From Streptomyces griseus (GTDB taxonomy: Bacteria; Actinomycetota; Actinomycetes; Nanopelagicales; Nanopelagicaceae): 64,000 nt of DNA. The stretch's first letter is position 1. Each line of letters starts with the position of its first letter. Location: contig CAMCYO010000003.1 of NCBI GenBank assembly GCA_945884695.1, positions 1-64,000 on the forward strand, given 5' to 3'. Positions 1 to 64,000 of this stretch are shown in pieces. The notes under the pieces were generated by a model, which saw nothing but the letters and a program-made list of their open reading frames with translations, was not told where the DNA came from and did no database searches. Both the position numbers and the translations under genes were made by a program.

Positions 1-497
1 AAGATTGGAATAATCCAAATCAAAGGACGAGTGAACTTCCTCGATCACCGAAGGGAAGTATGAAATTAGTTGCACCATCTTATTTCCCTTGGCTGAATTC
101 GGATAGAAAAGAAGCTTTATCGAATGAGACACTATTGTCAGATAACCTCGTTTGCTCAGGAGATTCTGGTGGCCCTGTCACGGCGCTGTATAAGGGAGAA
201 TCAATTTATTTAGGTATATCACCTTCTGGATTTACTGATGGTTTCTTCTGTGGAGCAGGCACCTCTAGGACTGCTTCTAGACCTTCGGGATATTTTTCAC
301 CCGTTCATAAACACCTAGATTTACTCAAAGAAGCGGAGGCGTTTGTGGCACAACAGAGTGCTCCGAGTGCCTCGACTAAAGAGACCGTCGTGACTCCTAA
401 TCTTAAGAAAACCGCCATTACCTGCATTAAAGGTAAGGTAACCAAAAAAGTAACTGCCATTAGCCCGAAGTGTCCGACTGGGTATAAGAAGAAGTAG
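1..497 (+). CDS. Trypsin-like (S1) serine protease, C-terminal part with Lys/Cys-rich tail (5' end outside window)
   Basis: The reading frame is open from the first bases of the window, so this is the 3' part of a longer gene. The fragment carries the S1 active-site serine motif GDSGGP in the context LVCSGDSGGPV. The catalytic His and Asp would lie upstream, outside the window. After the protease core comes a Ser/Thr/Ala-rich linker and a short basic tail with two cysteines, starting at ITCIKGK and ending PTGYKKK. The tail resembles repeated C-terminal modules I associate with secreted proteins of acI actinobacteria. I infer a role in surface retention, which nothing here proves. The protein is probably exported and degrades or processes extracellular protein. 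A tRNA fragment follows 18 bases after the stop codon. Confidence 0.8.
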   Translation, partial: DWNNPNQRTSELPRSPKGSMKLVAPSYFPWLNSDRKEALSNETLLSDNLVCSGDSGGPVTALYKGESIYLGISPSGFTDGFFCGAGTSRTASRPSGYFSPVHKHLDLLKEAEAFVAQQSAPSASTKETVVTPNLKKTAITCIKGKVTKKVTAISPKCPTGYKKK

Positions 498-514
498 CTC
501 CTTGATCAGCTTTC

Positions 515-548
515 AGACGTGTGGGTTCGACCCCCACTCGGGGCACCA
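515..548 (+). other. 3'-terminal tRNA fragment (T arm, acceptor strand, CCA); candidate attachment-site scar
   Basis: Bases 521-537 form a canonical T arm: stem GTGGG/CCCAC around the loop TTCGACC. They are followed by TCGGGGC (538-544, the 3' strand of an acceptor stem), discriminator A545 and encoded CCA (546-548 within ACCA). No complementary GCCCCGA, D arm or anticodon arm is found upstream, where the protease gene ends instead. A tRNA 3' end without its 5' half is the typical product of integrase-mediated insertion into a tRNA gene. The three intact tRNAs and the tmRNA in this window do not encode CCA, so this fragment looks foreign. Amino-acid identity cannot be assigned. Confidence 0.7.
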
Positions 549-633
549 TCTCTTAGCAAAATTCTAGGCATTTCCTCAGCAACTGTGCTCAAGAGAACTC
601 ACCTAATTCGGATTTTGGAAGAATCTCTGCCTT

Positions 634-666
634 AGGATAATCCTACGAGCGATAGATGTTCTATCG
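634..666 (+). promoter_or_regulatory. Two adjacent palindromes upstream of the Bax1-like gene
   Basis: AGGATAATCCT (634-644) is an odd palindrome. CGATAGA-TGT-TCTATCG (650-666) is a perfect 7-bp inverted repeat. They sit 24-56 bases before the ATG at 690, and a purine-rich ribosome-binding stretch (GGGAGAG) follows. They could be an operator or a 5' UTR hairpin. No known regulator motif was recognised. Confidence 0.35.
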
Positions 667-689
667 TCGATAAAGGGAGAGATGAAGAC

Positions 690-1502
690 ATGCGTAGTTC
701 AAACCCTGTTTTGGGAAGAGCGTTTAATCAACGTGGTTTTGCGTCAATGAGCCCTGGAACAACTCAACACGATGCACCCTCTGATTCAGCACAGTCATTA
801 GAAACTTTGTATAACGCACCATCGGCCTCCTCACTTCGCACAGGTCGTATGACAATTGATGATGTTGTTACGCGCACAGGAATTCTCTTTGGTGTTCTCG
901 TTGTAGTGGGTGGCGCTGCTTGGACGCTAAATCTTGGTCCTGCATTTTTGATGATCGGTTTCCTTGGTGGCCTTGTACTTGCTATGGTCAATATTTTTAG
1001 CAAAACAGTTCGTCCAGCTTTAGTTATTACATATGCTGGTTTTGAAGGTCTGGCACTTGGCACATTGAGCCATTATTACGAAGGCGCATATCCTGGAATT
1101 GTTAGCCAAGCAGTCCTTGCAACACTTGCAGCTTTTACTGGAGTTCTCTTTGCATATCGCAGTGGCAAGATTCGCGTAACACCAAGATTCACTCGCGTGA
1201 TGATGGGTGCGATGATTGGCTATTTGGTACTCGGTCTAGTCAGCATGGTCAGCTCTTTTACGGGCGTCGGTAACGGCATGGGCCTCTACGGTGTTAGTGG
1301 TCTTGGCTTATTACTTGCTGTTGGCGGAGTAGCCCTAGCAAGTTTTTTCCTCATTCTTGATTTCGATCAAATCCAAAAAGGCATTAGCGCAGGCGCACCC
1401 GAGCAAGAATCTTGGCGCGCAGCATTTGGATTGATGGTCACACTTGTCTGGCTTTATCTAGAAGTATTGCGCTTAATCTCTATTTTGCGCAGTAGCGACT
1501 AA
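690..1502 (+). CDS. Bax1 inhibitor-1/YccA-like integral membrane protein
   Basis: This 270-residue protein has a polar N-terminus of about 55 residues followed by roughly seven hydrophobic helices. The C-terminal DFDQIQKG motif (D224, D226) is characteristic of the actinobacterial branch of the BI-1/TMBIM family. In YetJ-like homologues, paired Asp residues near this place gate a pH-dependent calcium leak. The long soluble N-terminus is usual in actinobacterial members. The gene stands alone and converges on the MFS gene, overlapping it by 4 bases. A strong hairpin lies just beyond the stop codon. The family call is secure; physiological function in bacteria is largely unknown. Confidence 0.88.
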   Translation: MRSSNPVLGRAFNQRGFASMSPGTTQHDAPSDSAQSLETLYNAPSASSLRTGRMTIDDVVTRTGILFGVLVVVGGAAWTLNLGPAFLMIGFLGGLVLAMVNIFSKTVRPALVITYAGFEGLALGTLSHYYEGAYPGIVSQAVLATLAAFTGVLFAYRSGKIRVTPRFTRVMMGAMIGYLVLGLVSMVSSFTGVGNGMGLYGVSGLGLLLAVGGVALASFFLILDFDQIQKGISAGAPEQESWRAAFGLMVTLVWLYLEVLRLISILRSSD

Positions 1503-2698
1503 GAAGCTTTATTGAGGTGAGACTTACGAGTCTCACCTAGTGTGAATGCTGAAAAGACGGCAACGGAGAAAACTATTGCCGTGACAAAAAATGCCATACG
1601 GAAAGAAAACAGGTCAGCCAAAATCCCTACGGTAATTGGCCCAACAATCATGCCCGCATCCCCTGCCATCTGCCAGAGAGCAATTACTTGGCCACTTTTT
1701 CCGCGAATGACATCAGCAACAATGTTGGCAGGGGCAGTAGACAGAAAGGCACCACCCAACCCAACAATTCCCATTGATACTAAATACATCCACGGGTGCA
1801 CAGCAATTGTTAAAAGCAAGGTGCCTAAGAGAACGACAATTGTTCCAATCTTAAGAGATGCAGGTCTGCCCTTTGTATCAGAAAGATTTCCAGCAGGGAG
1901 AAGTAATAGACCTTGCAATAGTGCGGCAATGGTAAAACCAATTCCAACAATAGTAGTTGTTGAATGAAGATCTTCGGTAACAAATAGAGGCAAAATAGAG
2001 GTGCGAAGTCCAAACAAAACCCAGTTTGTTACGAAAGAAAGTATTAGTGCGATTTGATATGGGCGGAGCTTTATAGCCTCAGATATTCGCATTGCATTAC
2101 TATCTGCTTCAATTTTCTTAGTGCGTGAGCGACCCGTCGTAAGAAAAAAGAACCCAATAGTTCCTGAACAAAGAAGTGTTGCTGAATAAATAAAAAATGG
2201 GGCACGAAGAGAAACAGCACTTATAAGCCCACCAACTGCAGGACCTGTAATACCGCCCACCAAGAATGAACCGTTGTAGATAGATTGTGCTCTGCCTCTT
2301 TGGTCATCACTGACTGAGCGCATAATGATCGACCCTGCCGCAACAGAGAACATCGATGATCCAAGACCCCCTGCTGTGCGAAAGAGGAGTAGTTGGGCGT
2401 AGCTTTGAGCTAGAGCACAGAAGAGCGCTGACACAGAAACCATGGTGATTCCAATAGCGAAGACAATGCGCTCACCAAAGAGATCAACAAACTTTCCAGA
2501 GATTAATCCTGACGAAAAACGAGCAATGGCAAACATTGAAACAATGAGTCCAACGGCTGAGTTATTTACCCCGAAAGATTTAGCAAATAGTGGCATCGCC
2601 GGAATGATGATGCCAAACCCAAGGGCAACGAAAAACGATGCCGAAACGAGGACTTTAACTTCGCGCGGTAGGCCCGCAAGAAGTCGCGTAGAGATCAA
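1499..2698 (-). CDS. MFS transporter (12-TM drug-efflux type)
   Basis: The 399-residue protein has about twelve hydrophobic helices and a major-facilitator layout. The loop after helix 2 carries [12 protein letters not shown], the family motif G-x-x-x-D-x-x-G-x-R/K. The start codon overlaps the stop of the upstream EmrB-like gene by 4 bases (2695-2698), so the two are translationally coupled. The pairing of a 12-TM and a 14-TM exporter suggests efflux of drugs or toxic metabolites, but the substrate cannot be read from the sequence. The 3' end converges with the Bax1-like gene. Confidence 0.85.
1515..1538. terminator. Perfect 10-bp hairpin with TACG loop between convergent genes
   Basis: AGGTGAGACT-TACG-AGTCTCACCT is a perfect inverted repeat 12 bases after the stop of the Bax1-like gene. 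It lies inside the last codons of the convergent MFS gene. On the + strand RNA the loop would be UACG, a stable tetraloop. There is no clear U-run, so it may protect or define the mRNA 3' end rather than act as a classic intrinsic terminator. Confidence 0.5.
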
Positions 2699-4305
2699 CC
2701 AACTGCCTCGCCAGCAGATTCATCGCGAGCTGCTGCGTAGTCGTGAGATGTACGCAAGGGAACTTCGCGAAGTGAGAGAGCCAAAATAAATCCGAGCGCT
2801 GTCACAGGGGCAGCGGTCAAAAAGACAATATGGAATGCGTTGACATAGGCATCCATTGCAGTGTTATGCACTACCGCACTGAAATTTTGAGGTGAGGCAA
2901 CGATGGCTGTAACGCCTTGTGTTGAAAGGTCTAGTCCCTTAACTGCTGATGGATCTTGCGTTCCAAGAGTTGTAAAACCGTTTGTCATGTAGTGGGCAAG
3001 ACGATTGTTGAGAACTGCGCCAAAGATCGCAGTTCCGAAAACGCTACCTAGGGAGCGAAAGAATGTATTTGCACTCGTTGCAACTCCCATGTCTTTGAAA
3101 TCCACCGAGTTTTGGAGTGCGATAACAATGGTCTGCATTGATAAACCAAGACCTGCTCCAACAATGATGGAATAAATTGAAAGTTGCCAGAAAGGAGTTT
3201 CACGATTGAGCGTAACCATCATCAAAAGGCCAACAGTCATAATCGCAGTTCCAACGACTGGAAACATCTTGTACTTGCCTGTTTTGGTTATTTGCTTACC
3301 GCTAAAAATGGATGTTGAAACGATTCCAAGCATCAGCGGAATCAACTTAAGGCCAGCTTGTGTTGCTGTGTTGCCTTTGACGATTTGTAAGTAGAGAGGC
3401 AACATAACAATTGCACCAAACATGCCGGCACCGATTACGGCACCAAGTGCTGAAGTAATTGAAAATGTGTGATTCTTGAAAAGGCTCATTGGTAAAATTG
3501 GTTCCTTCGCCTTGCCTTCCCAATAGACAAATCCAATCGAAACAATAATTCCCACAATGAAGTAAGTAATAGTGCGCGAATCAAGCCAGCCGTCTTGTGG
3601 TCCATAGACAGCCATCGCCATCAAAACTGCTGTAACTCCAGTAACAAGCAGGAGTGCACCTAAATAATCGATGGAATGCTCACGTTTAACTTTTGGAATA
3701 TGTAAAACTGCCGAAGTGATTGCAAGGGCAGCAATACCAAATGGCAAGTTGATGTAGAAAATCCAGCGCCATCCGGTAATGCCAAGGATTTGGTTGTGAT
3801 CTGAAAAGAACCCACCAAGTAATGGACCAGCAACTGATGAGAGTCCCCATACTGCACCGAAATATCCTTGATAACGACCGCGCTCACGTGGAGGCACGAT
3901 GTCACCAATGATCACGAAAGTAAGAGCCATGAGGCCACCAGCGCCAAGACCTTGAAGCGCGCGAGTGGCAATGAGCTGTGACATATTTTGCGAAACGCCT
4001 GCAAGGAATGAACCAATGAGGAATGTAACAATCGCAAATTGAAAAACAATCCGGCGCCCGTAAAGGTCTGAAATCTTTCCGTAGAGCGGTGTTGAAGCAG
4101 TAGAAGTTAAAAGGTATGCCGTCACAACCCAGGTGTATTCCTTAAGCCCATGTAAATCGATAACGATTGTCTTAAGCGCAGTTGAAACAATTGTCTGATC
4201 GAGAGCTGCTAGAAGCATTCCCGTCATGAGACCACTCATGATGACCATGATTTCGCGATGTGAATGTGCTTTTGAAGGAGCTCCGGATGCAGGCTGACTG
4301 GACAT
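2695..4305 (-). CDS. DHA2-family (EmrB/QacA-type) MFS drug exporter
   Basis: This is a roughly 536-residue, 14-helix MFS protein. The first helix carries [14 protein letters not shown], close to the DHA2 motif D1 (LDxTIVNVALP). The loop after helix 2 has [13 protein letters not shown] place the start at 4305, where AAAGG precedes an ATG (protein start MSSQPAS). An upstream in-frame GTG at 4341 would add 12 residues. It heads a two-gene operon with the 12-TM MFS gene. It is divergent from the DrrAB-type ABC genes, giving a block of four exporter genes. The substrate is unknown. Confidence 0.87.
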
Positions 4306-4375
4306 TTCGTACCTTTCGAAACTATTTGATGCTATCACCACTGTGGGAAGTTTTGGTTTAAATGTTCTAGAAGGG

Positions 4376-4387
4376 TAAGTTTACTCC
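4376..4387 (+). promoter_or_regulatory. -10 box for leaderless drrA-like gene
   Basis: TAAGTT (4376-4381) ends six bases before the GTG start at 4388, and no Shine-Dalgarno sequence intervenes. This spacing puts the predicted transcription start on the first base of the start codon. Confidence 0.5.
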
Positions 4388-5416
4388 GTGAAGTCCATAA
4401 TCGCCGAAAAACTTGTCAAGAGTTATCGCAATGGCGAAGTAAAAGCCCTCGATGGCCTTAGCCTTGATGTCGAAGAGGGCACAGTTCTGAGCGTGCTTGG
4501 TCCCAATGGTGCAGGTAAAACAACTGTTGTGCGAATACTTGCAACATTGCTTTCACCTGACTCAGGTAGCGCATCAGTTGCGGGCATTGATGTCATTAAA
4601 GATCCAGAGAAAGTTCGCGAGATTATTGGACTCTCTGGGCAATACGCAGCAGTTGATGAAACGCTAACCGGTTGGGATAACTTAGTGATGTTTGGACGTC
4701 TGTATCATTTAGGTAAGAAAGCTTCGATGGCGCGAGCTCAAGAGCTATTGGAAAGATTTTCATTATCTGAAAGCGCGCGTCGCCCTATCAAGACATATTC
4801 GGGTGGAATGCGTCGCCGCCTTGATTTAGCAGCATCTTTGATTGTGAAACCAAAAGTCTTATTTCTTGATGAGCCAACTACTGGTTTAGACCCTCGTGGA
4901 CGCCAGGAGATGTGGGGAGTTATTGAAGAGCTTGTAAAAGATGGCGTCACGCTCTTGCTTACTACTCAATATCTTGATGAAGCTGACCAATTAGCTGATG
5001 ACATTGTTGTAATTGATCATGGAAAAGTTATTGCTCGAGGAACCTCAGATGCTCTCAAACGCCAAGTTGGTGGAGAGCGATTAGAAATAGTTGTAGATCA
5101 GGCACATATTTCTCAAACTCTTGAAATAGTCGGACGGGTAAGCGGTGCACAAGCAACTTTAGATGAGGGCCTTCGTCGCATTTCAGCTCCAGTCACAACT
5201 GGCTCAACTGCTCTTGTCGAAGTTCTTCGAGCACTTGATGATGCACAGATCCACCCACTCGATGTTGGTCTTAAGCGCCCATCCCTTGATGATGTCTTTA
5301 TGTCACTTACGGGCCATGTTGCCGAAGATGGCGCAGCGGTGGACCAGGCAGATAAAGAAAAAAAAGGTAGGAAGAAAGAGAAAATAAAGGCTAATAAGAA
5401 AGGTAATCGTTCATGA
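4388..5416 (+). CDS. DrrA-type ABC transporter ATP-binding protein
   Basis: The 342-residue ATPase has Walker A GPNGAGKTT (residues 38-46), signature YSGGMRRR (about 137-144), Walker B VLFLDEPTTGLDP (about 157-169) and an H-loop replaced by TTQYLDEADQLAD, as in the DrrA/daunorubicin subfamily. A C-terminal accessory domain follows (about residues 220-315). The protein ends in an unusually Lys-rich tail of about 18 residues. The GTG start appears leaderless. The stop overlaps the start of the permease gene by 4 bases. Together they form an ABC-2 type exporter of hydrophobic compounds or polyketide-like substrates; the substrate is unknown. Confidence 0.9.
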   Translation: MKSIIAEKLVKSYRNGEVKALDGLSLDVEEGTVLSVLGPNGAGKTTVVRILATLLSPDSGSASVAGIDVIKDPEKVREIIGLSGQYAAVDETLTGWDNLVMFGRLYHLGKKASMARAQELLERFSLSESARRPIKTYSGGMRRRLDLAASLIVKPKVLFLDEPTTGLDPRGRQEMWGVIEELVKDGVTLLLTTQYLDEADQLADDIVVIDHGKVIARGTSDALKRQVGGERLEIVVDQAHISQTLEIVGRVSGAQATLDEGLRRISAPVTTGSTALVEVLRALDDAQIHPLDVGLKRPSLDDVFMSLTGHVAEDGAAVDQADKEKKGRKKEKIKANKKGNRS

Positions 5417-6207
5417 ACGCACTTAGAGATGCCTTGATTATTACTAAACGCCAACTCCTACAACTTGCCCGAGTACCAGAAGTCTTAATTTTTTCAACAA
5501 TTCAACCGGTTATGTTCGTGCTTCTATTTCGCTATGTCTTTGGTGGCTCAATCGATACGGGCCAACCCGGTGGATATGTTCAGCTCTTAATGCCAGGAAT
5601 CTTCGTGCAAACAACTGCATTTACTTTAGCTGCAACTGCTTCAGGGCTGGCTGAAGATATGACAAAAGGTTTGATCGATCGATTTAGGTCACTCCCAATT
5701 TCACGGTCAGCACTTGTCTTTGGTCGCACATTAGGCGATGGCCTATTAAATATTGTTGTGCTCTTTGTGATGGGCCTTGCTGGATATATTGTCGGATGGC
5801 GCCCAACATCAGGAGTACTAAAAATTTCTCTAGCCTTTATATTCTTACTGGCCTTTGGTTATGCACTCTCTTGGGTAGGAATTTTTGCTGGGCTTTCTGC
5901 TCGCGATGCCCGCGTGGTTCAAAATATGAGCTTTCTTATTACATTTCCATTGACGTTCTTATCAAATGCTTTTGCTCCAACAACAGGTATGCCTCGTGCG
6001 CTCCAATACTTTGCTGAGTGGAACCCCGTTTCAACGATGGTTGCTGCTTGCCGAGAACTCTTTGGAGTCAAGAATGAGTTTGGCGCAACTGCAGGATCTT
6101 TTCCTAGCGAGCACCCACTCACAATGTCGCTGATTTATATGGTTGTAATTTTGGTGATATTTGTACCGCTGAGTGTTCGAAAATATAACAACGCAAATAA
6201 GAAGTAG
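5413..6207 (+). CDS. DrrB-type ABC-2 transporter permease
   Basis: This 264-residue ABC-2 permease has about six hydrophobic helices. It carries the cytoplasmic stretch typical of DrrB (EDMTKGLIDRFRSLPISRSA) and the conserved FPLTFLSNAFAP region near residues 180-190. The start overlaps the end of the ATPase gene by 4 bases, indicating coupled translation. It would form the membrane channel of the exporter with the preceding ATPase. Confidence 0.9.
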   Translation: MNALRDALIITKRQLLQLARVPEVLIFSTIQPVMFVLLFRYVFGGSIDTGQPGGYVQLLMPGIFVQTTAFTLAATASGLAEDMTKGLIDRFRSLPISRSALVFGRTLGDGLLNIVVLFVMGLAGYIVGWRPTSGVLKISLAFIFLLAFGYALSWVGIFAGLSARDARVVQNMSFLITFPLTFLSNAFAPTTGMPRALQYFAEWNPVSTMVAACRELFGVKNEFGATAGSFPSEHPLTMSLIYMVVILVIFVPLSVRKYNNANKK

Positions 6208-6229
6208 AAATTTACAGAACGGGCAAAGT

Positions 6230-6703
6230 TTAGAACTGCTCAGCTGCTAAAACTGCGACTTTTATTTCTTTCCCGTTGGGGGCTGTGTAAGTAACAGTTT
6301 GACCAATTTTTGCTCCAAGAACTGCAGAGCCAAGAGGTGATTTCTCGCTATAGACATCTAGATCACCCGATGAAATTTCACGTGAACCTAAAAGAAATTT
6401 CATTTCATCTCCTGCGATTTCTACAGTAATAACCATTCCTGGTCCGACCATTCCCGATTCACCCGCAGGAGGCGCACCAATGTGTGCATGCTCGAGCATA
6501 TGTTTGAGTTGGCGGATTCGAGCTTCCATCTTTCCTTGTTCTTCGCGCGCTGCGTGATAACCACCGTTTTCCTTCAAGTCACCTTCAGAGCGAGCAACTT
6601 CAATTTTTTTAATAATTTCGCTACGTCCAGAACTTTCAAGCAGCTCAAGTTCTGCGCGCAAGCGATCGGCAGCTTCTTGCGTGAGCCAAGTCTGGGTAGT
6701 CAT
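6230..6703 (-). CDS. greA: Transcription elongation factor GreA
   Basis: GreA binds the secondary channel of RNA polymerase and stimulates cleavage of backtracked RNA. The N-terminal coiled coil contains EVARSEGDLKENGGYHAAREEQ, including the acidic tip Asp/Glu, and the C-terminal FKBP-like domain has the SPLGSAVLGAKIGQTV motif. I choose the ATG at 6703 (protein start MTTQTWLTQEA, 157 residues), the normal length for actinobacterial GreA. An upstream in-frame start at 6736 would overlap the DUF4307 gene. TAAACT lies eight bases before this ATG on the minus strand, so the gene may have its own leaderless promoter. It follows DUF4307, as in mycobacteria. Confidence 0.93.
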   Translation of the reverse strand: MTTQTWLTQEAADRLRAELELLESSGRSEIIKKIEVARSEGDLKENGGYHAAREEQGKMEARIRQLKHMLEHAHIGAPPAGESGMVGPGMVITVEIAGDEMKFLLGSREISSGDLDVYSEKSPLGSAVLGAKIGQTVTYTAPNGKEIKVAVLAAEQF

Positions 6704-6714
6704 AAGGGGCAAGT

Positions 6715-7098
6715 TTATGGGGAAGTCAGGCGACAACGCGAGACGCCCGCATTTACCGCCTGTGAACGAGTAGGGATCACGCTTGTTCGCTCTATATGGC
6801 CATCGCCGGGAGCAATGCGATCTTCGATTTCACCGACCACATTTTTATCGTAGTCGTGAGCAATAAGTGTGCAGGTAACCGTTGCCTTTGAATTTTGACG
6901 CGCTAGTGAATATCGAATCTCGATACTCCGATCATTTTTTGCTTGAAATGAAATCAACGTTGCAGAAATTTCCGGCCTTGAATGATGCAAGCCCGCCCAA
7001 ATCAACCAGCTTCCACCGACTATAAAAAACGCGATCGCAACCCCTTGCCAGCGCGAAGGTCTCTGACCATAGCGGTCAGCAAATGAGAATTCGGTCAT
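6715..7098 (-). CDS. DUF4307 small membrane protein
   Basis: This 127-residue protein has a short cytoplasmic N-terminus (DRYGQRPSRW), one membrane helix (about residues 20-37) and an extracytoplasmic beta-rich domain with a conserved cysteine pair. The layout and the position directly upstream of greA match the actinobacterial DUF4307 family. Function is unknown. No strong ribosome-binding site is seen. Confidence 0.75.
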   Translation of the reverse strand: MTEFSFADRYGQRPSRWQGVAIAFFIVGGSWLIWAGLHHSRPEISATLISFQAKNDRSIEIRYSLARQNSKATVTCTLIAHDYDKNVVGEIEDRIAPGDGHIERTSVIPTRSQAVNAGVSRCRLTSP

Positions 7099-7218
7099 GG
7101 GGTGATTCTTTCAGACTATGAGCCACCGTGCTTAGCGCAATTCTAAGCCTAAAATTTAAGTGCCGGTCTGCATGGCGGTAGTTGCAGAGTAAAGTTATAA
7201 CTCCACAAAGGGGAGCAT

Positions 7219-7356
7219 ATGTCGGAAAACGTTGAAATGGGAATCGCTGGATCACTCACCATATTAGTTTTGGTAGTTGCGGTTGCAGTTCTACTTCGCA
7301 GTTTTTATCGTAGATACACCCGACTAGCTAAACGCAAGGATGATGCCCCTGAATAA
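7219..7356 (+). CDS. Small single-pass membrane protein (45 residues)
   Basis: An ATG at 7219 is preceded by a good ribosome-binding site (AAAGGGGAG) and opens a 45-codon frame ending at TAA 7354-7356. The product begins MSENVEMGIAGS, has one hydrophobic helix (about residues 11-26) and a basic then acidic tail (YRRYTRLAKRKDD). It overlaps the start of the SURF1 gene by 17 bases, so translation could be coupled. The N-out/C-in charge pattern fits a small membrane protein. I do not recognise a family. A role in cytochrome oxidase assembly is only suggested by its neighbour. Confidence 0.6.
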   Translation: MSENVEMGIAGSLTILVLVVAVAVLLRSFYRRYTRLAKRKDDAPE

Positions 7357-8068
7357 ATTCAAGGCCCTGTTAGCTCTCTGCGGTGTTTTGATATTTGCCG
7401 GAGGATTTGTCTCTCTTGGAATGTGGCAATGGGATCGCGCACAGCAATCTCGCCAAGTTATTAAAGTTGATTCAACACTTGTCTCATTAGAGTCAATCAC
7501 TAAACCTCGTATTCCTATCCCATCATCGGCAACACTTCGACATGTGAGTGTCGAAGGAAGTTATAAAGTAACTTTTCTTGCACCGAATCAAGCCGATGCA
7601 AGCGGAGCACGTGGAAATTGGGAAGTAGCTTTGCTTCATACTAAATCTGGGGGAGCTATTTTAATTGCACGAGGAATAGCACCGATGCCTTCTATTATCT
7701 CTGGCATTGAAAATATTTCCGTTAGTGGAATCTTGATGCCTCATCAAAGTGATAATTATGCGCCAAAGAGGCAAGGAGTTCTGGCCCGAATTGATAGCGC
7801 ACTTGTTGTAGATGAGACGGCGCTAGATCTTTATGATGGATACATCATTGCCCAAAGTGAAACTCTTGGAGGAGTTGAAGTTGCCGGGAGTAGAATCGAT
7901 CCACCTAAACCTCGTACCGCTGTGCCAGGGTTTTATTGGCAACATATTTCCTATGTGGTTATCTGGTGGCTTATGGGAGCAATTGTGGTCTTTCTACCTT
8001 TCTATAATCGCTTGGTTAGAAGTAGAGTTCAACCAGGTTCAAAAGTAGATTCGCAAGTGGATGAGTAA
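7340..8068 (+). CDS. SURF1-family cytochrome oxidase assembly protein
   Basis: The 242-residue protein has a membrane helix near each end (about residues 8-28 and 205-228) and an extracytoplasmic central domain, the SURF1 layout. The N-terminal motif SLGMWQWDRAQQ matches the family G-x-W-Q-x-x-R signature, and the distal WQHISYVVIWWLMG segment is also typical. SURF1 helps insert heme a into cytochrome c oxidase, which fits an aerobic organism. It is probably co-transcribed with the preceding 45-residue membrane protein and the following DUF3817 gene. Confidence 0.85.
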   Translation: MMPLNKFKALLALCGVLIFAGGFVSLGMWQWDRAQQSRQVIKVDSTLVSLESITKPRIPIPSSATLRHVSVEGSYKVTFLAPNQADASGARGNWEVALLHTKSGGAILIARGIAPMPSIISGIENISVSGILMPHQSDNYAPKRQGVLARIDSALVVDETALDLYDGYIIAQSETLGGVEVAGSRIDPPKPRTAVPGFYWQHISYVVIWWLMGAIVVFLPFYNRLVRSRVQPGSKVDSQVDE

Positions 8069-8089
8069 CCAATGGAAACGAGGGCATAA

Positions 8090-8392
8090 ATGACCGGAGC
8101 AGTGTTGCGTTATCGCGTGATGGCTTGGGTAGCAGGAGTAATGTCCTTGCTACTCTGGTTTGTATATATGCCCGTTAAATATATCTTTGATGCACCAGAT
8201 CTTGTGAGTAAATTGACCTGGATCCCCATGGTTCACGGAATGCCTATCTACCCTCTTTATGTTCTAGCTGCTCTCAATCTTTCCTTCAAAGCCAAATACT
8301 CGGTAACAAAAATGATTGGATTTATTTTGGCCGGAACTTTGCCGGTAGCTTCATTTATCGCCGAACGTCGAGTCGTCACCGAGAACAAATAG
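8090..8392 (+). CDS. DUF3817 integral membrane protein
   Basis: The 100-residue protein has about three hydrophobic helices. It carries the DUF3817 pattern: a first helix ending in MPVKYIFD, then the conserved MVHGMPIYPLYVLAAL segment. It lies 21 bases after SURF1 and 25 before uppS, probably in the same transcript. Function is unknown. Confidence 0.8.
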   Translation: MTGAVLRYRVMAWVAGVMSLLLWFVYMPVKYIFDAPDLVSKLTWIPMVHGMPIYPLYVLAALNLSFKAKYSVTKMIGFILAGTLPVASFIAERRVVTENK

Positions 8393-8417
8393 AAATCCAC
8401 GAGTAATTAATTAGGCC

Positions 8418-9239
8418 ATGTTTAGAACGCTTACATCGGGCTTGCGTGGCCTTATTAAATCTTTGCTCTATCCGCTTTATGAAAAGCGACTTGTCAAATC
8501 ACTAGATTTTACTCAAACTCCACACCATGTCGGCGTAATTTTGGATGGCAATCGTCGTTGGGCAAAAGCTAATCCTGATCAAGTGAGCCCTGGCGGTATT
8601 GGAATAAATTCATCGGCTCGTGGCCATAAAGCTGGTGCAGAAAAAATAGTTGAATTCCTTGGATGGTGCCAAGAGGCTCAAGTTCAGGTGGCCACCTTGT
8701 GGTTGCTCTCAACTGAAAATCTCAATCGCAGCACTGAAGAGCTACAACCACTTCTTGAGATTATTGGTAGCACAGTCAAAACTCTTGCTCAGAGCGAGAG
8801 ATGGCGTATTAAGTCAGTAGGTGCATTGGATTTACTCCCTACTTGGCTACACGAACTCCTCAATGATGCTGAAGTTGCGACTAAAAGCGTTGAGGGAATT
8901 GAAGTCAATGTTGCCATTGGCTACGGAGGACGCCGTGAAATAGTGGACGCGGTAAAGAGTTACTTAACATCGGCGCGTGATAAAGGTTTGGATATTAAGA
9001 GTGCGAGTGCACAACTCAGCGCTGATGAAATCGCGAACTTTCTTTACACCGCCGGACAACCTGATCCTGAATTAGTTATCCGCACATCTGGCGAACAACG
9101 CTTATCTGGCTTTCTCCTATGGCAAAGTGCCCACTCGGAGTTCTACTTTTGTGAAGCGTATTGGCCAGATTTTAGGCGCGTAGATTTCTTGCGTGCATTG
9201 CGCTCATATTCGATGCGCCATCGTCGATTTGGGGCTTAG
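8418..9239 (+). CDS. uppS: Short-chain cis-prenyl diphosphate synthase (UppS family)
   Basis: Cis-prenyltransferases condense isopentenyl diphosphate onto an allylic primer to make lipid carriers for cell-wall synthesis. The phosphate-binding aspartate is D43 in VILDGNRRWAK. Other family blocks are visible: GHKAGAE, WLLSTENLNRS, the RTSGEQRLSGFLLWQ region and the C-terminal E-x-Y-F-C-E-A-Y-W-P-D-F. Length (273) and neighbours resemble the actinobacterial Z-farnesyl diphosphate synthase type (Rv1086-like), which primes decaprenyl phosphate synthesis. I infer product length only from this resemblance. Confidence 0.88.
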   Translation: MFRTLTSGLRGLIKSLLYPLYEKRLVKSLDFTQTPHHVGVILDGNRRWAKANPDQVSPGGIGINSSARGHKAGAEKIVEFLGWCQEAQVQVATLWLLSTENLNRSTEELQPLLEIIGSTVKTLAQSERWRIKSVGALDLLPTWLHELLNDAEVATKSVEGIEVNVAIGYGGRREIVDAVKSYLTSARDKGLDIKSASAQLSADEIANFLYTAGQPDPELVIRTSGEQRLSGFLLWQSAHSEFYFCEAYWPDFRRVDFLRALRSYSMRHRRFGA

Positions 9240-9380
9240 AAGGGCTTAGTAACGAGCAAGTGAATTATAAGAATCGATAGCGCGTGTCGCTAAGTAACTT
9301 GGCGCACAAGTTCTACATTTTACCAATCAGCGCTAGGCCATAGCGAGGACGCACTATCCCTACTAATACAACTCAAAAGA

Positions 9381-10706
9381 ATGAGAGAACCACGCTTGAC
9401 GGCTCAGACCGCTAAGAAAACGTATGTTCTTGATACCAGTGTTTTGCTGGCAGATCCTGGTGCGCTCCTTCGCTTTGCTGAACATGAAGTAATCATTCCT
9501 ATAGTTGTTATTGGTGAATTAGAAACAAAACGAGATCATCCCGAATTAGGTTTCTTTTCCAGAGCCGCCCTTCGGGCCCTTGATGATTTACGCATTACAC
9601 ATGGCCGCCTCGATCAACCTCTTGTTATTACCCCCGAAGGCGGAACTCTTTCGGTGGAACTCAATCATTCCGATATCTCATCGCTACCTCAAGGATTCTT
9701 GCGAGATGGCACCAATGATTCAAGAATTTTGGCTATTGCTCGCAACCTCATGGCCGATGGACGAAATGTTGTATTAGTAAGTAAAGATTTACCCTTACGC
9801 GTCAAAGCCTCATCGATGGGAATCGAGGCCGAGGAGTATCGGGCAGAGTTAGTTTCCAATAGCGGATGGACCGGAATGGTAGAACTCACCGTCGGCTCCA
9901 ATGTCATCGATGATTTGTATTCATCTGATCGCGCCGACCATGAAGATGCTCGTACTCTTCCCTGTCATACCGGGGTGGTGTTGCATTCAGATAAGGGAAG
10001 CGCCCTGGCACGAGTAACGCCAGAAAAGAATTTAACTCTAGTCCGCGGTGACCGTTCTGTTTTTGGCTTACATGGCCGAAGCGCAGAACAGCGAGTAGCA
10101 CTTGAAATTTTGCTCGATCCAGAAATTGGAATTGTCTCCCTTGGCGGACGTGCAGGAACAGGCAAGAGCGCCCTTGCGCTATGCGCCGGACTCGAAGCAG
10201 TGATGGAGCGGCGCCAACATAAAAAAGTTGTGGTCTTTCGACCTCTCTATCCTGTTGGCGGTCAGGAACTTGGATATCTGCCCGGTAGTGAAGGCGAGAA
10301 AATGTCACCCTGGGCCCAGGCCGTTTTCGACACGTTAGGCGCGCTTGTGAGCCAACCCGTTATCGATGAAATCTTGGAACGCGGACTTATTGAAGTCCTT
10401 CCATTAACTCATATCCGCGGGCGCTCGCTCCACGATTCCTATGTCATAGTTGACGAGGCTCAATCCCTTGAACGCGGTGTTTTGCTTACCGTTTTATCTC
10501 GAATCGGGCAGGGCTCCCGCGTAGTCATGACCCATGATGTCGCTCAGCGAGATAACTTGCGGGTTGGGCGCCATGATGGAGTTGTGGCTGTCGTTGAAAT
10601 TCTTAAAGGCCATCCACTTTTTGCCCACATCACTTTGACCAGAAGCGAGCGCTCGGCGATCGCAGCTTTGGTGACTGAACTTTTGGAGGGTCCGGTTCCA
10701 AATTAG
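9381..10706 (+). CDS. PIN-PhoH fusion protein (PhoH2-type RNase/ATPase)
   Basis: The 441-residue protein joins an N-terminal PIN nuclease domain to a C-terminal PhoH ATPase. The PIN acidic residues are visible as D18 (VLDTSVLL), E46 (IGELETK), D113 (TNDSRI) and D136 (VSKDLP). The PhoH half has Walker [10 protein letters not shown] (256-264) and Walker [10 protein letters not shown] (about 356-364). PhoH2 proteins in mycobacteria show sequence-specific RNA unwinding and cleavage. The gene is monocistronic and is followed by a large inverted repeat. Confidence 0.9.
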
Positions 10707-10751
10707 GAGGTAGTTAACCCAGAAGGGGCCAGAACTACTCCTCTGAATTGG
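10698..10751. terminator. Long imperfect inverted repeat at the end of the PIN-PhoH gene
   Basis: CCAAATTAGGAGGTAGTT (10698-10715) pairs, with a few bulges, with AACTACTCCTCTGAATTGG (733-751 of the 10 kb block). The stop codon of PIN-PhoH lies inside the left arm. No U-run follows, so termination strength is uncertain. Confidence 0.4.
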
Positions 10752-11020
10752 TCACAGTAACATTTCGGACAAATCGGACTTCTGCCTTGTTGACCTGCAC
10801 TTTTACTTACCCACAGGCAGGTGGCTTTCTAAGAATTCTCACGCCACGCGTGTTTGGATTTGCCCCCACCACCCCTTATTGCCACCCTTAAACCCTTCCC
10901 CCGTTCCTAGAACCCTTAGTTGGGTTCGATACCGCTGCGCGCGTGGCAGGAATGGTTAAGGGATCCACCTGGGATCTGGCACGAGCCAGTGAGGTTGGCT
11001 GAGAAAGGAAGGGGTTCCAG
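10752..11020 (+). promoter_or_regulatory. Long non-coding leader upstream of the transglycosylase-like gene, with C-tracts
   Basis: No coding frame with support is seen here. Between 10863 and 10902 there are five closely spaced C-tracts of 3-5 bases, G-tracts on the minus strand. Next comes a small hairpin (GAACCC around TTAGTT with GGGTTC), then a structured-looking segment up to a strong ribosome-binding site (AAGGAAGGGG) before ATG 11021. Cell-wall hydrolase genes of actinobacteria often have long regulated leaders, including c-di-AMP riboswitches, but I could not match this one to that consensus. Confidence 0.35.
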
Positions 11021-11605
11021 ATGGCACTTTCGTTGCGCCGATTCTTTACCTGGACGACCTCTGCCTGGGTGAGCGTTCTATCTATGGTCTTTATCGCCTC
11101 AGTACAACCAAGCGCCTATGGACTTGAGTTTCCAACAACTACCCATGTTTCAGTCGCCAACGCCTTTAACCTTACAGTCTCTCCAAGCGCTGTTGTCGGA
11201 AGTGAGATCTTTAGCGAAAACCAAACTCCAACGATTATTTCCTCTAACGAGCTCGCCATGGTTTCTTTAGTGAGCAAAAGTGTTGAAATGGCTCGCACTC
11301 CAATGGGAGCCAAAGCAGTTGCTAAAACAATAATGGCAAGTGAGTATGGCTGGAACAACTACCAGTACTCATGCCTACAGACTCTCTGGACTCGTGAGAG
11401 CCACTGGAATTATCAAGCCCGTAACAAGCGCTCTGGCGCTCATGGAATACCACAAGCGCTACCTGCAATCAAGATGGAAATTATTGCAAGCGATTGGCGT
11501 ACTAACCCAGTAACGCAAATTCGTTGGGGGCTTCATTACATTGACCTTCGTTATGCAACACCTTGCAAAGCGCTCGCGAAATTTAAGCGAAGCCACTACT
11601 ACTAA
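11021..11605 (+). CDS. Secreted lytic-transglycosylase-like protein
   Basis: The 194-residue product begins with an export signal (RR in the n-region, hydrophobic core about residues 13-30, likely cleavage after SAYG). The C-terminal half has an SLT/aggregation-promoting-factor-like fold: [11 protein letters not shown] contains the candidate catalytic Glu, followed by [14 protein letters not shown] and [11 protein letters not shown]. It probably cleaves or remodels peptidoglycan outside the membrane. The last codons overlap the convergent fumarase gene by 4 bases. A long leader precedes it, which suggests regulated expression. Confidence 0.8.
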
Positions 11606-13269
11606 ACAGAGCCAACTTTGCCGATAGTCATGGGGCGCAAAGTTTCGGCAAAGAAATCATTTCCCTTATCGTCCACGACGATAAATGCTGGGAAATCAAC
11701 CACATCAATCTTCCAAACCGCTTCCATGCCAAGATCTGCAAAATCTAGGACTTCCACCTTCTTGATGCAATCTTGTGCAAGACGTGCTGCAGGTCCACCA
11801 ATAGAGCCAAGATAAAAACCACCAAATTCTTTACAGGAATCCGTTACCGCTTGAGAGCGATTTCCCTTTGCCAACATCACCTTGGAACCACCATGTGATT
11901 GGAAAAAGTGAACGTATGAATCCATTCGGCCAGCAGTAGTTGGCCCGAATGAACCAGATGCGTAACCTTCTGGAGTCTTTGCCGGTCCAGCGTAATAAAC
12001 GGCGTAATCGCGTAGGTACGAGGGCATTGGCTCGCCAGCCTCCATAGCAGTGCGAATTCTGGCATGAGCCAAATCTCGTGCAACAACAAGAGTTCCGGTG
12101 AGTGAAAGACGGGTCTTTACTGGGCATTTGGCCAACTGCTCCAAAACTTTATCCATTCCTTGATTGAGGTCAATGTTAATTAAGTTCGCATCTGTTTCAA
12201 TTAGATGTGCTTGCGTTGTATCGGGCAAGAAATGTGCAGGATCTCTCTCTAACTCTTCAATGAAGATGCCATCTTTTGTAATTTTTGCTTTGGCTTGGCG
12301 GTCTGCAGAGCATGAAACTGCGATTGAAATAGGCACTGATGCACCATGGCGGGGAAGGCGTATTACGCGCACATCGTGACAGAAGTATTTTCCTCCGAAT
12401 TGTGCGCCAATTCCTAAAGTGCGAGTGAGTTTAAGAACTTCTTGCTCAACTTCTAAATCTCTAAAGCCATGTCCTGTTGCAGGATCTCCTGATGTTGGCA
12501 ATGAATCTAAGTATTTAGTGCTGGCAAGTTTGGCAGTTTTGACATTGTGCTCAGCACTTGTACCACCAATAACAATCGCCAAATGATATGGAGGACATGC
12601 AGCGGTTCCAATTGAGCGAAGTTTGTCAGCTACCCATGTGTAAAAAGAACCTGGGTTTAATACAGATTTAGTCTCTTGATAGAGGAAAGATTTGTTAGCA
12701 CTTCCGCCACCTTTTGCAATGAATAAAAATGAGTATTCATCTGGGTGATCCGTGTCAGCATAAATTTCGATTTGTGCTGGCAAGTTATTTCCCGTGTTTT
12801 TCTCCTCCCACATCGTGATGGGGGCCAACTGTGAATAGCGCAAGTTCAATTGTGTATAGGCGTTATAAATTCCTTGGGCGATGGCGCGCTCATCTTTACA
12901 AGAGGTGAGAACAGATTGGCCCTTTTTGCCCATGACAATTGCAGTTCCTGTGTCTTGGCACATCGGCAAAATTCCGCCAGCGGATATATTTGCGTTCTTC
13001 AGCAGGTCAAGAGCCACGAATCTGTCATTAGGAGAACTCTCTGGGTCTTTTAATATATTTGCTAATTGCGCAAGGTGAGAACTGCGCAAATAATGGTTGA
13101 TATCGTGAAGAGCAATTTCTGAAAGTGTTGTAATTGCCTCAGCCGATACCTCTAGAAAAGTTTTATCTCCATGTTTAACGCTCTTTACTCCAGCACTTCC
13201 TAGGCTGCGATACTTGGTTTCATCCTTACCGAGTGGAAGTAAATCCTCATATCCAAATGTTGGGCTCAT
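11602..13269 (-). CDS. Fumarate hydratase, class I (iron-sulfur type)
   Basis: The 555-residue single-chain enzyme converts fumarate and malate in the TCA cycle using an oxygen-sensitive 4Fe-4S cluster. Cluster-ligand cysteine contexts are visible: PMCQDTGTA (about residue 103), [10 protein letters not shown] (about 224) and [18 protein letters not shown] (about 300). The length matches E. coli FumA/FumB with fused alpha and beta domains. The start overlaps the xseB stop by 4 bases, so it is translated with the exonuclease VII genes. Confidence 0.92.
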
Positions 13270-13466
13270 GGCTTTGGCTTAATCGCTTCTAATTTAGCTT
13301 TCGCACCATCTAGCCACTCTTGGCAGATCTTTGCTAACTCTTCTCCGCGCTCCCAAAGCTTCAAAGACTCTTCTAAAGTCGCACCGCCTGCTTCGAGGGA
13401 GGTAACAACATCGCTGAGTTCATCGCGTGCGGCTTCGTAAGAAAGCTTCTTAGCATCGGGCGCCAT
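13266..13466 (-). CDS. xseB: Exodeoxyribonuclease VII small subunit
   Basis: The 66-residue XseB has the family core [21 protein letters not shown] followed by [22 protein letters not shown], an all-helical hairpin. Several copies bind each XseA to make the exonuclease that degrades single-stranded DNA from both ends. It lies 9 bases after xseA and overlaps the fumarase start by 4 bases. Confidence 0.92.
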
Positions 13467-13475
13467 GGGCTAAAT

Positions 13476-14681
13476 CTACTCTCCCCTTTGGTTAACAGTT
13501 GCACCTATATCACCGAGCGCAAGGCGAATTCGAAGTTTATCGCCCTCATGAAGGGTGCTTGGATTGCGTGCAATTACCCCATCTAAGAGTTGAACTACTG
13601 CATAACCTCGATCCAGAGTTGCTTGCGGTGAGAGAGATCTCACTCGCGCACTTATATGAAGCAGTTCATCCCTTGCCATTGCAACGGCGTTCGTAACGCT
13701 TCGATGTGATCGCTCACGCAACCCTTGCACTATTTCCTGACGAGCCGTGACGAGCACTAATGGATCTTTCAATACAGGACGTTGCCTAAGGCTGGCAATC
13801 ACTTGATTTTCAAGAGCAAGCATAGAGATTATCTTTCGCCGAGTACGGTCGCGCAGATTATTAATCAGCGCAATTTCTTCTGAAATATCTGGAACAACTT
13901 TCTTTGCCGCATCCGTTGGAGTTGATGCACGAACATCGGCAACAAGATCTAAAAGCGGTGCATCTTGTTCGTGCCCAATTGCGCTAACAATTGGCGTCTT
14001 GCACAAAGATGCTAAACGAACCAAACTCTCATCTGAGAACGGAAGTAGATCTTCAAAAGATCCACCGCCCCGCGTAATGATAATGACATCAACTAAAGGG
14101 TCAGCTTCTAATTCTTTCAGCGCTGTAGAAACTTCAACGACTGCAGCAGAACCTTGAACAGCAACTTCGCGAATTTCAAACTCAACTGCTGGCCATCTGC
14201 GTTTTGCATTCTCTACGACATCTTTTTCTGCTGCACTATTTCTTCCGCAAATTAATCCAACTTTTCTAGGTAGAAGAGGAAGTGGATTCTTTTTAGAATC
14301 GAGGAACAGGCCTTCATTTGCAAGTAGTGCCTTAAGTGCCTCAAGGCGAGCAAGTAACTCACCAATTCCCACTTGTCGGATTTCTTTTGCAGAAAGTGAG
14401 AGAGTTCCACTTTTTGTGTAGAACGAAACTTTTGCATGGATAATCACACGAGCATTTGCAGGCAATGGGGCAACTGGTGCAAGCACCGAGCGGTGACACA
14501 TGACTGAAATGCTCATATCTTCACTTGTATCTCGAAGTCGCATAAAAGCCATACCTGTGCGCTCGTTTATTTCTGAAAGTTCGCCCTCAATCCAAATGGG
14601 GCCTAAGCGATCTAGATAATCCTTAAGCGCAGTGGAAACAACGCGTACAGGAGCGGGGGATTCGGCAGAAGTTTCCAACAC
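13476..14681 (-). CDS. xseA: Exodeoxyribonuclease VII large subunit
   Basis: The 401-residue subunit has an N-terminal OB-fold ([20 protein letters not shown]), a catalytic domain with [14 protein letters not shown] and [18 protein letters not shown], and an SAIGHEQD segment. A coiled-coil C-terminal region follows. The GTG start at 14681 has TAGTAT six bases upstream on the minus strand and no ribosome-binding site, so it is probably leaderless. It is divergent from ispH across only 35 bases, the usual actinobacterial arrangement. Confidence 0.92.
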
Positions 14682-14716
14682 GCCGTGATACTAATCGACC
14701 TAATAGACTACGTGCC
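14682..14716. promoter_or_regulatory. 35-bp divergent promoter region for xseA and ispH
   Basis: TAGTAT reads leftward at 14693-14688, six bases from the xseA GTG. TAGACT reads rightward at 14704-14709, seven bases from the ispH ATG. Ten bases separate the two boxes. Both transcripts would be leaderless, and each -35 region would fall within the other promoter or coding start. Confidence 0.55.
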
Positions 14717-15688
14717 ATGTCTAAGAGAGTTCTACTTGCTGCGCCACGTGGTTATTGCGCAGGCGTAGACAGGGCAGTGGTCACGGTCGAAAAGGCGATT
14801 GAGCTCTATGGCGCACCGGTTTATGTCCGAAAGCAAATCGTTCATAACAAACATGTAGTTGCTACTTTAGAAGCTAGAGGAGCGATTTTTGTTGATGAAA
14901 CTGATGAAGTTCCAGAAGGCGCTCTTGTGGTTTTTTCAGCACATGGTGTCTCACCGGCAGTTCATGATGCCGCTGCGAAACGAAACCTAAGGACTATTGA
15001 TGCCACATGCCCGTTAGTTACAAAAGTGCATCACGAAGCACGGCGCTTTGCGGCAGAGGACATTGAGATTTTATTGATTGGCCATGAGGGACATGAAGAA
15101 GTCGAAGGAACGGCTGGTGAAGCAGTTGGAAAAGTGCAATTAGTCGATGGAATTAGCCATATTAAAGATTTAAAGGTCAAGGATGAAAATAAAGTTGCGT
15201 GGTTAACTCAAACAACTCTGAGCGTTGATGAAACACTTGCAACGGTTGCCGCGCTTCGCGAAAGATTTCCAAACATTATTGATCCACCCAGTGATGACAT
15301 CTGTTATGCCACACAAAATCGCCAAGTTGCAATTAAGGAAATCGCACCACTTGCAGATCTAGTGTTAGTCGTTGGATCTACCAATTCATCAAATTCGGTG
15401 CGATTAGTAGAGGTTGCAAAAGAATATGGAACCCCCAACGCTTACTTGATCGACTTTGCCGCTGAAGCAAAAGACGAATGGCTAGTTGGTGTAAATACGA
15501 TTGGTTTAACTAGCGGGGCATCAGTTCCAGAGATTTTGGTTCGAGATGTTCTTGGCTGGCTTGCTGAGCGAGGATTTGGCGATGTCGAAACCATCACCGC
15601 AACCGAAGAATCTCTCCTATTCTCACTGCCTCATGAACTACGAAAAGATCTCAAAGCAGCTGGAATGGACACTGCTTTAAATTCTTAA
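14717..15688 (+). CDS. ispH: 4-hydroxy-3-methylbut-2-enyl diphosphate reductase
   Basis: IspH is the last enzyme of the MEP pathway. It reduces HMBPP to isopentenyl and dimethylallyl diphosphate with a 4Fe-4S cluster. The three cluster cysteines appear as [21 protein letters not shown] and [12 protein letters not shown], and the substrate motif SNSVRL is in [15 protein letters not shown]. Its length of 323 residues is normal. It supplies the isoprenoid units used by UppS and, elsewhere, by carotenoid and retinal synthesis. Transcription is probably leaderless from TAGACT. Confidence 0.95.
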
Positions 15689-15851
15689 GAATGAGTTGAA
15701 TCCAAGAGCCTGGGCTCTAAGGTGGCAGTAATTACGCACCTAATGTTTTTATACACATAACTTCTCTCAAGTCTTATCCACATGTAGGCCCTCCTTAACA
15801 ATCCTCTCGTAGTGCGCAACTTCGCGCTGCTACATGCCCAAGGAGCTATAT

Positions 15852-16163
15852 ATGAAAATGAGCGAATTATCTTCACCTGAACTTAGCAATAAGAAAAACC
15901 TAAGAGAACGAGCATTGATTTCACTCACTCGTGGATACATAGCCACCCTCCTTTCTATCTCTCAAAAACTTAGAAAACTTTCCAAGTTTGGCAATAAATT
16001 AATAAGTCCCGAAAAACTTCGTGATGAGCGCGGGGATGTTCCTGGGTGGGTATTGGTAGTTCTCATGACGACAGGGTTAGTAACTGCAATTTGGACAATA
16101 GCCGCACCTCGACTCACTGCAATCTTACGAAACTCATTAGATTCGATAAACGGAATCAGATAG
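15852..16163 (+). CDS. Flp-pilin-like small membrane protein
   Basis: The start is ATG 15852, preceded by AAGGAG at an ideal distance; an in-frame ATG at 15834 lacks a site. The 103-residue product has a basic N-terminal region, then ERGDVPGWVLVVLMTTGLVT starting at about residue 66, and a single helix continuing to the C-terminus. That resembles actinobacterial Flp/type IVb pilin-like proteins, in which a prepilin-type processing site precedes the helix. Three genes for TadE/TadF/TadG-like proteins follow. The basic extension before the helix is longer than in typical Flp pilins (about 50-70 residues in total). Confidence 0.65.
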   Translation: MKMSELSSPELSNKKNLRERALISLTRGYIATLLSISQKLRKLSKFGNKLISPEKLRDERGDVPGWVLVVLMTTGLVTAIWTIAAPRLTAILRNSLDSINGIR

Positions 16164-16183
16164 TTAGGCGAAAGTATTCTGCC

Positions 16184-16561
16184 ATGAAGGGATACAAACT
16201 TCGTAAGTTAATAGTATTACTGCGGCAAGAAGAAGGTAGCGTCGAGAGTACTTTGGTTCTAATTCCATTACTTGTACTTTTCCTCGTGGCCGTTCAAATA
16301 ATTGTTGCAATCAACTATCGGAACTTAGATCTGTCATACGCACAATCCTCTGCAAGTTCTAGCGCATTGAACTCTTCATTTTCCACAAGCGATGAGGTTG
16401 TAACTTTCGAAGACAGAAGTTCAGGTCAAATGCTAGACCTACTTGTCTCACATCAAGTGCGTACGATTCCAAATTTGATTCCTCGTTTACCATTCTTTCA
16501 TAGCGATAGAACTCGCCAAAGTGATGTAGAAGCAATCGCAGTTATAGAAGAGTTACCATGA
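16184..16561 (+). CDS. TadE-like pilus protein
   Basis: I choose ATG 16184 (protein start MKGYKLRKL, 125 residues); longer in-frame starts run into the preceding gene. The motif EEGSVESTLVLIPLLVLFLVA is a TadE-type signature: a glutamate-containing processing region directly before one N-terminal helix. The rest is a small extracytoplasmic domain. The stop overlaps the next gene by 4 bases. It is probably a minor pilin of the Tad system whose motor genes are at 39-41.7 kb. Confidence 0.65.
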   Translation: MKGYKLRKLIVLLRQEEGSVESTLVLIPLLVLFLVAVQIIVAINYRNLDLSYAQSSASSSALNSSFSTSDEVVTFEDRSSGQMLDLLVSHQVRTIPNLIPRLPFFHSDRTRQSDVEAIAVIEELP

Positions 16562-17016
16562 ACCCACATCTAGCTTCAAACTGGCTGACACAAAATAGAT
16601 GCCTTGGTAAGTTTGTAAGAGCAATCAGGGAAGAAAAAGGTAGCGCTTCGGTTGAATTTGTCCTCTTAGCTGTGCCCTTGTTCCTACCAATTCTTCTTTA
16701 CTTGAGTGCATTTTCGCAATTGAGTAGCGCGGAGTTAAATGCCAGATCTTTGGTGAGAGAAGTTGTGCGCGCATATGTAACGAGTCAAAATCTAAATTCT
16801 GCAGAAGAAAGGGCTAATTTTCTCTTGAAATACGGGGCTCAACGATTGGGATTCACTGCAAATGAAATCTCCTCGATGAAATTAAATATTTCCTGTTCTT
16901 CTCGAAATTGTCTAGAACCCGGAGAACGAGTGGAGGCTGAATTAGAAATGCGACTTATAGGTGCCAATCGGACGGTGCGGGTTTCGGCCCAGCAGTATGT
17001 GTCTCCATGGCAGTAA
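16558..17016 (+). CDS. TadE-family minor pilin
   Basis: This 152-residue protein carries EEKGSASVEFVLLAVPLFLP, the classic TadE/TadF N-terminal motif, near residues 24-43. A single helix follows, then an extracytoplasmic domain with a cysteine pair (SCSSRNC). It starts inside the previous gene (ATGA overlap) and overlaps the next gene by 10 bases, so the pilin genes are one tightly coupled operon. Confidence 0.8.
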   Translation: MNPHLASNWLTQNRCLGKFVRAIREEKGSASVEFVLLAVPLFLPILLYLSAFSQLSSAELNARSLVREVVRAYVTSQNLNSAEERANFLLKYGAQRLGFTANEISSMKLNISCSSRNCLEPGERVEAELEMRLIGANRTVRVSAQQYVSPWQ

Positions 17017-17498
17017 TTAATAAAGATTACTCAAAGCTAAAATCAAAAGCTAAGCAAGAGCAAGGATCTATTTCAGTTCTTACTCTTGGACTTTTTCTCA
17101 TGACGATAACTTTTGCAACCCTGATGACGGATATCGCTAGTATTGCAATTGCTAAACGTTCATTAATTCAGGCAAGCGAAGCAGCCGTTGTCCGAGCAGT
17201 ACAGAGTCTGGATAAATCTGCCTATTATCAAAGCAATACTTCTATAGTCATTCCAATTGATTGCTCTATGGCTCGAATGAAAGTTATTCAAGAATTGGGG
17301 CTTTGGATGCAAAATGGCGCACAGATGCTTCGACCAGAGTTAGAGGAAATTGCCTTAGTTGATTTCTACTGTTTGGATAATGTCGTAAGAATTAACACCA
17401 CTGCAAAGGCCAAAATTCCATTCCGTTTACCGAATTCCTCCTTGGTCAATGTTGAGATTCATGCCAGAGTTGGAGCGCAGAGTAGGAGGCAGAATTAA
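17007..17498 (+). CDS. TadG/pilus-assembly-like membrane protein
   Basis: The 163-residue protein begins with a basic segment and [21 protein letters not shown], a TadE/TadG-like processing and helix region. The extracytoplasmic part contains two cysteines (PIDCSM, DFYCLD) that could pair. It resembles the helicase/secretion-neighbourhood TadE-like proteins of actinobacterial Tad loci. It is last in the pilin operon, 32 bases before prfB. Confidence 0.65.
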
Positions 17499-17530
17499 TC
17501 TTCAAGGAGGTTTCTGAGTACTCTTGCCCT

Positions 17531-18646
17531 ATGGCCGCGCGCGAATACGATCTTGAGATTGCAGTAATTGACGCGACCCTTGTTTCGATCGAGAAAGTTC
17601 TTGACCTTCCAAAGTTGCGTAAAAACGCAATCGTATTTGAAGAGGCTGCTGGAGTACCTAATCTTTGGGACGACCCTGAAAATGCGCAGAAAGTGACAAG
17701 TAAACTTTCCAGAGTTCAAAGTGAAATTAAGCGTCTGATTGATCTTCGCCAGAGAGTTGAGGACTTACCGATTTTGATTGAGTTAGCGCAGAATGAGTCC
17801 GATGCGAGTGCGCTTGCAGATGCTGAGCGCGAACTTGATTCAGTGAAGAAAGTAGTGAGCGAACTTGAAGTTCAAACACTGCTTAATGGTGAATACGATG
17901 ACCGCGACGCCCTTATTACGATTCGCTCTGAGGCTGGTGGTGTTGAAGCTGCCGACTGGGCAGAGATGCTCATGCGAATGTATTTACGTTATTGCGAGCG
18001 ACATAATTTTCCAGTTTCAGTATTAGAAACTTCCTATGCAGAAGAGGCTGGAATCAAATCAACAACATTTCGCATAACTGCACCATATGCATATGGAACG
18101 CTTTCTGTAGAGCAAGGAACTCACCGCTTAGTTCGCATCTCTCCATTTGATAGTCAGAGCCGTCGCCATACTTCGTTTGCAGGAGTTGAAGTAGTTCCTG
18201 TTGTAGATCAAAGTGATCATATTGATATTGATGAAAAGGATATTCGCGTGGATGTATATCGTTCCTCTGGGCCTGGAGGGCAAGGAGTTAATACAACTGA
18301 CTCAGCTGTTCGAATCACACACATGGCCACAGGAATTGTTGTCTCTTGTCAGAATGAACGTTCTCAAATCCAAAATAAGGCAACTGCAATGGCGGTATTG
18401 CAATCAAAGTTATTGGAACGTCGCAGGCAGGAAGAGCAAGCAATAATTAATGCTCTCAAGGGTGATAACAGCGGGTCATGGGGCAATCAAATGCGTTCGT
18501 ATGTTTTACATCCCTATCAAATGGTAAAAGATTTACGCACCGATTATGAAACTGGAAATACCGGCGCAGTTCTCAACGGTGAGATTGATGACTTCATTGA
18601 GGCAGGAATCCGCTGGAGACGCAGTACTGCGCCTGTTTCTGAGTAA
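17531..18646 (+). CDS. prfB: Peptide chain release factor 2
   Basis: RF2 recognises UGA and UAA and triggers peptide release. The anticodon-like tripeptide SPF is in [13 protein letters not shown], and the catalytic GGQ is in [12 protein letters not shown]. The 371-residue frame is continuous from MAARE, so the programmed +1 frameshift found in many bacteria is absent, as in other actinobacteria. TACTCT (17519-17524) ends six bases before the ATG, suggesting a leaderless transcript. An AAGGAGG at about 17505 is too far upstream (about 20 bases) to serve this start. Confidence 0.94.
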
Positions 18647-18812
18647 TGAGTGAGATATCCCAAAAAGAATTTGGGCAAAAAGGGCGATTAATTACCCTTC
18701 CGAGCGTGGTACTTCCATAAACTAGGCATGTAGATGTCCAAGTAGAGCATTCCCCTATCTCGTAAGGATTGGTTCTGCCAGAACTAATGAGATCTAAGAA
18801 GTTGGAGTCTTT

Positions 18813-19502
18813 GTGATTCGTTTTGAGAATGTCAGCAAGATCTATCCTGGTCAAGACAAGGCTGCTTTGGATAGCGTGAGCCTTGAAGTCTTGAAGGGCG
18901 AATTCGTTTTTCTCGTAGGCCTTTCAGGTTCCGGCAAGTCCACATTTTTGCGTTTAGTTCTGCGTGAAGATCGTCCGTCTTCAGGAACGATTCATGTTGC
19001 TGGAAAAGATTTGAACACTTTGGCAAATCACAAGATTCCAGAACTTAGGCGTCAAGTAGGAACCGTTTTCCAAGATTTTAGATTGCTTCCCAATAAGACT
19101 GTTTTTGAAAATGTTGCTTTCACACTTCATGTGCTCGGATATTCGAAGAAGGAAATCAACCGTGAGGTGCCTGAAGTTCTTGAGCTTGTGGGCCTTGAAG
19201 ACAAATCTGATCGTAGGCCAAGTGAAGTTTCTGGCGGAGAACAACAACGTATTGCAATTGCTCGAGCATATGTAAGCCGACCAGCAATCTTGATCGCCGA
19301 TGAACCAACAGGAAATCTAGACCCTGCAACAAGTGTTGGTATTATGAAATTACTTGATCGTATTAATCGCGAAGGAACAACGGTAGTTATGGCAACCCAC
19401 GATTCGGGCATTGTTGACCAAATGCGTAAGCGCGTAATCGAGTTGGATAGTGGAAATGTTATACGTGATCAAGTTCGTGGCGTTTATGGATATACAGGTT
19501 AA
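18813..19502 (+). CDS. ftsE: Cell division ATP-binding protein FtsE
   Basis: FtsE is the ATPase of the FtsEX complex, which links cytokinesis to peptidoglycan hydrolase activation. Visible motifs are Walker A GLSGSGKST (about residues 36-44), signature VSGGEQQR, Walker B ILIADEPTGNLDP and the switch histidine in ATHDSGIV. The start is GTG 18813. FtsX follows after 9 bases. About 165 bases upstream, after prfB, hold no gene and probably the promoter. Confidence 0.94.
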   Translation: MIRFENVSKIYPGQDKAALDSVSLEVLKGEFVFLVGLSGSGKSTFLRLVLREDRPSSGTIHVAGKDLNTLANHKIPELRRQVGTVFQDFRLLPNKTVFENVAFTLHVLGYSKKEINREVPEVLELVGLEDKSDRRPSEVSGGEQQRIAIARAYVSRPAILIADEPTGNLDPATSVGIMKLLDRINREGTTVVMATHDSGIVDQMRKRVIELDSGNVIRDQVRGVYGYTG

Positions 19503-19511
19503 GGAGAGAAC

Positions 19512-20414
19512 ATGCGCGCAAGATTCTTACTAAGTGAAGTCCAGATTGGGCTTCGTCGTAATCTCACCATGACTTTTGCTGTAGTAGTAACAGTTGCAAT
19601 TTCACTATCTCTATTAGGAATTGGCCTTTTATCTAATGCGCAAGTAAGTGCGATGAAAGATTATTGGTATGACAAGATCGAAGTTTCGGTGTATCTCTGC
19701 GGATCCCTTTCTGAGTCACCTTCATGCTCTGGCGGAGTAATTACATCTGATCAACGACTGCAAATAAAGGCAGATCTTGAAGCGCTACCAGTTGTCCAAA
19801 GTGTGTATTACGAATCGCAGTCAGAAGCTTTTACGCGATTTGAAGAAAGATTCAAAAATTCTGCCATTGCGCAAAATGTCACTGCCGATCAACTACCAGA
19901 GTCCTTCCGTGTTAAATTAAAAGATCCAACTCAGTTCCCCGTTATTGTGAGTGCCTTTTCTGGACGACCAGGTGTTGATGTTGTCCAAGATCAACGGAGC
20001 ATTTTGGAGAAGTTCTTCAACCTCTTAGGCGTTCTGCGTAACGGAGCGCTCCTAGTCGGAATTGCATCAGTTCTTACAGCAGCGTTGCTTATCAGCAATA
20101 CTCTTCGAATCGCTGCATTTAATCGTCGTCGCGAAACTGGAGTAATGAAATTGGTTGGAGCTACTTCGCTTTCAATTCAGCTTCCGTTCTTGTTAGAAGG
20201 AGTTATCTCGGCAATTTTGGGTTGGGGAATTGCTACTGGACTATTGGCTGGACTCAAGAGCGTCATCGATTCAAAAGTTGCTCCCTTATTGACCTTCACA
20301 AAATTCTTTGGTTGGGGCGAAGTATGGGTTGCATCTGGTTACTTGCTCGCAACCGGTTTAGTAGTCTCCATAGTTGCTTCAGTTGTAACACTTCGCCGCT
20401 ACCTTAAGGTCTAA
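19512..20414 (+). CDS. ftsX: Cell division membrane protein FtsX
   Basis: The 300-residue FtsX has a first helix near residues 20-42, a large extracytoplasmic loop to about residue 170, and three further helices. The loop carries two cysteines (LCGSLSESPSCSGG) that may form a disulfide. The helix order and NTLRIAAFNRRRETGVMKLVGA are typical of FtsX/MacB permeases. It pairs with the FtsE encoded immediately upstream. Confidence 0.93.
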   Translation: MRARFLLSEVQIGLRRNLTMTFAVVVTVAISLSLLGIGLLSNAQVSAMKDYWYDKIEVSVYLCGSLSESPSCSGGVITSDQRLQIKADLEALPVVQSVYYESQSEAFTRFEERFKNSAIAQNVTADQLPESFRVKLKDPTQFPVIVSAFSGRPGVDVVQDQRSILEKFFNLLGVLRNGALLVGIASVLTAALLISNTLRIAAFNRRRETGVMKLVGATSLSIQLPFLLEGVISAILGWGIATGLLAGLKSVIDSKVAPLLTFTKFFGWGEVWVASGYLLATGLVVSIVASVVTLRRYLKV

Positions 20415-20453
20415 ACTCCACGACATGTGGAGTTCAATGAGCGTCGGTACCTC

Positions 20454-20939
20454 ATGGTGAAAGAGGTTGGCCGAAAACTCATTGCGCAGAACAAGAAAGC
20501 CCGTCACGACTATTCAATTGAAGATGTATTTGAGTGTGGGCTAGTTCTTACAGGAACAGAAGTTAAATCGCTTCGACAAGGCCGTGCATCCCTAATCGAT
20601 GGATTTGCGATGGTTCGCGATGGCGAGCTCTGGCTAAGCGGAGTACATATTCCTGAATACACGCAAGGTACATGGACAAATCATGTCCCTCGTCGTGATC
20701 GTAAATTGTTAGTGCATAAAGTTGAGCTACATAAACTTGTAAGTAAAACTAAAGAAGGCGGACTAACTCTTGTTCCACTTTCACTCTATTTTAAAGATGG
20801 AAAAGCAAAAATTGAGTTGGCTGTTGCTCGAGGAAAGAAATCTCACGATAAGCGAGCAGCACTCCTGGAGCGACAAGCAGGCCGTGAAATTGAGCGCGAA
20901 ATATCCAGACGTCAATCAGGTAAATCCGAAGGCAGATAG
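20454..20939 (+). CDS. smpB: SsrA-binding protein SmpB
   Basis: SmpB binds tmRNA and carries it to stalled ribosomes. Family blocks are [48 protein letters not shown] and [24 protein letters not shown] prefer ATG 20454 ([12 protein letters not shown], 161 residues), which gives the usual length; a GTG at 20427 would add nine residues. The C-terminal tail is basic as expected. It follows ftsX and precedes the tmRNA gene. Confidence 0.94.
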
Positions 20940-21096
20940 TTTTACTGCTGAGTTGAGCCAGCGCCGAAAAAGTTATCTCTCGCTAAATTTGAGTTGCGAA
21001 ATCTCTCTTTTGTGTCAACTTTGAGCGTAAATTAATTGGGTTACCTAATGTCGTCTCCATCTTCTACACTTAGCCAACAATTACATAGTGGAAATG

Positions 21097-21140
21097 TCTA
21101 GAGAATATTTACGAATAAGATTTCGAATATATCCTCTAGA
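21097..21140. repeat. 19-bp imperfect inverted repeat between smpB and ssrA
   Basis: The left arm at 21097-21115 starts TCTAGAG and ends ACGAA. The right arm at 21122-21140 starts TTCGAA and ends CTCTAGA. They match at 16 of 19 positions, with the spacer TAAGAT. No U-run follows, so a classic terminator is unlikely. It may be a binding site or a processing hairpin near the ssrA promoter. The rest of 20940-21197 is AT-rich and shows no gene. Confidence 0.5.
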
Positions 21141-21197
21141 AAATACGCTTTTAATTCTCAAGGTTTGAATTCAACAGATGTTGAAATTTCTACTCTT

Positions 21198-21567
21198 GGG
21201 GGTGAACGGTCTCGACTTTGGATGTTGGGGCAGGGGAAGCGGGCCGAGGAAGCCAGGATGATCTCGTTAACCAATAACCTGTGCAAAAAAATAAGCGCCA
21301 GTACAACTGCCGCTGATTACGCCCTAGCTGCATAAGCTAGCCTCGTGATCCGTTAGCCCGGGTGAGCCTTCGATCCGGAATCTAGCGCCGTAAGAGGGCT
21401 TTTCATGGTGTTGGCTTTGCGAACGACACCAGAGAACAGTTTCGCAAATGAGTTTGTCGAATACTTGTGTGCAAGAGATTCGGAACTGAGAAAACGCTAG
21501 CCACACTACGCCCGTAGAAGCCCTGTTTTGATACCGAAGGACCCGGGTTCGATTCCCGGCACCTCCA
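21198..21567 (+). ncRNA. ssrA: tmRNA (SsrA), tag peptide ASTTAADYALAA
   Basis: The 5' end GGGGGTGAACGGTCTCGACTT and the 3' end GGTTCGATTCCCGGCACCTCCA are canonical; GGGGGTG (21198-21204) pairs with CACCTCC (21560-21566) to form the acceptor stem. The tag frame starts at the resume codon GCC 21297 and ends at TAA 21333-21335, encoding ASTTAADYALAA with the ALAA degron. The genome encodes ACTT rather than ACCA after the stem, so CCA must be added enzymatically. SmpB is encoded just upstream. Short reverse-strand reading frames here are shadows of the RNA. Confidence 0.96.
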
Positions 21568-21666
21568 CTTATTTATTTCTATTGCCAAAGGTAATTTTTA
21601 TTTCTATACCCAAACGTAATTCTTGTTGGCATGTCGCAGACCCTAAAACTCTATCTCTAGTCCTGG

Positions 21667-21963
21667 TTAAATCTTATTTCTACCGTCGATAAATTGTCGC
21701 TTAAGCGCAAGTATCGAAATTGCAGCTCCAGTTAGGCAGATGAGTCTGACGAAAATTGGTGTGGCGTTGATTGCGATTTGAATCCCAGCAACTATTCCAA
21801 TCAGTGCAAAGAAGAACACAGAAACTGATTGAAAAGCCCTAGCTACTTTGTATTTTCGCTCGTTGCCTTGATTGATAGTGATGCGAGTTAAGAAGTATGA
21901 AATTGGCCCACCACCAAGTGCGCATAGAAAAAGAATTCCCACAATCAGCGCGAGTGATTCCAT
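21667..21963 (-). CDS. Hypothetical small membrane protein
   Basis: The 98-residue protein has about three hydrophobic helices (near residues 2-24, 42-62 and 66-86) and a basic C-terminus. The ATG at 21963 is on the minus strand. It lies between the tmRNA gene and the DUF222-HNH gene. I do not recognise a family, and nothing in the context suggests a role. Confidence 0.55.
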   Translation of the reverse strand: MESLALIVGILFLCALGGGPISYFLTRITINQGNERKYKVARAFQSVSVFFFALIGIVAGIQIAINATPIFVRLICLTGAAISILALKRQFIDGRNKI

Positions 21964-22017
21964 AATGAGGGCACTCTACTCGCTGAAAAGCCAGGCTTAG
22001 TGAAACTGAATTATTAC

Positions 22018-23346
22018 TCAGACCGTTTCATGTATATCGCGTGCGGGGACAGAGTAGCTTTTACCTTCAGGTGAGGTCCAGAGGCAGGAACCATCGATCG
22101 CACTTTCTAACTTCCAACCACCATGAGTCTTCAGGCGATGATGTCGCCGACAGAGAGCGCCAAGATTTTCCAGTGATGTAGTTCCTCCTGTCTGCCAACT
22201 TTTTGCATGATCTAAGTCAGCTAAATGCGCAGGCCCTCGACACCCAGGAAAGCGACAAGTTCTGTCGCGCGCGATAAGAAAATCTACTAAGGCTTGCGGT
22301 GGCTCATAATTTTCTCGACCAAAGTCGAGAAGTGCTCCAGTTATTGGATCGGTGACGAATCGTCTCCATGTACCTTCGGATGCGAGCTCGCGAGCAACGG
22401 ATGCTGGAATTGCACCGTAACCAGCAAGTTGCCCAGGATTTTCTGCAAGCCCTAATAACGTAGGAAGGTCAATGGTTACGTTGATTGTTATTGGGCGACG
22501 ATGTGCGCGGATCTCACTGCCTGGCTGATCAAGCGACCATGTTGCAAGTGCAGTAAGAGCATCAGCACGTTTCATATCCATACTTTTTACTTCTGAATTC
22601 TTCTGTAGGCGCAAGTCAGCTTCTTCACTTCGAAGAATAAAGTTCTCAATCGCCGCCATAACGATTTGCGCATCTGCTGCAGGAAGAATTGCGACAACCG
22701 TGGAGATTCCGTCACTCTCGCGATAACAAGAAACGCGCCTGGTATCACGCGCTCTTGCAACCGCTTGCTCAAATTCTTGTGGCGCGACCCTGGCAAGAGT
22801 TGAGCGAACTTTATTGGCTACTTGTGCCGGTGTATGAAATTCAGCATGGGCGAGTGCGCTTTCTTCAATTTCACAAATCACTTGCGGAGAGAGACCGTCT
22901 CTAATCGCACTTGCAGTTTCACGAGCAATCACAGTGGCATGCGCTGGTGAAATCTCTCCGAGGGCGAGAGCGCCGCAGATATTAGGGAGATGGTTAACAA
23001 GAGTACGTGCGACGTCAATGCGCATTTGTGCAGTAGATCCTGAAAGCCGCAGTGCGGATGAGACATCCTCACGTTCTGCATCATCAACGCCTGACCAGAT
23101 ATTTTCATTCTGTGATGGCTCATCGCCAGCAACGGCAACAATTGCCCGTTGCATGGCCGCTTGTAGCCATGCGCTTTGACGTTCGAGCGCTGCTAAGTAG
23201 TCGATTCGTGCGCCACGTATAAGAGTCAAGGGATCTATCTCAAGTAATTCGGCCAGTGTCTTTATCCCAGGTGTGGCTACGTAGAGGCGCGCAAGTTTTT
23301 GAGTTACAACATCGGACTGCTCTCTAGGTGCGCCATTGTTTGACAT
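22018..23346 (-). CDS. DUF222 (13E12-like) HNH endonuclease
   Basis: The 442-residue protein has the DUF222/13E12-repeat region (ISPAHATVIARE and HTPAQVANKVRSTLARVAP) and a C-terminal HNH nuclease domain. The latter has zinc and active-site residues in CRFPGCRGPAHLADLDHAKSW and LCRRHHRLKTHGGW. Such genes are abundant in actinobacteria, often in several copies and sometimes linked to mobile DNA, but their biology is unclear. It lies close to a tmRNA gene, a common integration target, but no integrase is present here. Confidence 0.88.
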   Translation of the reverse strand: MSNNGAPREQSDVVTQKLARLYVATPGIKTLAELLEIDPLTLIRGARIDYLAALERQSAWLQAAMQRAIVAVAGDEPSQNENIWSGVDDAEREDVSSALRLSGSTAQMRIDVARTLVNHLPNICGALALGEISPAHATVIARETASAIRDGLSPQVICEIEESALAHAEFHTPAQVANKVRSTLARVAPQEFEQAVARARDTRRVSCYRESDGISTVVAILPAADAQIVMAAIENFILRSEEADLRLQKNSEVKSMDMKRADALTALATWSLDQPGSEIRAHRRPITINVTIDLPTLLGLAENPGQLAGYGAIPASVARELASEGTWRRFVTDPITGALLDFGRENYEPPQALVDFLIARDRTCRFPGCRGPAHLADLDHAKSWQTGGTTSLENLGALCRRHHRLKTHGGWKLESAIDGSCLWTSPEGKSYSVPARDIHETV

Positions 23347-23447
23347 ACATGCATCATCGAGGGCCTTGCTGACATTATTTCCGACTTATCCCCAGTGCAT
23401 TGTGAGCGATAAGAATGGGAAACTACTCCCGCTTTCTGGGTGAGAGC

Positions 23448-24425
23448 TTAACTTTCAATCAAATGGGTAGGTGCGTTATGCACCGCTGGCACAGTACCCA
23501 TAAGGCCTTTTTGAAAATCTTCGAAGGCTTGTAAAACTTCACTCTTAGTATTCATAACGAATGGACCCATCCATGCAACGGGTTCCTTAATGGGCAATCC
23601 TCCCAGAATAAATAACTCCATTTCTGGCGAGCGACTTTCCTGAACATCTCCTGCTCGCACAACAATCATTTCACCTTCATTGAAAATAGTGAGTTGTCCC
23701 ATTTGTACAGGGCGACGTTCTTCACCAACAAAGCCATGTCCTGCAAGTGTGTAAACAAGTGCGTTGTAATCAGCGCGCCAAGGTAAGCGAAGCTCTGCAC
23801 CGGGTTGCACCGTTGCATGTACCAGAGTAATTGGTGTTTGTGTCGAACCCGGGCCTTTATGTCCATCTACATCGCCAGCGATTACGCGAATCAGTGCGCC
23901 CCCATCGTGTGAGGATAAAAGCGCAACATCTTTTGCACGCAGATCTTGATAAGCAGGAGGTGACCATTTCTTGGAGGCTGGAAGGTTTACCCAGAGTTGG
24001 AAACCATGAAACAAACCACCACTCATCACTAAATGCTCGGGGGGAGTCTCAATGTGCAAAATACCGGCCCCTGCTGTCATCCATTGTGTGTCGCCATTAC
24101 TAATTGTTCCACCGCCACCGTTGTTATCACGGTGATCGAAGATGCCATCAATAATGTAGGTAACAGTTTCAAATCCGCGATGTGGATGCCATGGCGTTCC
24201 TTTTGGTTCACCCGGTGCGTATTCAACTTCACCCATTTGATCTAAGTGAATAAAGGGATCAAGCTGGGCAATGTCAATACCAGCAAATGCGCGACGAACA
24301 GGAAAACCTTCACCTTCAAAACCTTGAGGCGCAGTTGTAATTGTTCGCACGGTGCGTGCACGCAATGTAGATGATGCAATCACACGTGGAAGTACGGTGA
24401 TATCAGAAACGGTAACTGCAGGCAC
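23448..24425 (-). CDS. Pirin-family protein
   Basis: The 325-residue bicupin protein has the pirin metal-site motif PWHPHRGFETVTYI, with further ligands expected from the histidine in LHIETPPEH. RRAFAGIDIAQLDPFIHLDQMGEVEYAPG is typical of the family N-terminus. Bacterial pirins include quercetinase-like and redox-regulatory proteins, so the exact activity is unknown. The start is GTG 24425 with GGAG upstream. The gene is monocistronic. Confidence 0.88.
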   Translation of the reverse strand: MPAVTVSDITVLPRVIASSTLRARTVRTITTAPQGFEGEGFPVRRAFAGIDIAQLDPFIHLDQMGEVEYAPGEPKGTPWHPHRGFETVTYIIDGIFDHRDNNGGGGTISNGDTQWMTAGAGILHIETPPEHLVMSGGLFHGFQLWVNLPASKKWSPPAYQDLRAKDVALLSSHDGGALIRVIAGDVDGHKGPGSTQTPITLVHATVQPGAELRLPWRADYNALVYTLAGHGFVGEERRPVQMGQLTIFNEGEMIVVRAGDVQESRSPEMELFILGGLPIKEPVAWMGPFVMNTKSEVLQAFEDFQKGLMGTVPAVHNAPTHLIES

Positions 24426-24488
24426 TTAAGGCTCCAAACTTTCAGAGTCAAATAGTAGTTGAACTTTCAACTACTCGCAACTCAGGAG

Positions 24489-25895
24489 TTAAAGGTTCTT
24501 AAGTGCGCTCACCACTTTTGTCAGGGTTTCTTTTGCATCGCCAAATAGGAGCGTAGTTTTTGGATCGTAGAGAAGTTCATTCTCGATACCAGCAAAACCT
24601 GGACGCATGGAGCGCTTTAGAAAAATAACATTTGCGGCATCTGCAACTTCCAGAATTGGCATTCCGTAGATTGGGCATCCTGGAGAGTTCTTTGCTGCAG
24701 GGTTTACGACATCGTTTGCACCAATAACAAGTGCCACATCTGTTTGAGCAAATGTAGGGTTTACTTCTTCCATCTCAACGAGTTGTTCGTATGGAACATT
24801 TGCTTCAGCCAATAAAACATTCATATGGCCAGGCATGCGTCCTGCCACTGCATGGATTCCATAAGCGACATCAATTCCTTTAGCAGCAAGTACATCTGCC
24901 ATTTCGCGAACTGTGTGTTGTGCTTGAGCGACAGCAAGTCCGAAACCAGGAACGATGACAACGCGACGTGCATAGTTGAGCAAAATCGCTACATCTTCAG
25001 GAGATCCAGATTTAACTGGGCGCACTTCCAGTGCACCGGTATCTGCCTGAGGCTTGGCAGTAAAGGCTCCAAAGAGAGTTTTAAAGAGTGAGCGACCCAT
25101 TGCCTCAGCCATTAAGCGCGTGAGAATTGTTCCACTTGCTCCAACCAAGGTACCAGCAACGATAAGTAGTGTTGTTTGTAGTACGTAACCACTTGCAGCA
25201 ACTGTAAGTCCAGTAAATGCGTTAAGTAGTGAGATAACGATTGGAACATCGGCTCCACCAACTGGGAGTACGAACAGAATTCCAAAGAGTAAGGAAAGTC
25301 CACCAAGAACTGCCAGTGATGTATTTCCACCTGAATTGATAACCCAACCACCGGCAGCAAATACACCAACAACATTTGCCGCAATCACTAAACGACCACC
25401 AGGAAAAACAACCGGACGTGTAGTCATCAACTCTTGAAGTTTTGCAAAAGTAATACAAGATCCAGAGAATGAAACGCTTCCCACAATTACAGTAAAGACA
25501 GTTGCTACTACCTCAGCCAAAGTAGCTTCAGAACCAAGCTTGAGATACTCAACTATTGCAACAAGAGCAGCTGCACCGCCACCAACGCCATTAAATAGCG
25601 CAACAAGTTGTGGCATTGCCGTCATCTGTACTCGGCGAGCTGCTGGAACTCCAACAATTAAACCAAGTCCGATAGCACCAATAATTAAAGGCAAGTGGTT
25701 AAGTGGCAGTGGGTGGTAGTTGCCATCTTCTTTATTGCCAGTGAAGAAGAAGACGAGAAGTGTTGCAACGGTTGCACCGAATGCGCCAATGAGATTTCCG
25801 CGACGCGCAGTCTTTGGATGTGAGAGGCCTTTAAGAGCAAGGATGAAACAGACTGCAGCAGCAAGGCCTATGAGATCGTAGAGATTACGGTTCAT
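24489..25895 (-). CDS. pntB: NAD(P) transhydrogenase subunit beta
   Basis: Proton-translocating transhydrogenase couples hydride transfer from NADH to NADP+ with proton flow across the membrane. This 468-residue beta subunit has about nine membrane helices followed by the NADP(H)-binding domain III (from about residue 290), with VIVPGFGLAVAQAQH, GIHAVAGRMPGHMNVLLAEA and IGANDVVNPAA. It overlaps the preceding gene by 4 bases in a three-gene operon. Confidence 0.95.
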   Translation of the reverse strand: MNRNLYDLIGLAAAVCFILALKGLSHPKTARRGNLIGAFGATVATLLVFFFTGNKEDGNYHPLPLNHLPLIIGAIGLGLIVGVPAARRVQMTAMPQLVALFNGVGGGAAALVAIVEYLKLGSEATLAEVVATVFTVIVGSVSFSGSCITFAKLQELMTTRPVVFPGGRLVIAANVVGVFAAGGWVINSGGNTSLAVLGGLSLLFGILFVLPVGGADVPIVISLLNAFTGLTVAASGYVLQTTLLIVAGTLVGASGTILTRLMAEAMGRSLFKTLFGAFTAKPQADTGALEVRPVKSGSPEDVAILLNYARRVVIVPGFGLAVAQAQHTVREMADVLAAKGIDVAYGIHAVAGRMPGHMNVLLAEANVPYEQLVEMEEVNPTFAQTDVALVIGANDVVNPAAKNSPGCPIYGMPILEVADAANVIFLKRSMRPGFAGIENELLYDPKTTLLFGDAKETLTKVVSALKNL

Positions 25896-26179
25896 TTCTT
25901 CTTACCTTTGAACATTTCAAGCATTCGATCGGTGACTACAAATCCACCCACCATGTTGATTGTTGCTAAAACGATCGCAACAAGTGCTAAAGCAAGCTCT
26001 AGGTTATTTGAAGAGTGATCTGCGACAACGATTGCGCCAACCAAGATAACTCCATGAATAGCGTTTGCACCACTCATTAAAGGCGTATGAAGTGTTGAAC
26101 TCACTTTTGAAACAACTTCAAAACCAACAAAGACTGCAAGAGTAAAGATTGCAAGAAGAGCCATGCCGTTACTCATCAT
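25892..26179 (-). CDS. NAD(P) transhydrogenase subunit alpha, membrane part
   Basis: The 95-residue protein has about three hydrophobic helices and the PntA domain II motif FVGFEVVSKVSSTLHTPLMSGANAI. In this organism the alpha subunit is split into a soluble NAD-binding protein and this membrane piece (PntAb), as in many alphaproteobacteria and actinobacteria. It overlaps both neighbours by 4 bases. Confidence 0.92.
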   Translation of the reverse strand: MMSNGMALLAIFTLAVFVGFEVVSKVSSTLHTPLMSGANAIHGVILVGAIVVADHSSNNLELALALVAIVLATINMVGGFVVTDRMLEMFKGKKK

Positions 26180-27288
26180 TTTTTGATGACCTCTTTCTTT
26201 AACTCGCCATTATGTGTAACAACTGATCCAGAAATAATCTCATCTGCGAAATCAGGAGTTACGACACCCTCTTTAGTCATGAGTGCCAAAATATTTACAA
26301 CGTTGCGTGAATACAACATTGATGCGTGGAATGGAAGTTGGCTAGGGATATCTTTTCCGCCCCAAATCTTTACTCCACCTGCAGTTGTGACAATTTCACC
26401 AGCAAGAGAACCTTCAACGTTTCCACCAGTTTCAGCGGCTAGGTCAACGATTACCGCGCCTGGTGCCATTGCATCCACCATTGCTTTTGTAACAAGTCTT
26501 GGTGCAGTGCGCCCTGGTACTGCAGCAGTGGTGATCAGTACATGTGATTTAGCAATGTAAGGAGTCAAGAGTTCGCGTTGTTTAGCAGCGCGCGCTTCAG
26601 TCATCTCTCGTGCATATCCACCAGCACCTTCAAGAGATTCAAGTTCAAGGTTGATGAATGTTGCACCCATAGATTTCACTTCGTCAGCAGAGGATGGGCG
26701 AACATCGTATGCAGACACAACTGCGCCAAGTCGGCGAGCTGTTGCAATTGCTTGTAGGCCAGCAACACCGGCACCGAGAACAACAACTTGTGCGGGTGTA
26801 ACAGTTCCAGCCGCTGTCATTAATAATGGAAAGAATCGAGGTGAGAGTTCTGCACCAACGAGGACTGCTCTGTATCCAGCACAGAGTGCTTGCGATGTAA
26901 GTGCGTCCATTGATTGCGCTCTTGAAATGCGAGGCACTAATTCAAGTGAGAAAGCTGTAACACCAGCTTTTTGCGCTGCTTCGATGCAATCTTGAGCAGT
27001 TGTGATGGATAAGAAAGAAATGGTGATCGCACCTTTTTTCAAGGTTGCCATCTGTGCGGGAGTAAGTGGTTGTACTGAAAGCACTACATCTGCTTCTTTG
27101 AGTACATCTCCTGCAACAACTCGAGCGCCAGCGCTCTCGTATTCGGAATCGGAGGCTTGAGCATGTAGGCCAGCTCCAGATTGGATTGTTACATCCAAAC
27201 CAAGACGCACCAATTTATTGATGATATCTGGAACGAGGGCTACACGTTTCTCGCCACTTTTAGTTTCTGTGGGAACGGCTACGCGCAT
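26176..27288 (-). CDS. pntA: NAD(P) transhydrogenase subunit alpha, NAD-binding part
   Basis: The 370-residue soluble domain I begins MRVAVPTETKSGEKRVALVP and contains the Rossmann segment VVLGAGVAGLQAIATARRLGA, with a typical mobile loop region near KQRELLTPYIAKSHVLITTAAVPGR. It binds NAD(H) and docks on the membrane subunits encoded downstream. TACGGT lies six bases before the ATG on the minus strand, consistent with a leaderless operon transcript. Confidence 0.94.
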   Translation of the reverse strand: MRVAVPTETKSGEKRVALVPDIINKLVRLGLDVTIQSGAGLHAQASDSEYESAGARVVAGDVLKEADVVLSVQPLTPAQMATLKKGAITISFLSITTAQDCIEAAQKAGVTAFSLELVPRISRAQSMDALTSQALCAGYRAVLVGAELSPRFFPLLMTAAGTVTPAQVVVLGAGVAGLQAIATARRLGAVVSAYDVRPSSADEVKSMGATFINLELESLEGAGGYAREMTEARAAKQRELLTPYIAKSHVLITTAAVPGRTAPRLVTKAMVDAMAPGAVIVDLAAETGGNVEGSLAGEIVTTAGGVKIWGGKDIPSQLPFHASMLYSRNVVNILALMTKEGVVTPDFADEIISGSVVTHNGELKKEVIKK

Positions 27289-27348
27289 GGGGTAACCGTA
27301 GCCGTATATCTATTTATTTGTCACCATTTGTACGTGAATTTACGAGGG

Positions 27349-28287
27349 CTAGCGCCCTTTGATTTCTCCTCGTACAAGATGATAGAGAAGAGATTGAATA
27401 GTTGTACGTCGATGTAGTGCTTCACGCCACACTACCGATGAAGGACCATCAATAACTTCAGCACTTACTTCTTCACCTCTATGAGCTGGAAGACAGTGCA
27501 TAAATATTGAATCTTTAGCAGTGAGCTTCATTAACTCTGAGTTAACAGCAAACGGCTTTAAGACTTTCATCTTCTCTACGCGATCAGCTTCTGGATCCCC
27601 CATGGACATCCATACATCTGTGTAGAGAACGCTTGCATCTTTTGCAGCAGATTCTGGGTCATGTGAAACTTCAATTACTGCTCCCGTTGATTGTGCAATT
27701 TCTTTTGCTTGTGCAACAACTTTTGAATCTGGTGCCCATTTACCCTCCGGTGTCGCAGCAACTACGTGTGCTCCCATAATTGCACCCATTGTCAACCAAG
27801 CATGGGACATATTATTTCCATCGCCAAGGTATACGAATTTTCTGCCAGAGATATCTTTTCCAAATTTTTCTTGGATAGTAATCCAGTCGGCAAGCAGTTG
27901 AGTTGGATGATCGTCATCGGTCAGTGCATTGATAACAGGCACCGATGATGCACGGCCCAATTCATTTACATCCGATTGCGCAAAAGTTCTAACAATTAAC
28001 GCGCTTGCATAACCGCTGATAATTCGCGCAGTGTCTTCGATTGTTTCGCCACGTCCGAGTTGCAAATCATCGCCGCGGAGAAATATCGGGGTTCCGCCTA
28101 GATGTGCAACCGCAGTTTCTGACGCGAGACGAGTGCGCGTTGATGGCTTGGTCATATAGATCGCAACTGTGCGGTTTGCGAGTGCGGAACTAGCTTTCAA
28201 CGGATCTTTTGCAAAATCGCTAGCTGTTGAAAGTATGAGGTCAACGTCGGCACGCGACAAGTCAGCGGTGCGAAGTAGGTCTTTCAT
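27349..28287 (-). CDS. argF: Ornithine carbamoyltransferase
   Basis: The enzyme transfers the carbamoyl group from carbamoyl phosphate to ornithine, giving citrulline for arginine synthesis. Motifs visible are STRTR (carbamoyl-phosphate loop), DDDHPTQLLADW and the ornithine loop HCLPAHRGEEV. I favour the second ATG (28287; 312 residues): TAAGAT ends six bases upstream and leaves no room for a ribosome-binding site for the first ATG at 28293. No other arginine gene is adjacent. Confidence 0.92.
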   Translation of the reverse strand: MKDLLRTADLSRADVDLILSTASDFAKDPLKASSALANRTVAIYMTKPSTRTRLASETAVAHLGGTPIFLRGDDLQLGRGETIEDTARIISGYASALIVRTFAQSDVNELGRASSVPVINALTDDDHPTQLLADWITIQEKFGKDISGRKFVYLGDGNNMSHAWLTMGAIMGAHVVAATPEGKWAPDSKVVAQAKEIAQSTGAVIEVSHDPESAAKDASVLYTDVWMSMGDPEADRVEKMKVLKPFAVNSELMKLTAKDSIFMHCLPAHRGEEVSAEVIDGPSSVVWREALHRRTTIQSLLYHLVRGEIKGR

Positions 28288-28322
28288 CTGCATATCTTAC
28301 CCAGGCAAGTATTCTTTCCGGC
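28288..28322. promoter_or_regulatory. 35-bp divergent promoter region for argF and the DUF3039 gene
   Basis: TAAGAT reads leftward at 28299-28294, six bases from the argF ATG. TATTCT reads rightward at 28310-28315, seven bases from the DUF3039 ATG. Ten bases separate the boxes, the same geometry as at xseA/ispH. Confidence 0.55.
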
Positions 28323-28583
28323 ATGGGAATTTTTAGCCGAGAGCCAGAGCAAGACGCAGATTTGCTCACACGCCCGGATTTGCAGGTCGATGATGGAGAC
28401 CACGACCGCTTTTCGCACTACGTCAAGAAAGAGAAGATTCTCAAATCAGCACTCAGTGGCAAGTCAGTAAGAGCGCTCTGCGGAAAGAAGTGGGTTCCTA
28501 CGCGCGATCCCGAAAAGTTTCCTATCTGTCCAGTCTGTAAAGAAATTCACGCAGGTTTGCGACCACCGCCTGATGATAAATAG
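28323..28583 (+). CDS. DUF3039 small zinc-binding protein
   Basis: The 86-residue protein has the DUF3039 pattern: DHDRFSHYV near residue 27, then RALCGKKWVP and PICPVCKEI, giving three cysteines that could bind zinc. Its function is unknown; the family is widespread in actinobacteria. Its stop overlaps the start of the GH18 gene by 11 bases, so the two are probably translated together. Transcription is probably leaderless. Confidence 0.85.
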   Translation: MGIFSREPEQDADLLTRPDLQVDDGDHDRFSHYVKKEKILKSALSGKSVRALCGKKWVPTRDPEKFPICPVCKEIHAGLRPPPDDK

Positions 28584-30357
28584 TAAGAGGTTTCGAAATA
28601 ACTTTGTAGTTATCAGCACGCTACTAATATCTTTGGCTCCCATGCTTGGCACAACACATCAAGCGATTGCAGATCCGCTACCTCGCAAGATTCTTTCAGG
28701 ATGGATTCCATATTGGAATATGAAAGAAGCGATTCCATCAATAGTCGCCAATGGTGATTTAATAAAAGAGGTAATGCCATTTTGGTACAGTTTAAAGAGT
28801 CCAAACAAAATTGCCGATGATTACTCAACTGCAAATCCAAGTGTTCCCATGGATATTCCTCTTTCAACAATGCGTGATTCAGGCTTTACTATTATTCCAA
28901 CTATTACTGACGAAACTCTTAATGCCGATGGAACGAAGCCATTAGCGCTAGCAACTTATTTGGCAAATCCGGTAATTCGCACACAGATAGTCAAATTAAT
29001 TAGTGATCTAGTTATTAGCAAAAACTTTGATGGAATTGATTTAGATTTTGAAACCTTTGCCTTTGTGGATCCATCTAGTACGTGGTCGACCACTCGCATT
29101 AATTGGGTGGCATTCATCCAGGAGTTAAGCACCGCCTTACATTCTCAAGGCAAATTGCTCTCCTTAACAACTCCATACCTTTTGGATCCAACTACTGGGA
29201 AAAAAGGCTATTACGTTTATGACTGGGCATCAACGGGGCCAATGATTGATCGTCTTCGAATAATGACGTATGACTATTCGACAACAATTCCAGGACCAAT
29301 CGGCCCAATTGATTGGGTAGAGCGAACCGTCTCATATGCGGTTTCTGTAGTGTCGGCTTCAAAAGTTTATGTAGGAGTTGCAGGATATGGAAAAGATTGG
29401 ATCACAAAAGTTGAGGGTGTATGCCCAGCACAGTATGCAAGTGCAATTAAAACTAACGCTAAACCTGCTGCAGTAATCATGAAAGACATGCCCGGATTAG
29501 CTGCAAAGAATGGCGCTACACCAACATATAGCGAAGTTAATGCAGAGGTCACCTTTACTTACAAAAAGCCATATACCGTTAAAAATGATGCAGGTGTTGT
29601 GACTACATGTACGGCAACACATACCGTTTGGTATCAAGATGCTAGAAGTTACGCATCGAGGGCGCAATTAGTTGCCAAATACCACTTAGGGGGGTTGGCA
29701 GCATGGACTCTTGGCTGGGAAGATTTATCAGCAAGTGAAGCAGTTCGAACAGTTGGTAAAGCCATTGCTCCAGATCAAGTGGTAAGTACTCTTACATTTG
29801 ATACAAATGAAATTGAATACGGGATTCCGATTAATCTCAAAGGTGTGTTTCAACTTCAAGATAAGCAACCAGTAGTTGGGCTACCAATACACCTAGAAAT
29901 TCGAACCCTTGGAGATTCAAATTGGCGTGAAATACTTCAGACCACCACAGGAGCCGATGGATCCGTAATAACTCCACTTATATTGGGAACTTCGACAGCT
30001 GTGCGATTGCGCTCAGATGCTTCTTGGGAACGCTTAAGTTCTCAAAGTTCAGAGTTGCAGGTTTCAATTAGAGGCAAACTCTCTCTCAATGCACCAACAT
30101 CGAGCCCTGTGGGGGTTCCAATACTTATCCAAGGTAGCGTGCAACCAAAAAGAGCAGGTTTTGATATTTCATTAGAGCGATTTACTCTTGGTACCTGGAA
30201 TCCCTTTGGTGAGAAAATCCAGACAGATGCAAATGGGAATTATTCTCTTTCTGTTACAGAATCAACCCGCACACCAGCGCGATATCGAGTAATAATGGGT
30301 GGCGATGAAAAAATAGTGGGGCAAGTCAGCTCCACTTTCACAGTTGTGATTTATTAG
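28573..30357 (+). CDS. Secreted glycoside hydrolase family 18 protein with Ig-like domains
   Basis: The 594-residue product has a signal peptide (about residues 1-33) and a GH18 barrel. The catalytic motif FDGIDLDFE is at 152-160, with E160 as the acid, and LRIMTYDYS near 237-245 is the typical barrel strand. The C-terminal third holds two immunoglobulin-like beta domains (about 395-500 and 500-594). The barrel resembles YaaH/SleL-type cell-wall or chitin-degrading enzymes. It is placed in an operon with DUF3039 and before clpS. Substrate (chitin versus peptidoglycan) cannot be decided. Confidence 0.87.
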   Translation: MINSKRFRNNFVVISTLLISLAPMLGTTHQAIADPLPRKILSGWIPYWNMKEAIPSIVANGDLIKEVMPFWYSLKSPNKIADDYSTANPSVPMDIPLSTMRDSGFTIIPTITDETLNADGTKPLALATYLANPVIRTQIVKLISDLVISKNFDGIDLDFETFAFVDPSSTWSTTRINWVAFIQELSTALHSQGKLLSLTTPYLLDPTTGKKGYYVYDWASTGPMIDRLRIMTYDYSTTIPGPIGPIDWVERTVSYAVSVVSASKVYVGVAGYGKDWITKVEGVCPAQYASAIKTNAKPAAVIMKDMPGLAAKNGATPTYSEVNAEVTFTYKKPYTVKNDAGVVTTCTATHTVWYQDARSYASRAQLVAKYHLGGLAAWTLGWEDLSASEAVRTVGKAIAPDQVVSTLTFDTNEIEYGIPINLKGVFQLQDKQPVVGLPIHLEIRTLGDSNWREILQTTTGADGSVITPLILGTSTAVRLRSDASWERLSSQSSELQVSIRGKLSLNAPTSSPVGVPILIQGSVQPKRAGFDISLERFTLGTWNPFGEKIQTDANGNYSLSVTESTRTPARYRVIMGGDEKIVGQVSSTFTVVIY

Positions 30358-30367
30358 TAAATATTAG

Positions 30368-30673
30368 ATGAGGACGCCCAGAATGGTTGACACTGAAGAA
30401 AAGGTTGAGGATTTAATAAGCCCCAATTTCTTCATTGATCGCCCCTGGATCACGATTGTCTGGGATGACCCGGTAAATTTGATGACCTATGTAACTTATG
30501 TCTTGATGACTCTGTTTGGATATTCGAAAGAACGCGCACATGAATTGATGTTGCAGGTTCATAATGAAGGTAAAGCAGTTGTATCTAGTGGACGCCGCGA
30601 AGAAATGGAACGAGACGTACAAAGGCTTCATGAAAAAGGCTTGTGGGCAACGCTACAAAGAGATGATCAATAA
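30368..30673 (+). CDS. clpS: ATP-dependent Clp protease adaptor ClpS
   Basis: ClpS brings N-degron substrates to ClpC/ClpA. The core motif [21 protein letters not shown] and [23 protein letters not shown] are typical. In actinobacterial ClpS the sequence around WDDPVNLM forms the N-degron pocket. The 101-residue length is normal. An alternative ATG at 30392 would shorten the N-terminus. It is followed with no gap by the DUF2017 gene, a conserved actinobacterial pair. Confidence 0.93.
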
Positions 30674-31237
30674 GTGACAACCTCTACAGCTTTTAATCGT
30701 CACGGTGAAAATTCCTTTGTAGCAACATTTGCACAAACCGAAAGAGAGGTTCTCATTAACTTAACTGAACAGTTAATCGAAATTCTCGCCGAAAGAGTAG
30801 ATGATGTGTATCGCGATCCATTGGCAGCCATGGTGGGTATCACTGGGCATGATTCACCCCCTGATGACGACGTGCTATTGCGATTACTTCCTAACGCATA
30901 TGTAGACCCCATTGAGTCAGCAGAGTTTCGCAGGTATACCGAGTCGGGATTGAGAGATAAAAAACGCGCGCATGCAATGGCGGTACGTTCACATCTTCTT
31001 AATGAAACTGCGGAGCAAGTTTGCCTTGACCACGACAGCGCACAAGCGTGGCTCGGTGCGCTTAATGACATTCGATTGGCGCTCGGCGTGAGGTTGAAAG
31101 TTGAAGAAAACTCCCATGAACAACTGGAATTACTTGCCCCAGATGATCCAATGCGAGGGGTGTATGCGGTCTACACGTGGCTTGGATGGTTGCAGGAAAG
31201 TTTGATTCTTTCACTCATGGATGATGCAGAAGAATAG
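30674..31237 (+). CDS. DUF2017 protein
   Basis: The 187-residue helical protein is the usual neighbour of clpS in actinobacteria. It has the DUF2017 pattern of a conserved ADRVDDVYRDPL-like segment here read as ERVDDVYRDPLA, and a C-terminal YTWLGWLQESLI. The GTG start follows the clpS stop directly. Function is unknown; association with Clp proteolysis is inferred from context only. The TAG stop is part of a terminator stem. Confidence 0.85.
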   Translation: MTTSTAFNRHGENSFVATFAQTEREVLINLTEQLIEILAERVDDVYRDPLAAMVGITGHDSPPDDDVLLRLLPNAYVDPIESAEFRRYTESGLRDKKRAHAMAVRSHLLNETAEQVCLDHDSAQAWLGALNDIRLALGVRLKVEENSHEQLELLAPDDPMRGVYAVYTWLGWLQESLILSLMDDAEE

Positions 31238-31270
31238 GGAGGTCAAAGTTTCCTTCGACCTCCCTACTTT
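31235..31270. terminator. Bidirectional terminator between DUF2017 and actinorhodopsin genes
   Basis: TAGGGAGGTC (31235-31244) pairs perfectly with GACCTCCCTA (31257-31266) around a 12-base loop, and CTTTAT follows on the + strand. The stop codon of the DUF2017 gene is the first three bases of the stem. The hairpin serves convergent transcripts. Confidence 0.75.
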
Positions 31271-31284
31271 ATGAGAATTACTTC

Positions 31285-32040
31285 TTAGTGGTCGTCCTTC
31301 ATTCCTTCTGCTACTGACTTCATTCGTGCAATTTTCAGAATAGTTAAACCGAAAACGCACTTTGCAACTACGTCAGCGATGCTGTAACCCACTTGACGAT
31401 ACAAGAACGCATCGGTTCCTGTGATATTCAAGAGAGGGAAGAGGTAGGAGATTGGATATACACCCCATGAAGCAATAAGAAGAAGCCTTAAGCGCCCGAC
31501 GGTTGCTGCGACTCCTTCTGGCTGACGCTCTAGTGATTTTCCAAGTTCTACATAAAGTACATAGAGAATGTACAAGAATGGAATCGTAGAGAGCACTCCG
31601 AATAGAATCTTTGTGCTGTTTTCCGTTGCAATCTCGCCTGGGTAGCCGAGAGCGATCATTGCAATTGCTGCTGGTACCAGACGTCCAATTAATGAACTTG
31701 AAGCAGCTTTAGCAAGTGCAAGAACTGCTACTAATTCTACCAATAGTAGTGGAACAGTTAATAGCCAATCTACATAACGGTATGCCTCGTTAAATGAACC
31801 AGCTCCAGATGTGCTCACATTAAATCCATCGGATGCTTCAGCAAAAGAATTGAAGATTCTGATGTAGTGATAGCCAGCAATAAAAGTGACCATCGATGAA
31901 ATGACGAGTGCGTTTCTATATTTTGGAAGCACGCGGTTCTGTGACACAAGCGTGTACACGGTGCATGCCAACATTGAAATGAGTCCAAACGAAAATACGT
32001 TATAGACCATATTCCATTGAGTACTTGTGAGAGTAAGCAT
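31285..32040 (-). CDS. actR: Actinorhodopsin (light-driven proton pump)
   Basis: The 251-residue seven-helix rhodopsin has the retinal Schiff-base lysine K227 (ADVVAKCVFG). The proton acceptor D91, T95 and donor E102 lie in YRYVDWLLTVPLLLVE, the DTE pattern of outward proton pumps. L99 corresponds to the spectral-tuning site and predicts green absorption. H58 matches the histidine partnered with the acceptor in proteorhodopsin. G148 (KILFGVLSTIPF) aligns with the fenestration glycine of Gloeobacter rhodopsin and xanthorhodopsin, which permits a carotenoid antenna. A ribosome-binding site (GGAGG) precedes the ATG. No retinal or carotenoid gene is present in the window. Confidence 0.95.
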   Translation of the reverse strand: MLTLTSTQWNMVYNVFSFGLISMLACTVYTLVSQNRVLPKYRNALVISSMVTFIAGYHYIRIFNSFAEASDGFNVSTSGAGSFNEAYRYVDWLLTVPLLLVELVAVLALAKAASSSLIGRLVPAAIAMIALGYPGEIATENSTKILFGVLSTIPFLYILYVLYVELGKSLERQPEGVAATVGRLRLLLIASWGVYPISYLFPLLNITGTDAFLYRQVGYSIADVVAKCVFGLTILKIARMKSVAEGMKDDH

Positions 32041-32071
32041 CTATTTAAGCCTCCGTAGGGCCTCTATATTT

Positions 32072-32093
32072 TTTCTCCTCCGGCGAGGAGAAA
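32072..32093 (-). promoter_or_regulatory. Hairpin in the 5' region of the actinorhodopsin gene
   Basis: TTTCTCCTC and GAGGAGAAA form a perfect 9-bp stem around a four-base loop. It ends 31 bases before the rhodopsin ATG on the minus strand, close to the real ribosome-binding site. The arm itself contains GGAGGAG on the transcript strand, which could mimic a ribosome-binding site. The rest of 32094-32287 shows no gene. Confidence 0.4.
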
Positions 32094-32287
32094 CGCACAG
32101 CGCCAGAGCGGGGAGCAGGTCTTGAGGCGCTACGCCAAAATAGATTGTGTACCAGGTCACTAATTTTCGCTCGTTGAAATTAGGGCTAGGAGGGTCATTT
32201 CAGGGGTGAATTTTCAAAGTTTCCGCCCATTGGCTGGGCTCTTGGGGGCAATACCCCCTCTCGCGGGTCGAGAAGTAGGCTTGCAGT

Positions 32288-33088
32288 GTGAGTGATGCCC
32301 CAATAGGAATATTTGATTCAGGTGTAGGTGGCCTCACCGTTGCCCGAGCAATCTTGGATCAGCTTCCCAAGGAATCAACTTTATATATAGGTGACACCGC
32401 CCGTGGACCGTACGGCCCAAGACCTTTAGCAGAGGTTCGTACCTTTGCACTCGAAACCTTAGATTTCTTAGTTGACCAAGGTGTTAAAGCAATTGTCATT
32501 GCCTGCAATACAGCCAGTGCTGCAATGTTACGAGATGCGCGCGAGCGATATTCCATTCCTGTTATAGAAGTAATCGCGCCCGCTGTTCGCCGTGCGGTTG
32601 CAGCTACAAGAACTGGTCGAATTGGCGTAATTGGTACACGAGCAACGATTGATTCAAAAGCTTATATGGATGCTTTTGCTGCTGCCACACAGTTAGAAAT
32701 TACATCAATTGCATGCCCTAAATTTGTTGAATACGTTGAACGCGGTGAAACTTCGGGAAATGAAATAACCCAAATTGCGCGTGATTACTTAGCGCCGATT
32801 ATTAGTGCAGATGTCGATACCTTGGTGCTTGGTTGTACTCACTATCCTCTTCTCACTGGTGTGATTTCTTATGTTGTTGGAAATAACGTCTCACTTGTAT
32901 CAAGTGCTGAAGAAACAGCAAAAGATCTTTACAGAGTTCTCGTTGAAAATTCCTTACTTCGCGAGAATAAGATTGCACCTGCCACACATCGCTTTCTTGC
33001 AACAGGGGATGCAAAATCATTTGAATCCCTAGCACGCAGATTTCTCGGTCCAGAAGTTGGACGAGTAGAACATCAAGATTTGGCCTAG
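32288..33088 (+). CDS. murI: Glutamate racemase
   Basis: MurI makes D-glutamate for peptidoglycan. The two active-site cysteines are in [11 protein letters not shown] and LGCTHYPLL, and the N-terminal [14 protein letters not shown] has the acidic partner. The 266-residue length is normal. The GTG start is preceded at six bases by TAGGCT, so translation is probably leaderless. It heads a conserved actinobacterial set murI-rph-rdgB. Confidence 0.94.
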
Positions 33089-33099
33089 GGAAGGAAAGC

Positions 33100-33825
33100 A
33101 TGAGTCGTATTGATGGACGAGGTAACGCTGATTTGCGCAACATTAAATTCACGCGCAATTGGTTAGATAATGCAGAAGGCTCTGTCCTCGTTGAATTCGG
33201 CGCAACTCGTGTCCTATGCGTTGCTTCATTTACACCTGGTGTTCCTCGCTGGTTAAAAGATACCGGCAAAGGTTGGGTCACCTCCGAATACGCAATGTTG
33301 CCTCGTGCAACACACACACGCTCCGATCGAGAAAGCGTTAAAGGAAAACTTGGTGGACGAACGCAAGAGATATCCAGACTTGTAGGACGTTCTTTGAGAT
33401 CCATAGTAAATATGAAAGAACTTGGAGAGAACACGATCGTGATTGATTGCGATGTATTGCAAGCAGATGGTGGAACTAGAACTGCTGCTATAACTGGTGC
33501 TTATATTGCGCTAGCTGATGCAATCGCTTGGGCAAAGGAAAAGGGATATATCAACGCCAAATCTCAACCACTTGCTGATTCAGTTTCTGCAATTAGTGTT
33601 GGAATAATTGATGGCATTCCCATGCTGGATCTCTGCTATGAAGAAGATGTTCGAGCAGATACAGATATGAACGTTGTATGCAGCGGAAATGGAAAATTTA
33701 TTGAGGTGCAAGGAACTGCTGAGGGTCAACCCTTTGATCGCCAACTTTTAGATTCATTATTGGATTTGGCAGTTGCGGGATGCGCTGAACTAACGGCGTT
33801 ACAACGCCAGGTACTGTCTTCATAA
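33100..33825 (+). CDS. rph: Ribonuclease PH
   Basis: RNase PH trims tRNA 3' ends by phosphorolysis. Family features include [34 protein letters not shown] and [18 protein letters not shown] with catalytic acidic residues. The 241-residue length is typical. AAGGAAAG precedes the ATG. It is co-transcribed with murI and rdgB. Confidence 0.95.
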
Positions 33826-33831
33826 TTTTCT

Positions 33832-34452
33832 ATGAAATCGCACCCATTAGTTTTAGCAACCCGAAATGCTGGAAAAATTGAAGAGTTTCGCAGGATTTTA
33901 GATGAGATTGCCCCTGGTCAGGTAGAACTTATTGGCCTGGAGAAATTTCCACATCTAGGAGATGTTGAGGAAACTGGCAAAACATTTGAAGAAAATTCTC
34001 TACTTAAGGCTAGGACGATCTGCCTTGCAACAGGAATTTCAGCGATAGCCGATGACAGCGGTTTATGTGTTGATTTTCTTGGGGGGGATCCTGGAATTTA
34101 CTCTGCACGCTGGTCAGGAACTCATGGTGATGACAAAGCTAATGTGCAAAAAGTACTTACACAGCTGCATGGCCTGCCAAGTGAAAAACGAAGCGCACAT
34201 TTCATGTGCGTGACATCTTTTATTACTCCGGCAGGTATTGAAATTGCGCAAGAGGGGATACTTGAGGGTTATATCTTGACCGAGCCAATTGGTACTTTTG
34301 GATTTGGCTATGACCCAATTTTTCAGCCTTGCGGAAGCACACTTTCCCTCGCAGAAATGAGCGCAGAAGCCAAAGATTCCATAAGCCATAGAGGCCAATC
34401 GCTACGGGCGATTGCGCCTCGGGTTACCCAAATGCTTGCCACGCTGGGGTAA
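33832..34452 (+). CDS. rdgB: RdgB/HAM1-family non-canonical purine NTP pyrophosphatase
   Basis: The enzyme removes ITP, dITP and XTP from nucleotide pools. Motifs are LATRNAGKIEEF (N-terminal nucleotide loop), ADDSGLCVDFLGGDPGIYSAR and GFGYDPIFQP with the SHRGQSL element. The 206-residue length is normal. It follows rph after 6 bases in the same operon. Confidence 0.94.
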   Translation: MKSHPLVLATRNAGKIEEFRRILDEIAPGQVELIGLEKFPHLGDVEETGKTFEENSLLKARTICLATGISAIADDSGLCVDFLGGDPGIYSARWSGTHGDDKANVQKVLTQLHGLPSEKRSAHFMCVTSFITPAGIEIAQEGILEGYILTEPIGTFGFGYDPIFQPCGSTLSLAEMSAEAKDSISHRGQSLRAIAPRVTQMLATLG

Positions 34453-34508
34453 CCTTCTCCTATAAGTATTGTCTTACGAAGATTACTTACTCAACCCAAG
34501 GAGTTACT

Positions 34509-35348
34509 GTGGCTGTAAAGAAAGTAACCGCTAAGAAGTCTGCGGCCAAGAAGAAACCAGCAAAGAAGGCAACTGCAAAACGATCTGTTGCCAAAAAATC
34601 ACCGGCAAGAAAATCTGCCGTGAAGAAGTCAGTTATTAAAAAGACTACGGCTAAGAAATCAGCAAAGAAGAAATCTGTTGCTAAAAAGTCTGCGTCCAGA
34701 AAGAAATCTACGGCAAAAAAATCCTCTGCAAGAGGTACAAAATTTAGCGTTCCACCAGTTCCGATTGGATCTGTTTCTCGGTCCTCAAGAATTGATGTTG
34801 GAACGACACCAACTCCTAAGGGTGCTCTGACATCAAAAGTTTCACCGGCGAAGAAAGTTGGAAACTCTAATCGCGTATTTATCGCAGTAGCAATTGGAGT
34901 TGCTCTTTTATTGCTGATTGTTTGGGGAAGATCAACAGGTAGCGATGACGAAGCTGCAACACCAGCGCCTTCTATTCCTGCAGTTGAATCCACAACTCCA
35001 GCACCTGAACCAACCGAATCTGCTTTAGAAACTTCAGTTCCTACAGTTTCTGCAGTTGAAGCACCAGGTGGCGTAGTTGCTCATTATTACAAGGCAACAG
35101 GAACTACAACTATCTTCTGGAAAGCTCCAATGGCAGTTGACGGCTTGACCGGCTACAGCGTTGAAGCTTCATCAAATAGCGGAGAGTGGACAATGCTCTC
35201 AACAGTCCCTGCAACGCAACTCTCACTAGATATTACTAAGGGTGAAAGTTCTTCAACGGACTGGACATCGTTTAGAGTGTCAAGTGTTTATGCAGATTCA
35301 CAAATTGCATCTGCTAAGCCATTTGGTTTACCAGGCATGTATTCATAA
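34509..35348 (+). CDS. Membrane protein with histone-H1-like Lys/Ala tail and extracytoplasmic fibronectin-III-like domain
   Basis: The 279-residue protein has three parts. Residues 4-76 are a low-complexity chain of AKK, VKK and SAKK repeats like the C-terminal tails of histone H1 and HU/Hc1-type proteins. Residues 123-139 form one membrane helix. A Pro/Thr/Glu linker (146-180) leads to a domain of about 85 residues (187-272) with a fibronectin-III-like pattern (TIFWKAPM then TGYSVEASS). By the positive-inside rule the basic region is cytoplasmic, and could bind DNA or RNA, with the other domain outside. The GTG start has AAGGAG upstream. I know no named family for this combination. Confidence 0.75.
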   Translation: MAVKKVTAKKSAAKKKPAKKATAKRSVAKKSPARKSAVKKSVIKKTTAKKSAKKKSVAKKSASRKKSTAKKSSARGTKFSVPPVPIGSVSRSSRIDVGTTPTPKGALTSKVSPAKKVGNSNRVFIAVAIGVALLLLIVWGRSTGSDDEAATPAPSIPAVESTTPAPEPTESALETSVPTVSAVEAPGGVVAHYYKATGTTTIFWKAPMAVDGLTGYSVEASSNSGEWTMLSTVPATQLSLDITKGESSSTDWTSFRVSSVYADSQIASAKPFGLPGMYS

Positions 35349-35360
35349 GACGTTTTACTA

Positions 35361-35397
35361 AATAGCCCTCGCACTTTGTGCGAGGGCTATTTTATTT
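35361..35397. terminator. Bidirectional intrinsic terminator
   Basis: AATAGCCCTCGCAC and GTGCGAGGGCTATT form a near-perfect stem of about 13-14 bp around a short loop, with TTTTATTT following on the + strand. On the minus strand the A-rich start provides the U-run. The stop codon of the convergent acyltransferase gene (35387-35389) is inside the stem. Confidence 0.9.
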
Positions 35398-37153
35398 CTG
35401 GCGCTTGAAGAAGTGTAAGAATTGCACTGACATAAGCATTTATACCTTCGGGAACTAAGTGAACTCCATCGGGTGCAAAATACTCAGGATGCCCCTCAGA
35501 AATTTTGCGCCAATCAACAACCGATGCCTGCGAATACTTTTGTGCATACTTAGCGATCAACGCATCATTCTCATCACGCCAGCCTCTTGGGACCGCAGTA
35601 TTGACCACAATAATTTGGGGTTGGTTTTTAATCAACTCAAAAATTTTGGCTACTTCTGCCTCAGCCAAACGATTATTATTTCCAAGGTTTAGAACTATTG
35701 GAGAATTGGGAACTTTGAGGATGTCATGTTCTATCGCCGCTATAAGTTCTGGTGCTTGACGTCCCACACGGGCATTAATTAAGTCAATAGGTTGAGTCTG
35801 AGCCAGTTCATAACGAATGCCTAGAATAACTGAATCTCCCGTAACCCAAAGCCCAGGGATTGTTGAAGGACTTATGTCAGGTTGAGTTTCAGGCTGGCTC
35901 AAGCTGGTTTCAAGTGCTTTCTGGATGCGATCACTTTTCGCTATTGCATTCACGCTGACAAGTGAAGTTGCAATAACAAGAGCGATTACTGAAATTAGTA
36001 CAGCAACCTGTTGTCGAACTCGTACTTTTGTTGTTCGATATTTCATTCCTCTAAACCAGGATTCAACTTGGTCATTTCGGAATGGAAGTTCAACCCACCT
36101 CAGTGAGATGTCAGCAAGTGCAAACACTATAAGAAGTCGGAGCGCATAAAGTGCCCACGGTTGGCCAGTTAAATCAACCGTTGGGCGAGTTACTTGAAAA
36201 ATAATCCAATGCCAGAGATAGATTGCATAAGAGCGTTTACCAATCCATAGAAAGACTGAATTTGTTAGAACTGGTGCAAAACGTGAGGCTGGATGCACAA
36301 CAGACATAATGATTGCGCAACCAAAAATTCCTGCAAGTGGGAAGGCTAATCTATAAAGACTTGGATTACTCTCATCAATAAAAAGAAAACAAGAGATGAG
36401 TCCGAGAAAACCCACCACCCCAATTCCATCGATAAAATCCTGAGCTCTTTGTACGATATTTGTAGTTAAGTTCTGTGGCACCCAACTAACAGCAAGTGCT
36501 GCACCAAGAAATAGACCAATGCTGTGGGTATCTGTTCCAAAATATACGTGGCTAACACTTTGAGCGTTTGCATCATCTAGGCGAAATGAGAGTAACAAAA
36601 GTGCTGCACCAGAGAATGTGGCAATGCCTAGCGCTGCAGCAGGAATAACCTTTTTACCAAAGCGCTTGAGTACAAATAATAGGATTAATGGCCAGATGAT
36701 ATAAAACTGACTTTCAACAGCAAGGGACCACGTGTGCTGAAGAAGCGGTGGACGCCCAATGGAGGCAAAATAATCCTGGTGTCGATAAACAAGTGCCCAG
36801 TTCATGCTTCCGCTTAAAACATAAGGTAGATCTGAAAGGAATCGTTTAATGGCCTCTGGCGCCCAGACTCCAACAAAAAGTGCTGTTGAGAAAATCATGA
36901 AAACAAGAGCGGGAAGTAATCTACGAATGCGCCCAGCATAGAAACCGCGAAGATCTAACCCACCACTTCGCTGAATGGAATCCAATAGCAATCGAGTAAT
37001 AACGTAACCAGAAATGACAAAGAATAGATCTACTCCAAGAAATCCACCTGGTAGCCAAGAAAAGCCAAGGTGATAAAGCATGACCGCAATGACAGCAACT
37101 GCACGCAGTCCATCAATCGCGGGTATATGTCGAATACCGCGTTTATCATCCAT
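35387..37153 (-). CDS. Acyltransferase-3 (OafA/YrhL-type) membrane protein with C-terminal SGNH domain
   Basis: The 588-residue protein starts with the acyltransferase-3 signature IPAIDGLRAVAVIAVMLYHLG (His in the active site) and has ten or more helices up to about residue 385. The HTWSLAVESQFYIIWP segment is also typical. The C-terminal domain (about 430-588) has SGNH blocks: GDSVILGI (block I) and DGVHLVPEG (block V with catalytic Asp and His). OafA-type enzymes add acetyl or other acyl groups to surface polysaccharides. The upstream coiled-coil gene is 5 bases away, so they may share a transcript. Confidence 0.87.
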   Translation of the reverse strand: MDDKRGIRHIPAIDGLRAVAVIAVMLYHLGFSWLPGGFLGVDLFFVISGYVITRLLLDSIQRSGGLDLRGFYAGRIRRLLPALVFMIFSTALFVGVWAPEAIKRFLSDLPYVLSGSMNWALVYRHQDYFASIGRPPLLQHTWSLAVESQFYIIWPLILLFVLKRFGKKVIPAAALGIATFSGAALLLLSFRLDDANAQSVSHVYFGTDTHSIGLFLGAALAVSWVPQNLTTNIVQRAQDFIDGIGVVGFLGLISCFLFIDESNPSLYRLAFPLAGIFGCAIIMSVVHPASRFAPVLTNSVFLWIGKRSYAIYLWHWIIFQVTRPTVDLTGQPWALYALRLLIVFALADISLRWVELPFRNDQVESWFRGMKYRTTKVRVRQQVAVLISVIALVIATSLVSVNAIAKSDRIQKALETSLSQPETQPDISPSTIPGLWVTGDSVILGIRYELAQTQPIDLINARVGRQAPELIAAIEHDILKVPNSPIVLNLGNNNRLAEAEVAKIFELIKNQPQIIVVNTAVPRGWRDENDALIAKYAQKYSQASVVDWRKISEGHPEYFAPDGVHLVPEGINAYVSAILTLLQAPEIK

Positions 37154-37158
37154 AAAAA

Positions 37159-37968
37159 CTATTTCCGTTTAGGAGATGACTTCTTTGCAGGTTTCTTTGA
37201 AGCCTTCTTTGAGGGTTTACGTTTTGGAGCATTGAGTGCAGGCTTAGATCTTTCGCTGGCGACGTTGATTGGGCCACGGTTTAATAAAGTTCCATCTTCG
37301 TTGAGATTCTGTTGAACGGCTTTTTGTAAATCATGAAGACGCACAAATGCACTCTCTAATCGAGATCTAGACTGCTGTATCGCACCTTCTGCTGCATCTA
37401 GAGATTGAGTTTGTATTTTATGGAGGCGTTCGGCTTCAGAAATTACCTCTGAGAGCCACTGGCGGTATTCGATAACTTCGCGAGCAGCATCGGTAATGAT
37501 TCGCTCGCCTTCTCGGCGTGCAGCGGCAGCAAGAGAGGCCGCTTCGCGCTTCTTACTTTCAAAAGCACTTACTGCTTCCAATTCAGCTTTTTCAATCAAG
37601 TCCTGTGCATCTGACTCTGCGGCTTGAATATATTTACGCCCACGGGTTTCAGCAGTAGCAAGGAGTGCTTTAGCTTTCTGATCAGCACTTTCAATGGCGT
37701 CCTTGGCACGTCGAGCAGTTTCGTTGATAACTCGGTCAGAAGTTGCCTGCGCCTTTGCCTCACGCAATTGTGCCGACTTAATCATTGTCATTGCTGTTTC
37801 GGTTGCAAGGATTTCGAACTCTTCTTTAGATAAAGTCTTTATGTCGCGTCGAGAATTGAGGTCAGCTAATTTGGATTCAAGTTCTCTAATGCGGTCAACA
37901 GATCCAGGCGCATCAACTTCTTCGCCTTTGAAACCAACCCAGCTGAGGAAAGAATTCTTTTCGCCCAT
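37159..37968 (-). CDS. Coiled-coil (DivIVA-like) protein with histone-like basic tail
   Basis: I choose ATG 37968 (MGEKNSFLSW, 269 residues); an in-frame start at 37983 adds five. Residues from about 20 to 220 are a long heptad-rich helix with many Ala, Glu, Lys and Arg, as in DivIVA/Wag31-like and cytoskeletal proteins. The C-terminus (about 235-269) is a Pro/Lys/Ser tail such as KRKPSKKASKKPAKKSSP. The tail resembles the N-terminal region of the membrane protein at 34509. I infer a structural or nucleoid-associated role; a specific family is not recognised. Confidence 0.6.
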   Translation of the reverse strand: MGEKNSFLSWVGFKGEEVDAPGSVDRIRELESKLADLNSRRDIKTLSKEEFEILATETAMTMIKSAQLREAKAQATSDRVINETARRAKDAIESADQKAKALLATAETRGRKYIQAAESDAQDLIEKAELEAVSAFESKKREAASLAAAARREGERIITDAAREVIEYRQWLSEVISEAERLHKIQTQSLDAAEGAIQQSRSRLESAFVRLHDLQKAVQQNLNEDGTLLNRGPINVASERSKPALNAPKRKPSKKASKKPAKKSSPKRK

Positions 37969-38079
37969 ATTCAACTGCCTCACTATCTGTAGGTGCTCAG
38001 GTTAGAGCACAATTGCGCCTCTCCAAAAGACCGAGACACTCACCCCAAACTCTCAGGCAGACTTATTTTCTCTCGGAAT

Positions 38080-38463
38080 TCAGGATGCGTTTACTTCGGG
38101 AATTACAGCAAGCGTAAAAACTAGGGTGGTGAGGGCTAAAAGTGCTAATGGGATTGCGCTCATCCAAAAATGGGCACCCACCTGGTAATAGGCCACACCA
38201 AGGGCAATCAAGTTTGCCAAGACTGAAGGGGCCCGTCCGTAATTCTTCCCAGAACGAAATCCATGGCCAGCGATAAGCAATCCAATTCCGCCAAGGAATG
38301 CAAAAACGATCACTCCGAGCAAAGCCGAGATTGATTCAATATCAGAAGTCACGCCTTTGAGAATAAGAAAAATTCCTAGGGCTAACACGACAAATCCTTC
38401 GAAGGTAAGAAGGGTTGCCACGATAGCGCGGCGCTTCTGCGTTCCAGGAAAATGAATCTTCAT
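38080..38463 (-). CDS. Hypothetical four-helix integral membrane protein
   Basis: From ATG 38463 (MKIHFPGTQKRRAI, 127 residues) the protein has about four hydrophobic helices and a basic N-terminus. TATCGT lies six bases before this ATG on the minus strand, which favours it over an in-frame start 57 bases upstream that would run into the divergent gene. No family was recognised; it resembles small uncharacterised actinobacterial membrane proteins. Confidence 0.55.
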   Translation of the reverse strand: MKIHFPGTQKRRAIVATLLTFEGFVVLALGIFLILKGVTSDIESISALLGVIVFAFLGGIGLLIAGHGFRSGKNYGRAPSVLANLIALGVAYYQVGAHFWMSAIPLALLALTTLVFTLAVIPEVNAS

Positions 38464-38492
38464 ACCAAAACGATAGCAATGATTTGAGAATA

Positions 38493-38927
38493 ATGAGCCA
38501 GGCAGATACAAATTTTTCACACGATGGCTTGCGAGATTTGCTTACTCATTGCGCATCTCCACCATTTTTCTACGAAAGTCTGAATCGGGAGATTGCATCT
38601 TCAGATCGAAACGGCGGGATCTTTTCCTTGATCCGCATAGTTCTCAATTCTAGTTCTGATTATGAGTTGAAAATACTTGAGTTTTCTCAAGTGCTAAGAA
38701 ATCTTACAAGAGATGAAGATTTAGTGGCTCGCCTGGGAAAATTGGAATTCACAATTTTACTCCGTGGGCAAGAGCGAGGAGCGGCAACATTTAAAAAACG
38801 AATTGCACTTCACTATGAAAATGAAATTATTCAAGGAATATCTCAAGTGACAGTCTTACCAGGTGAGAGCGCACTGGAAATCCTTAATAGATTAGATTTG
38901 CAAGAATTAATGTCAATCTCGAAGTAG
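38493..38927 (+). CDS. Degenerate GGDEF-like domain protein next to the Tad motor genes
   Basis: From ATG 38493 the protein has 144 residues. It resembles the C-terminal part of a GGDEF fold: DRNGGIFSLIRIVL then LRNLTRDEDLVARLGKLEFT, where GKLEF stands in place of the diguanylate cyclase signature GGDEF. The catalytic glycine and aspartate are replaced, so cyclase activity is unlikely; a receptor-like or protein-binding role is possible. A TTG nine bases upstream is also in frame. It lies 85 bases before the tadA gene, so a link to pilus control is inferred. Confidence 0.6.
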   Translation: MSQADTNFSHDGLRDLLTHCASPPFFYESLNREIASSDRNGGIFSLIRIVLNSSSDYELKILEFSQVLRNLTRDEDLVARLGKLEFTILLRGQERGAATFKKRIALHYENEIIQGISQVTVLPGESALEILNRLDLQELMSISK

Positions 38928-39012
38928 GCATGCCATCACTGTGGGTAACGTGATCTCCACATGATGGGCTACGTGCGTTATCCTTTCAAGCAATGGCATT
39001 TAAAGTGCCCAG

Positions 39013-40056
39013 ATGCCCACACATGAATTAGAACAAACTTTTGGTTCACTTGCAAAATATATGCAAGATCCCGAAATCGAAGAGATTTGGATCAACTCAC
39101 CTGAAAGAATTTTTATTGCACGTTACGGTAGAAATGAATTAACAAACCTACTCCTAACCAGCGATGACGTGAGAAACATTGTCGATCGCGCACTTATGTG
39201 GAGTGGGCGACGCCTTGATCTTTCGCACCCATTTGTCGATGCTCGCCTACCTGATGGCAGTCGCTTACATGTTGCGATCCCTGAAGTGACACCAGAACAT
39301 TGGGCGGTCAATATTCGCAAACATCTTTTAAGAACGCTTTCGCTTAACGATTTAGCAGGTCGAAATGCAATGTCACCACAGATTGCTCAACTTCTTGCAC
39401 AAAGCGTTTGCGCCGGTGTAAACATATTGGTCAGTGGTGGAACTCAGGCAGGGAAAACCACGCTACTTAATGCCCTTGTTTCAGCGATCCCAATACAAGA
39501 GCGGGTAATTACTATTGAAGAAGTATTCGAGTTGAAACCTAATCTGCCCGACGTCGTAAGTTTGCAAACTAGGAGCGCAAATCTGCAAGGTGAGGGAGAA
39601 ATAGCACTCCGTCGTCTAATAAAAGAATCTTTACGCATGCGTCCTTCACGAATAATTGTCGGCGAAGTTCGAGAAGCAGAAGCCCTAGATCTTCTTATTG
39701 CACTTAACTCAGGACTGCCTGGAATGGGAACAATTCACGCAAACTCAGCTCGAGATGCAATTGTGAAATTACAAACTCTTCCCTTATTGGCTGGTGAAAA
39801 TATCTCGCAAAAATTCATTGCTCCAACAGTCGCATCAGCAATTGATATCGTCGTTCAAGTTCGTTTGGACAACTCTGGCGCTCGACGAATTACCGAAGTT
39901 GCAAGCGTTACAGGGCGGGTTGAAAATGATCGAATCGAAGTGGAAACACTTTGGAGTTGGAGTCACGATCATTACGAACGCGGTTTAGGCACTCTTCCAA
40001 AACCCGAAAGATATTCCTTGGCAGGAGTTAATGTTAAGAATTGGTGGACAGAGTGA
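39013..40056 (+). CDS. tadA: Tad pilus secretion ATPase TadA/CpaF
   Basis: The 347-residue ATPase powers assembly of Flp/Tad pili. It has Walker A SGGTQAGKTT (141-150; Gln-Ala in place of the usual Gly-Ser), an Asp box IVGEVREAEALDLLIALNSG and a His box GTIHANSARDA. The N-terminal region LEEIWINSPERIFI is typical of CpaF. It is shorter than many CpaF proteins because the N-terminal extension is missing. tadB follows with a GTGA overlap. Confidence 0.9.
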   Translation: MPTHELEQTFGSLAKYMQDPEIEEIWINSPERIFIARYGRNELTNLLLTSDDVRNIVDRALMWSGRRLDLSHPFVDARLPDGSRLHVAIPEVTPEHWAVNIRKHLLRTLSLNDLAGRNAMSPQIAQLLAQSVCAGVNILVSGGTQAGKTTLLNALVSAIPIQERVITIEEVFELKPNLPDVVSLQTRSANLQGEGEIALRRLIKESLRMRPSRIIVGEVREAEALDLLIALNSGLPGMGTIHANSARDAIVKLQTLPLLAGENISQKFIAPTVASAIDIVVQVRLDNSGARRITEVASVTGRVENDRIEVETLWSWSHDHYERGLGTLPKPERYSLAGVNVKNWWTE

Positions 40057-40934
40057 ATCAAACATTTACTTCAGCCATTCAGCCATTTTTTATAGCTGCG
40101 CTAACAAGTGCGCTGTGTGGTCTAGGACTAAGTTTCATGGATAAAAAGAGTTTTAGTTACAAGTCAGAGCAAAGCCAGGCTCAGAAAAGCTCACATCAAA
40201 GTATTTGGTTTCATCACAGGGTCGAAGTCACTTATTCATGCGCTGTAGGTTTTACTGCGGGAATTCTCATCTCAATCTGGACGAAATCCTTAGTGATTGC
40301 AATTCCCTTTATTTTTCTCTCTTCTGCGGTTACTTGGTCGATTATTCGCTCACGTGCAATCAAACATGAAGTTGCTATGGGCAATATTTGGCCAGAAGTA
40401 ATTGATCACATAATTTCGGGCATTCACTCAGGGTTGTCTCTATCGGAAACACTCGTTGGACTAAGTACGAGAGGCCCCGAAACGCTTCGGCCCATTTTTT
40501 CAGAGTTTCATAAAGAGCTCCTACACACTGGAGATTTTACGCTTGCCGTTTCACGTCTTAAATCTAGGTTCAATTCACATAGCAGTGATCAAATTTTAGA
40601 AGCCCTCTTACTTGCAAAGGCACTAGGAGGCTCTGAACTTCTTCAAATCTTTCGAACTCTCGGTGACTTTCTGCGAGAAGATCTAGCTTTACGGAAAGAG
40701 ATTGCTATTAAACATGGCTGGATAAAAAATTCAGCTCACCTTTCATCGGCTGCACCTTGGATATTGCTCTTGCTTCTCTCAAGCCAACCAGGGACTGTTG
40801 ATTCATTCTCAAGCCCGGGCGGAATTGCAATTCTCATCATTGCGATGGTGATGACGACCATTGCCTATCTTTGGATGGGTCGCCTTTCGCGCTTACCAAA
40901 AGTTTCGCGAATTTTTGCAGAAAGCGAGAGATGA
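40053..40934 (+). CDS. tadB: Tad pilus assembly protein TadB
   Basis: The start is taken as GTG 40053, whose last bases overlap the tadA stop (GTGA). The product of about 293 residues has two N-terminal and two C-terminal helices around a cytoplasmic type II secretion F domain: VIDHIISGIHSGLSLSETL and EALLLAKALGGSELLQIFRTLGD are its two repeats. It forms the inner-membrane platform with TadC. Confidence 0.85.
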   Translation: MNQTFTSAIQPFFIAALTSALCGLGLSFMDKKSFSYKSEQSQAQKSSHQSIWFHHRVEVTYSCAVGFTAGILISIWTKSLVIAIPFIFLSSAVTWSIIRSRAIKHEVAMGNIWPEVIDHIISGIHSGLSLSETLVGLSTRGPETLRPIFSEFHKELLHTGDFTLAVSRLKSRFNSHSSDQILEALLLAKALGGSELLQIFRTLGDFLREDLALRKEIAIKHGWIKNSAHLSSAAPWILLLLLSSQPGTVDSFSSPGGIAILIIAMVMTTIAYLWMGRLSRLPKVSRIFAESER

Positions 40935-40935
40935 A

Positions 40936-41715
40936 GTGAGCATTCAAATTCTGCTGCCCTTATTCCTTGCCTCTGCTGGGGGACTTACTTTATTCATTGA
41001 ACCATCTATTTCTCGTAAGAGAGTGGAATCTATAAAAGACAGTTCGGGAGTTCGCGAACGCCTTTCGCGAATTGGAAGAATTAACAGTTACGAGAGTTTT
41101 CGAATCAAACAAGTCACTCAATCACTTGTCGCAATTTCGTTAAGCTTCTTAGCCATTTATCTGCTTTCTCAGTCCCTCTTTGTTGCAACGCTCTTGGGCC
41201 TAACATCTGGAATTGCACTCTATTACTTGATTGATTGGCAATTAAGTCAAGAGGTTAAGAAGTATCAACAACGGATTGAAAATGAGTTCCCAGCTGTTGT
41301 TGAAATGTTAACTCTTGCGCTCTCCGCCGGTGAGACCCCTCTGGGTGCCATAACCCGTATTTCTAAAAGAGCCCACGGACTTATTGGCAACGAATTTGAA
41401 CTCGTAATTTCGGCAGTTCGTAATGGAACCCCATTTCATGTTGCACTCGATGCTTTCTCCCGTCGAATTGATTCCATCGTTATACGCCGATTCATTGATG
41501 CGCTCATCACTGCGATGCTCCGAGGTGCACCACTCATTGACGTTTTATCTCGACATGCATCAGAAGCTAGATCCCTTCAGCGCAATTTATTGATGGATAA
41601 AGCGGGCAAAGCAGAAATTTCAATGATGATTCCTGTTGTCTTTCTTATCTTGCCGATTTCAATACTTTTTGCCTTGTATCCATCGATGACGCATCTTAAT
41701 TTATTTGCAGGCTAG
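40936..41715 (+). CDS. tadC: Tad pilus assembly protein TadC
   Basis: I choose GTG 40936, one base after the tadB stop (260 residues; start VSIQILLPLFL). It has the T2SF domain with FPAVVEMLTLALSAGETPLGAI and RRFIDALITAMLRGAPLIDVL, and a C-terminal hydrophobic pair ending in ILFALYPSM. It completes the platform for the pilus. No prepilin peptidase, secretin-like or TadZ gene follows; the next gene is on the other strand. Confidence 0.85.
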   Translation: MSIQILLPLFLASAGGLTLFIEPSISRKRVESIKDSSGVRERLSRIGRINSYESFRIKQVTQSLVAISLSFLAIYLLSQSLFVATLLGLTSGIALYYLIDWQLSQEVKKYQQRIENEFPAVVEMLTLALSAGETPLGAITRISKRAHGLIGNEFELVISAVRNGTPFHVALDAFSRRIDSIVIRRFIDALITAMLRGAPLIDVLSRHASEARSLQRNLLMDKAGKAEISMMIPVVFLILPISILFALYPSMTHLNLFAG

Positions 41716-41788
41716 TTATTGCAATTTTTTAGCCACACTTGAAATTAAAACAGCCTTAAGAAAAGTCTTAACAGAAGAATTGAGTTCA

Positions 41789-42898
41789 CTACTTTGCTGG
41801 AATTAACTTTCGAGCAGAGGTGATTTCTTCGATAAATTCGTGATCAATCTCCACGCCAATTCCCGGCCCGTGAGGAACTCGTAATTGACCATCTTCCATA
41901 ATGAAGGGCGTCGTGATGTCGCGCTTAAAAAATCGCGATGATGCACTTGTGTCACCAGGCAATGTAAAACCAGGAAGTGACGCCAACGCAACATTTGCCG
42001 CCCGTCCGATTCCAGTTTCAAGCATTCCGCCACACCACACAGGAATATTATGCTCAACACAGAGATCATGAATTTTTAATGATTCAAGATATCCGCCAAC
42101 TCTTCCTGGCTTGATGTTGATAACTGTCGTAGCTTTCAATGCAAGTGCATCACGCGCGGATTCATAAGAAGTAATGGATTCATCAAGGCAAATTGGCGTA
42201 CTCACCTTTGCAGCAAGTAGTGCATGACCCACGATGTCGTGTTCGTCAAGTGGCTGTTCAATGAGCAACAAGTCATAAGCATCTAACTTCTTCAAAAGCT
42301 CTGTGTCATTGCGTGTATAGGCCTGGTTTGCATCCACTTGGAGTGGAATCGTGGGCCACATTCCACGAATCACACTGACTGGCTCGATGTCCCAACCCGG
42401 TTCAATTTTCAATTTAATTCTTCTGTATCCCTGGTTAATGTAATCAGATACTTCTTCAACCAAAGATTCTATGGATGGCGCGATACCAACCGAAACTCCG
42501 CAGTCAATTAAATCCCGAGATGATCCCAAATACGATCCAAAGGAAATGCCTTCTAATTTTAATTGCGCGTCTAGAATCGCGCTTTCAAGTGCTGCCTTAG
42601 CCATCTGATGACCAAGAAAGGGGCGAAGAGTGCCGGCAACATCTTCTGCGCGGATATCACCGTACGCAAATAGATTAGGAAGTAGGAATCTCTCCATTAC
42701 ATCTTGGCACCCTGCAGTAAATTCTGGGGAGTAAAGAGGCTCTGACATAGCAACGCATTCAGCCCAACCCTCAACTCCATCGTGCATAGTAATTTTGATT
42801 AAGAGAAGTTCGCGATCATTTTGAGTTCCGAAAGATGTACGGAATGGACGCACTAGAGGCAAGGCTATTGTGCGAATCTCAACGCTTTTAATCTTCAC
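41789..42898 (-). CDS. Enolase-superfamily enzyme of the NSAR/OSBS group
   Basis: The 369-residue enzyme belongs to the o-succinylbenzoate synthase/N-succinylamino-acid racemase branch. Active-site residues are in the expected order: K162 and K164 (RIKLKIEPG), metal ligands D189 (QVDANQAY), E214 (LIEQPL) and D239 (CLDESI), and K263 (INIKPGRVGG). These match the well-studied Amycolatopsis racemase in spacing and length. The neighbouring acetyltransferase gene (3 bases apart) matches the gene pairing in Gram-positive N-succinylamino-acid racemase operons. A role as menaquinone OSBS cannot be excluded from sequence alone. Confidence 0.85.
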   Translation of the reverse strand: MKIKSVEIRTIALPLVRPFRTSFGTQNDRELLLIKITMHDGVEGWAECVAMSEPLYSPEFTAGCQDVMERFLLPNLFAYGDIRAEDVAGTLRPFLGHQMAKAALESAILDAQLKLEGISFGSYLGSSRDLIDCGVSVGIAPSIESLVEEVSDYINQGYRRIKLKIEPGWDIEPVSVIRGMWPTIPLQVDANQAYTRNDTELLKKLDAYDLLLIEQPLDEHDIVGHALLAAKVSTPICLDESITSYESARDALALKATTVINIKPGRVGGYLESLKIHDLCVEHNIPVWCGGMLETGIGRAANVALASLPGFTLPGDTSASSRFFKRDITTPFIMEDGQLRVPHGPGIGVEIDHEFIEEITSARKLIPAK

Positions 42899-42901
42899 GA
42901 A

Positions 42902-43687
42902 TTAACCCTTCCTAGGTGCGCTAAGTATGTAGGCACCATCTGCTGTAAACCCTGCGATATTCCAGCCGCTGCTTAATCGGGGATGTAATTGATTACGTAG
43001 CGCCATGCGCCATTTGAGCGAAAGAGCAGGATCGTGCGATCGAATTTCTATAATATCTTCAGGTAGGTAACATAAAACTTTGTGCACGTTTTTTTCTGAA
43101 TGAGCGTTTTCTTTAGGATTTCCACCAACATTTTCTAGTGCCACTGGAATCCCTTCACTATTTGTCTCTGCAACGTGCGTCCTCTTCAGAGCCCAACGAG
43201 CCATGCACCTATCTGTAGGGTCTCCAGCGTTAAGTGCATCCGGCAAATCCCCGTAAAAATCTGGAAAATAATCGTGGACCTGCACAGCAAGTTTGGTGAT
43301 ATTCAATCTTGCGTTCCGGCGAACTAGGGGATCAAATGTCCAAGTAATCTCGTCATAGCCACGATCTAACGCCCAAGTCTTTTGATGATATTTAAGCGCA
43401 GTACCAATATTTTGATTGCGAAATCCCTCTTTGATTCCAGCCATATGCGAGTGCAAGTGCAGGTGGCCATCTTCATCGACAGAGGGGAAAGCAAATGCTG
43501 CACCCACCACTTGTCCGTCGATGAACGCGCCTGCTACGTAGGTTCCGTTATGCACCATAGCTTGTAATAAATTGGCGGTGATTTGAGTTCCCTCATCACT
43601 TGGCCAGACATCGTCGAAAATCTCACGGGCAAAGTTTTGCTCTTTTACACCGACAAGAGTTCGAATTTTAAGGCTATTCATCTGCAC
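42902..43687 (-). CDS. GNAT acyltransferase (COG3375-like)
   Basis: The 261-residue GNAT protein has an acyl-CoA-binding region with AGIKEGFRNQNIGTALKYHQ and a WTFDPLVRRNARLNITKLA segment, characteristic of the COG3375 type. In Geobacillus such a protein succinylates D-amino acids, which the neighbouring racemase then isomerises. It lies 3 bases from the racemase/OSBS gene and overlaps the next gene by 14 bases, so the three are probably one operon. Activity on amino acids is inferred from this context. Confidence 0.78.
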   Translation of the reverse strand: MQMNSLKIRTLVGVKEQNFAREIFDDVWPSDEGTQITANLLQAMVHNGTYVAGAFIDGQVVGAAFAFPSVDEDGHLHLHSHMAGIKEGFRNQNIGTALKYHQKTWALDRGYDEITWTFDPLVRRNARLNITKLAVQVHDYFPDFYGDLPDALNAGDPTDRCMARWALKRTHVAETNSEGIPVALENVGGNPKENAHSEKNVHKVLCYLPEDIIEIRSHDPALSLKWRMALRNQLHPRLSSGWNIAGFTADGAYILSAPRKG

Positions 43688-44522
43688 TTTTGCGGGATCG
43701 CTTTTGTGCTTTCTTTACCTTTTTAATAAAACGTCTCAGTCTTTTACCTTCAACATATAACATTATATAAGGATTCAAAGAGGTAGAAAAAGGCATGTAC
43801 AAACTATTACCGTCGTTAGTTTTAATAACGAGTGCATTTTTGTCAATGAAGGGTTTAAGAATAATTCCGATGAGAACGATGGAAAGAACAATCAAAAATG
43901 GTTGAAGGAGGGCTTGTGAGTGAACCATGTAGGCGAAAAATTTAATCTTAAGTAGTTCCTCATACATTTGATCGCGCGAAATGATCTGTTGCCCGTTGAA
44001 TAATTTTTGAACATAGTCCGGAATCTCAAATAATGTAAGGAGAAGGAGCGGTTGCAAAAGAAAATACAAATAGATAAGCCCATAAATTAATCTAAATATA
44101 TTTAGAGGAATTTTAATGAAGAGAGGGCGGGGATCCTTTGCCTTAATCGATTTGATATCACCGACTGCAATTTTACCCGTTGGGATTTCAACAACTCCAT
44201 CGATTAGTTGTGCTTGAATTTTAACTCTTGGCCAGTATCCAAGTTTTAGATTGAGTACTTCACCATCCACAACATCACCATCTTGACCGTAATAATATTT
44301 ACCTTGGGGAGTTTTGCCTTGTAGTGCACGTCTTATTCGCATGAAAGCCCAAGGAACTAATACGAAAAAAACACAGGCAACAAGCACCGCGGTTATGGCA
44401 TCAGAGCTCTTTGCACCTGGTGCAGTAAGATTTGCATAAACTGAATATGGAATTACAAGAGCTGACCAAATTGCCCATTTCTTACTAAATACGTAAGGCT
44501 TCCTAAATGGGTTGCGTGCCAT
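43674..44522 (-). CDS. Hypothetical membrane protein
   Basis: The 282-residue protein has helices near residues 16-30 and 42-60, two near 140-175 and one or two near 200-225, plus a very basic C-terminus (KRLRRFIKKVKKAQKRSRK). A central soluble stretch (about residues 70-130) looks beta-rich. The ATG at 44522 has TAACTT six bases upstream on the minus strand, so it is probably leaderless and heads the operon with the acetyltransferase and racemase genes. I recognise no family. Confidence 0.55.
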   Translation of the reverse strand: MARNPFRKPYVFSKKWAIWSALVIPYSVYANLTAPGAKSSDAITAVLVACVFFVLVPWAFMRIRRALQGKTPQGKYYYGQDGDVVDGEVLNLKLGYWPRVKIQAQLIDGVVEIPTGKIAVGDIKSIKAKDPRPLFIKIPLNIFRLIYGLIYLYFLLQPLLLLTLFEIPDYVQKLFNGQQIISRDQMYEELLKIKFFAYMVHSQALLQPFLIVLSIVLIGIILKPFIDKNALVIKTNDGNSLYMPFSTSLNPYIMLYVEGKRLRRFIKKVKKAQKRSRKSADE

Positions 44523-44564
44523 TGGGCAAAGTTAGCAATCATTGACTCAAATCGGTAGATGGAA

Positions 44565-44587
44565 CCACCTTTAATCACTTAAGGTGG
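44565..44587 (+). promoter_or_regulatory. Hairpin covering the ribosome-binding site of the quinone oxidoreductase gene
   Basis: CCACCTT (44565-44571) and AAGGTGG (44581-44587) form a perfect 7-bp stem with a 9-base loop. The right arm is the ribosome-binding site of the gene that starts at 44592. Folding would hide it, which fits translational control by temperature, a ligand or a protein. Confidence 0.5.
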
Positions 44588-44591
44588 AAGC

Positions 44592-45542
44592 ATGAAAGCA
44601 ATCAAAGTAAGTGCCTTCGGTGGTCCAGATGTTATGGAATATGTAGAAATGCCCGACCCGGTGCCAGCACTGGGGGAGAAACTTATTGAAGTGACATCAA
44701 TCGGGGTTAACTATGCCGATACTTTACAAATCGATAACAGTTATCGAGTGCCACAAACTCTTCCACTTTTTCCAGGGCTTGAAGTAGCCGGAACTACTAG
44801 TTCGGGATCTCGTGTTTTGGCATCAGTAGCTCACGGGGGTTATGCACAAAAAGCTGTTGCTAGTGAAAGTCACATTATTGATATTCCAGATTTGATTACT
44901 GACGAACAAGCGCTTGCCATGCTGGTTCAAGGAACAACTGCTTGGCATATCCTAAAAACTGTTGGGCACATTCAACCAGGAGAGACTGTAGTAATTCATG
45001 CCGCTGCTGGTGGCGTTGGTTCGATTGCAATTCAGTTAGCCAAGATGTGGGGCGGAAAAGTTATTGCCGTTACTTCTGCTGGACCAAAACAAGAACTAGC
45101 CAAATCACTTGGAGCAGATGTAGTCATTGATGCGAATTCAACAGACCTGCAAAGTGCAATGCGTGAAGCCAATGGTGGAAAGCGTCCCGAAATGATTTTA
45201 GAAATGGTTGGCGGCAAAACCTTTGATGACAGTCTTGCAGTCCTTGCGCCATTTGGTCGTCTTGTAACTTTCGGAATGGCGTCACGAATTCCTCCCACAC
45301 TTGTGCAACCAGCAACTCTTATTGGTGGGACAAAAACAATTGCAGGATTTTGGTTAGGAAATTGTTTTAATAGTAAGGAACTTCTCAACGATGTGATTGT
45401 TGAACTCTTCGGACTCATTGCACAAGGTTTGATCAAACCTGTCATTGGTGAGGTATTCCCTTTGAGTCAGGCAGGCAGAGCTCATCGTGAGATTGTTGGT
45501 CGCAGAACAACTGGCAAAGTCACGCTAAATCCGGCCATTTAA
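44592..45542 (+). CDS. Zinc-type alcohol dehydrogenase-like quinone oxidoreductase (Qor family)
   Basis: The 316-residue medium-chain reductase has the GroES-like N-terminal domain and the NADPH-binding loop VIHAAAGGVGSIAIQLAKMWG. EVTSIGVNYADT and FPGLEVAGT are typical of quinone oxidoreductases that lack structural zinc. It probably reduces quinones or alkenals one electron or two at a time with NADPH. The gene is monocistronic. A hairpin overlaps its ribosome-binding site. Confidence 0.87.
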   Translation: MKAIKVSAFGGPDVMEYVEMPDPVPALGEKLIEVTSIGVNYADTLQIDNSYRVPQTLPLFPGLEVAGTTSSGSRVLASVAHGGYAQKAVASESHIIDIPDLITDEQALAMLVQGTTAWHILKTVGHIQPGETVVIHAAAGGVGSIAIQLAKMWGGKVIAVTSAGPKQELAKSLGADVVIDANSTDLQSAMREANGGKRPEMILEMVGGKTFDDSLAVLAPFGRLVTFGMASRIPPTLVQPATLIGGTKTIAGFWLGNCFNSKELLNDVIVELFGLIAQGLIKPVIGEVFPLSQAGRAHREIVGRRTTGKVTLNPAI

Positions 45543-45616
45543 CGCTTGCAATTCACGAAACTTTTCTTGATTTTCGAAATGAAGTGTCCAGCCTGTACTC
45601 TCGCTTATTGATAAAC

Positions 45617-45689
45617 GCCCCCCTAGCTCAGTCGGTAGAGTGTTTCCATGGTAAGGAAAAGGTCAACGGTTCGATTCCGTTGGGGGGCT
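45617..45689 (+). tRNA. tRNA-Thr (anticodon GGT)
   Basis: The acceptor stem is GCCCCCC/GGGGGGC (45617-45623 and 45682-45688), the anticodon stem TTTCC/GGAAA surrounds ATGGTAA with anticodon GGT, and the T loop is GGTTCGATTCC. The discriminator is T45689. CCA is not encoded. It is directly upstream of tRNA-Met and rpmG, a conserved actinobacterial layout. Confidence 0.93.
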
Positions 45690-45690
45690 C

Positions 45691-45764
45691 GGCGGGGTAG
45701 CTCAGCTTGGTAGAGCAAGCGGCTCATAATCGCTGTGTCGCCGGTTCAAATCCGGCCTCCGCTA
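45691..45764 (+). tRNA. tRNA-Met (anticodon CAT)
   Basis: GGCGGGG (45691-45697) pairs, with G-U steps, with CTCCGCT (45757-45763). The anticodon loop is CTCATAA and the T arm is CCGGTTCAAATCCGG. The discriminator is A45764, and CCA is not encoded. One base separates it from tRNA-Thr. Elongator type is presumed from position and the G1-U72 pair. Confidence 0.9.
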
Positions 45765-45842
45765 CTAGAAAAGCACGCGTAATTTCACGACAAGCAAGGT
45801 GGTCAGGTAGCCTGACCCCTCATTCACTGAAGGAGTTAGACC

Positions 45843-46013
45843 ATGGCAAGTAAGAGCGCGGACGTACGTCCAAAGATCACCATGGCATGCGTGGATTGTA
45901 AAGAGCGCAACTACATAACTAAGAAGAACCGTCGTAACGACCCAGACCGTCTTGAACTGAAGAAGTTCTGTCCTCGTTGCAAGTTGTCAACACTTCACCG
46001 CGAAACTCGCTAA
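45843..46013 (+). CDS. rpmG: Ribosomal protein L33
   Basis: The 56-residue protein is [20 protein letters not shown] then a second cysteine pair FCPRC, so the zinc-ribbon form with four cysteines is present. GAAGGAG lies 10 bases before the ATG. The stop codon overlaps the next start by one base (TAATG). It is too short to be obvious in a size-limited search. Confidence 0.95.
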
Positions 46014-46402
46014 TGCTCAATCCCGATTCTGTCGGGCGCACTTTTACCGGTGCCGAGTTTGTCTCTGTTACCCAATCCCAGATTGAAGAATTTGCTCGCG
46101 TCGTCGGCGAAACTGATTTCCGCGTAGCTCCACCAACTTTTTCTATTCGCATCACCTTGGCTCAATCCCAAGAACTCCTCTCTAATCCCGATGTCGGCCT
46201 GGACTGGACTCGACTTGTCCATGGCGACCAAAAGTTTGAAATCCATCGTCCCATTGTTGCCGGAGATCAATTGAAGTGCTCTTCTACAATCGAAAATTAC
46301 AAAGTAGCTGCCGGAAATGAAATTGTTACTGTTCGATCTGATCTTCACTCTGCAAGTGAACTCGTAGTTTCAACTTGGTCAACGCTGGTGGTTCGCGCAT
46401 GA
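46013..46402 (+). CDS. MaoC-like (HadA-type) dehydratase, N-terminal domain protein
   Basis: The 129-residue protein has the FAS1-type dehydratase/MaoC hotdog N-terminal pattern, NPDSVGRTFTGAEF then HGDQKFEIHRPIVAGDQL. It is the typical partner of a catalytic MaoC protein encoded next. In mycobacteria the equivalent HadA-HadB pair dehydrates 3-hydroxyacyl-ACP. I chose ATG 46013, which overlaps the rpmG stop by one base; the next start overlaps this stop (ATGA). Confidence 0.85.
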   Translation: MLNPDSVGRTFTGAEFVSVTQSQIEEFARVVGETDFRVAPPTFSIRITLAQSQELLSNPDVGLDWTRLVHGDQKFEIHRPIVAGDQLKCSSTIENYKVAAGNEIVTVRSDLHSASELVVSTWSTLVVRA

Positions 46403-46797
46403 TGCAAATAGGAGATGTGGTGACTGAGCGAGTTTTTCCAATTAATCGAGGATTACTCAAGGCTTATGCGAACGCAAGTGGAGATCAAAATCCCATCCAT
46501 CAAGATGAAACCTTTGCTAAGTCGGTTGGTTTACCTGATGTCATTGCTCATGGAATGTTAACGATGGCACTGGTTGCTAAGTTTGTTACAGATTGGGCCG
46601 GTGGTTCTGCTGCAGTAAAGGAATTATCAGCGCGCTTTGTTAAGCCGGTAATTGTTCCAGCAGGCAAAGATGTAGACCTAACAGTGTCTGCGGTAGTTTC
46701 TGAAGTAGGTAATGGCCATGTGCGTCTGGATATCACCGCAACATCTGCAGGAGTAAAGGTGTTGGGGATGTCGAAAGCGTTAGTTGTAAAGAAATGA
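46399..46797 (+). CDS. MaoC-family dehydratase
   Basis: From ATG 46399 the protein has 132 residues, with the hydratase motif YANASGDQNPIHQDETFAKS (catalytic Asp and His) and HGMLTMALVAKF. It would be the catalytic partner of the preceding hotdog protein, acting on 3-hydroxyacyl chains for membrane lipid synthesis. The start overlaps the previous stop by 4 bases, and the stop overlaps the next start by 4 bases. Confidence 0.9.
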   Translation: MMQIGDVVTERVFPINRGLLKAYANASGDQNPIHQDETFAKSVGLPDVIAHGMLTMALVAKFVTDWAGGSAAVKELSARFVKPVIVPAGKDVDLTVSAVVSEVGNGHVRLDITATSAGVKVLGMSKALVVKK

Positions 46798-47678
46798 TAG
46801 TTCCAGATGAAATCTGGAAATTAGGGCAAGCGCGACATATTGCTCGTTTAGAAAGAAACTTTATTGAAGCAGATCGCCTGAGAGATCAAATCTGGAGTCG
46901 AGGCTGGGATGTTATTGATGCCGATGGAGATTTTCGTATTGAACCTAAAGCCTTGTATGTAAATTATGCCACTTCACGGAGCATAAAAGAAATAGAGTGC
47001 GGAGAAATTGCAATCGCGATTATCGTTGACGGTTTCCAAGAAGATGCAGTTGCAACCGTTCTGGGCGTGCGAGCTTTCACGAATATTCCCATTGTGGTTC
47101 TGTGTCTCAAAGAGGTGGGACCGCTAGAAGCGCTTTGTGATGATAAAACTTTTATCATCCATCTAGATGAACCTTGTGGTTGGGGAGAAGCGGCTAGTGC
47201 TTTGTTAAAGAAAATTCAAGCGAAATATTTAGTTTTTATGGATCCTTCAACAAGATTTACCGCAGATGCAATTACTCCTGTTGTGGCGGAGCTACGAAAG
47301 AAAGATTTTGCAGCCGTAGGTTGGCGAGGCGGTCTGGTCAATATAGAAGATCAATGGCGAAGTGTTGACGATAAGGGCCCAGGTGAAGTGGATGTTTTGT
47401 TTAGTTATTTCCTTGCCATAGATCGAGAAGCAGGGATACTTGCTGGCGGTTTTAATCTTCGCGCAATTTATTATCGAAATGCTGACATTGAATTCTCGTT
47501 AAAGCTTCGCCACTCTCAGGGCAGATTGCTTCAAATGGATTTACCTCTTGAGCAGGGTAGACATCATGGTTATCACGACGTGGATCCTGAGTTCAGTAAG
47601 GCCCAATCTAAGAAGAATTACGATCGTATCCTCGAACATTTTCGAGGAAAGAGCGCAATATTGAGCCCTCGTCGCTAA
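46794..47678 (+). CDS. Glycosyltransferase-like protein with CysS-like N-terminal segment
   Basis: The 294-residue protein has two parts. Residues 10-48 (ARHIARLERNFIEADRLRDQ then WDVIDADGD) resemble the helical end of cysteinyl-tRNA synthetases. From about residue 70 it has a GT-A-like region: EIAIAIIVDGFQED, IPIVVLCLK and YLVFMDPSTRFTAD, a possible DXD-type site. It lacks membrane helices. The gene is coupled to MaoC by a 4-base overlap and lies directly before murB, so cell-wall or lipid synthesis is plausible. I do not recognise a named family. Confidence 0.6.
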   Translation: MIVPDEIWKLGQARHIARLERNFIEADRLRDQIWSRGWDVIDADGDFRIEPKALYVNYATSRSIKEIECGEIAIAIIVDGFQEDAVATVLGVRAFTNIPIVVLCLKEVGPLEALCDDKTFIIHLDEPCGWGEAASALLKKIQAKYLVFMDPSTRFTADAITPVVAELRKKDFAAVGWRGGLVNIEDQWRSVDDKGPGEVDVLFSYFLAIDREAGILAGGFNLRAIYYRNADIEFSLKLRHSQGRLLQMDLPLEQGRHHGYHDVDPEFSKAQSKKNYDRILEHFRGKSAILSPRR

Positions 47679-47688
47679 CCTTTAAACC

Positions 47689-48708
47689 ATGACTGAACTA
47701 TCTAAATACACCAGCTTTAGAGTTGGTGGTCCGGCTGGAAAATTTATTGAGGTGGCAACAGATTCTGAAATTGTTTCAGCAATTGAATCAGCAGGGAGTG
47801 GGCCCCTTCTTATTATGGGCGCAGGAACGAATATATTGGTGAGCGATGCAGGATTTGAAGGCACTGTAATCAGGATTTCGAATAATGACTTAGAGGCTGA
47901 AATTGATGCATGTAGCGGTGCTACCTTAAAAATTGGCGCAGGAGAAAATTGGGATAATTTTGTGGCGATGACAATATCTCGAGGATTTGCAGGACTAGAA
48001 ACTCTGAGCGGAATTCCAGGCACTGTTGGGGCCGCGCCCATTCAAAATATTGGAGCGTATGGCCATGAAGCTTCAGAGTTTATTACTCGAGTTCGTACCT
48101 ATGACCGCAAAGAGAAAAAACTCAAAACTTTTACAAACCAGGAATGTAGTTTTTCCTACCGATCTTCTCGTTTCAAGAGTGAAAGGGATCGCTTCGTAAT
48201 ACTTGATGTTTCTTTTCAATTACGAATAGGTGAGGAAACCACACCCATTATTTATGCTGAGTTAGCAGGGGCACTTGGAATTAAGGTTGGCGAAAAGGCT
48301 TCCGTTGTAAAAACTCGCAAAGCAACACTTGAGCTTCGCGCAAAAAAGGGAATGTTGCTAGATCCTGCAGATCGCGACTCTTGGTCTGCTGGTTCATTTT
48401 TTACCAATCCCATTATTGATGAAAAGATAGCGAATCAACTTCCACCAGAGGCACCGCGTTGGCCTCAACCAGATGGAAGAGTTAAAACATCGGCAGCCTG
48501 GCTTATGGAAAATGCTGGAGTACATAAAGGTGATTCAATTCAAGGTGCCAGAATTTCATCAAAGCATGTTCTTGCACTTACAAATGCGGGCAATGCCACT
48601 GCTTCAGATATTACAGCTCTTGCACGTGAGGCTCAGAGGAAAGTTGCAGAAGTTTTCGGTATAACGCTAGAACCAGAAGTAAATCTGATTGGCCTTAACC
48701 TTCAGTAA
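47689..48708 (+). CDS. murB: UDP-N-acetylenolpyruvoylglucosamine reductase
   Basis: MurB reduces UDP-GlcNAc enolpyruvate with FAD and NADPH, the second step of peptidoglycan precursor synthesis. Motifs are [39 protein letters not shown] and [10 protein letters not shown]. The 339-residue length is normal. TAACCT ends seven bases before the ATG, so the gene may also have its own leaderless promoter. The 3' end overlaps the aminotransferase gene by 14 bases. Confidence 0.94.
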
Positions 48709-49891
48709 TTAACTTCTTTATGCGCGCAATTCCTTCGACTATATCGTCATCGCCTAATGCATAGGAAAATCGCAGGTATCCGGATGGTCCAAAGGCTTCA
48801 CCTGGAACAGCTGCAACTTCAACTTCATCCAAAATCAAAGTTGCAAGTTCTGCAGAAGTTTTAGGAGTTTTCCCACGCATTGTTTTCCCCAATACTGCTT
48901 TTACAGATGGATACACGTAGAAAGCTCCTGTTGGGAGCGGACACTCAAAACCAGGAATTTCATTGAGTAATTTAGTTATAAGTTTACGGCGGCGATTAAA
49001 CGCCTCTCCCATTTTATGCACTGCAGAAAGGTCGCCAGTAAGTGCAGCAATTGCTGCCCGCTGGGAAACATTTGAAACGTTACTTGAAAGATGTGATTGC
49101 AAGTTAGTAGCGGCTTTGATTACATCTTTAGGGCCAATCATCCAACCTACTCGCCAACCTGTCATTGCATAGGTTTTTGCAACACCATTGATAATGATTG
49201 TTTGATCTGCAAGCGCCGGAACTAAAACTGGAAGGCTTGGTGCAGTGGCTCCGTCATAAAGAAGGTGCTCGTAGATTTCGTCGGAAATAATCCAAATGTT
49301 ATTTTTCAAAGCCCATTCGCCAATTGCTTTCACCTGAGCGGGGGAATAAACAGCACCCGTTGGATTGCTTGGCGAGCAAAAGAGAAGTGCTTTTGTTTTT
49401 GGTGTCCGCGCGGATTCGAGTTGCTCAACCGTTACAAGATAATTTTGAGTTTCATCTGCAAAGACTTCAATTGGAACCCCACCAGCTAATTTGATGCTCT
49501 CTGGATACGTTGTCCAATAAGGAGCCGGCAATAAAACCTCGTCACCAGGGTTAATAATTGATGCAAATGCTTGGTAGACCGCTTGCTTGCCACCATTTGT
49601 TACAAGCACTTGATCGATAGTGATTTCATAATGTGAGTCACGTTTAGTTTTTTCAACAATTGCAGAACGCAATTCTGGTAAACCAGGTGTTGGTGTGTAG
49701 CGATGATTCGAAGAAACACTTGCAGCACTTATTGCTGCATTAATAATGTAATCAGGAGTTGGAAAATCTGGCTCTCCTGCACCAAATCCGATCACTGGCC
49801 GCCCTGCAGCTTTGAGAGCTTTGGCTTTGGCATCGACTGCCAAAGTGGCAGATTCGCCTATTGCTGCGATTCGATGAGATATACGAGTCAT
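48695..49891 (-). CDS. PLP-dependent aminotransferase (aspartate aminotransferase type)
   Basis: The 398-residue class I aminotransferase has the PLP lysine in [16 protein letters not shown] (K235-240 region), the cofactor motif [13 protein letters not shown] and a C-terminal [10 protein letters not shown] Arg for carboxylate binding. [14 protein letters not shown] is the usual N-terminal signature of AspC/AspB-type enzymes. It is probably aspartate or a related aminotransferase; substrate range cannot be set from sequence. Confidence 0.88.
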
Positions 49892-50005
49892 AGTGGTAAG
49901 TCTGCCGTATTCCGAGCCTCATCTAAGCGCCAGTTAGACCCAGCCCCACTTGTGGCTCTACACTCTGCGCCCTGAGCGTTTTGGTCTCTTTGCCATGCGC
50001 TTTGA

Positions 50006-50079
50006 AGGGCAGTAGCTCAACTGGCCAGAGTTCCGGTCTCCAAAACCGGCGGTTGGGGGTTCAAGTCCCTCCTGCCCTG
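50006..50079 (+). tRNA. tRNA-Trp (anticodon CCA)
   Basis: The acceptor stem is AGGGCAG/CTGCCCT (50006-50012 and 50072-50078), the anticodon stem CCGGT/ACCGG surrounds CTCCAAA with anticodon CCA, and the T arm is GGGGGTTCAAGTCCC. The discriminator is G50079. CCA is not encoded. It precedes secE as in most actinobacteria. Confidence 0.94.
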
Positions 50080-50115
50080 CGCAGATCAAACGAAGTAAAG
50101 AAAGGAAGGCCCGCA

Positions 50116-50343
50116 ATGACAGATGTCCTTGAAGTAGGTGAAGAGAAGAAACTTGGTCTCTTTGCTCGCATTGGCCTGTTCTATCGCCAAATAGTTTCTG
50201 AACTTCGTAAAGTTGTTTGGCCAACTCGTAAACAGTTGTCTACATATACAGCCGTGGTTCTAGTTTTCGTAACTTTCATTATCGCCGTAGTTTCCTTACT
50301 TGATCTCGTTCTTACCAAGATCGTTTTCTTGGTATTTGGATAA
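50116..50343 (+). CDS. secE: Protein translocase subunit SecE
   Basis: The start is ATG 50116 (MTDVLEVGEEKK, 75 residues); longer frames enter the tRNA gene. The single C-terminal helix and the amphipathic segment SELRKVVWPTRKQL, the SecE signature, are present. SecE is an essential part of the SecYEG channel. GGAAGG lies 8 bases before the start. nusG follows after 9 bases. Confidence 0.94.
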   Translation: MTDVLEVGEEKKLGLFARIGLFYRQIVSELRKVVWPTRKQLSTYTAVVLVFVTFIIAVVSLLDLVLTKIVFLVFG

Positions 50344-50352
50344 GGATCGAAA

Positions 50353-51072
50353 ATGACTGAGGAAGTTAAACCGGACGCATTCGAGGCTGCACTTGTTGCA
50401 TCTGCTGTCGAAGAACAACCGGTTGCAACTATTGCAGAAGAGGAGTTAGTTCCAACTGCAGAAGTTGATACAGACGACTCTGATTCTCCAGAAGAGGATG
50501 ATCCGAACGCACTCTTTCGCCAAGCACTTCGCGTAGCACCTGGTGATTGGTATGTCGTTCACTCATACGCAGGATATGAAAAGAAAGTTCGCGGAAACCT
50601 TCAACAGCGCATCGCTTCACTCAACATGGAAGAGTTTATTTTCCAAATTGAGGTTCCAGAAGAAGAAGTCATGGAAATCAAAAACGGTCAACGCAAGATG
50701 GTTAAGCGCAATATCTATCCTGGCTATGTTTTAGTACGCATGGATCTCAGCGACGAATCATGGTCAGCTGTACGTAACACTCCGGGCGTAACTGGATTCG
50801 TTGGTAATGCACACCACCCAAGTCCGTTAACTTTTGATGAAGTCGAGAAAATTCTTGCACCTCGCCCAGTTAAGAAATCTGATAAACCTGAAATTCGCGT
50901 TATTGACTTTGAAGTTGGTGAATCAGTCACCGTTATGGATGGCCCATTCGCAACACTTCCTGCATCGATTAGCGAAATCATGCCTGAGCAAGCAAAACTC
51001 AAAGTTTTGGTTTCGATCTTTGGACGCGAAACCCCTGTAGAGCTTTCTTTCCAGCAAGTTCAAAAGATTTAA
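50353..51072 (+). CDS. nusG: Transcription termination/antitermination protein NusG
   Basis: The 239-residue protein has an acidic N-terminal extension (about 45 residues) typical of actinobacteria, then the NGN domain ([45 protein letters not shown]) and a C-terminal KOW domain ([18 protein letters not shown]). It binds RNA polymerase and links it to Rho or ribosomal protein S10. Confidence 0.95.
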
Positions 51073-51113
51073 TCCCCAACGACCCTATATAGATAGAGAT
51101 AAAGGAAACCATC

Positions 51114-51545
51114 ATGGCCCCGAAGAAGAAGATCACTGCGATGATCAAGTTGCAGATTCAAGCTGGCGCTGCAACACCTGCTCCACCAGTGGGTCCTGCC
51201 CTTGGTCAACATGGCGTCAACATCATGGAGTTCGTTAAGGCATATAACGCCGCAACGGAATCACAAAAGGGTCAGATCATTCCTGTCGAAATCTCAGTCT
51301 ACGAAGATCGCTCATTTACATTCGTCACTAAGACACCTCCTGCATCACGTTTGATTTTGAAAGCTGCTGGCGTTGAAAAAGGATCAGCTGTCCCTCACAA
51401 GACCAAAGTTGCTTCCATTACAAAAGCACAGGTGCAAGAGATTGCCAAGATCAAGATGGAAGACCTCAATGCCAATGACATTGATGCTGCCAGTTTGATC
51501 ATCGCAGGCACTGCACGTTCGATGGGTATCACTGTCGATAATTAA
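51114..51545 (+). CDS. rplK: Ribosomal protein L11
   Basis: The 143-residue L11 begins with [21 protein letters not shown] and has [14 protein letters not shown], with the methylatable and thiostrepton-sensitive features of the family. ATAAAGGAAACC precedes the ATG. It is followed by two hairpins and rplA. Confidence 0.95.
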
Positions 51546-51551
51546 TAAATT

Positions 51552-51607
51552 TCTGAGGTTCACAATGAATCTCAGATGTGGGAGAACCTTGCTGGTTCGC
51601 TGACCAC
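51552..51607 (+). promoter_or_regulatory. Two hairpins between rplK and rplA; possible L1 autoregulatory site
   Basis: TCTGAG and CTCAGA (51552-51557 and 51571-51576) pair around a 13-base loop. GTGGGAGAACC (51578-51588) pairs with GGTTC and CCAC (to 51607) with a short internal loop. The position between the L11 and L1 genes fits autogenous control by L1; I assign this from context and could not verify the L1 consensus. Confidence 0.35.
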
Positions 51608-51648
51608 AACCACTAGCTCTTCTTAAGTGAAGAGGAATGAGGAAAGAA

Positions 51649-52356
51649 ATGAAGCGCAGTAAGAAATACAAAATTGCGGCAGAGAAAGTTAAGCAAGATC
51701 ATCTCTATACCCCACTTGAGGCTGTAACACTCGTTCGCGAAACCTCAACCACTAAATATGATGCAACTGTTGAAGTTGCTCTATGTCTTGGAGTTGATCC
51801 TAAGAAAGCAGATCAAGCAATCCGAAGCACAGTTAATTTGCCACACGGAACAGGTAAGACTGCTCGCGTCTTGGTATTTGCAGCCGGTGCCCGTGCTGAC
51901 GAAGCGCGCGCCGCAGGTGCTGACATTGTTGGTGCAGATGAACTCATTGATGAAGTTGCAAAGGGTCGTCTTGATTACGATGCCGTTGTTTCAACTCCAG
52001 ATTTAATGGGCAAAGTTGGTCGTCTTGGAAAAGTACTTGGACCTCGTGGTTTGATGCCAAACCCAAAGACTGGCACAGTAACAACTGATGTTGCTAAAGC
52101 CGTTTCAGATATTAAAGGCGGAAAAATTGAATTCCGTGTTGATAAGAATTCAAACTTGCACTTCATTATTGGCAAGGTGTCATTTACTGCTGCGATGCTT
52201 GCAGATAATTACGCAGCAGCCCTTGAAGAAGTTATGCGCGCAAAGCCTTCTTCATCCAAGGGTCGCTTTGTTAAGAAGGCAACGCTTTCCACCACGATGG
52301 GGCCTGGTATCCAGGTAGATCCCAACTTGGTACGCGAGGCAGGTTCTTCAGAATAA
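51649..52356 (+). CDS. rplA: Ribosomal protein L1
   Basis: I choose ATG 51649 ([14 protein letters not shown], 235 residues) with GGAAAG in front; a start 12 bases upstream is also in frame. Blocks [15 protein letters not shown] and [21 protein letters not shown] are typical of L1. L1 binds the ribosomal stalk and is a translational repressor. Confidence 0.95.
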
Positions 52357-52379
52357 ACCAAATTTGACGGGGGTAGGTG

Positions 52380-52485
52380 GCAACGCTTACCCTCGCCATA
52401 TAACCAAAGACCGCAGGTCTGAACTACACCGCAAGGTTGGTTCACGAAATGGCGAAAGTCAGCCCGCGTAGGTGTTCACGATTAA
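52380..52485 (+). ncRNA. L10 leader (rplJ-rplL mRNA leader)
   Basis: The region between rplA and rplJ holds conserved-looking segments, including AAAGACCGCAGGTCTGAAC and CACCGCAAGGTTGG. They resemble the L10/L7-L12 binding leader of actinobacteria, in which the L10 complex represses its own translation or promotes termination. A terminator hairpin follows directly. Confidence 0.6.
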
Positions 52486-52516
52486 CCCGTGCGCCCTTAC
52501 GCGTCACGGGTTTTCT
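52486..52516 (+). terminator. Attenuator hairpin upstream of rplJ
   Basis: CCCGTGCGC (52486-52494) pairs with GCGTCACGGG (52501-52510) with one bulged T, and TTTTCTTCATTTT follows. It is placed in the rplJ leader before the gene, so it is a candidate transcription attenuator linked to L10 binding. Confidence 0.75.
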
Positions 52517-52599
52517 TCATTTTAGGACTTGAGATTTTAAATAACGAAGGCTCTGCAAAGAGCATATGTACAACTTACGCATAAGGAAAGGTGAACCGA

Positions 52600-53244
52600 A
52601 TGGCTCGCCCAGATAAAGCAGCAGCAGTTGCTGAGCTAGCGGAAGATTTCCGTACCGCAAATGCAACTGTGCTCACCGAATATCGCGGACTTTCCGTGAC
52701 TTCGATGAAGCAACTTCGCCGTGCACTTGGTGCAAACACTAAGTATTCGGTTGTAAAAAACACACTCACTAAAATTGCAGCAAAGGAAGCCGGAGTTGAT
52801 GTTCCAGCCGAACTTCTCAAAGGTCCTTCCGCATTGGCGTTCATTAAGGGCGACCCAATTGATGCAGCAAAGAGCTTGCGTAACTTTGCAAAAGAAAATC
52901 CTTTTCTTGTAATCAAGGGTGGAATTTTCGAAGGCAAGTCAATTACAACAGCGGAAATTCTCAAGCTTGCAGATCTCGAGTCCCGTGAGGTTCTCTTGGC
53001 AAAGCTTGCTGGTGCAATGAAGGGCTCACTTGCCAAGGCAGCGCGCGTCTTTGATGCACTGCGAATCAAAATGGAAGCCGGTGCACCTGTAGTACAGGCA
53101 CCTGCAGAAGTTGTTGCCGAAGCTCCTGTTGCGCAAGCACCAGTAGTTGAGGCGGTTGTTGAAGAACAATCGGCAGTCGAAGCATCGGCAGTTGAAGAAG
53201 TTGTAGCAGAAGCAGTTCAAACCCCAGAAGAAGATAAGGAATAA
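52600..53244 (+). CDS. rplJ: Ribosomal protein L10
   Basis: The start is taken as ATG 52600 ([13 protein letters not shown], 214 residues), with GGAAAGG upstream; a GTG nine bases earlier is in frame. Features of L10 are [32 protein letters not shown] and KGPSALAF. A long C-terminal Ala/Val/Glu-rich extension (from about residue 165) is typical of actinobacteria. L10 carries L7/L12 dimers. Confidence 0.94.
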
Positions 53245-53247
53245 ATC

Positions 53248-53631
53248 ATGGCAAAACTCAGCACAGAAGACCTTTTGGGTCAGTTCAAAGAAATGACACT
53301 GGTTGAACTCTCAGATTTCGTAAAGTCATTTGAGACTGAATTCGACGTTACAGCAGCAGCACCAGTTGCAGCAGCAGGTGGCGGAGGAGCAGCAGCTCCT
53401 GCAGCAGCAGAAGCTCAAGATGACTTCACACTCATTCTTGAATCAGCTGGATCTCAGAAGATTGCAGTTATCAAGGAAGTTCGTAACATCAATTCAAGTC
53501 TTGGCTTAAAAGAAGCTAAGGACCTAGTTGATGCATGCCCAGCAACCTTGCTTGAGAAGGCAACAAAGGAAGCAGTGGATAAGGCAAAGGCAGCACTTGA
53601 GGCAGCCGGCGCGACAGTAACTGTTAAGTAA
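53248..53631 (+). CDS. rplL: Ribosomal protein L7/L12
   Basis: The 127-residue L7/L12 has the N-terminal dimerisation domain, a glycine/alanine hinge ([17 protein letters not shown]) and the C-terminal factor-binding domain ([20 protein letters not shown]). It forms the stalk that recruits EF-G and EF-Tu. It follows rplJ after 3 bases. Confidence 0.96.
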
Positions 53632-53660
53632 TTCTGTAAATATCCTTTACAAGAATTAAA

Positions 53661-53702
53661 AGTTAGGCCCTTAGCGAGAGCTAGGGGCCTAACTGCATTT
53701 TG
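53661..53702 (+). terminator. Terminator after rplL
   Basis: AGTTAGGCCCTTAGC and GCTAGGGGCCTAACT (about 53661-53675 and 53680-53694) form a long near-perfect stem, followed by GCATTTTGG. It separates the rplJ-rplL transcript from rpoB-rpoC, perhaps only partly. Confidence 0.8.
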
Positions 53703-53963
53703 GCTCAATCCAGTGGTCTGCCCTCCAATAAGTGACCTAGGGGATTCCCAAGATTTTTACTCGTGCGCAGGCAGGGCAAGCCAGCCTGTGCTCACACAAT
53801 CTTCCAAACCCCGTGACGGCAGGGGTATGGGTGTGATACAAGCTCCCGGTTGGACACAAGACCCCCTTGCCCGATATCGTTCGCACAAATTCCTTGGGGT
53901 CAATGCATATAGCGGCTGAGACCTTTCTCCGTGTGTCACTAAAACTGTTCGAAAGGACACCTC
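53703..53963 (+). promoter_or_regulatory. Non-coding region and probable promoter of rpoB
   Basis: No coding frame with support is seen in these 261 bases. Several T-G-rich stretches such as TTGGAC and TTGCCC with AT-rich partners could form promoters, but I cannot choose one. GAAAGGA, ten bases before the rpoB start, is a ribosome-binding site. Confidence 0.3.
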
Positions 53964-56900
53964 TTGGCCGCGTCAAAAAATAGATCAGTTGCCCCAGCCC
54001 GTATCTCATTTGCAAAAATCCGCGAACCACTTGAAGTACCTAATCTCTTAGCGCTACAAATCGAAAGCGTTGACTGGTTGTTGGGTAACGATTCTTGGCG
54101 CGAAAGATTGGTTCAAGCAGAAGCCACCAGTCGCGGTGAGTTGCCAACGCAATCAGGACTTGAAGAAATCTTCGAGGAGATCTCACCCATTGAAGATTTC
54201 CACGAAACTATGAGCCTTTCCTTTAAAGACCACAAATTCTACGAACCCAAACATTCACTTGAAGATTGTAAAGATCGCGACATGACATATTCGCGTCCAC
54301 TCTTCGTGACTGCAGAATTTACAAATAACATCACTGGAGAAATTAAGTCTCAGACAGTTTTCATGGGCGATTTCCCTGTCATGACAGAGCGCGGAACTTT
54401 CGTTATTAACGGAACAGAGCGCGTAGTCGTTTCACAGCTTGTTCGCTCACCTGGTGTTTATTTTGAACAAAATGTTGAAAAAACTTCCGATAAAGATGTT
54501 TTCACTTCAAAGATTATTCCTGGTCGTGGTGCTTGGCTTGAATTTGAAGTTGATAAGAAAGATTTAGTTGGTGTGCGTATCGACCGCAAACGTAAGCAAT
54601 CGGTCACGGTATTTCTAAAGGCCCTTGGTTGGACTGAAGAACAAATTCGTGAACAATTTGGTGAGTTCGACTCAATGATGGCAACTCTTGAAAAAGATAA
54701 CGTAAAGACACAAGACGAAGCACTTCTAGATATCTATCGCAAACTTCGTCCAGGTGAGCCTCCAACAAAGGAAGCTGCGCAGAACCTTATTGAAAACCTG
54801 TATTTCAATCCAAAGCGTTATGACTTGGCCAAAGTCGGACGCTTTAAGGTCAATAAGAAGCTCGGTCTTGATCAAGAACTCAAGCAAGGGCTCCTAACAA
54901 TCCAAGATATCGTTGCAACCATTCGCTACTTAGCTGCACTCCACAAGGGTGACCTACTGATGGAATATGGCCGCGAAGTTCGTGTTGTGAAGGACGATAT
55001 CGATCACTTTGGTAACCGTCGCTTACGTACTGTTGGTGAACTCATTCAAAATCAAGTTCGTACAGGTTTATCCCGTATGGAGCGCGTTGTGCGTGAACGT
55101 ATGACAACCCAAGATGTTGAAGCAATTACACCTCAAACACTTATTAATATTCGTCCAGTAGTTGCATCAATTAAAGAGTTCTTTGGAACTTCTCAGTTGT
55201 CGCAGTTCATGGATCAAACAAACCCACTTTCAGGACTCACTCACAAGCGTCGTCTTTCAGCGCTTGGGCCAGGTGGTCTGTCTCGTGACCGTGCAGGTTT
55301 TGAAGTTCGCGACGTTCACCCTTCTCACTATGGCCGTATGTGCCCAATTGAAACTCCTGAAGGTCCAAACATCGGACTTATCGGTTCACTTGCAACATAT
55401 GGTCGCGTAACAGCGTTTGGTTTCATCGAAACCCCTTATCGCAAGGTGTCAAAGGGTCGCGTAAGTGATCAAGTTGATTACTTAACAGCAGATGAAGAAG
55501 ACGAGCACATCATTGCTCAGGCAAATGCTCCTTTGACAGATGACAATCATTTCTCTGAAGAGCGCGTACTTGTTCGCCGTCGTGGGGGAGAAGTTGAATA
55601 CATTCTCGCTGACGAAGTTGATTACATGGACGTCTCACCGCGCCAGATGGTTTCTGTTGCAACTGCAATGATTCCATTCTTAGAGCACGACGATGCTAAC
55701 CGCGCCTTAATGGGCTCGAACATGATGCGTCAGTCCGTTCCATTAATGCGCGCTGAAGCTCCGCTTATCGGCACTGGTATGGAATTTCGTGCAGCAGTTG
55801 ATGCTGGCGATGTAGTCGTAGCGCTGAGTGCCGGCGTTGTGCAGGAAGTTTCTGCTGACGAAGTAAAGGTCATGAACGATGACTCCACATACAAGACTTA
55901 TTCCTTATCTAAATTCAAACGTTCTAATCAAGGAACTTCTTACAACCAAAAAGTTGTAGTCAGTGAAGGTCAGCGTCTTGAAGTTGGTTCAGTAATTGCC
56001 GATGGACCATGTACTGATAATGGTGAAATGGCACTTGGTAAGAACTTGCTCGTGGCATTTATGTCATGGGAGGGTCACAACTACGAGGATGCAATCATCT
56101 TGTCCCAACGCCTGGTGCAAGACGATGTCCTTACCTCGATTCACATCGAGGAGTACGAAGTAGATGCCCGCGATACCAAACTAGGTTCTGAAGAAATCAC
56201 TCGCGATATCCCTAACGTTTCTGAAGAAGTTCTAGCCGATCTTGATGAGCGTGGAATTATTCGAATCGGTGCAGATGTCGTGCCTGGCGATATTTTGGTT
56301 GGAAAGGTAACGCCAAAGGGCGAAACCGAACTCACACCAGAGGAGCGTTTGCTCCGTGCCATCTTTGGTGAGAAAGCTCGTGAAGTTCGAGACACATCAC
56401 TTAAAGTTCCACACGGTGAGTCAGGCAAAGTTATTGATGTCAAGATTTTCGAAAGCGAAGAAGGTTTCGAGCTTGCTGCCGGCGTTAACCAAGTAGTCCG
56501 CGTCTATGTTGCGCAAAAGCGCAAGATTCAAGATGGAGACAAACTTGCAGGACGTCACGGTAACAAGGGTGTTATTTCTCGTATTCTTCCTCAAGAAGAT
56601 ATGCCATTCCTTGAAGATGGAACTCCTGTAGATGTCATTCTTAACCCACTCGGCGTTCCTGGTCGTATGAACGTTGGACAGGTTTTGGAAATGCACCTCG
56701 GATGGGTTGCTAAAACAGGCTGGGATCTTTCAGGAATTGATCAAGCGTGGCAAAAACACCTTAAAGATATTGGTGCCGATAAAGGTGGGCCAGGAACCAA
56801 TCTTGCAACGCCAGTATTTGATGGCGCTCGCGAAGAAGAAGTTACCGGACTCCTTGGAAGCACACTGAAAAACCGCGATGGCGTTCAACTAGTTGGCGCA

Positions 56901-57419
56901 AGTGGAAAAGCTCGCCTCTTTGATGGTCGAAGTGGTGAGCCTTACCCAACTCCAATTTCAGTTGGATACATGTACATCTTGAAACTCCACCACTTGGTTG
57001 ATGACAAGATTCACGCACGTTCAACTGGTCCTTACTCAATGATTACTCAACAACCACTTGGCGGTAAGGCCCAATTCGGTGGTCAGCGCTTTGGTGAGAT
57101 GGAAGTGTGGGCTCTTGAAGCTTATGGTGCTGCTTACACACTGCAAGAATTGCTCACTATTAAATCCGATGACGTACTTGGTCGCGTAAAGGTTTACGAA
57201 GCAATCGTTAAGGGTGAAAACATTCCAGAACCAGGTATCCCTGAATCATTTAAGGTGCTTGTTAAGGAAATGCAGTCACTCTGCCTCAATGTCGAGGTTC
57301 TCTCGTCAGAAGGTGTCCCCATTGAAATGCGCGATACCGATGAAGAAGTATTCCGTGCCGCCGAAGAGCTAGGTATCAACTTGTCACGAGTTGAGCCAAG
57401 CAGCGTCGAAGAAGTTTAA
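53964..57419 (+). CDS. rpoB: RNA polymerase beta subunit
   Basis: The 1151-residue subunit starts at a TTG codon with GAAAGGA upstream. The rifampicin region reads [17 protein letters not shown] then [18 protein letters not shown]; the Thr corresponds to Asn518 in E. coli, a site where common resistance changes are rare, and the main resistance residues (Asp516, His526, Ser531) are wild type. Later blocks ([27 protein letters not shown]) are canonical. rpoC follows after 17 bases. Confidence 0.97.
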
Positions 57420-57436
57420 GGAGAGAGGAAAAAATT

Positions 57437-60400
57437 ATGCTTGATGTAAACTTTTTCGATCAACTCAAGATTGGTCTAGCTTCTGCTAATAATATCCGCG
57501 AATGGTCCTTTGGTGAAGTAAAGAAGCCAGAGACCATTAACTACCGCACGCTAAAGCCAGAAAAAGATGGCCTCTTTGACGAGAAGATCTTCGGACCAAC
57601 TCGTGACTGGGAATGTTATTGCGGTAAGTACAAGCGAGTTCGATTCAAGGGCATCATTTGCGAGCGTTGCGGAGTCGAAGTTACTCGCGCAAAAGTACGC
57701 CGTGAGCGCATGGGACATATCGAATTAGCAGCACCCGTAACTCACATTTGGTACTTCAAGGGTGTTCCTAGCCGACTTGGATATCTTCTTGACCTTGCAC
57801 CAAAAGATTTAGAGAAAGTTATCTATTTCGCTGCGTACATGATCACAGAAGTTAAAGTTGAAGATCGCGAAGAAGATATGCCACAGCTCGAAAAGAAGTT
57901 GGCAAACGATATTCGAAAAATCGAAACTCGTCGTGATAACGACCTTGATGCAAGAATGAAAAAGCAAGAAGCAGACACTGCAGTACTCGATGCAGAAGAT
58001 GCTAAAACCGACGTGCGACGTAAGCTAAAAGAAGTTGCAGAGCGTGAGCTCAAGCAAATTCGCGACCGTGCACAACGCGACCTTGATCGCCTAGAGCAGG
58101 TTTGGGCTCGCTTTAAGAACTTGAAGGTTCAAGATCTTGAAGGAGATGAATCTCTCTATCGTGAAATGAAAGATCGTTACGGCATGTACTTCAGAGGTGA
58201 CATGGGCGCTGCTGCAATTAAGCACCGTCTTGAAACTTTCGACCTCGAAGCTGAATACAAGATTCTTAATGATCTCAGCGAAAACGGTAAGGGTCAGAAG
58301 AAGACTCGCGCCATTAAGCGCCTTAAGGTTGTTAATGCATTCCTAACTACTAGCAACCATCCTTCATCGATGGTTTTAGATGTAGTTCCAGTTATTCCTC
58401 CAGATCTTCGCCCAATGGTTCAACTCGATGGCGGACGTTTCGCGACATCAGATCTCAATGATCTCTATCGTCGCGTAATTAACCGTAATAATCGTTTGAA
58501 GCGTTTGGCAGATCTTGGTGCACCAGAGATCATCGTCAATAACGAAAAGCGTATGTTGCAAGAAGCAGTAGATGCGCTATTTGATAACGGTCGTCGTGGT
58601 CGTCCTGTTACAGGCCCTGGTAACCGTGCACTGAAATCACTTTCTGACATGCTCAAAGGTAAGCAAGGTCGTTTCCGTCAGAACTTGCTCGGAAAGCGCG
58701 TTGATTACTCAGGCCGTTCAGTAATTGTTGTTGGACCTCAGCTGAAGTTGCACCAATGCGGTCTGCCAAAGCAGATGGCCCTTGAACTCTTTAAGCCATT
58801 CGTAATGAAACGTCTTGTAGACCTCAATCACGCGCAGAACATTAAATCTGCAAAGCGCATGGTTGAGCGCGCACGTCCAGTTGTTTGGGATGTTTTGGAA
58901 GAAGTTATCGCCGAGCACCCAGTACTTCTTAACCGCGCACCAACGCTTCACCGTTTGGGTATTCAAGCATTCGAGCCTCAACTTGTTGAAGGTAAAGCAA
59001 TTCAGATTCACCCACTTGTTTGTACTGCATTTAACGCAGACTTCGATGGTGACCAGATGGCTGTGCATTTGCCTCTATCTGCTGAAGCGCAAGCCGAAGC
59101 TCGCATATTGATGTTGTCATCAAATAACATCTTGTCACCTGCTAACGGTCGCCCAATTACCACTCCAACACAGGACATGGTTTTAGGTCTTTACTACTTA
59201 ACTAGCGCTCGCGATGGTGAAGTAGGAGAAGGTCGTGCATTTGGTTCAATCGCCGAAGGCATTATGGCATTTGATCAAGGCACAGTTTCATTGCAAGCCA
59301 AGGTAAAGATTCGCCTTGATGCTTCAAATGGAATCAATGGTGGAGAGTCAACAACTCTCAACACAACACTTGGTCGTGCGCTATTTAACGAAGCACTTCC
59401 TGGAGATTATCCATTCGTTGATTACGATGTTAAGAAGCCTCAACTTGGAAAGATTGTTGAGCAACTTGCTGAGTTCTATCCAAAAGTTACAGTGGCAGCA
59501 ACGCTTGATGCGTTGAAGTCACTTGGTTTCCATTGGGCAACTCGCGCCGGTGCAACAATCGGTATCGAAGATGTTGTAACTCCACCAAGCAAAGCCAAGA
59601 TTCTTCAAGGCTATGAAGAAAAGGCTGACAAAGTTCAATCTCAATACGAAAAGGGTCTCATTACAGATGACGAGCGTCGTCAAGAACTTATTGAGATCTG
59701 GACACAAGCCACTAAAGAAGTTGGCGAAGTCATGGAAGAAAACTTCAAGGGTTCTCGCAATAACCCAGTCTGGATGATGGTGGATTCAGGTGCTCGTGGA
59801 AACATGATGCAGATCCGCCAAATTGCAGGTATGCGTGGACTTGTAGCTAACCCAAAGGGTGAAATTATTCCTCGCCCAATTAAGTCCAACTTCCGTGAAG
59901 GCCTTTCAGTTCTCGAGTACTTTATTTCTACACACGGTGCCCGTAAGGGTCTTGCAGATACTGCGCTTCGTACCGCTGACTCGGGTTATTTAACTCGTCG
60001 TCTCTGCGATGTTGCACAAGATGTAATCATCCGTGAAGAAGATTGCGGTACAGACCGCGGACTCACATTCGAGATTTCAGCTAAGGACGCTAACGGCGTT
60101 GTTGGCAAGCATCGCGATGTTGAAACATCCGTTTACGGTCGTACATTGGCTGAGTCAGTTGAAGTGAGTGGCAAAGTTCTTGCAGAAGCAGGTCGCGATC
60201 TAGGCGATCTCATTATTCAAATACTTATCGAAGCTGGAGTAACGGAAGTTAAGGTTCGCTCAGTTCTGACTTGCGACAGCAAAGTAGGACAGTGCGCAGC
60301 CTGTTACGGACGTTCACTCGCTTCTGGAAAAATTGTTGATGTCGGCGAAGCTGTTGGAATCATCGCAGCGCAGTCCATTGGTGAACCAGGTACTCAGTTA

Positions 60401-61276
60401 ACAATGCGTACTTTCCACACCGGTGGTGTTGCAGGCGATGACATTACTCATGGCCTTCCACGCGTTGTTGAATTGTTCGAAGCGCGTACTCCAAAGGGTG
60501 TTGCACCAATTGCAGAAGCTGCAGGCGTTGTTTCATTCCGCGAAGATGCAAAGGGTCGCAAGATCTATGTAACCCCAAATGATGGTGGCGAAGAAGTTGC
60601 ATACCCAATCATCCGTCGTCAGAAACTTCTTGTAGAAGAAGGACAACGCGTTGAAGTTGGCCAGAAGTTAGTGGTTGGCGCAATTGACCCTAAGCAAGTT
60701 TTGAAAGTCTTAGGTTCTCGTGCAACTCAAGTTCACTTGGTTGATGAAATTCAAGAGGTTTATCGCTCTCAAGGCGTAGGCATTCACGATAAGCACATTG
60801 AAGTTATTGTTCGCCAAATGCTCAAGCGCATCACCGTGCTTGAAGCAGGAGATGCTGAATTACTTCCAGGTGAACTCGTAGAACGCGGTCGCTTTGAAGA
60901 TGAGAACCGTCGCATCGTCTCACTTGGACAAAAGCCTGCAACTGGCCGTCCAGAGTTGATGGGTATTACCAAGGCCTCACTTGCCACCGAATCGTGGCTA
61001 TCGGCTGCCTCCTTCCAGGAGACGACCCGAGTCCTTACCGATGCAGCCCTTTCTGAAAAGAGCGATCCGCTATTGGGTCTCAAGGAGAATGTCATTATCG
61101 GCAAGCTCATCCCAGCTGGTACCGGCCTTGCCCGATACCGCAATATCCGGGTGGAGCCAACCGAGGAGGCAAAAGCCGCCGTTTATGCGGCCTATGACGA
61201 ATATGACTTCACTCCATTTGATTCTCAAGGTTCAGGTGAGGCAGTTCGCCTCGATGAGTTTGAGGTTCCTCGCTAA
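57437..61276 (+). CDS. rpoC: RNA polymerase beta' subunit
   Basis: The 1279-residue subunit has the N-terminal zinc-binding cysteines ([20 protein letters not shown]), the catalytic NADFDGDQM motif that binds Mg, and the second zinc site ([16 protein letters not shown]). It begins [16 protein letters not shown], close to actinobacterial homologues. It is co-transcribed with rpoB. A strong terminator follows. Confidence 0.97.
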
Positions 61277-61297
61277 AAGTTCTCGGCGTGTCGAAAC

Positions 61298-61347
61298 GCC
61301 CTTTATTACCTCCGAGGTAGACCCTCGGAGGTATAAGGGCCGTTTTG
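61298..61347 (+). terminator. Terminator after rpoC
   Basis: ACCTCCGAGG (61308-61317) pairs with CCTCGGAGGT (61323-61332), and the stem extends outward through GCCC-TTTAT and ATAAGGGC. CGTTTT follows. It ends the rpoB-rpoC transcript. Confidence 0.85.
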
Positions 61348-61549
61348 ACTCTCAGAACACGCCTGAGTTACTCTTCGCGTCTGCTCTTTTCGAGGGCTTC
61401 TCCACCCCGCACTAAATTTATTTAGAGCGGTGCTTGCGCGAATTGGGCAACACACCCGACCGCGTGGGTCGGCGGATAAGTGCAAAGAAATTGCAGTAAC
61501 TACTTAATACATGGCACTTGCTTACGAGCAAGAACATAAAAGGAGAAGT
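61348..61549 (+). promoter_or_regulatory. Non-coding region before rpsL
   Basis: No supported gene is seen. An AT-rich stretch (AAATTTATTTAGAG, about 61414-61427) may be promoter-like, and GGAGAAGT lies directly before ATG 61550. The start of the str operon transcript is probably here. Confidence 0.35.
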
Positions 61550-61930
61550 ATGCCAACGATTCAACAGCTAGTACGTCGTGGTCGCGCAGAAAAGATCACG
61601 AAGACAACCACACCTGCGCTTAAGGGTTCTCCTCAGCGTCGCGGTGTGTGTACACGCGTTTACACAACAACACCGAAGAAGCCAAACTCAGCTCTTCGCA
61701 AAGTTGCACGCGTTCGTCTTACTAGCGGTATGGAAGTTACTGCATACATTCCAGGTGAAGGTCATAACTTGCAAGAGCACTCCATTGTTTTAGTTCGCGG
61801 TGGTCGTGTAAAAGATTTGCCTGGTGTTCGTTACAAAATTATTCGCGGTTCCCTTGATACACAAGGTGTAAAAAATCGTAAGCAATCTCGTAGCCGTTAT
61901 GGCACCAAGAGAGAGAAGAAGGCCTCCTAA
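61550..61930 (+). CDS. rpsL: Ribosomal protein S12
   Basis: The start is ATG 61550 ([12 protein letters not shown], 126 residues); AGGAGAAGT lies just before it. Residues at the streptomycin positions are wild type ([13 protein letters not shown] and [12 protein letters not shown]). S12 is at the decoding centre. The stop codon overlaps the rpsG ATG by one base. Confidence 0.97.
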
Positions 61931-62400
61931 TGCCACGTAAAGGTCCTGCGGTCAAGTCTCCGGTAATTGCTGATCCGGTTTATAACTCTCCTGTAGTTAC
62001 TGCACTCATCAATAAAATTCTGCTTCACGGCAAGCGTTCAACTGCTGAAGCAATTGTTTATAATGCACTTGAAGGATGTCGCTCAAAGACGCAGGTTGAT
62101 CCAATCATCACCCTTAAGCGCGCGCTAGATAACATCAAACCAACTGTTGAAGTTCGTTCACGTCGCGTTGGTGGAGCTACTTATCAGGTACCAGTAGAAG
62201 TTAAAGCTGGACGCTCAACAACTCTTGCTCTTCGCTGGTTAGTTGATTTCTCACGCGCACGTCGCGAAAAGTCAATGGCAGAGCGTTTAACTAATGAATT
62301 AATTGATGCCAGCAATGGTCTTGGCGCAGCTGTTAAGCGTCGCGAAGACACTCACAAGATGGCAGAGGCCAACAAGGCTTTTGCTCACTATCGCTGGTAA
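61930..62400 (+). CDS. rpsG: Ribosomal protein S7
   Basis: The 156-residue S7 begins [18 protein letters not shown] and has the [17 protein letters not shown] and [20 protein letters not shown] blocks. It nucleates the 30S head. It overlaps rpsL by one base and precedes fusA by 50 bases. Confidence 0.96.
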
Positions 62401-62450
62401 TTACCGAAACTAATCCGAGACTTTTACAAGAAACTATTAGAGGAGAATAA

Positions 62451-64000
62451 GTGGCCACGGATACTGCAATCGACTTAGCCAAGGTTCGCAATATTGGAAT
62501 CATGGCCCATATCGATGCGGGCAAAACCACAACCACTGAGCGCATTCTTTTCTACACCGGTATCAACTATAAAATCGGTGAAGTTCACGAAGGCGCAGCA
62601 ACAATGGACTGGATGGAGCAAGAGCAAGAGCGCGGTATCACCATTACCTCTGCTGCTACTACTTGTATGTGGCACGACCACCTCATCAACATTATTGATA
62701 CACCAGGTCACGTTGACTTTACTGTCGAGGTAGAGCGTTCGTTGCGCGTACTTGACGGAGCAGTTGCAGTATTTGATGGCGTTGCAGGTGTGGAGCCACA
62801 ATCTGAAACTGTATGGCGTCAGGCAGACCGCTATAGCGTTCCACGTATTTGTTTTGTAAATAAGCTAGACCGCACAGGTGCAAATTTTGATATGTGCGTC
62901 GGAATGATTGTTTCTCGACTTAACGCAAAGCCACTCGTTCTCCAAGTTCCAATCGGAAACGAATCAGACTTTTTGGGTGTTGTTGATTTGATTGCCATGA
63001 AAGCACTTGTTTGGCCAGGAGAAACTAAGAAGGGTGAGGATTACCTCATCGAAGAAATTCCAGCAGCGCTGGCAGAAAAATGTAAACAAGCACGCCACAC
63101 ACTTATCGAAGCTTTATCTGATGCTGATGATCAAGTGATGGAAAAATACTTAGATGGCGCCGAGCTAAGCGATCAAGAGATCATCGACGGAATCCGTCGC
63201 GCAACTCTTGCTGCAAAGGCTGTTCCAGTGCTTTGCGGATCAGCTTTTAAAAACAAAGGTGTACAACCAATGTTGGACGCAGTAACTCGCTACCTGCCAA
63301 GCCCACTGGATGTAGAGGCCATCATTGGTCACAGTATGGCTGATTCTGAATTAGAAGTTATTCGCCATCCAGATAACAAAGAACCATTCGCAGCCCTTGC
63401 ATTTAAAATCATGTCAGATCCACATCTTGGAAAGCTTCACTTTATTCGTATTTATTCAGGTGTACTCAATACAGGTTCTGCAGTTCTTAACTCTTCCAAA
63501 GATCGCAAAGAGCGCATCGGCAAGATTTATCAGATGCACGCTAATAAGCGAGAAGAACGCGATAGCGCAGGAGCTGGAATGATTGTTGCTGTTATGGGTC
63601 TCAAGGACACCACAACGGGTGAAACTTTGTGCGATGTTGATAAGACAGTAATTTTAGAATCAATGGATTTCCCAGCTCCAGTTATTTCGGTTGCAATTGA
63701 GCCAAAGACTAAGAGCGATCAAGAAAAACTTGGCGTTGCTATTCAGCGTCTTTCTGAAGAAGATCCAACATTCCACGTCAAGACCGATGAAGAAACCGGT
63801 CAGACAATTATCGCTGGTATGGGTGAGCTTCACCTTGAAATTCTTGTAGACCGTATGCGTCGCGAATTTAACGTTGAAGCTAACGTCGGTAAGCCACAAG
63901 TTGCATACCGCGAAACACTTCGTAAGAACGTTGATCGCTATGACTACACACATAAGAAGCAAACTGGTGGTTCTGGACAGTTTGCAAAGATCCAAATTGC
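62451..64000 (+). CDS. fusA: Elongation factor G, N-terminal part (runs off the window)
   Basis: A GTG at 62451 follows AGAGGAGAATAA and opens the frame [20 protein letters not shown], continuing [11 protein letters not shown], the G1 loop of EF-G. The frame stays open to the last base of the window, giving about 516 codons, or roughly three quarters of a full EF-G. G3 (DTPGHVDF) and G4 (NKLDRTG) are also visible. EF-G drives translocation and ribosome recycling. It is the third gene of the str operon. Confidence 0.95.

Follow-up and report, generated by a model that had tools for sequence, protein, structure and literature searches.

Very few membrane-anchored nucleoid proteins are known, and the way in which bacterial chromosomes are attached to the cell envelope is still an open question. 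The 64,000-nucleotide stretch of DNA analysed here (the window) contains a gene at positions 34509 to 35348 on the + strand whose product joins a lysine-rich tail, a membrane helix and an outer domain in one chain, and the question is whether this product is such an anchor. The gene, hereafter the candidate tether gene, runs from a GTG start to a stop and encodes a 279-residue membrane protein. Its ribosome-binding site, AAGGAG (34498 to 34503, + strand), lies 5 bases 5' of the GTG and is kept in two near relatives; a strong terminator hairpin (35360 to 35392, not assigned to a strand) sits between this gene and its convergent neighbour. Conservation and selection identify the + strand as the coding strand for 34509 to 35348. 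A reverse-strand open reading frame at 34487 to 34993 was rejected as a gene, being a phenylalanine-rich mirror of the lysine codons.

An AlphaFold2 prediction built on 33 orthologues divides the protein into five parts, all encoded on the + strand. Residues 1 to 80 (34509 to 34748) form a disordered lysine-rich tail with an xKKSx-type pentad repeat, and residues 81 to 119 (34749 to 34865) form a disordered cytoplasmic linker from the tail to a single 21-residue membrane helix at residues 120 to 140 (34866 to 34928; pLDDT of about 78). Beyond the helix, a disordered, acidic outer linker rich in Ser, Thr, Pro and Glu (residues 141 to 182; 34929 to 35054) leads to a predicted fibronectin-III beta-sandwich (residues 183 to 277; 35055 to 35339; pLDDT of about 95). 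Across the helix of the window protein, the charge changes from +38 (tail side) to -9 (outer side); the corresponding ranges over all 33 orthologues are +24 to +46 and 0 to -20, so that by the positive-inside rule the tail is predicted to be cytoplasmic. Ser/Thr/Pro stalks and fibronectin-III domains are typical of outer segments. The predicted outer domain is a fibronectin-III fold: Foldseek matched it to fibronectin-III structures with a probability of 1.00, and the best structural match, 2w1n, gave a VIA Z score of 12.5 and an rmsd of 2.1 over 90 residues. The Pfam fn3 profile (PF00041) gave nothing at an E value of up to 1 for the window protein; it was matched by 13 of the 33 orthologues at E values of up to 0.1 (best E, 0.0019). 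The first-pass annotation, which had described an AKK-type basic tail of about 70 residues, a single membrane helix and an outer fibronectin-III-like domain, was thus right about the helix, the outer domain and its fold, as well as about the existence of the tail, which is about 80 residues long.

The tail has 33 K/R and no D/E among its 80 residues, a K/R enrichment with a binomial P value of about 1e-13 against a mean of 9.7% K/R in nine proteins encoded nearby. Across the 33 orthologues its length ranges from 45 to 97 residues, its K/R fraction is 0.41 +/- 0.03, and its 5-residue K/R periodicity has a z score of 29 against shuffles; the composition is 37% K and 24% A, followed by V, S, T and P, with acidic and aromatic residues nearly absent. 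Comparison of the window with two close relatives gave a tail dN/dS of 0.05 to 0.09, as low as that of the fibronectin-III domain (0.08 to 0.13), and the two linkers evolve faster (0.12 to 0.30). Tail synonymous sites are heavily changed (dS, 0.8 to 1.4), every alignable tail K/R is retained (31/31, 30/30 and 28/28), and the indels among close relatives are mainly whole pentads. Tail length is therefore loose, and charge density and pattern are tight. It had been set beforehand that a tail varying in both length and charge would count against a function; only the length varies, so this objection fails and a functional tail is favoured. In Pfam, the tail was matched best by HC2 (histone H1-like nucleoprotein, PF07382), found for 18 of 33 members at E values of up to 0.1; the window protein scored 29.4 bits (E, 1.1e-6; tail only), below the gathering score of 40 bits, and profile matches to low-complexity sequence are weak evidence of kinship. 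In kind, the protein is nevertheless H1-like, having a long disordered K/A tail with a pentad repeat that is under selection.

A second conserved element lies between the tail and the helix. The linker opens with VPPVP (residues 81 to 85; 34749 to 34763, + strand), an instance of a [VI]Px[VA]P motif that is present in 32 of the 33 aligned orthologues and is often followed, 8 to 14 residues later, by a less strict [ST]xP. In the alignment, P82, P85 and P101 show little or no variation; one further orthologue (L045) carries a tandem copy of [VI]PxVP, and the motif is absent from two of six further orthologues (L039 and L040). Conserved short motifs within disordered linkers often dock a partner, and this motif probably docks a cytoplasmic one.

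A search with a profile of the outer domain found strong orthologues (E < 1e-20) in 183 of the 201 genomes of the order, which consists of a single family with genomes mostly of 1.0 to 2.2 Mb; six further genomes of the order gave weak generic matches only. At the loci read, the gene lies between rdgB and an O-acyltransferase gene, and it follows rph (RNase PH) and rdgB, two genes related to RNA and nucleotides. Truncation at a contig edge accounts for one absence (genome G054), and in genome G039 the contig stops shortly past rdgB. In genera g5, g9 and g12 (one genome of each) the candidate tether gene is missing at the locus and murI-rph-rdgB is intact. In the window, an actinorhodopsin-like gene (31285 to 32040, - strand) adjoins murI. 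Together with the genome sizes and the single family of the order, this gene points to Candidatus Nanopelagicales (acI), tiny freshwater actinobacteria.

Outside the family, a search with the FN3 profile returned generic FN3 matches only, mostly in long proteins. Tail-only matches beyond the island-bearing genera were rejected as relatives, as none had a helix and a fibronectin-III domain; they comprised ribosomal protein L17, plain AKK proteins and a protein in which an unrelated segment follows an AKK-like stretch. The L17 of genus g12 has a long AKKAPAKK tail (L068, 1904 to 2605, - strand; L069, 709 to 1422, + strand). In the island-less g5 genome (G024), a 134-residue protein made almost entirely of AAKKRPAKK-type repeats (L070, 1068 to 1472, + strand) is encoded 5' of a gene that probably specifies a methionine aminopeptidase. 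Another actinomycete shows an AKK stretch on a different fold: directly after DivIVA it encodes a DksA/TraR-type protein (L109, 2301 to 2978, + strand) with a stretch of TVPAKK repeats.

Two further genes lie directly after the candidate tether gene and are convergent to it, and together the three form an island. The second (35387 to 37153, - strand) encodes an OafA-type membrane O-acyltransferase whose C-terminal part is likely to be SGNH; its best NCBIfam match is the SucT acyltransferase, far below the cutoff, and where genomes were checked its orthologue next to the tether gene is 66 to 73% identical. The third (37159 to 37983, - strand) encodes a coiled-coil protein whose N-terminal part bears SFLSWVGFK and whose C-terminal tail is short and K-rich. 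Its strong matches are confined to this family, it has no Pfam match and belongs to no known family, and its invariant features are a W, a GF and an EEFEILATETAM-type block. The coiled-coil protein of genome G025 (L089) ends with VPEVPFKKPAAKR, which resembles the [VI]PxVP motif of the candidate tether protein. Beyond the island, Tad-type pilus genes encoding a CpaF-like ATPase and TadB/TadC-like proteins occupy window positions 39013 to 41715 (+ strand).

In the genomes checked, the presence pattern of the coiled-coil gene matches that of the candidate tether gene, and orthologues of both neighbours are found next to the latter. The genomes of the sister genera g5 (G024) and g9 (G028) have neither a coiled-coil match nor an orthologous acyltransferase, and g12 lacks the acyltransferase orthologue. 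Apparently the three genes are acquired or lost as a set, and this joint presence and absence suggests that they share an envelope role. The DivIVA domain (PF05103) had zero matches in 11 genomes of the family, the coiled-coil protein included, and was found in 9 of 10 other Actinomycetes genomes tested. The coiled-coil neighbour was not accepted as a DivIVA, since it has no PF05103 match; against actinobacterial DivIVA its hhalign probability was 18%, in the N-terminal GF/GY region, and a Wag31 model, which matched along with other coiled-coil models, gave a best E value of 2.7e-4.

On balance, we lean slightly towards the view that the protein is a membrane-anchored histone-H1-like protein of the kind represented by mycobacterial Rv3852, linking the nucleoid to the membrane and envelope. 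We postulate that the disordered cytoplasmic tail would bind the nucleoid without sequence specificity, that the helix would keep the bound DNA at the membrane, and that the fibronectin-III domain, on its flexible acidic stalk, would fix the protein to an envelope partner, whether glycan or protein. The PxVP motif would meanwhile dock a cytoplasmic partner, for which the coiled-coil protein of the island is the first candidate. On this view, a link from the chromosome to the cell envelope is the probable role of the protein. A bolder and rather doubtful version is a trans-envelope anchor: the nucleoid would be gripped by the H1-like tail, the coiled-coil protein, standing in for DivIVA, would dock at PxVP, and an O-acylated envelope would keep the fibronectin-III domain in place; if so, these cells, among the smallest that are free-living, would have chromosome position mechanically coupled to envelope growth.

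Several other explanations have to be weighed against a nucleoid link. One is that the protein organises the envelope and that nucleic acid has no role, the tail binding acidic lipids of the inner leaflet, polyphosphate or an acidic protein. Any polycation would bind such polyanions, and the island partners, an O-acyltransferase and a coiled-coil protein, are envelope- or scaffold-like; however, an H1-type pentad repeat of 45 to 97 residues far exceeds what positive-inside topology or lipid binding needs, and we regard this explanation as unlikely, if still a serious one.

A tether for RNA or ribosomes, whose tail would bind rRNA or mRNA and keep ribosomes or transcripts at the membrane, appears about equally unlikely to us. 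AKK tails occur on L17 in the sister genus g12 and on RplV, whose AKKA repeats accompany binding to 23S rRNA and which failed to bind DNA (PMC10665949), and RNase PH and rdgB are encoded upstream. On the other hand, the protein has no folded RNA-binding domain, and rph-rdgB occurs without the tether gene, so the linkage is unnecessary for rph and rdgB function. Furthermore, in the HU of this genome an AKK-type tail is attached to a genuine DNA-binding fold, which means that this organism puts such tails on a DNA binder. Of the chromosome and RNA tethers between which the first-pass annotation had left the choice, DNA is favoured, and the anatomy and conservation described above fit a tether of this kind. 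Since AKK tails are also found on RNA-binding proteins, DNA is the likely ligand and is put no more strongly than that.

The reverse topology would place the lysine tail outside the cell and the fibronectin-III domain in the cytoplasm; the positive-to-negative charge step across the helix in 33 of 33 orthologues and the Ser/Thr/Pro stalk with its fibronectin-III domain, both of the outer type, make it very improbable. Its attraction is that the tail would then be a heparin-binding tail like that of HBHA, whose similar AKK repeats bind sulfated glycoconjugates (PMC10665949). Least credible is a neutral low-complexity passenger that slippage of repeats added to an outer fibronectin-III anchor protein. 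The pentad-sized indels do resemble slippage-like changes in length, but the low tail dN/dS, the retention of every alignable K/R and the constant charge density across 33 orthologues all argue against it.

Among known proteins, those of the RodZ type, which are bitopic, and the lamin B receptor have a nucleic-acid-type segment that is likewise connected across a membrane to another compartment; their domains differ on both sides, and the analogy is one of layout. Hc2 (PF07382) and the AKK tails of HU/HupB are of the same lysine/alanine kind as the tail described here; however, these are soluble nucleoid proteins without a membrane helix. HBHA of Mycobacterium tuberculosis, whose AKKA-repeat tail is reported to bind both DNA and surface glycans (PMC10665949), differs in having the tail at its C terminus and in lacking an arrangement of helix and fibronectin-III domain. 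Literature searches on nucleoids in freshwater actinobacteria and on proteins of such architecture found nothing relevant. The first-pass annotation knew no named family for the protein, which holds for the architecture as a whole, but a functional precedent exists in Rv3852 ("H-NS") of M. tuberculosis (PMC8233713, PMC4433263). The PAKK repeats of Rv3852 bind DNA (PMC4433263), and its C-terminal helix tethers the protein to the membrane while it is DNA bound, spreading the nucleoid; without the helix, the nucleoid condenses (PMC8233713). Rv3852 also binds the coiled-coil scaffold Wag31/DivIVA and helps its polar placement, and it is confined to slow-growing mycobacteria (PMC8233713, PMC4433263).

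Like Rv3852, the candidate tether protein combines N-terminal lysine-rich repeats with one transmembrane anchor helix in a single chain and is confined to a lineage. Unlike Rv3852, whose chain ends at the helix and which lacks an outer domain, it does not have its helix at the very C terminus and adds a folded domain of about 95 residues; Rv3852 has just five tetrapeptide repeats, and a PxVP motif is unreported in its papers (PMC8233713, PMC4433263). The likeness is one of architecture as described, since the tails are too simple to prove descent. What is new here is a lineage-wide variant of the Rv3852 kind with an added outer domain, together with a three-gene island and a [VI]PxVP motif conserved on the cytoplasmic side. 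This candidate anchor combines a constrained tail with an outer domain and with partners inherited alongside it; it appears to be fixed across nearly the whole of an order of genome-streamlined bacteria, and the tether idea that Rv3852 exemplifies becomes testable outside the mycobacteria, with a docking motif and partner genes to probe.
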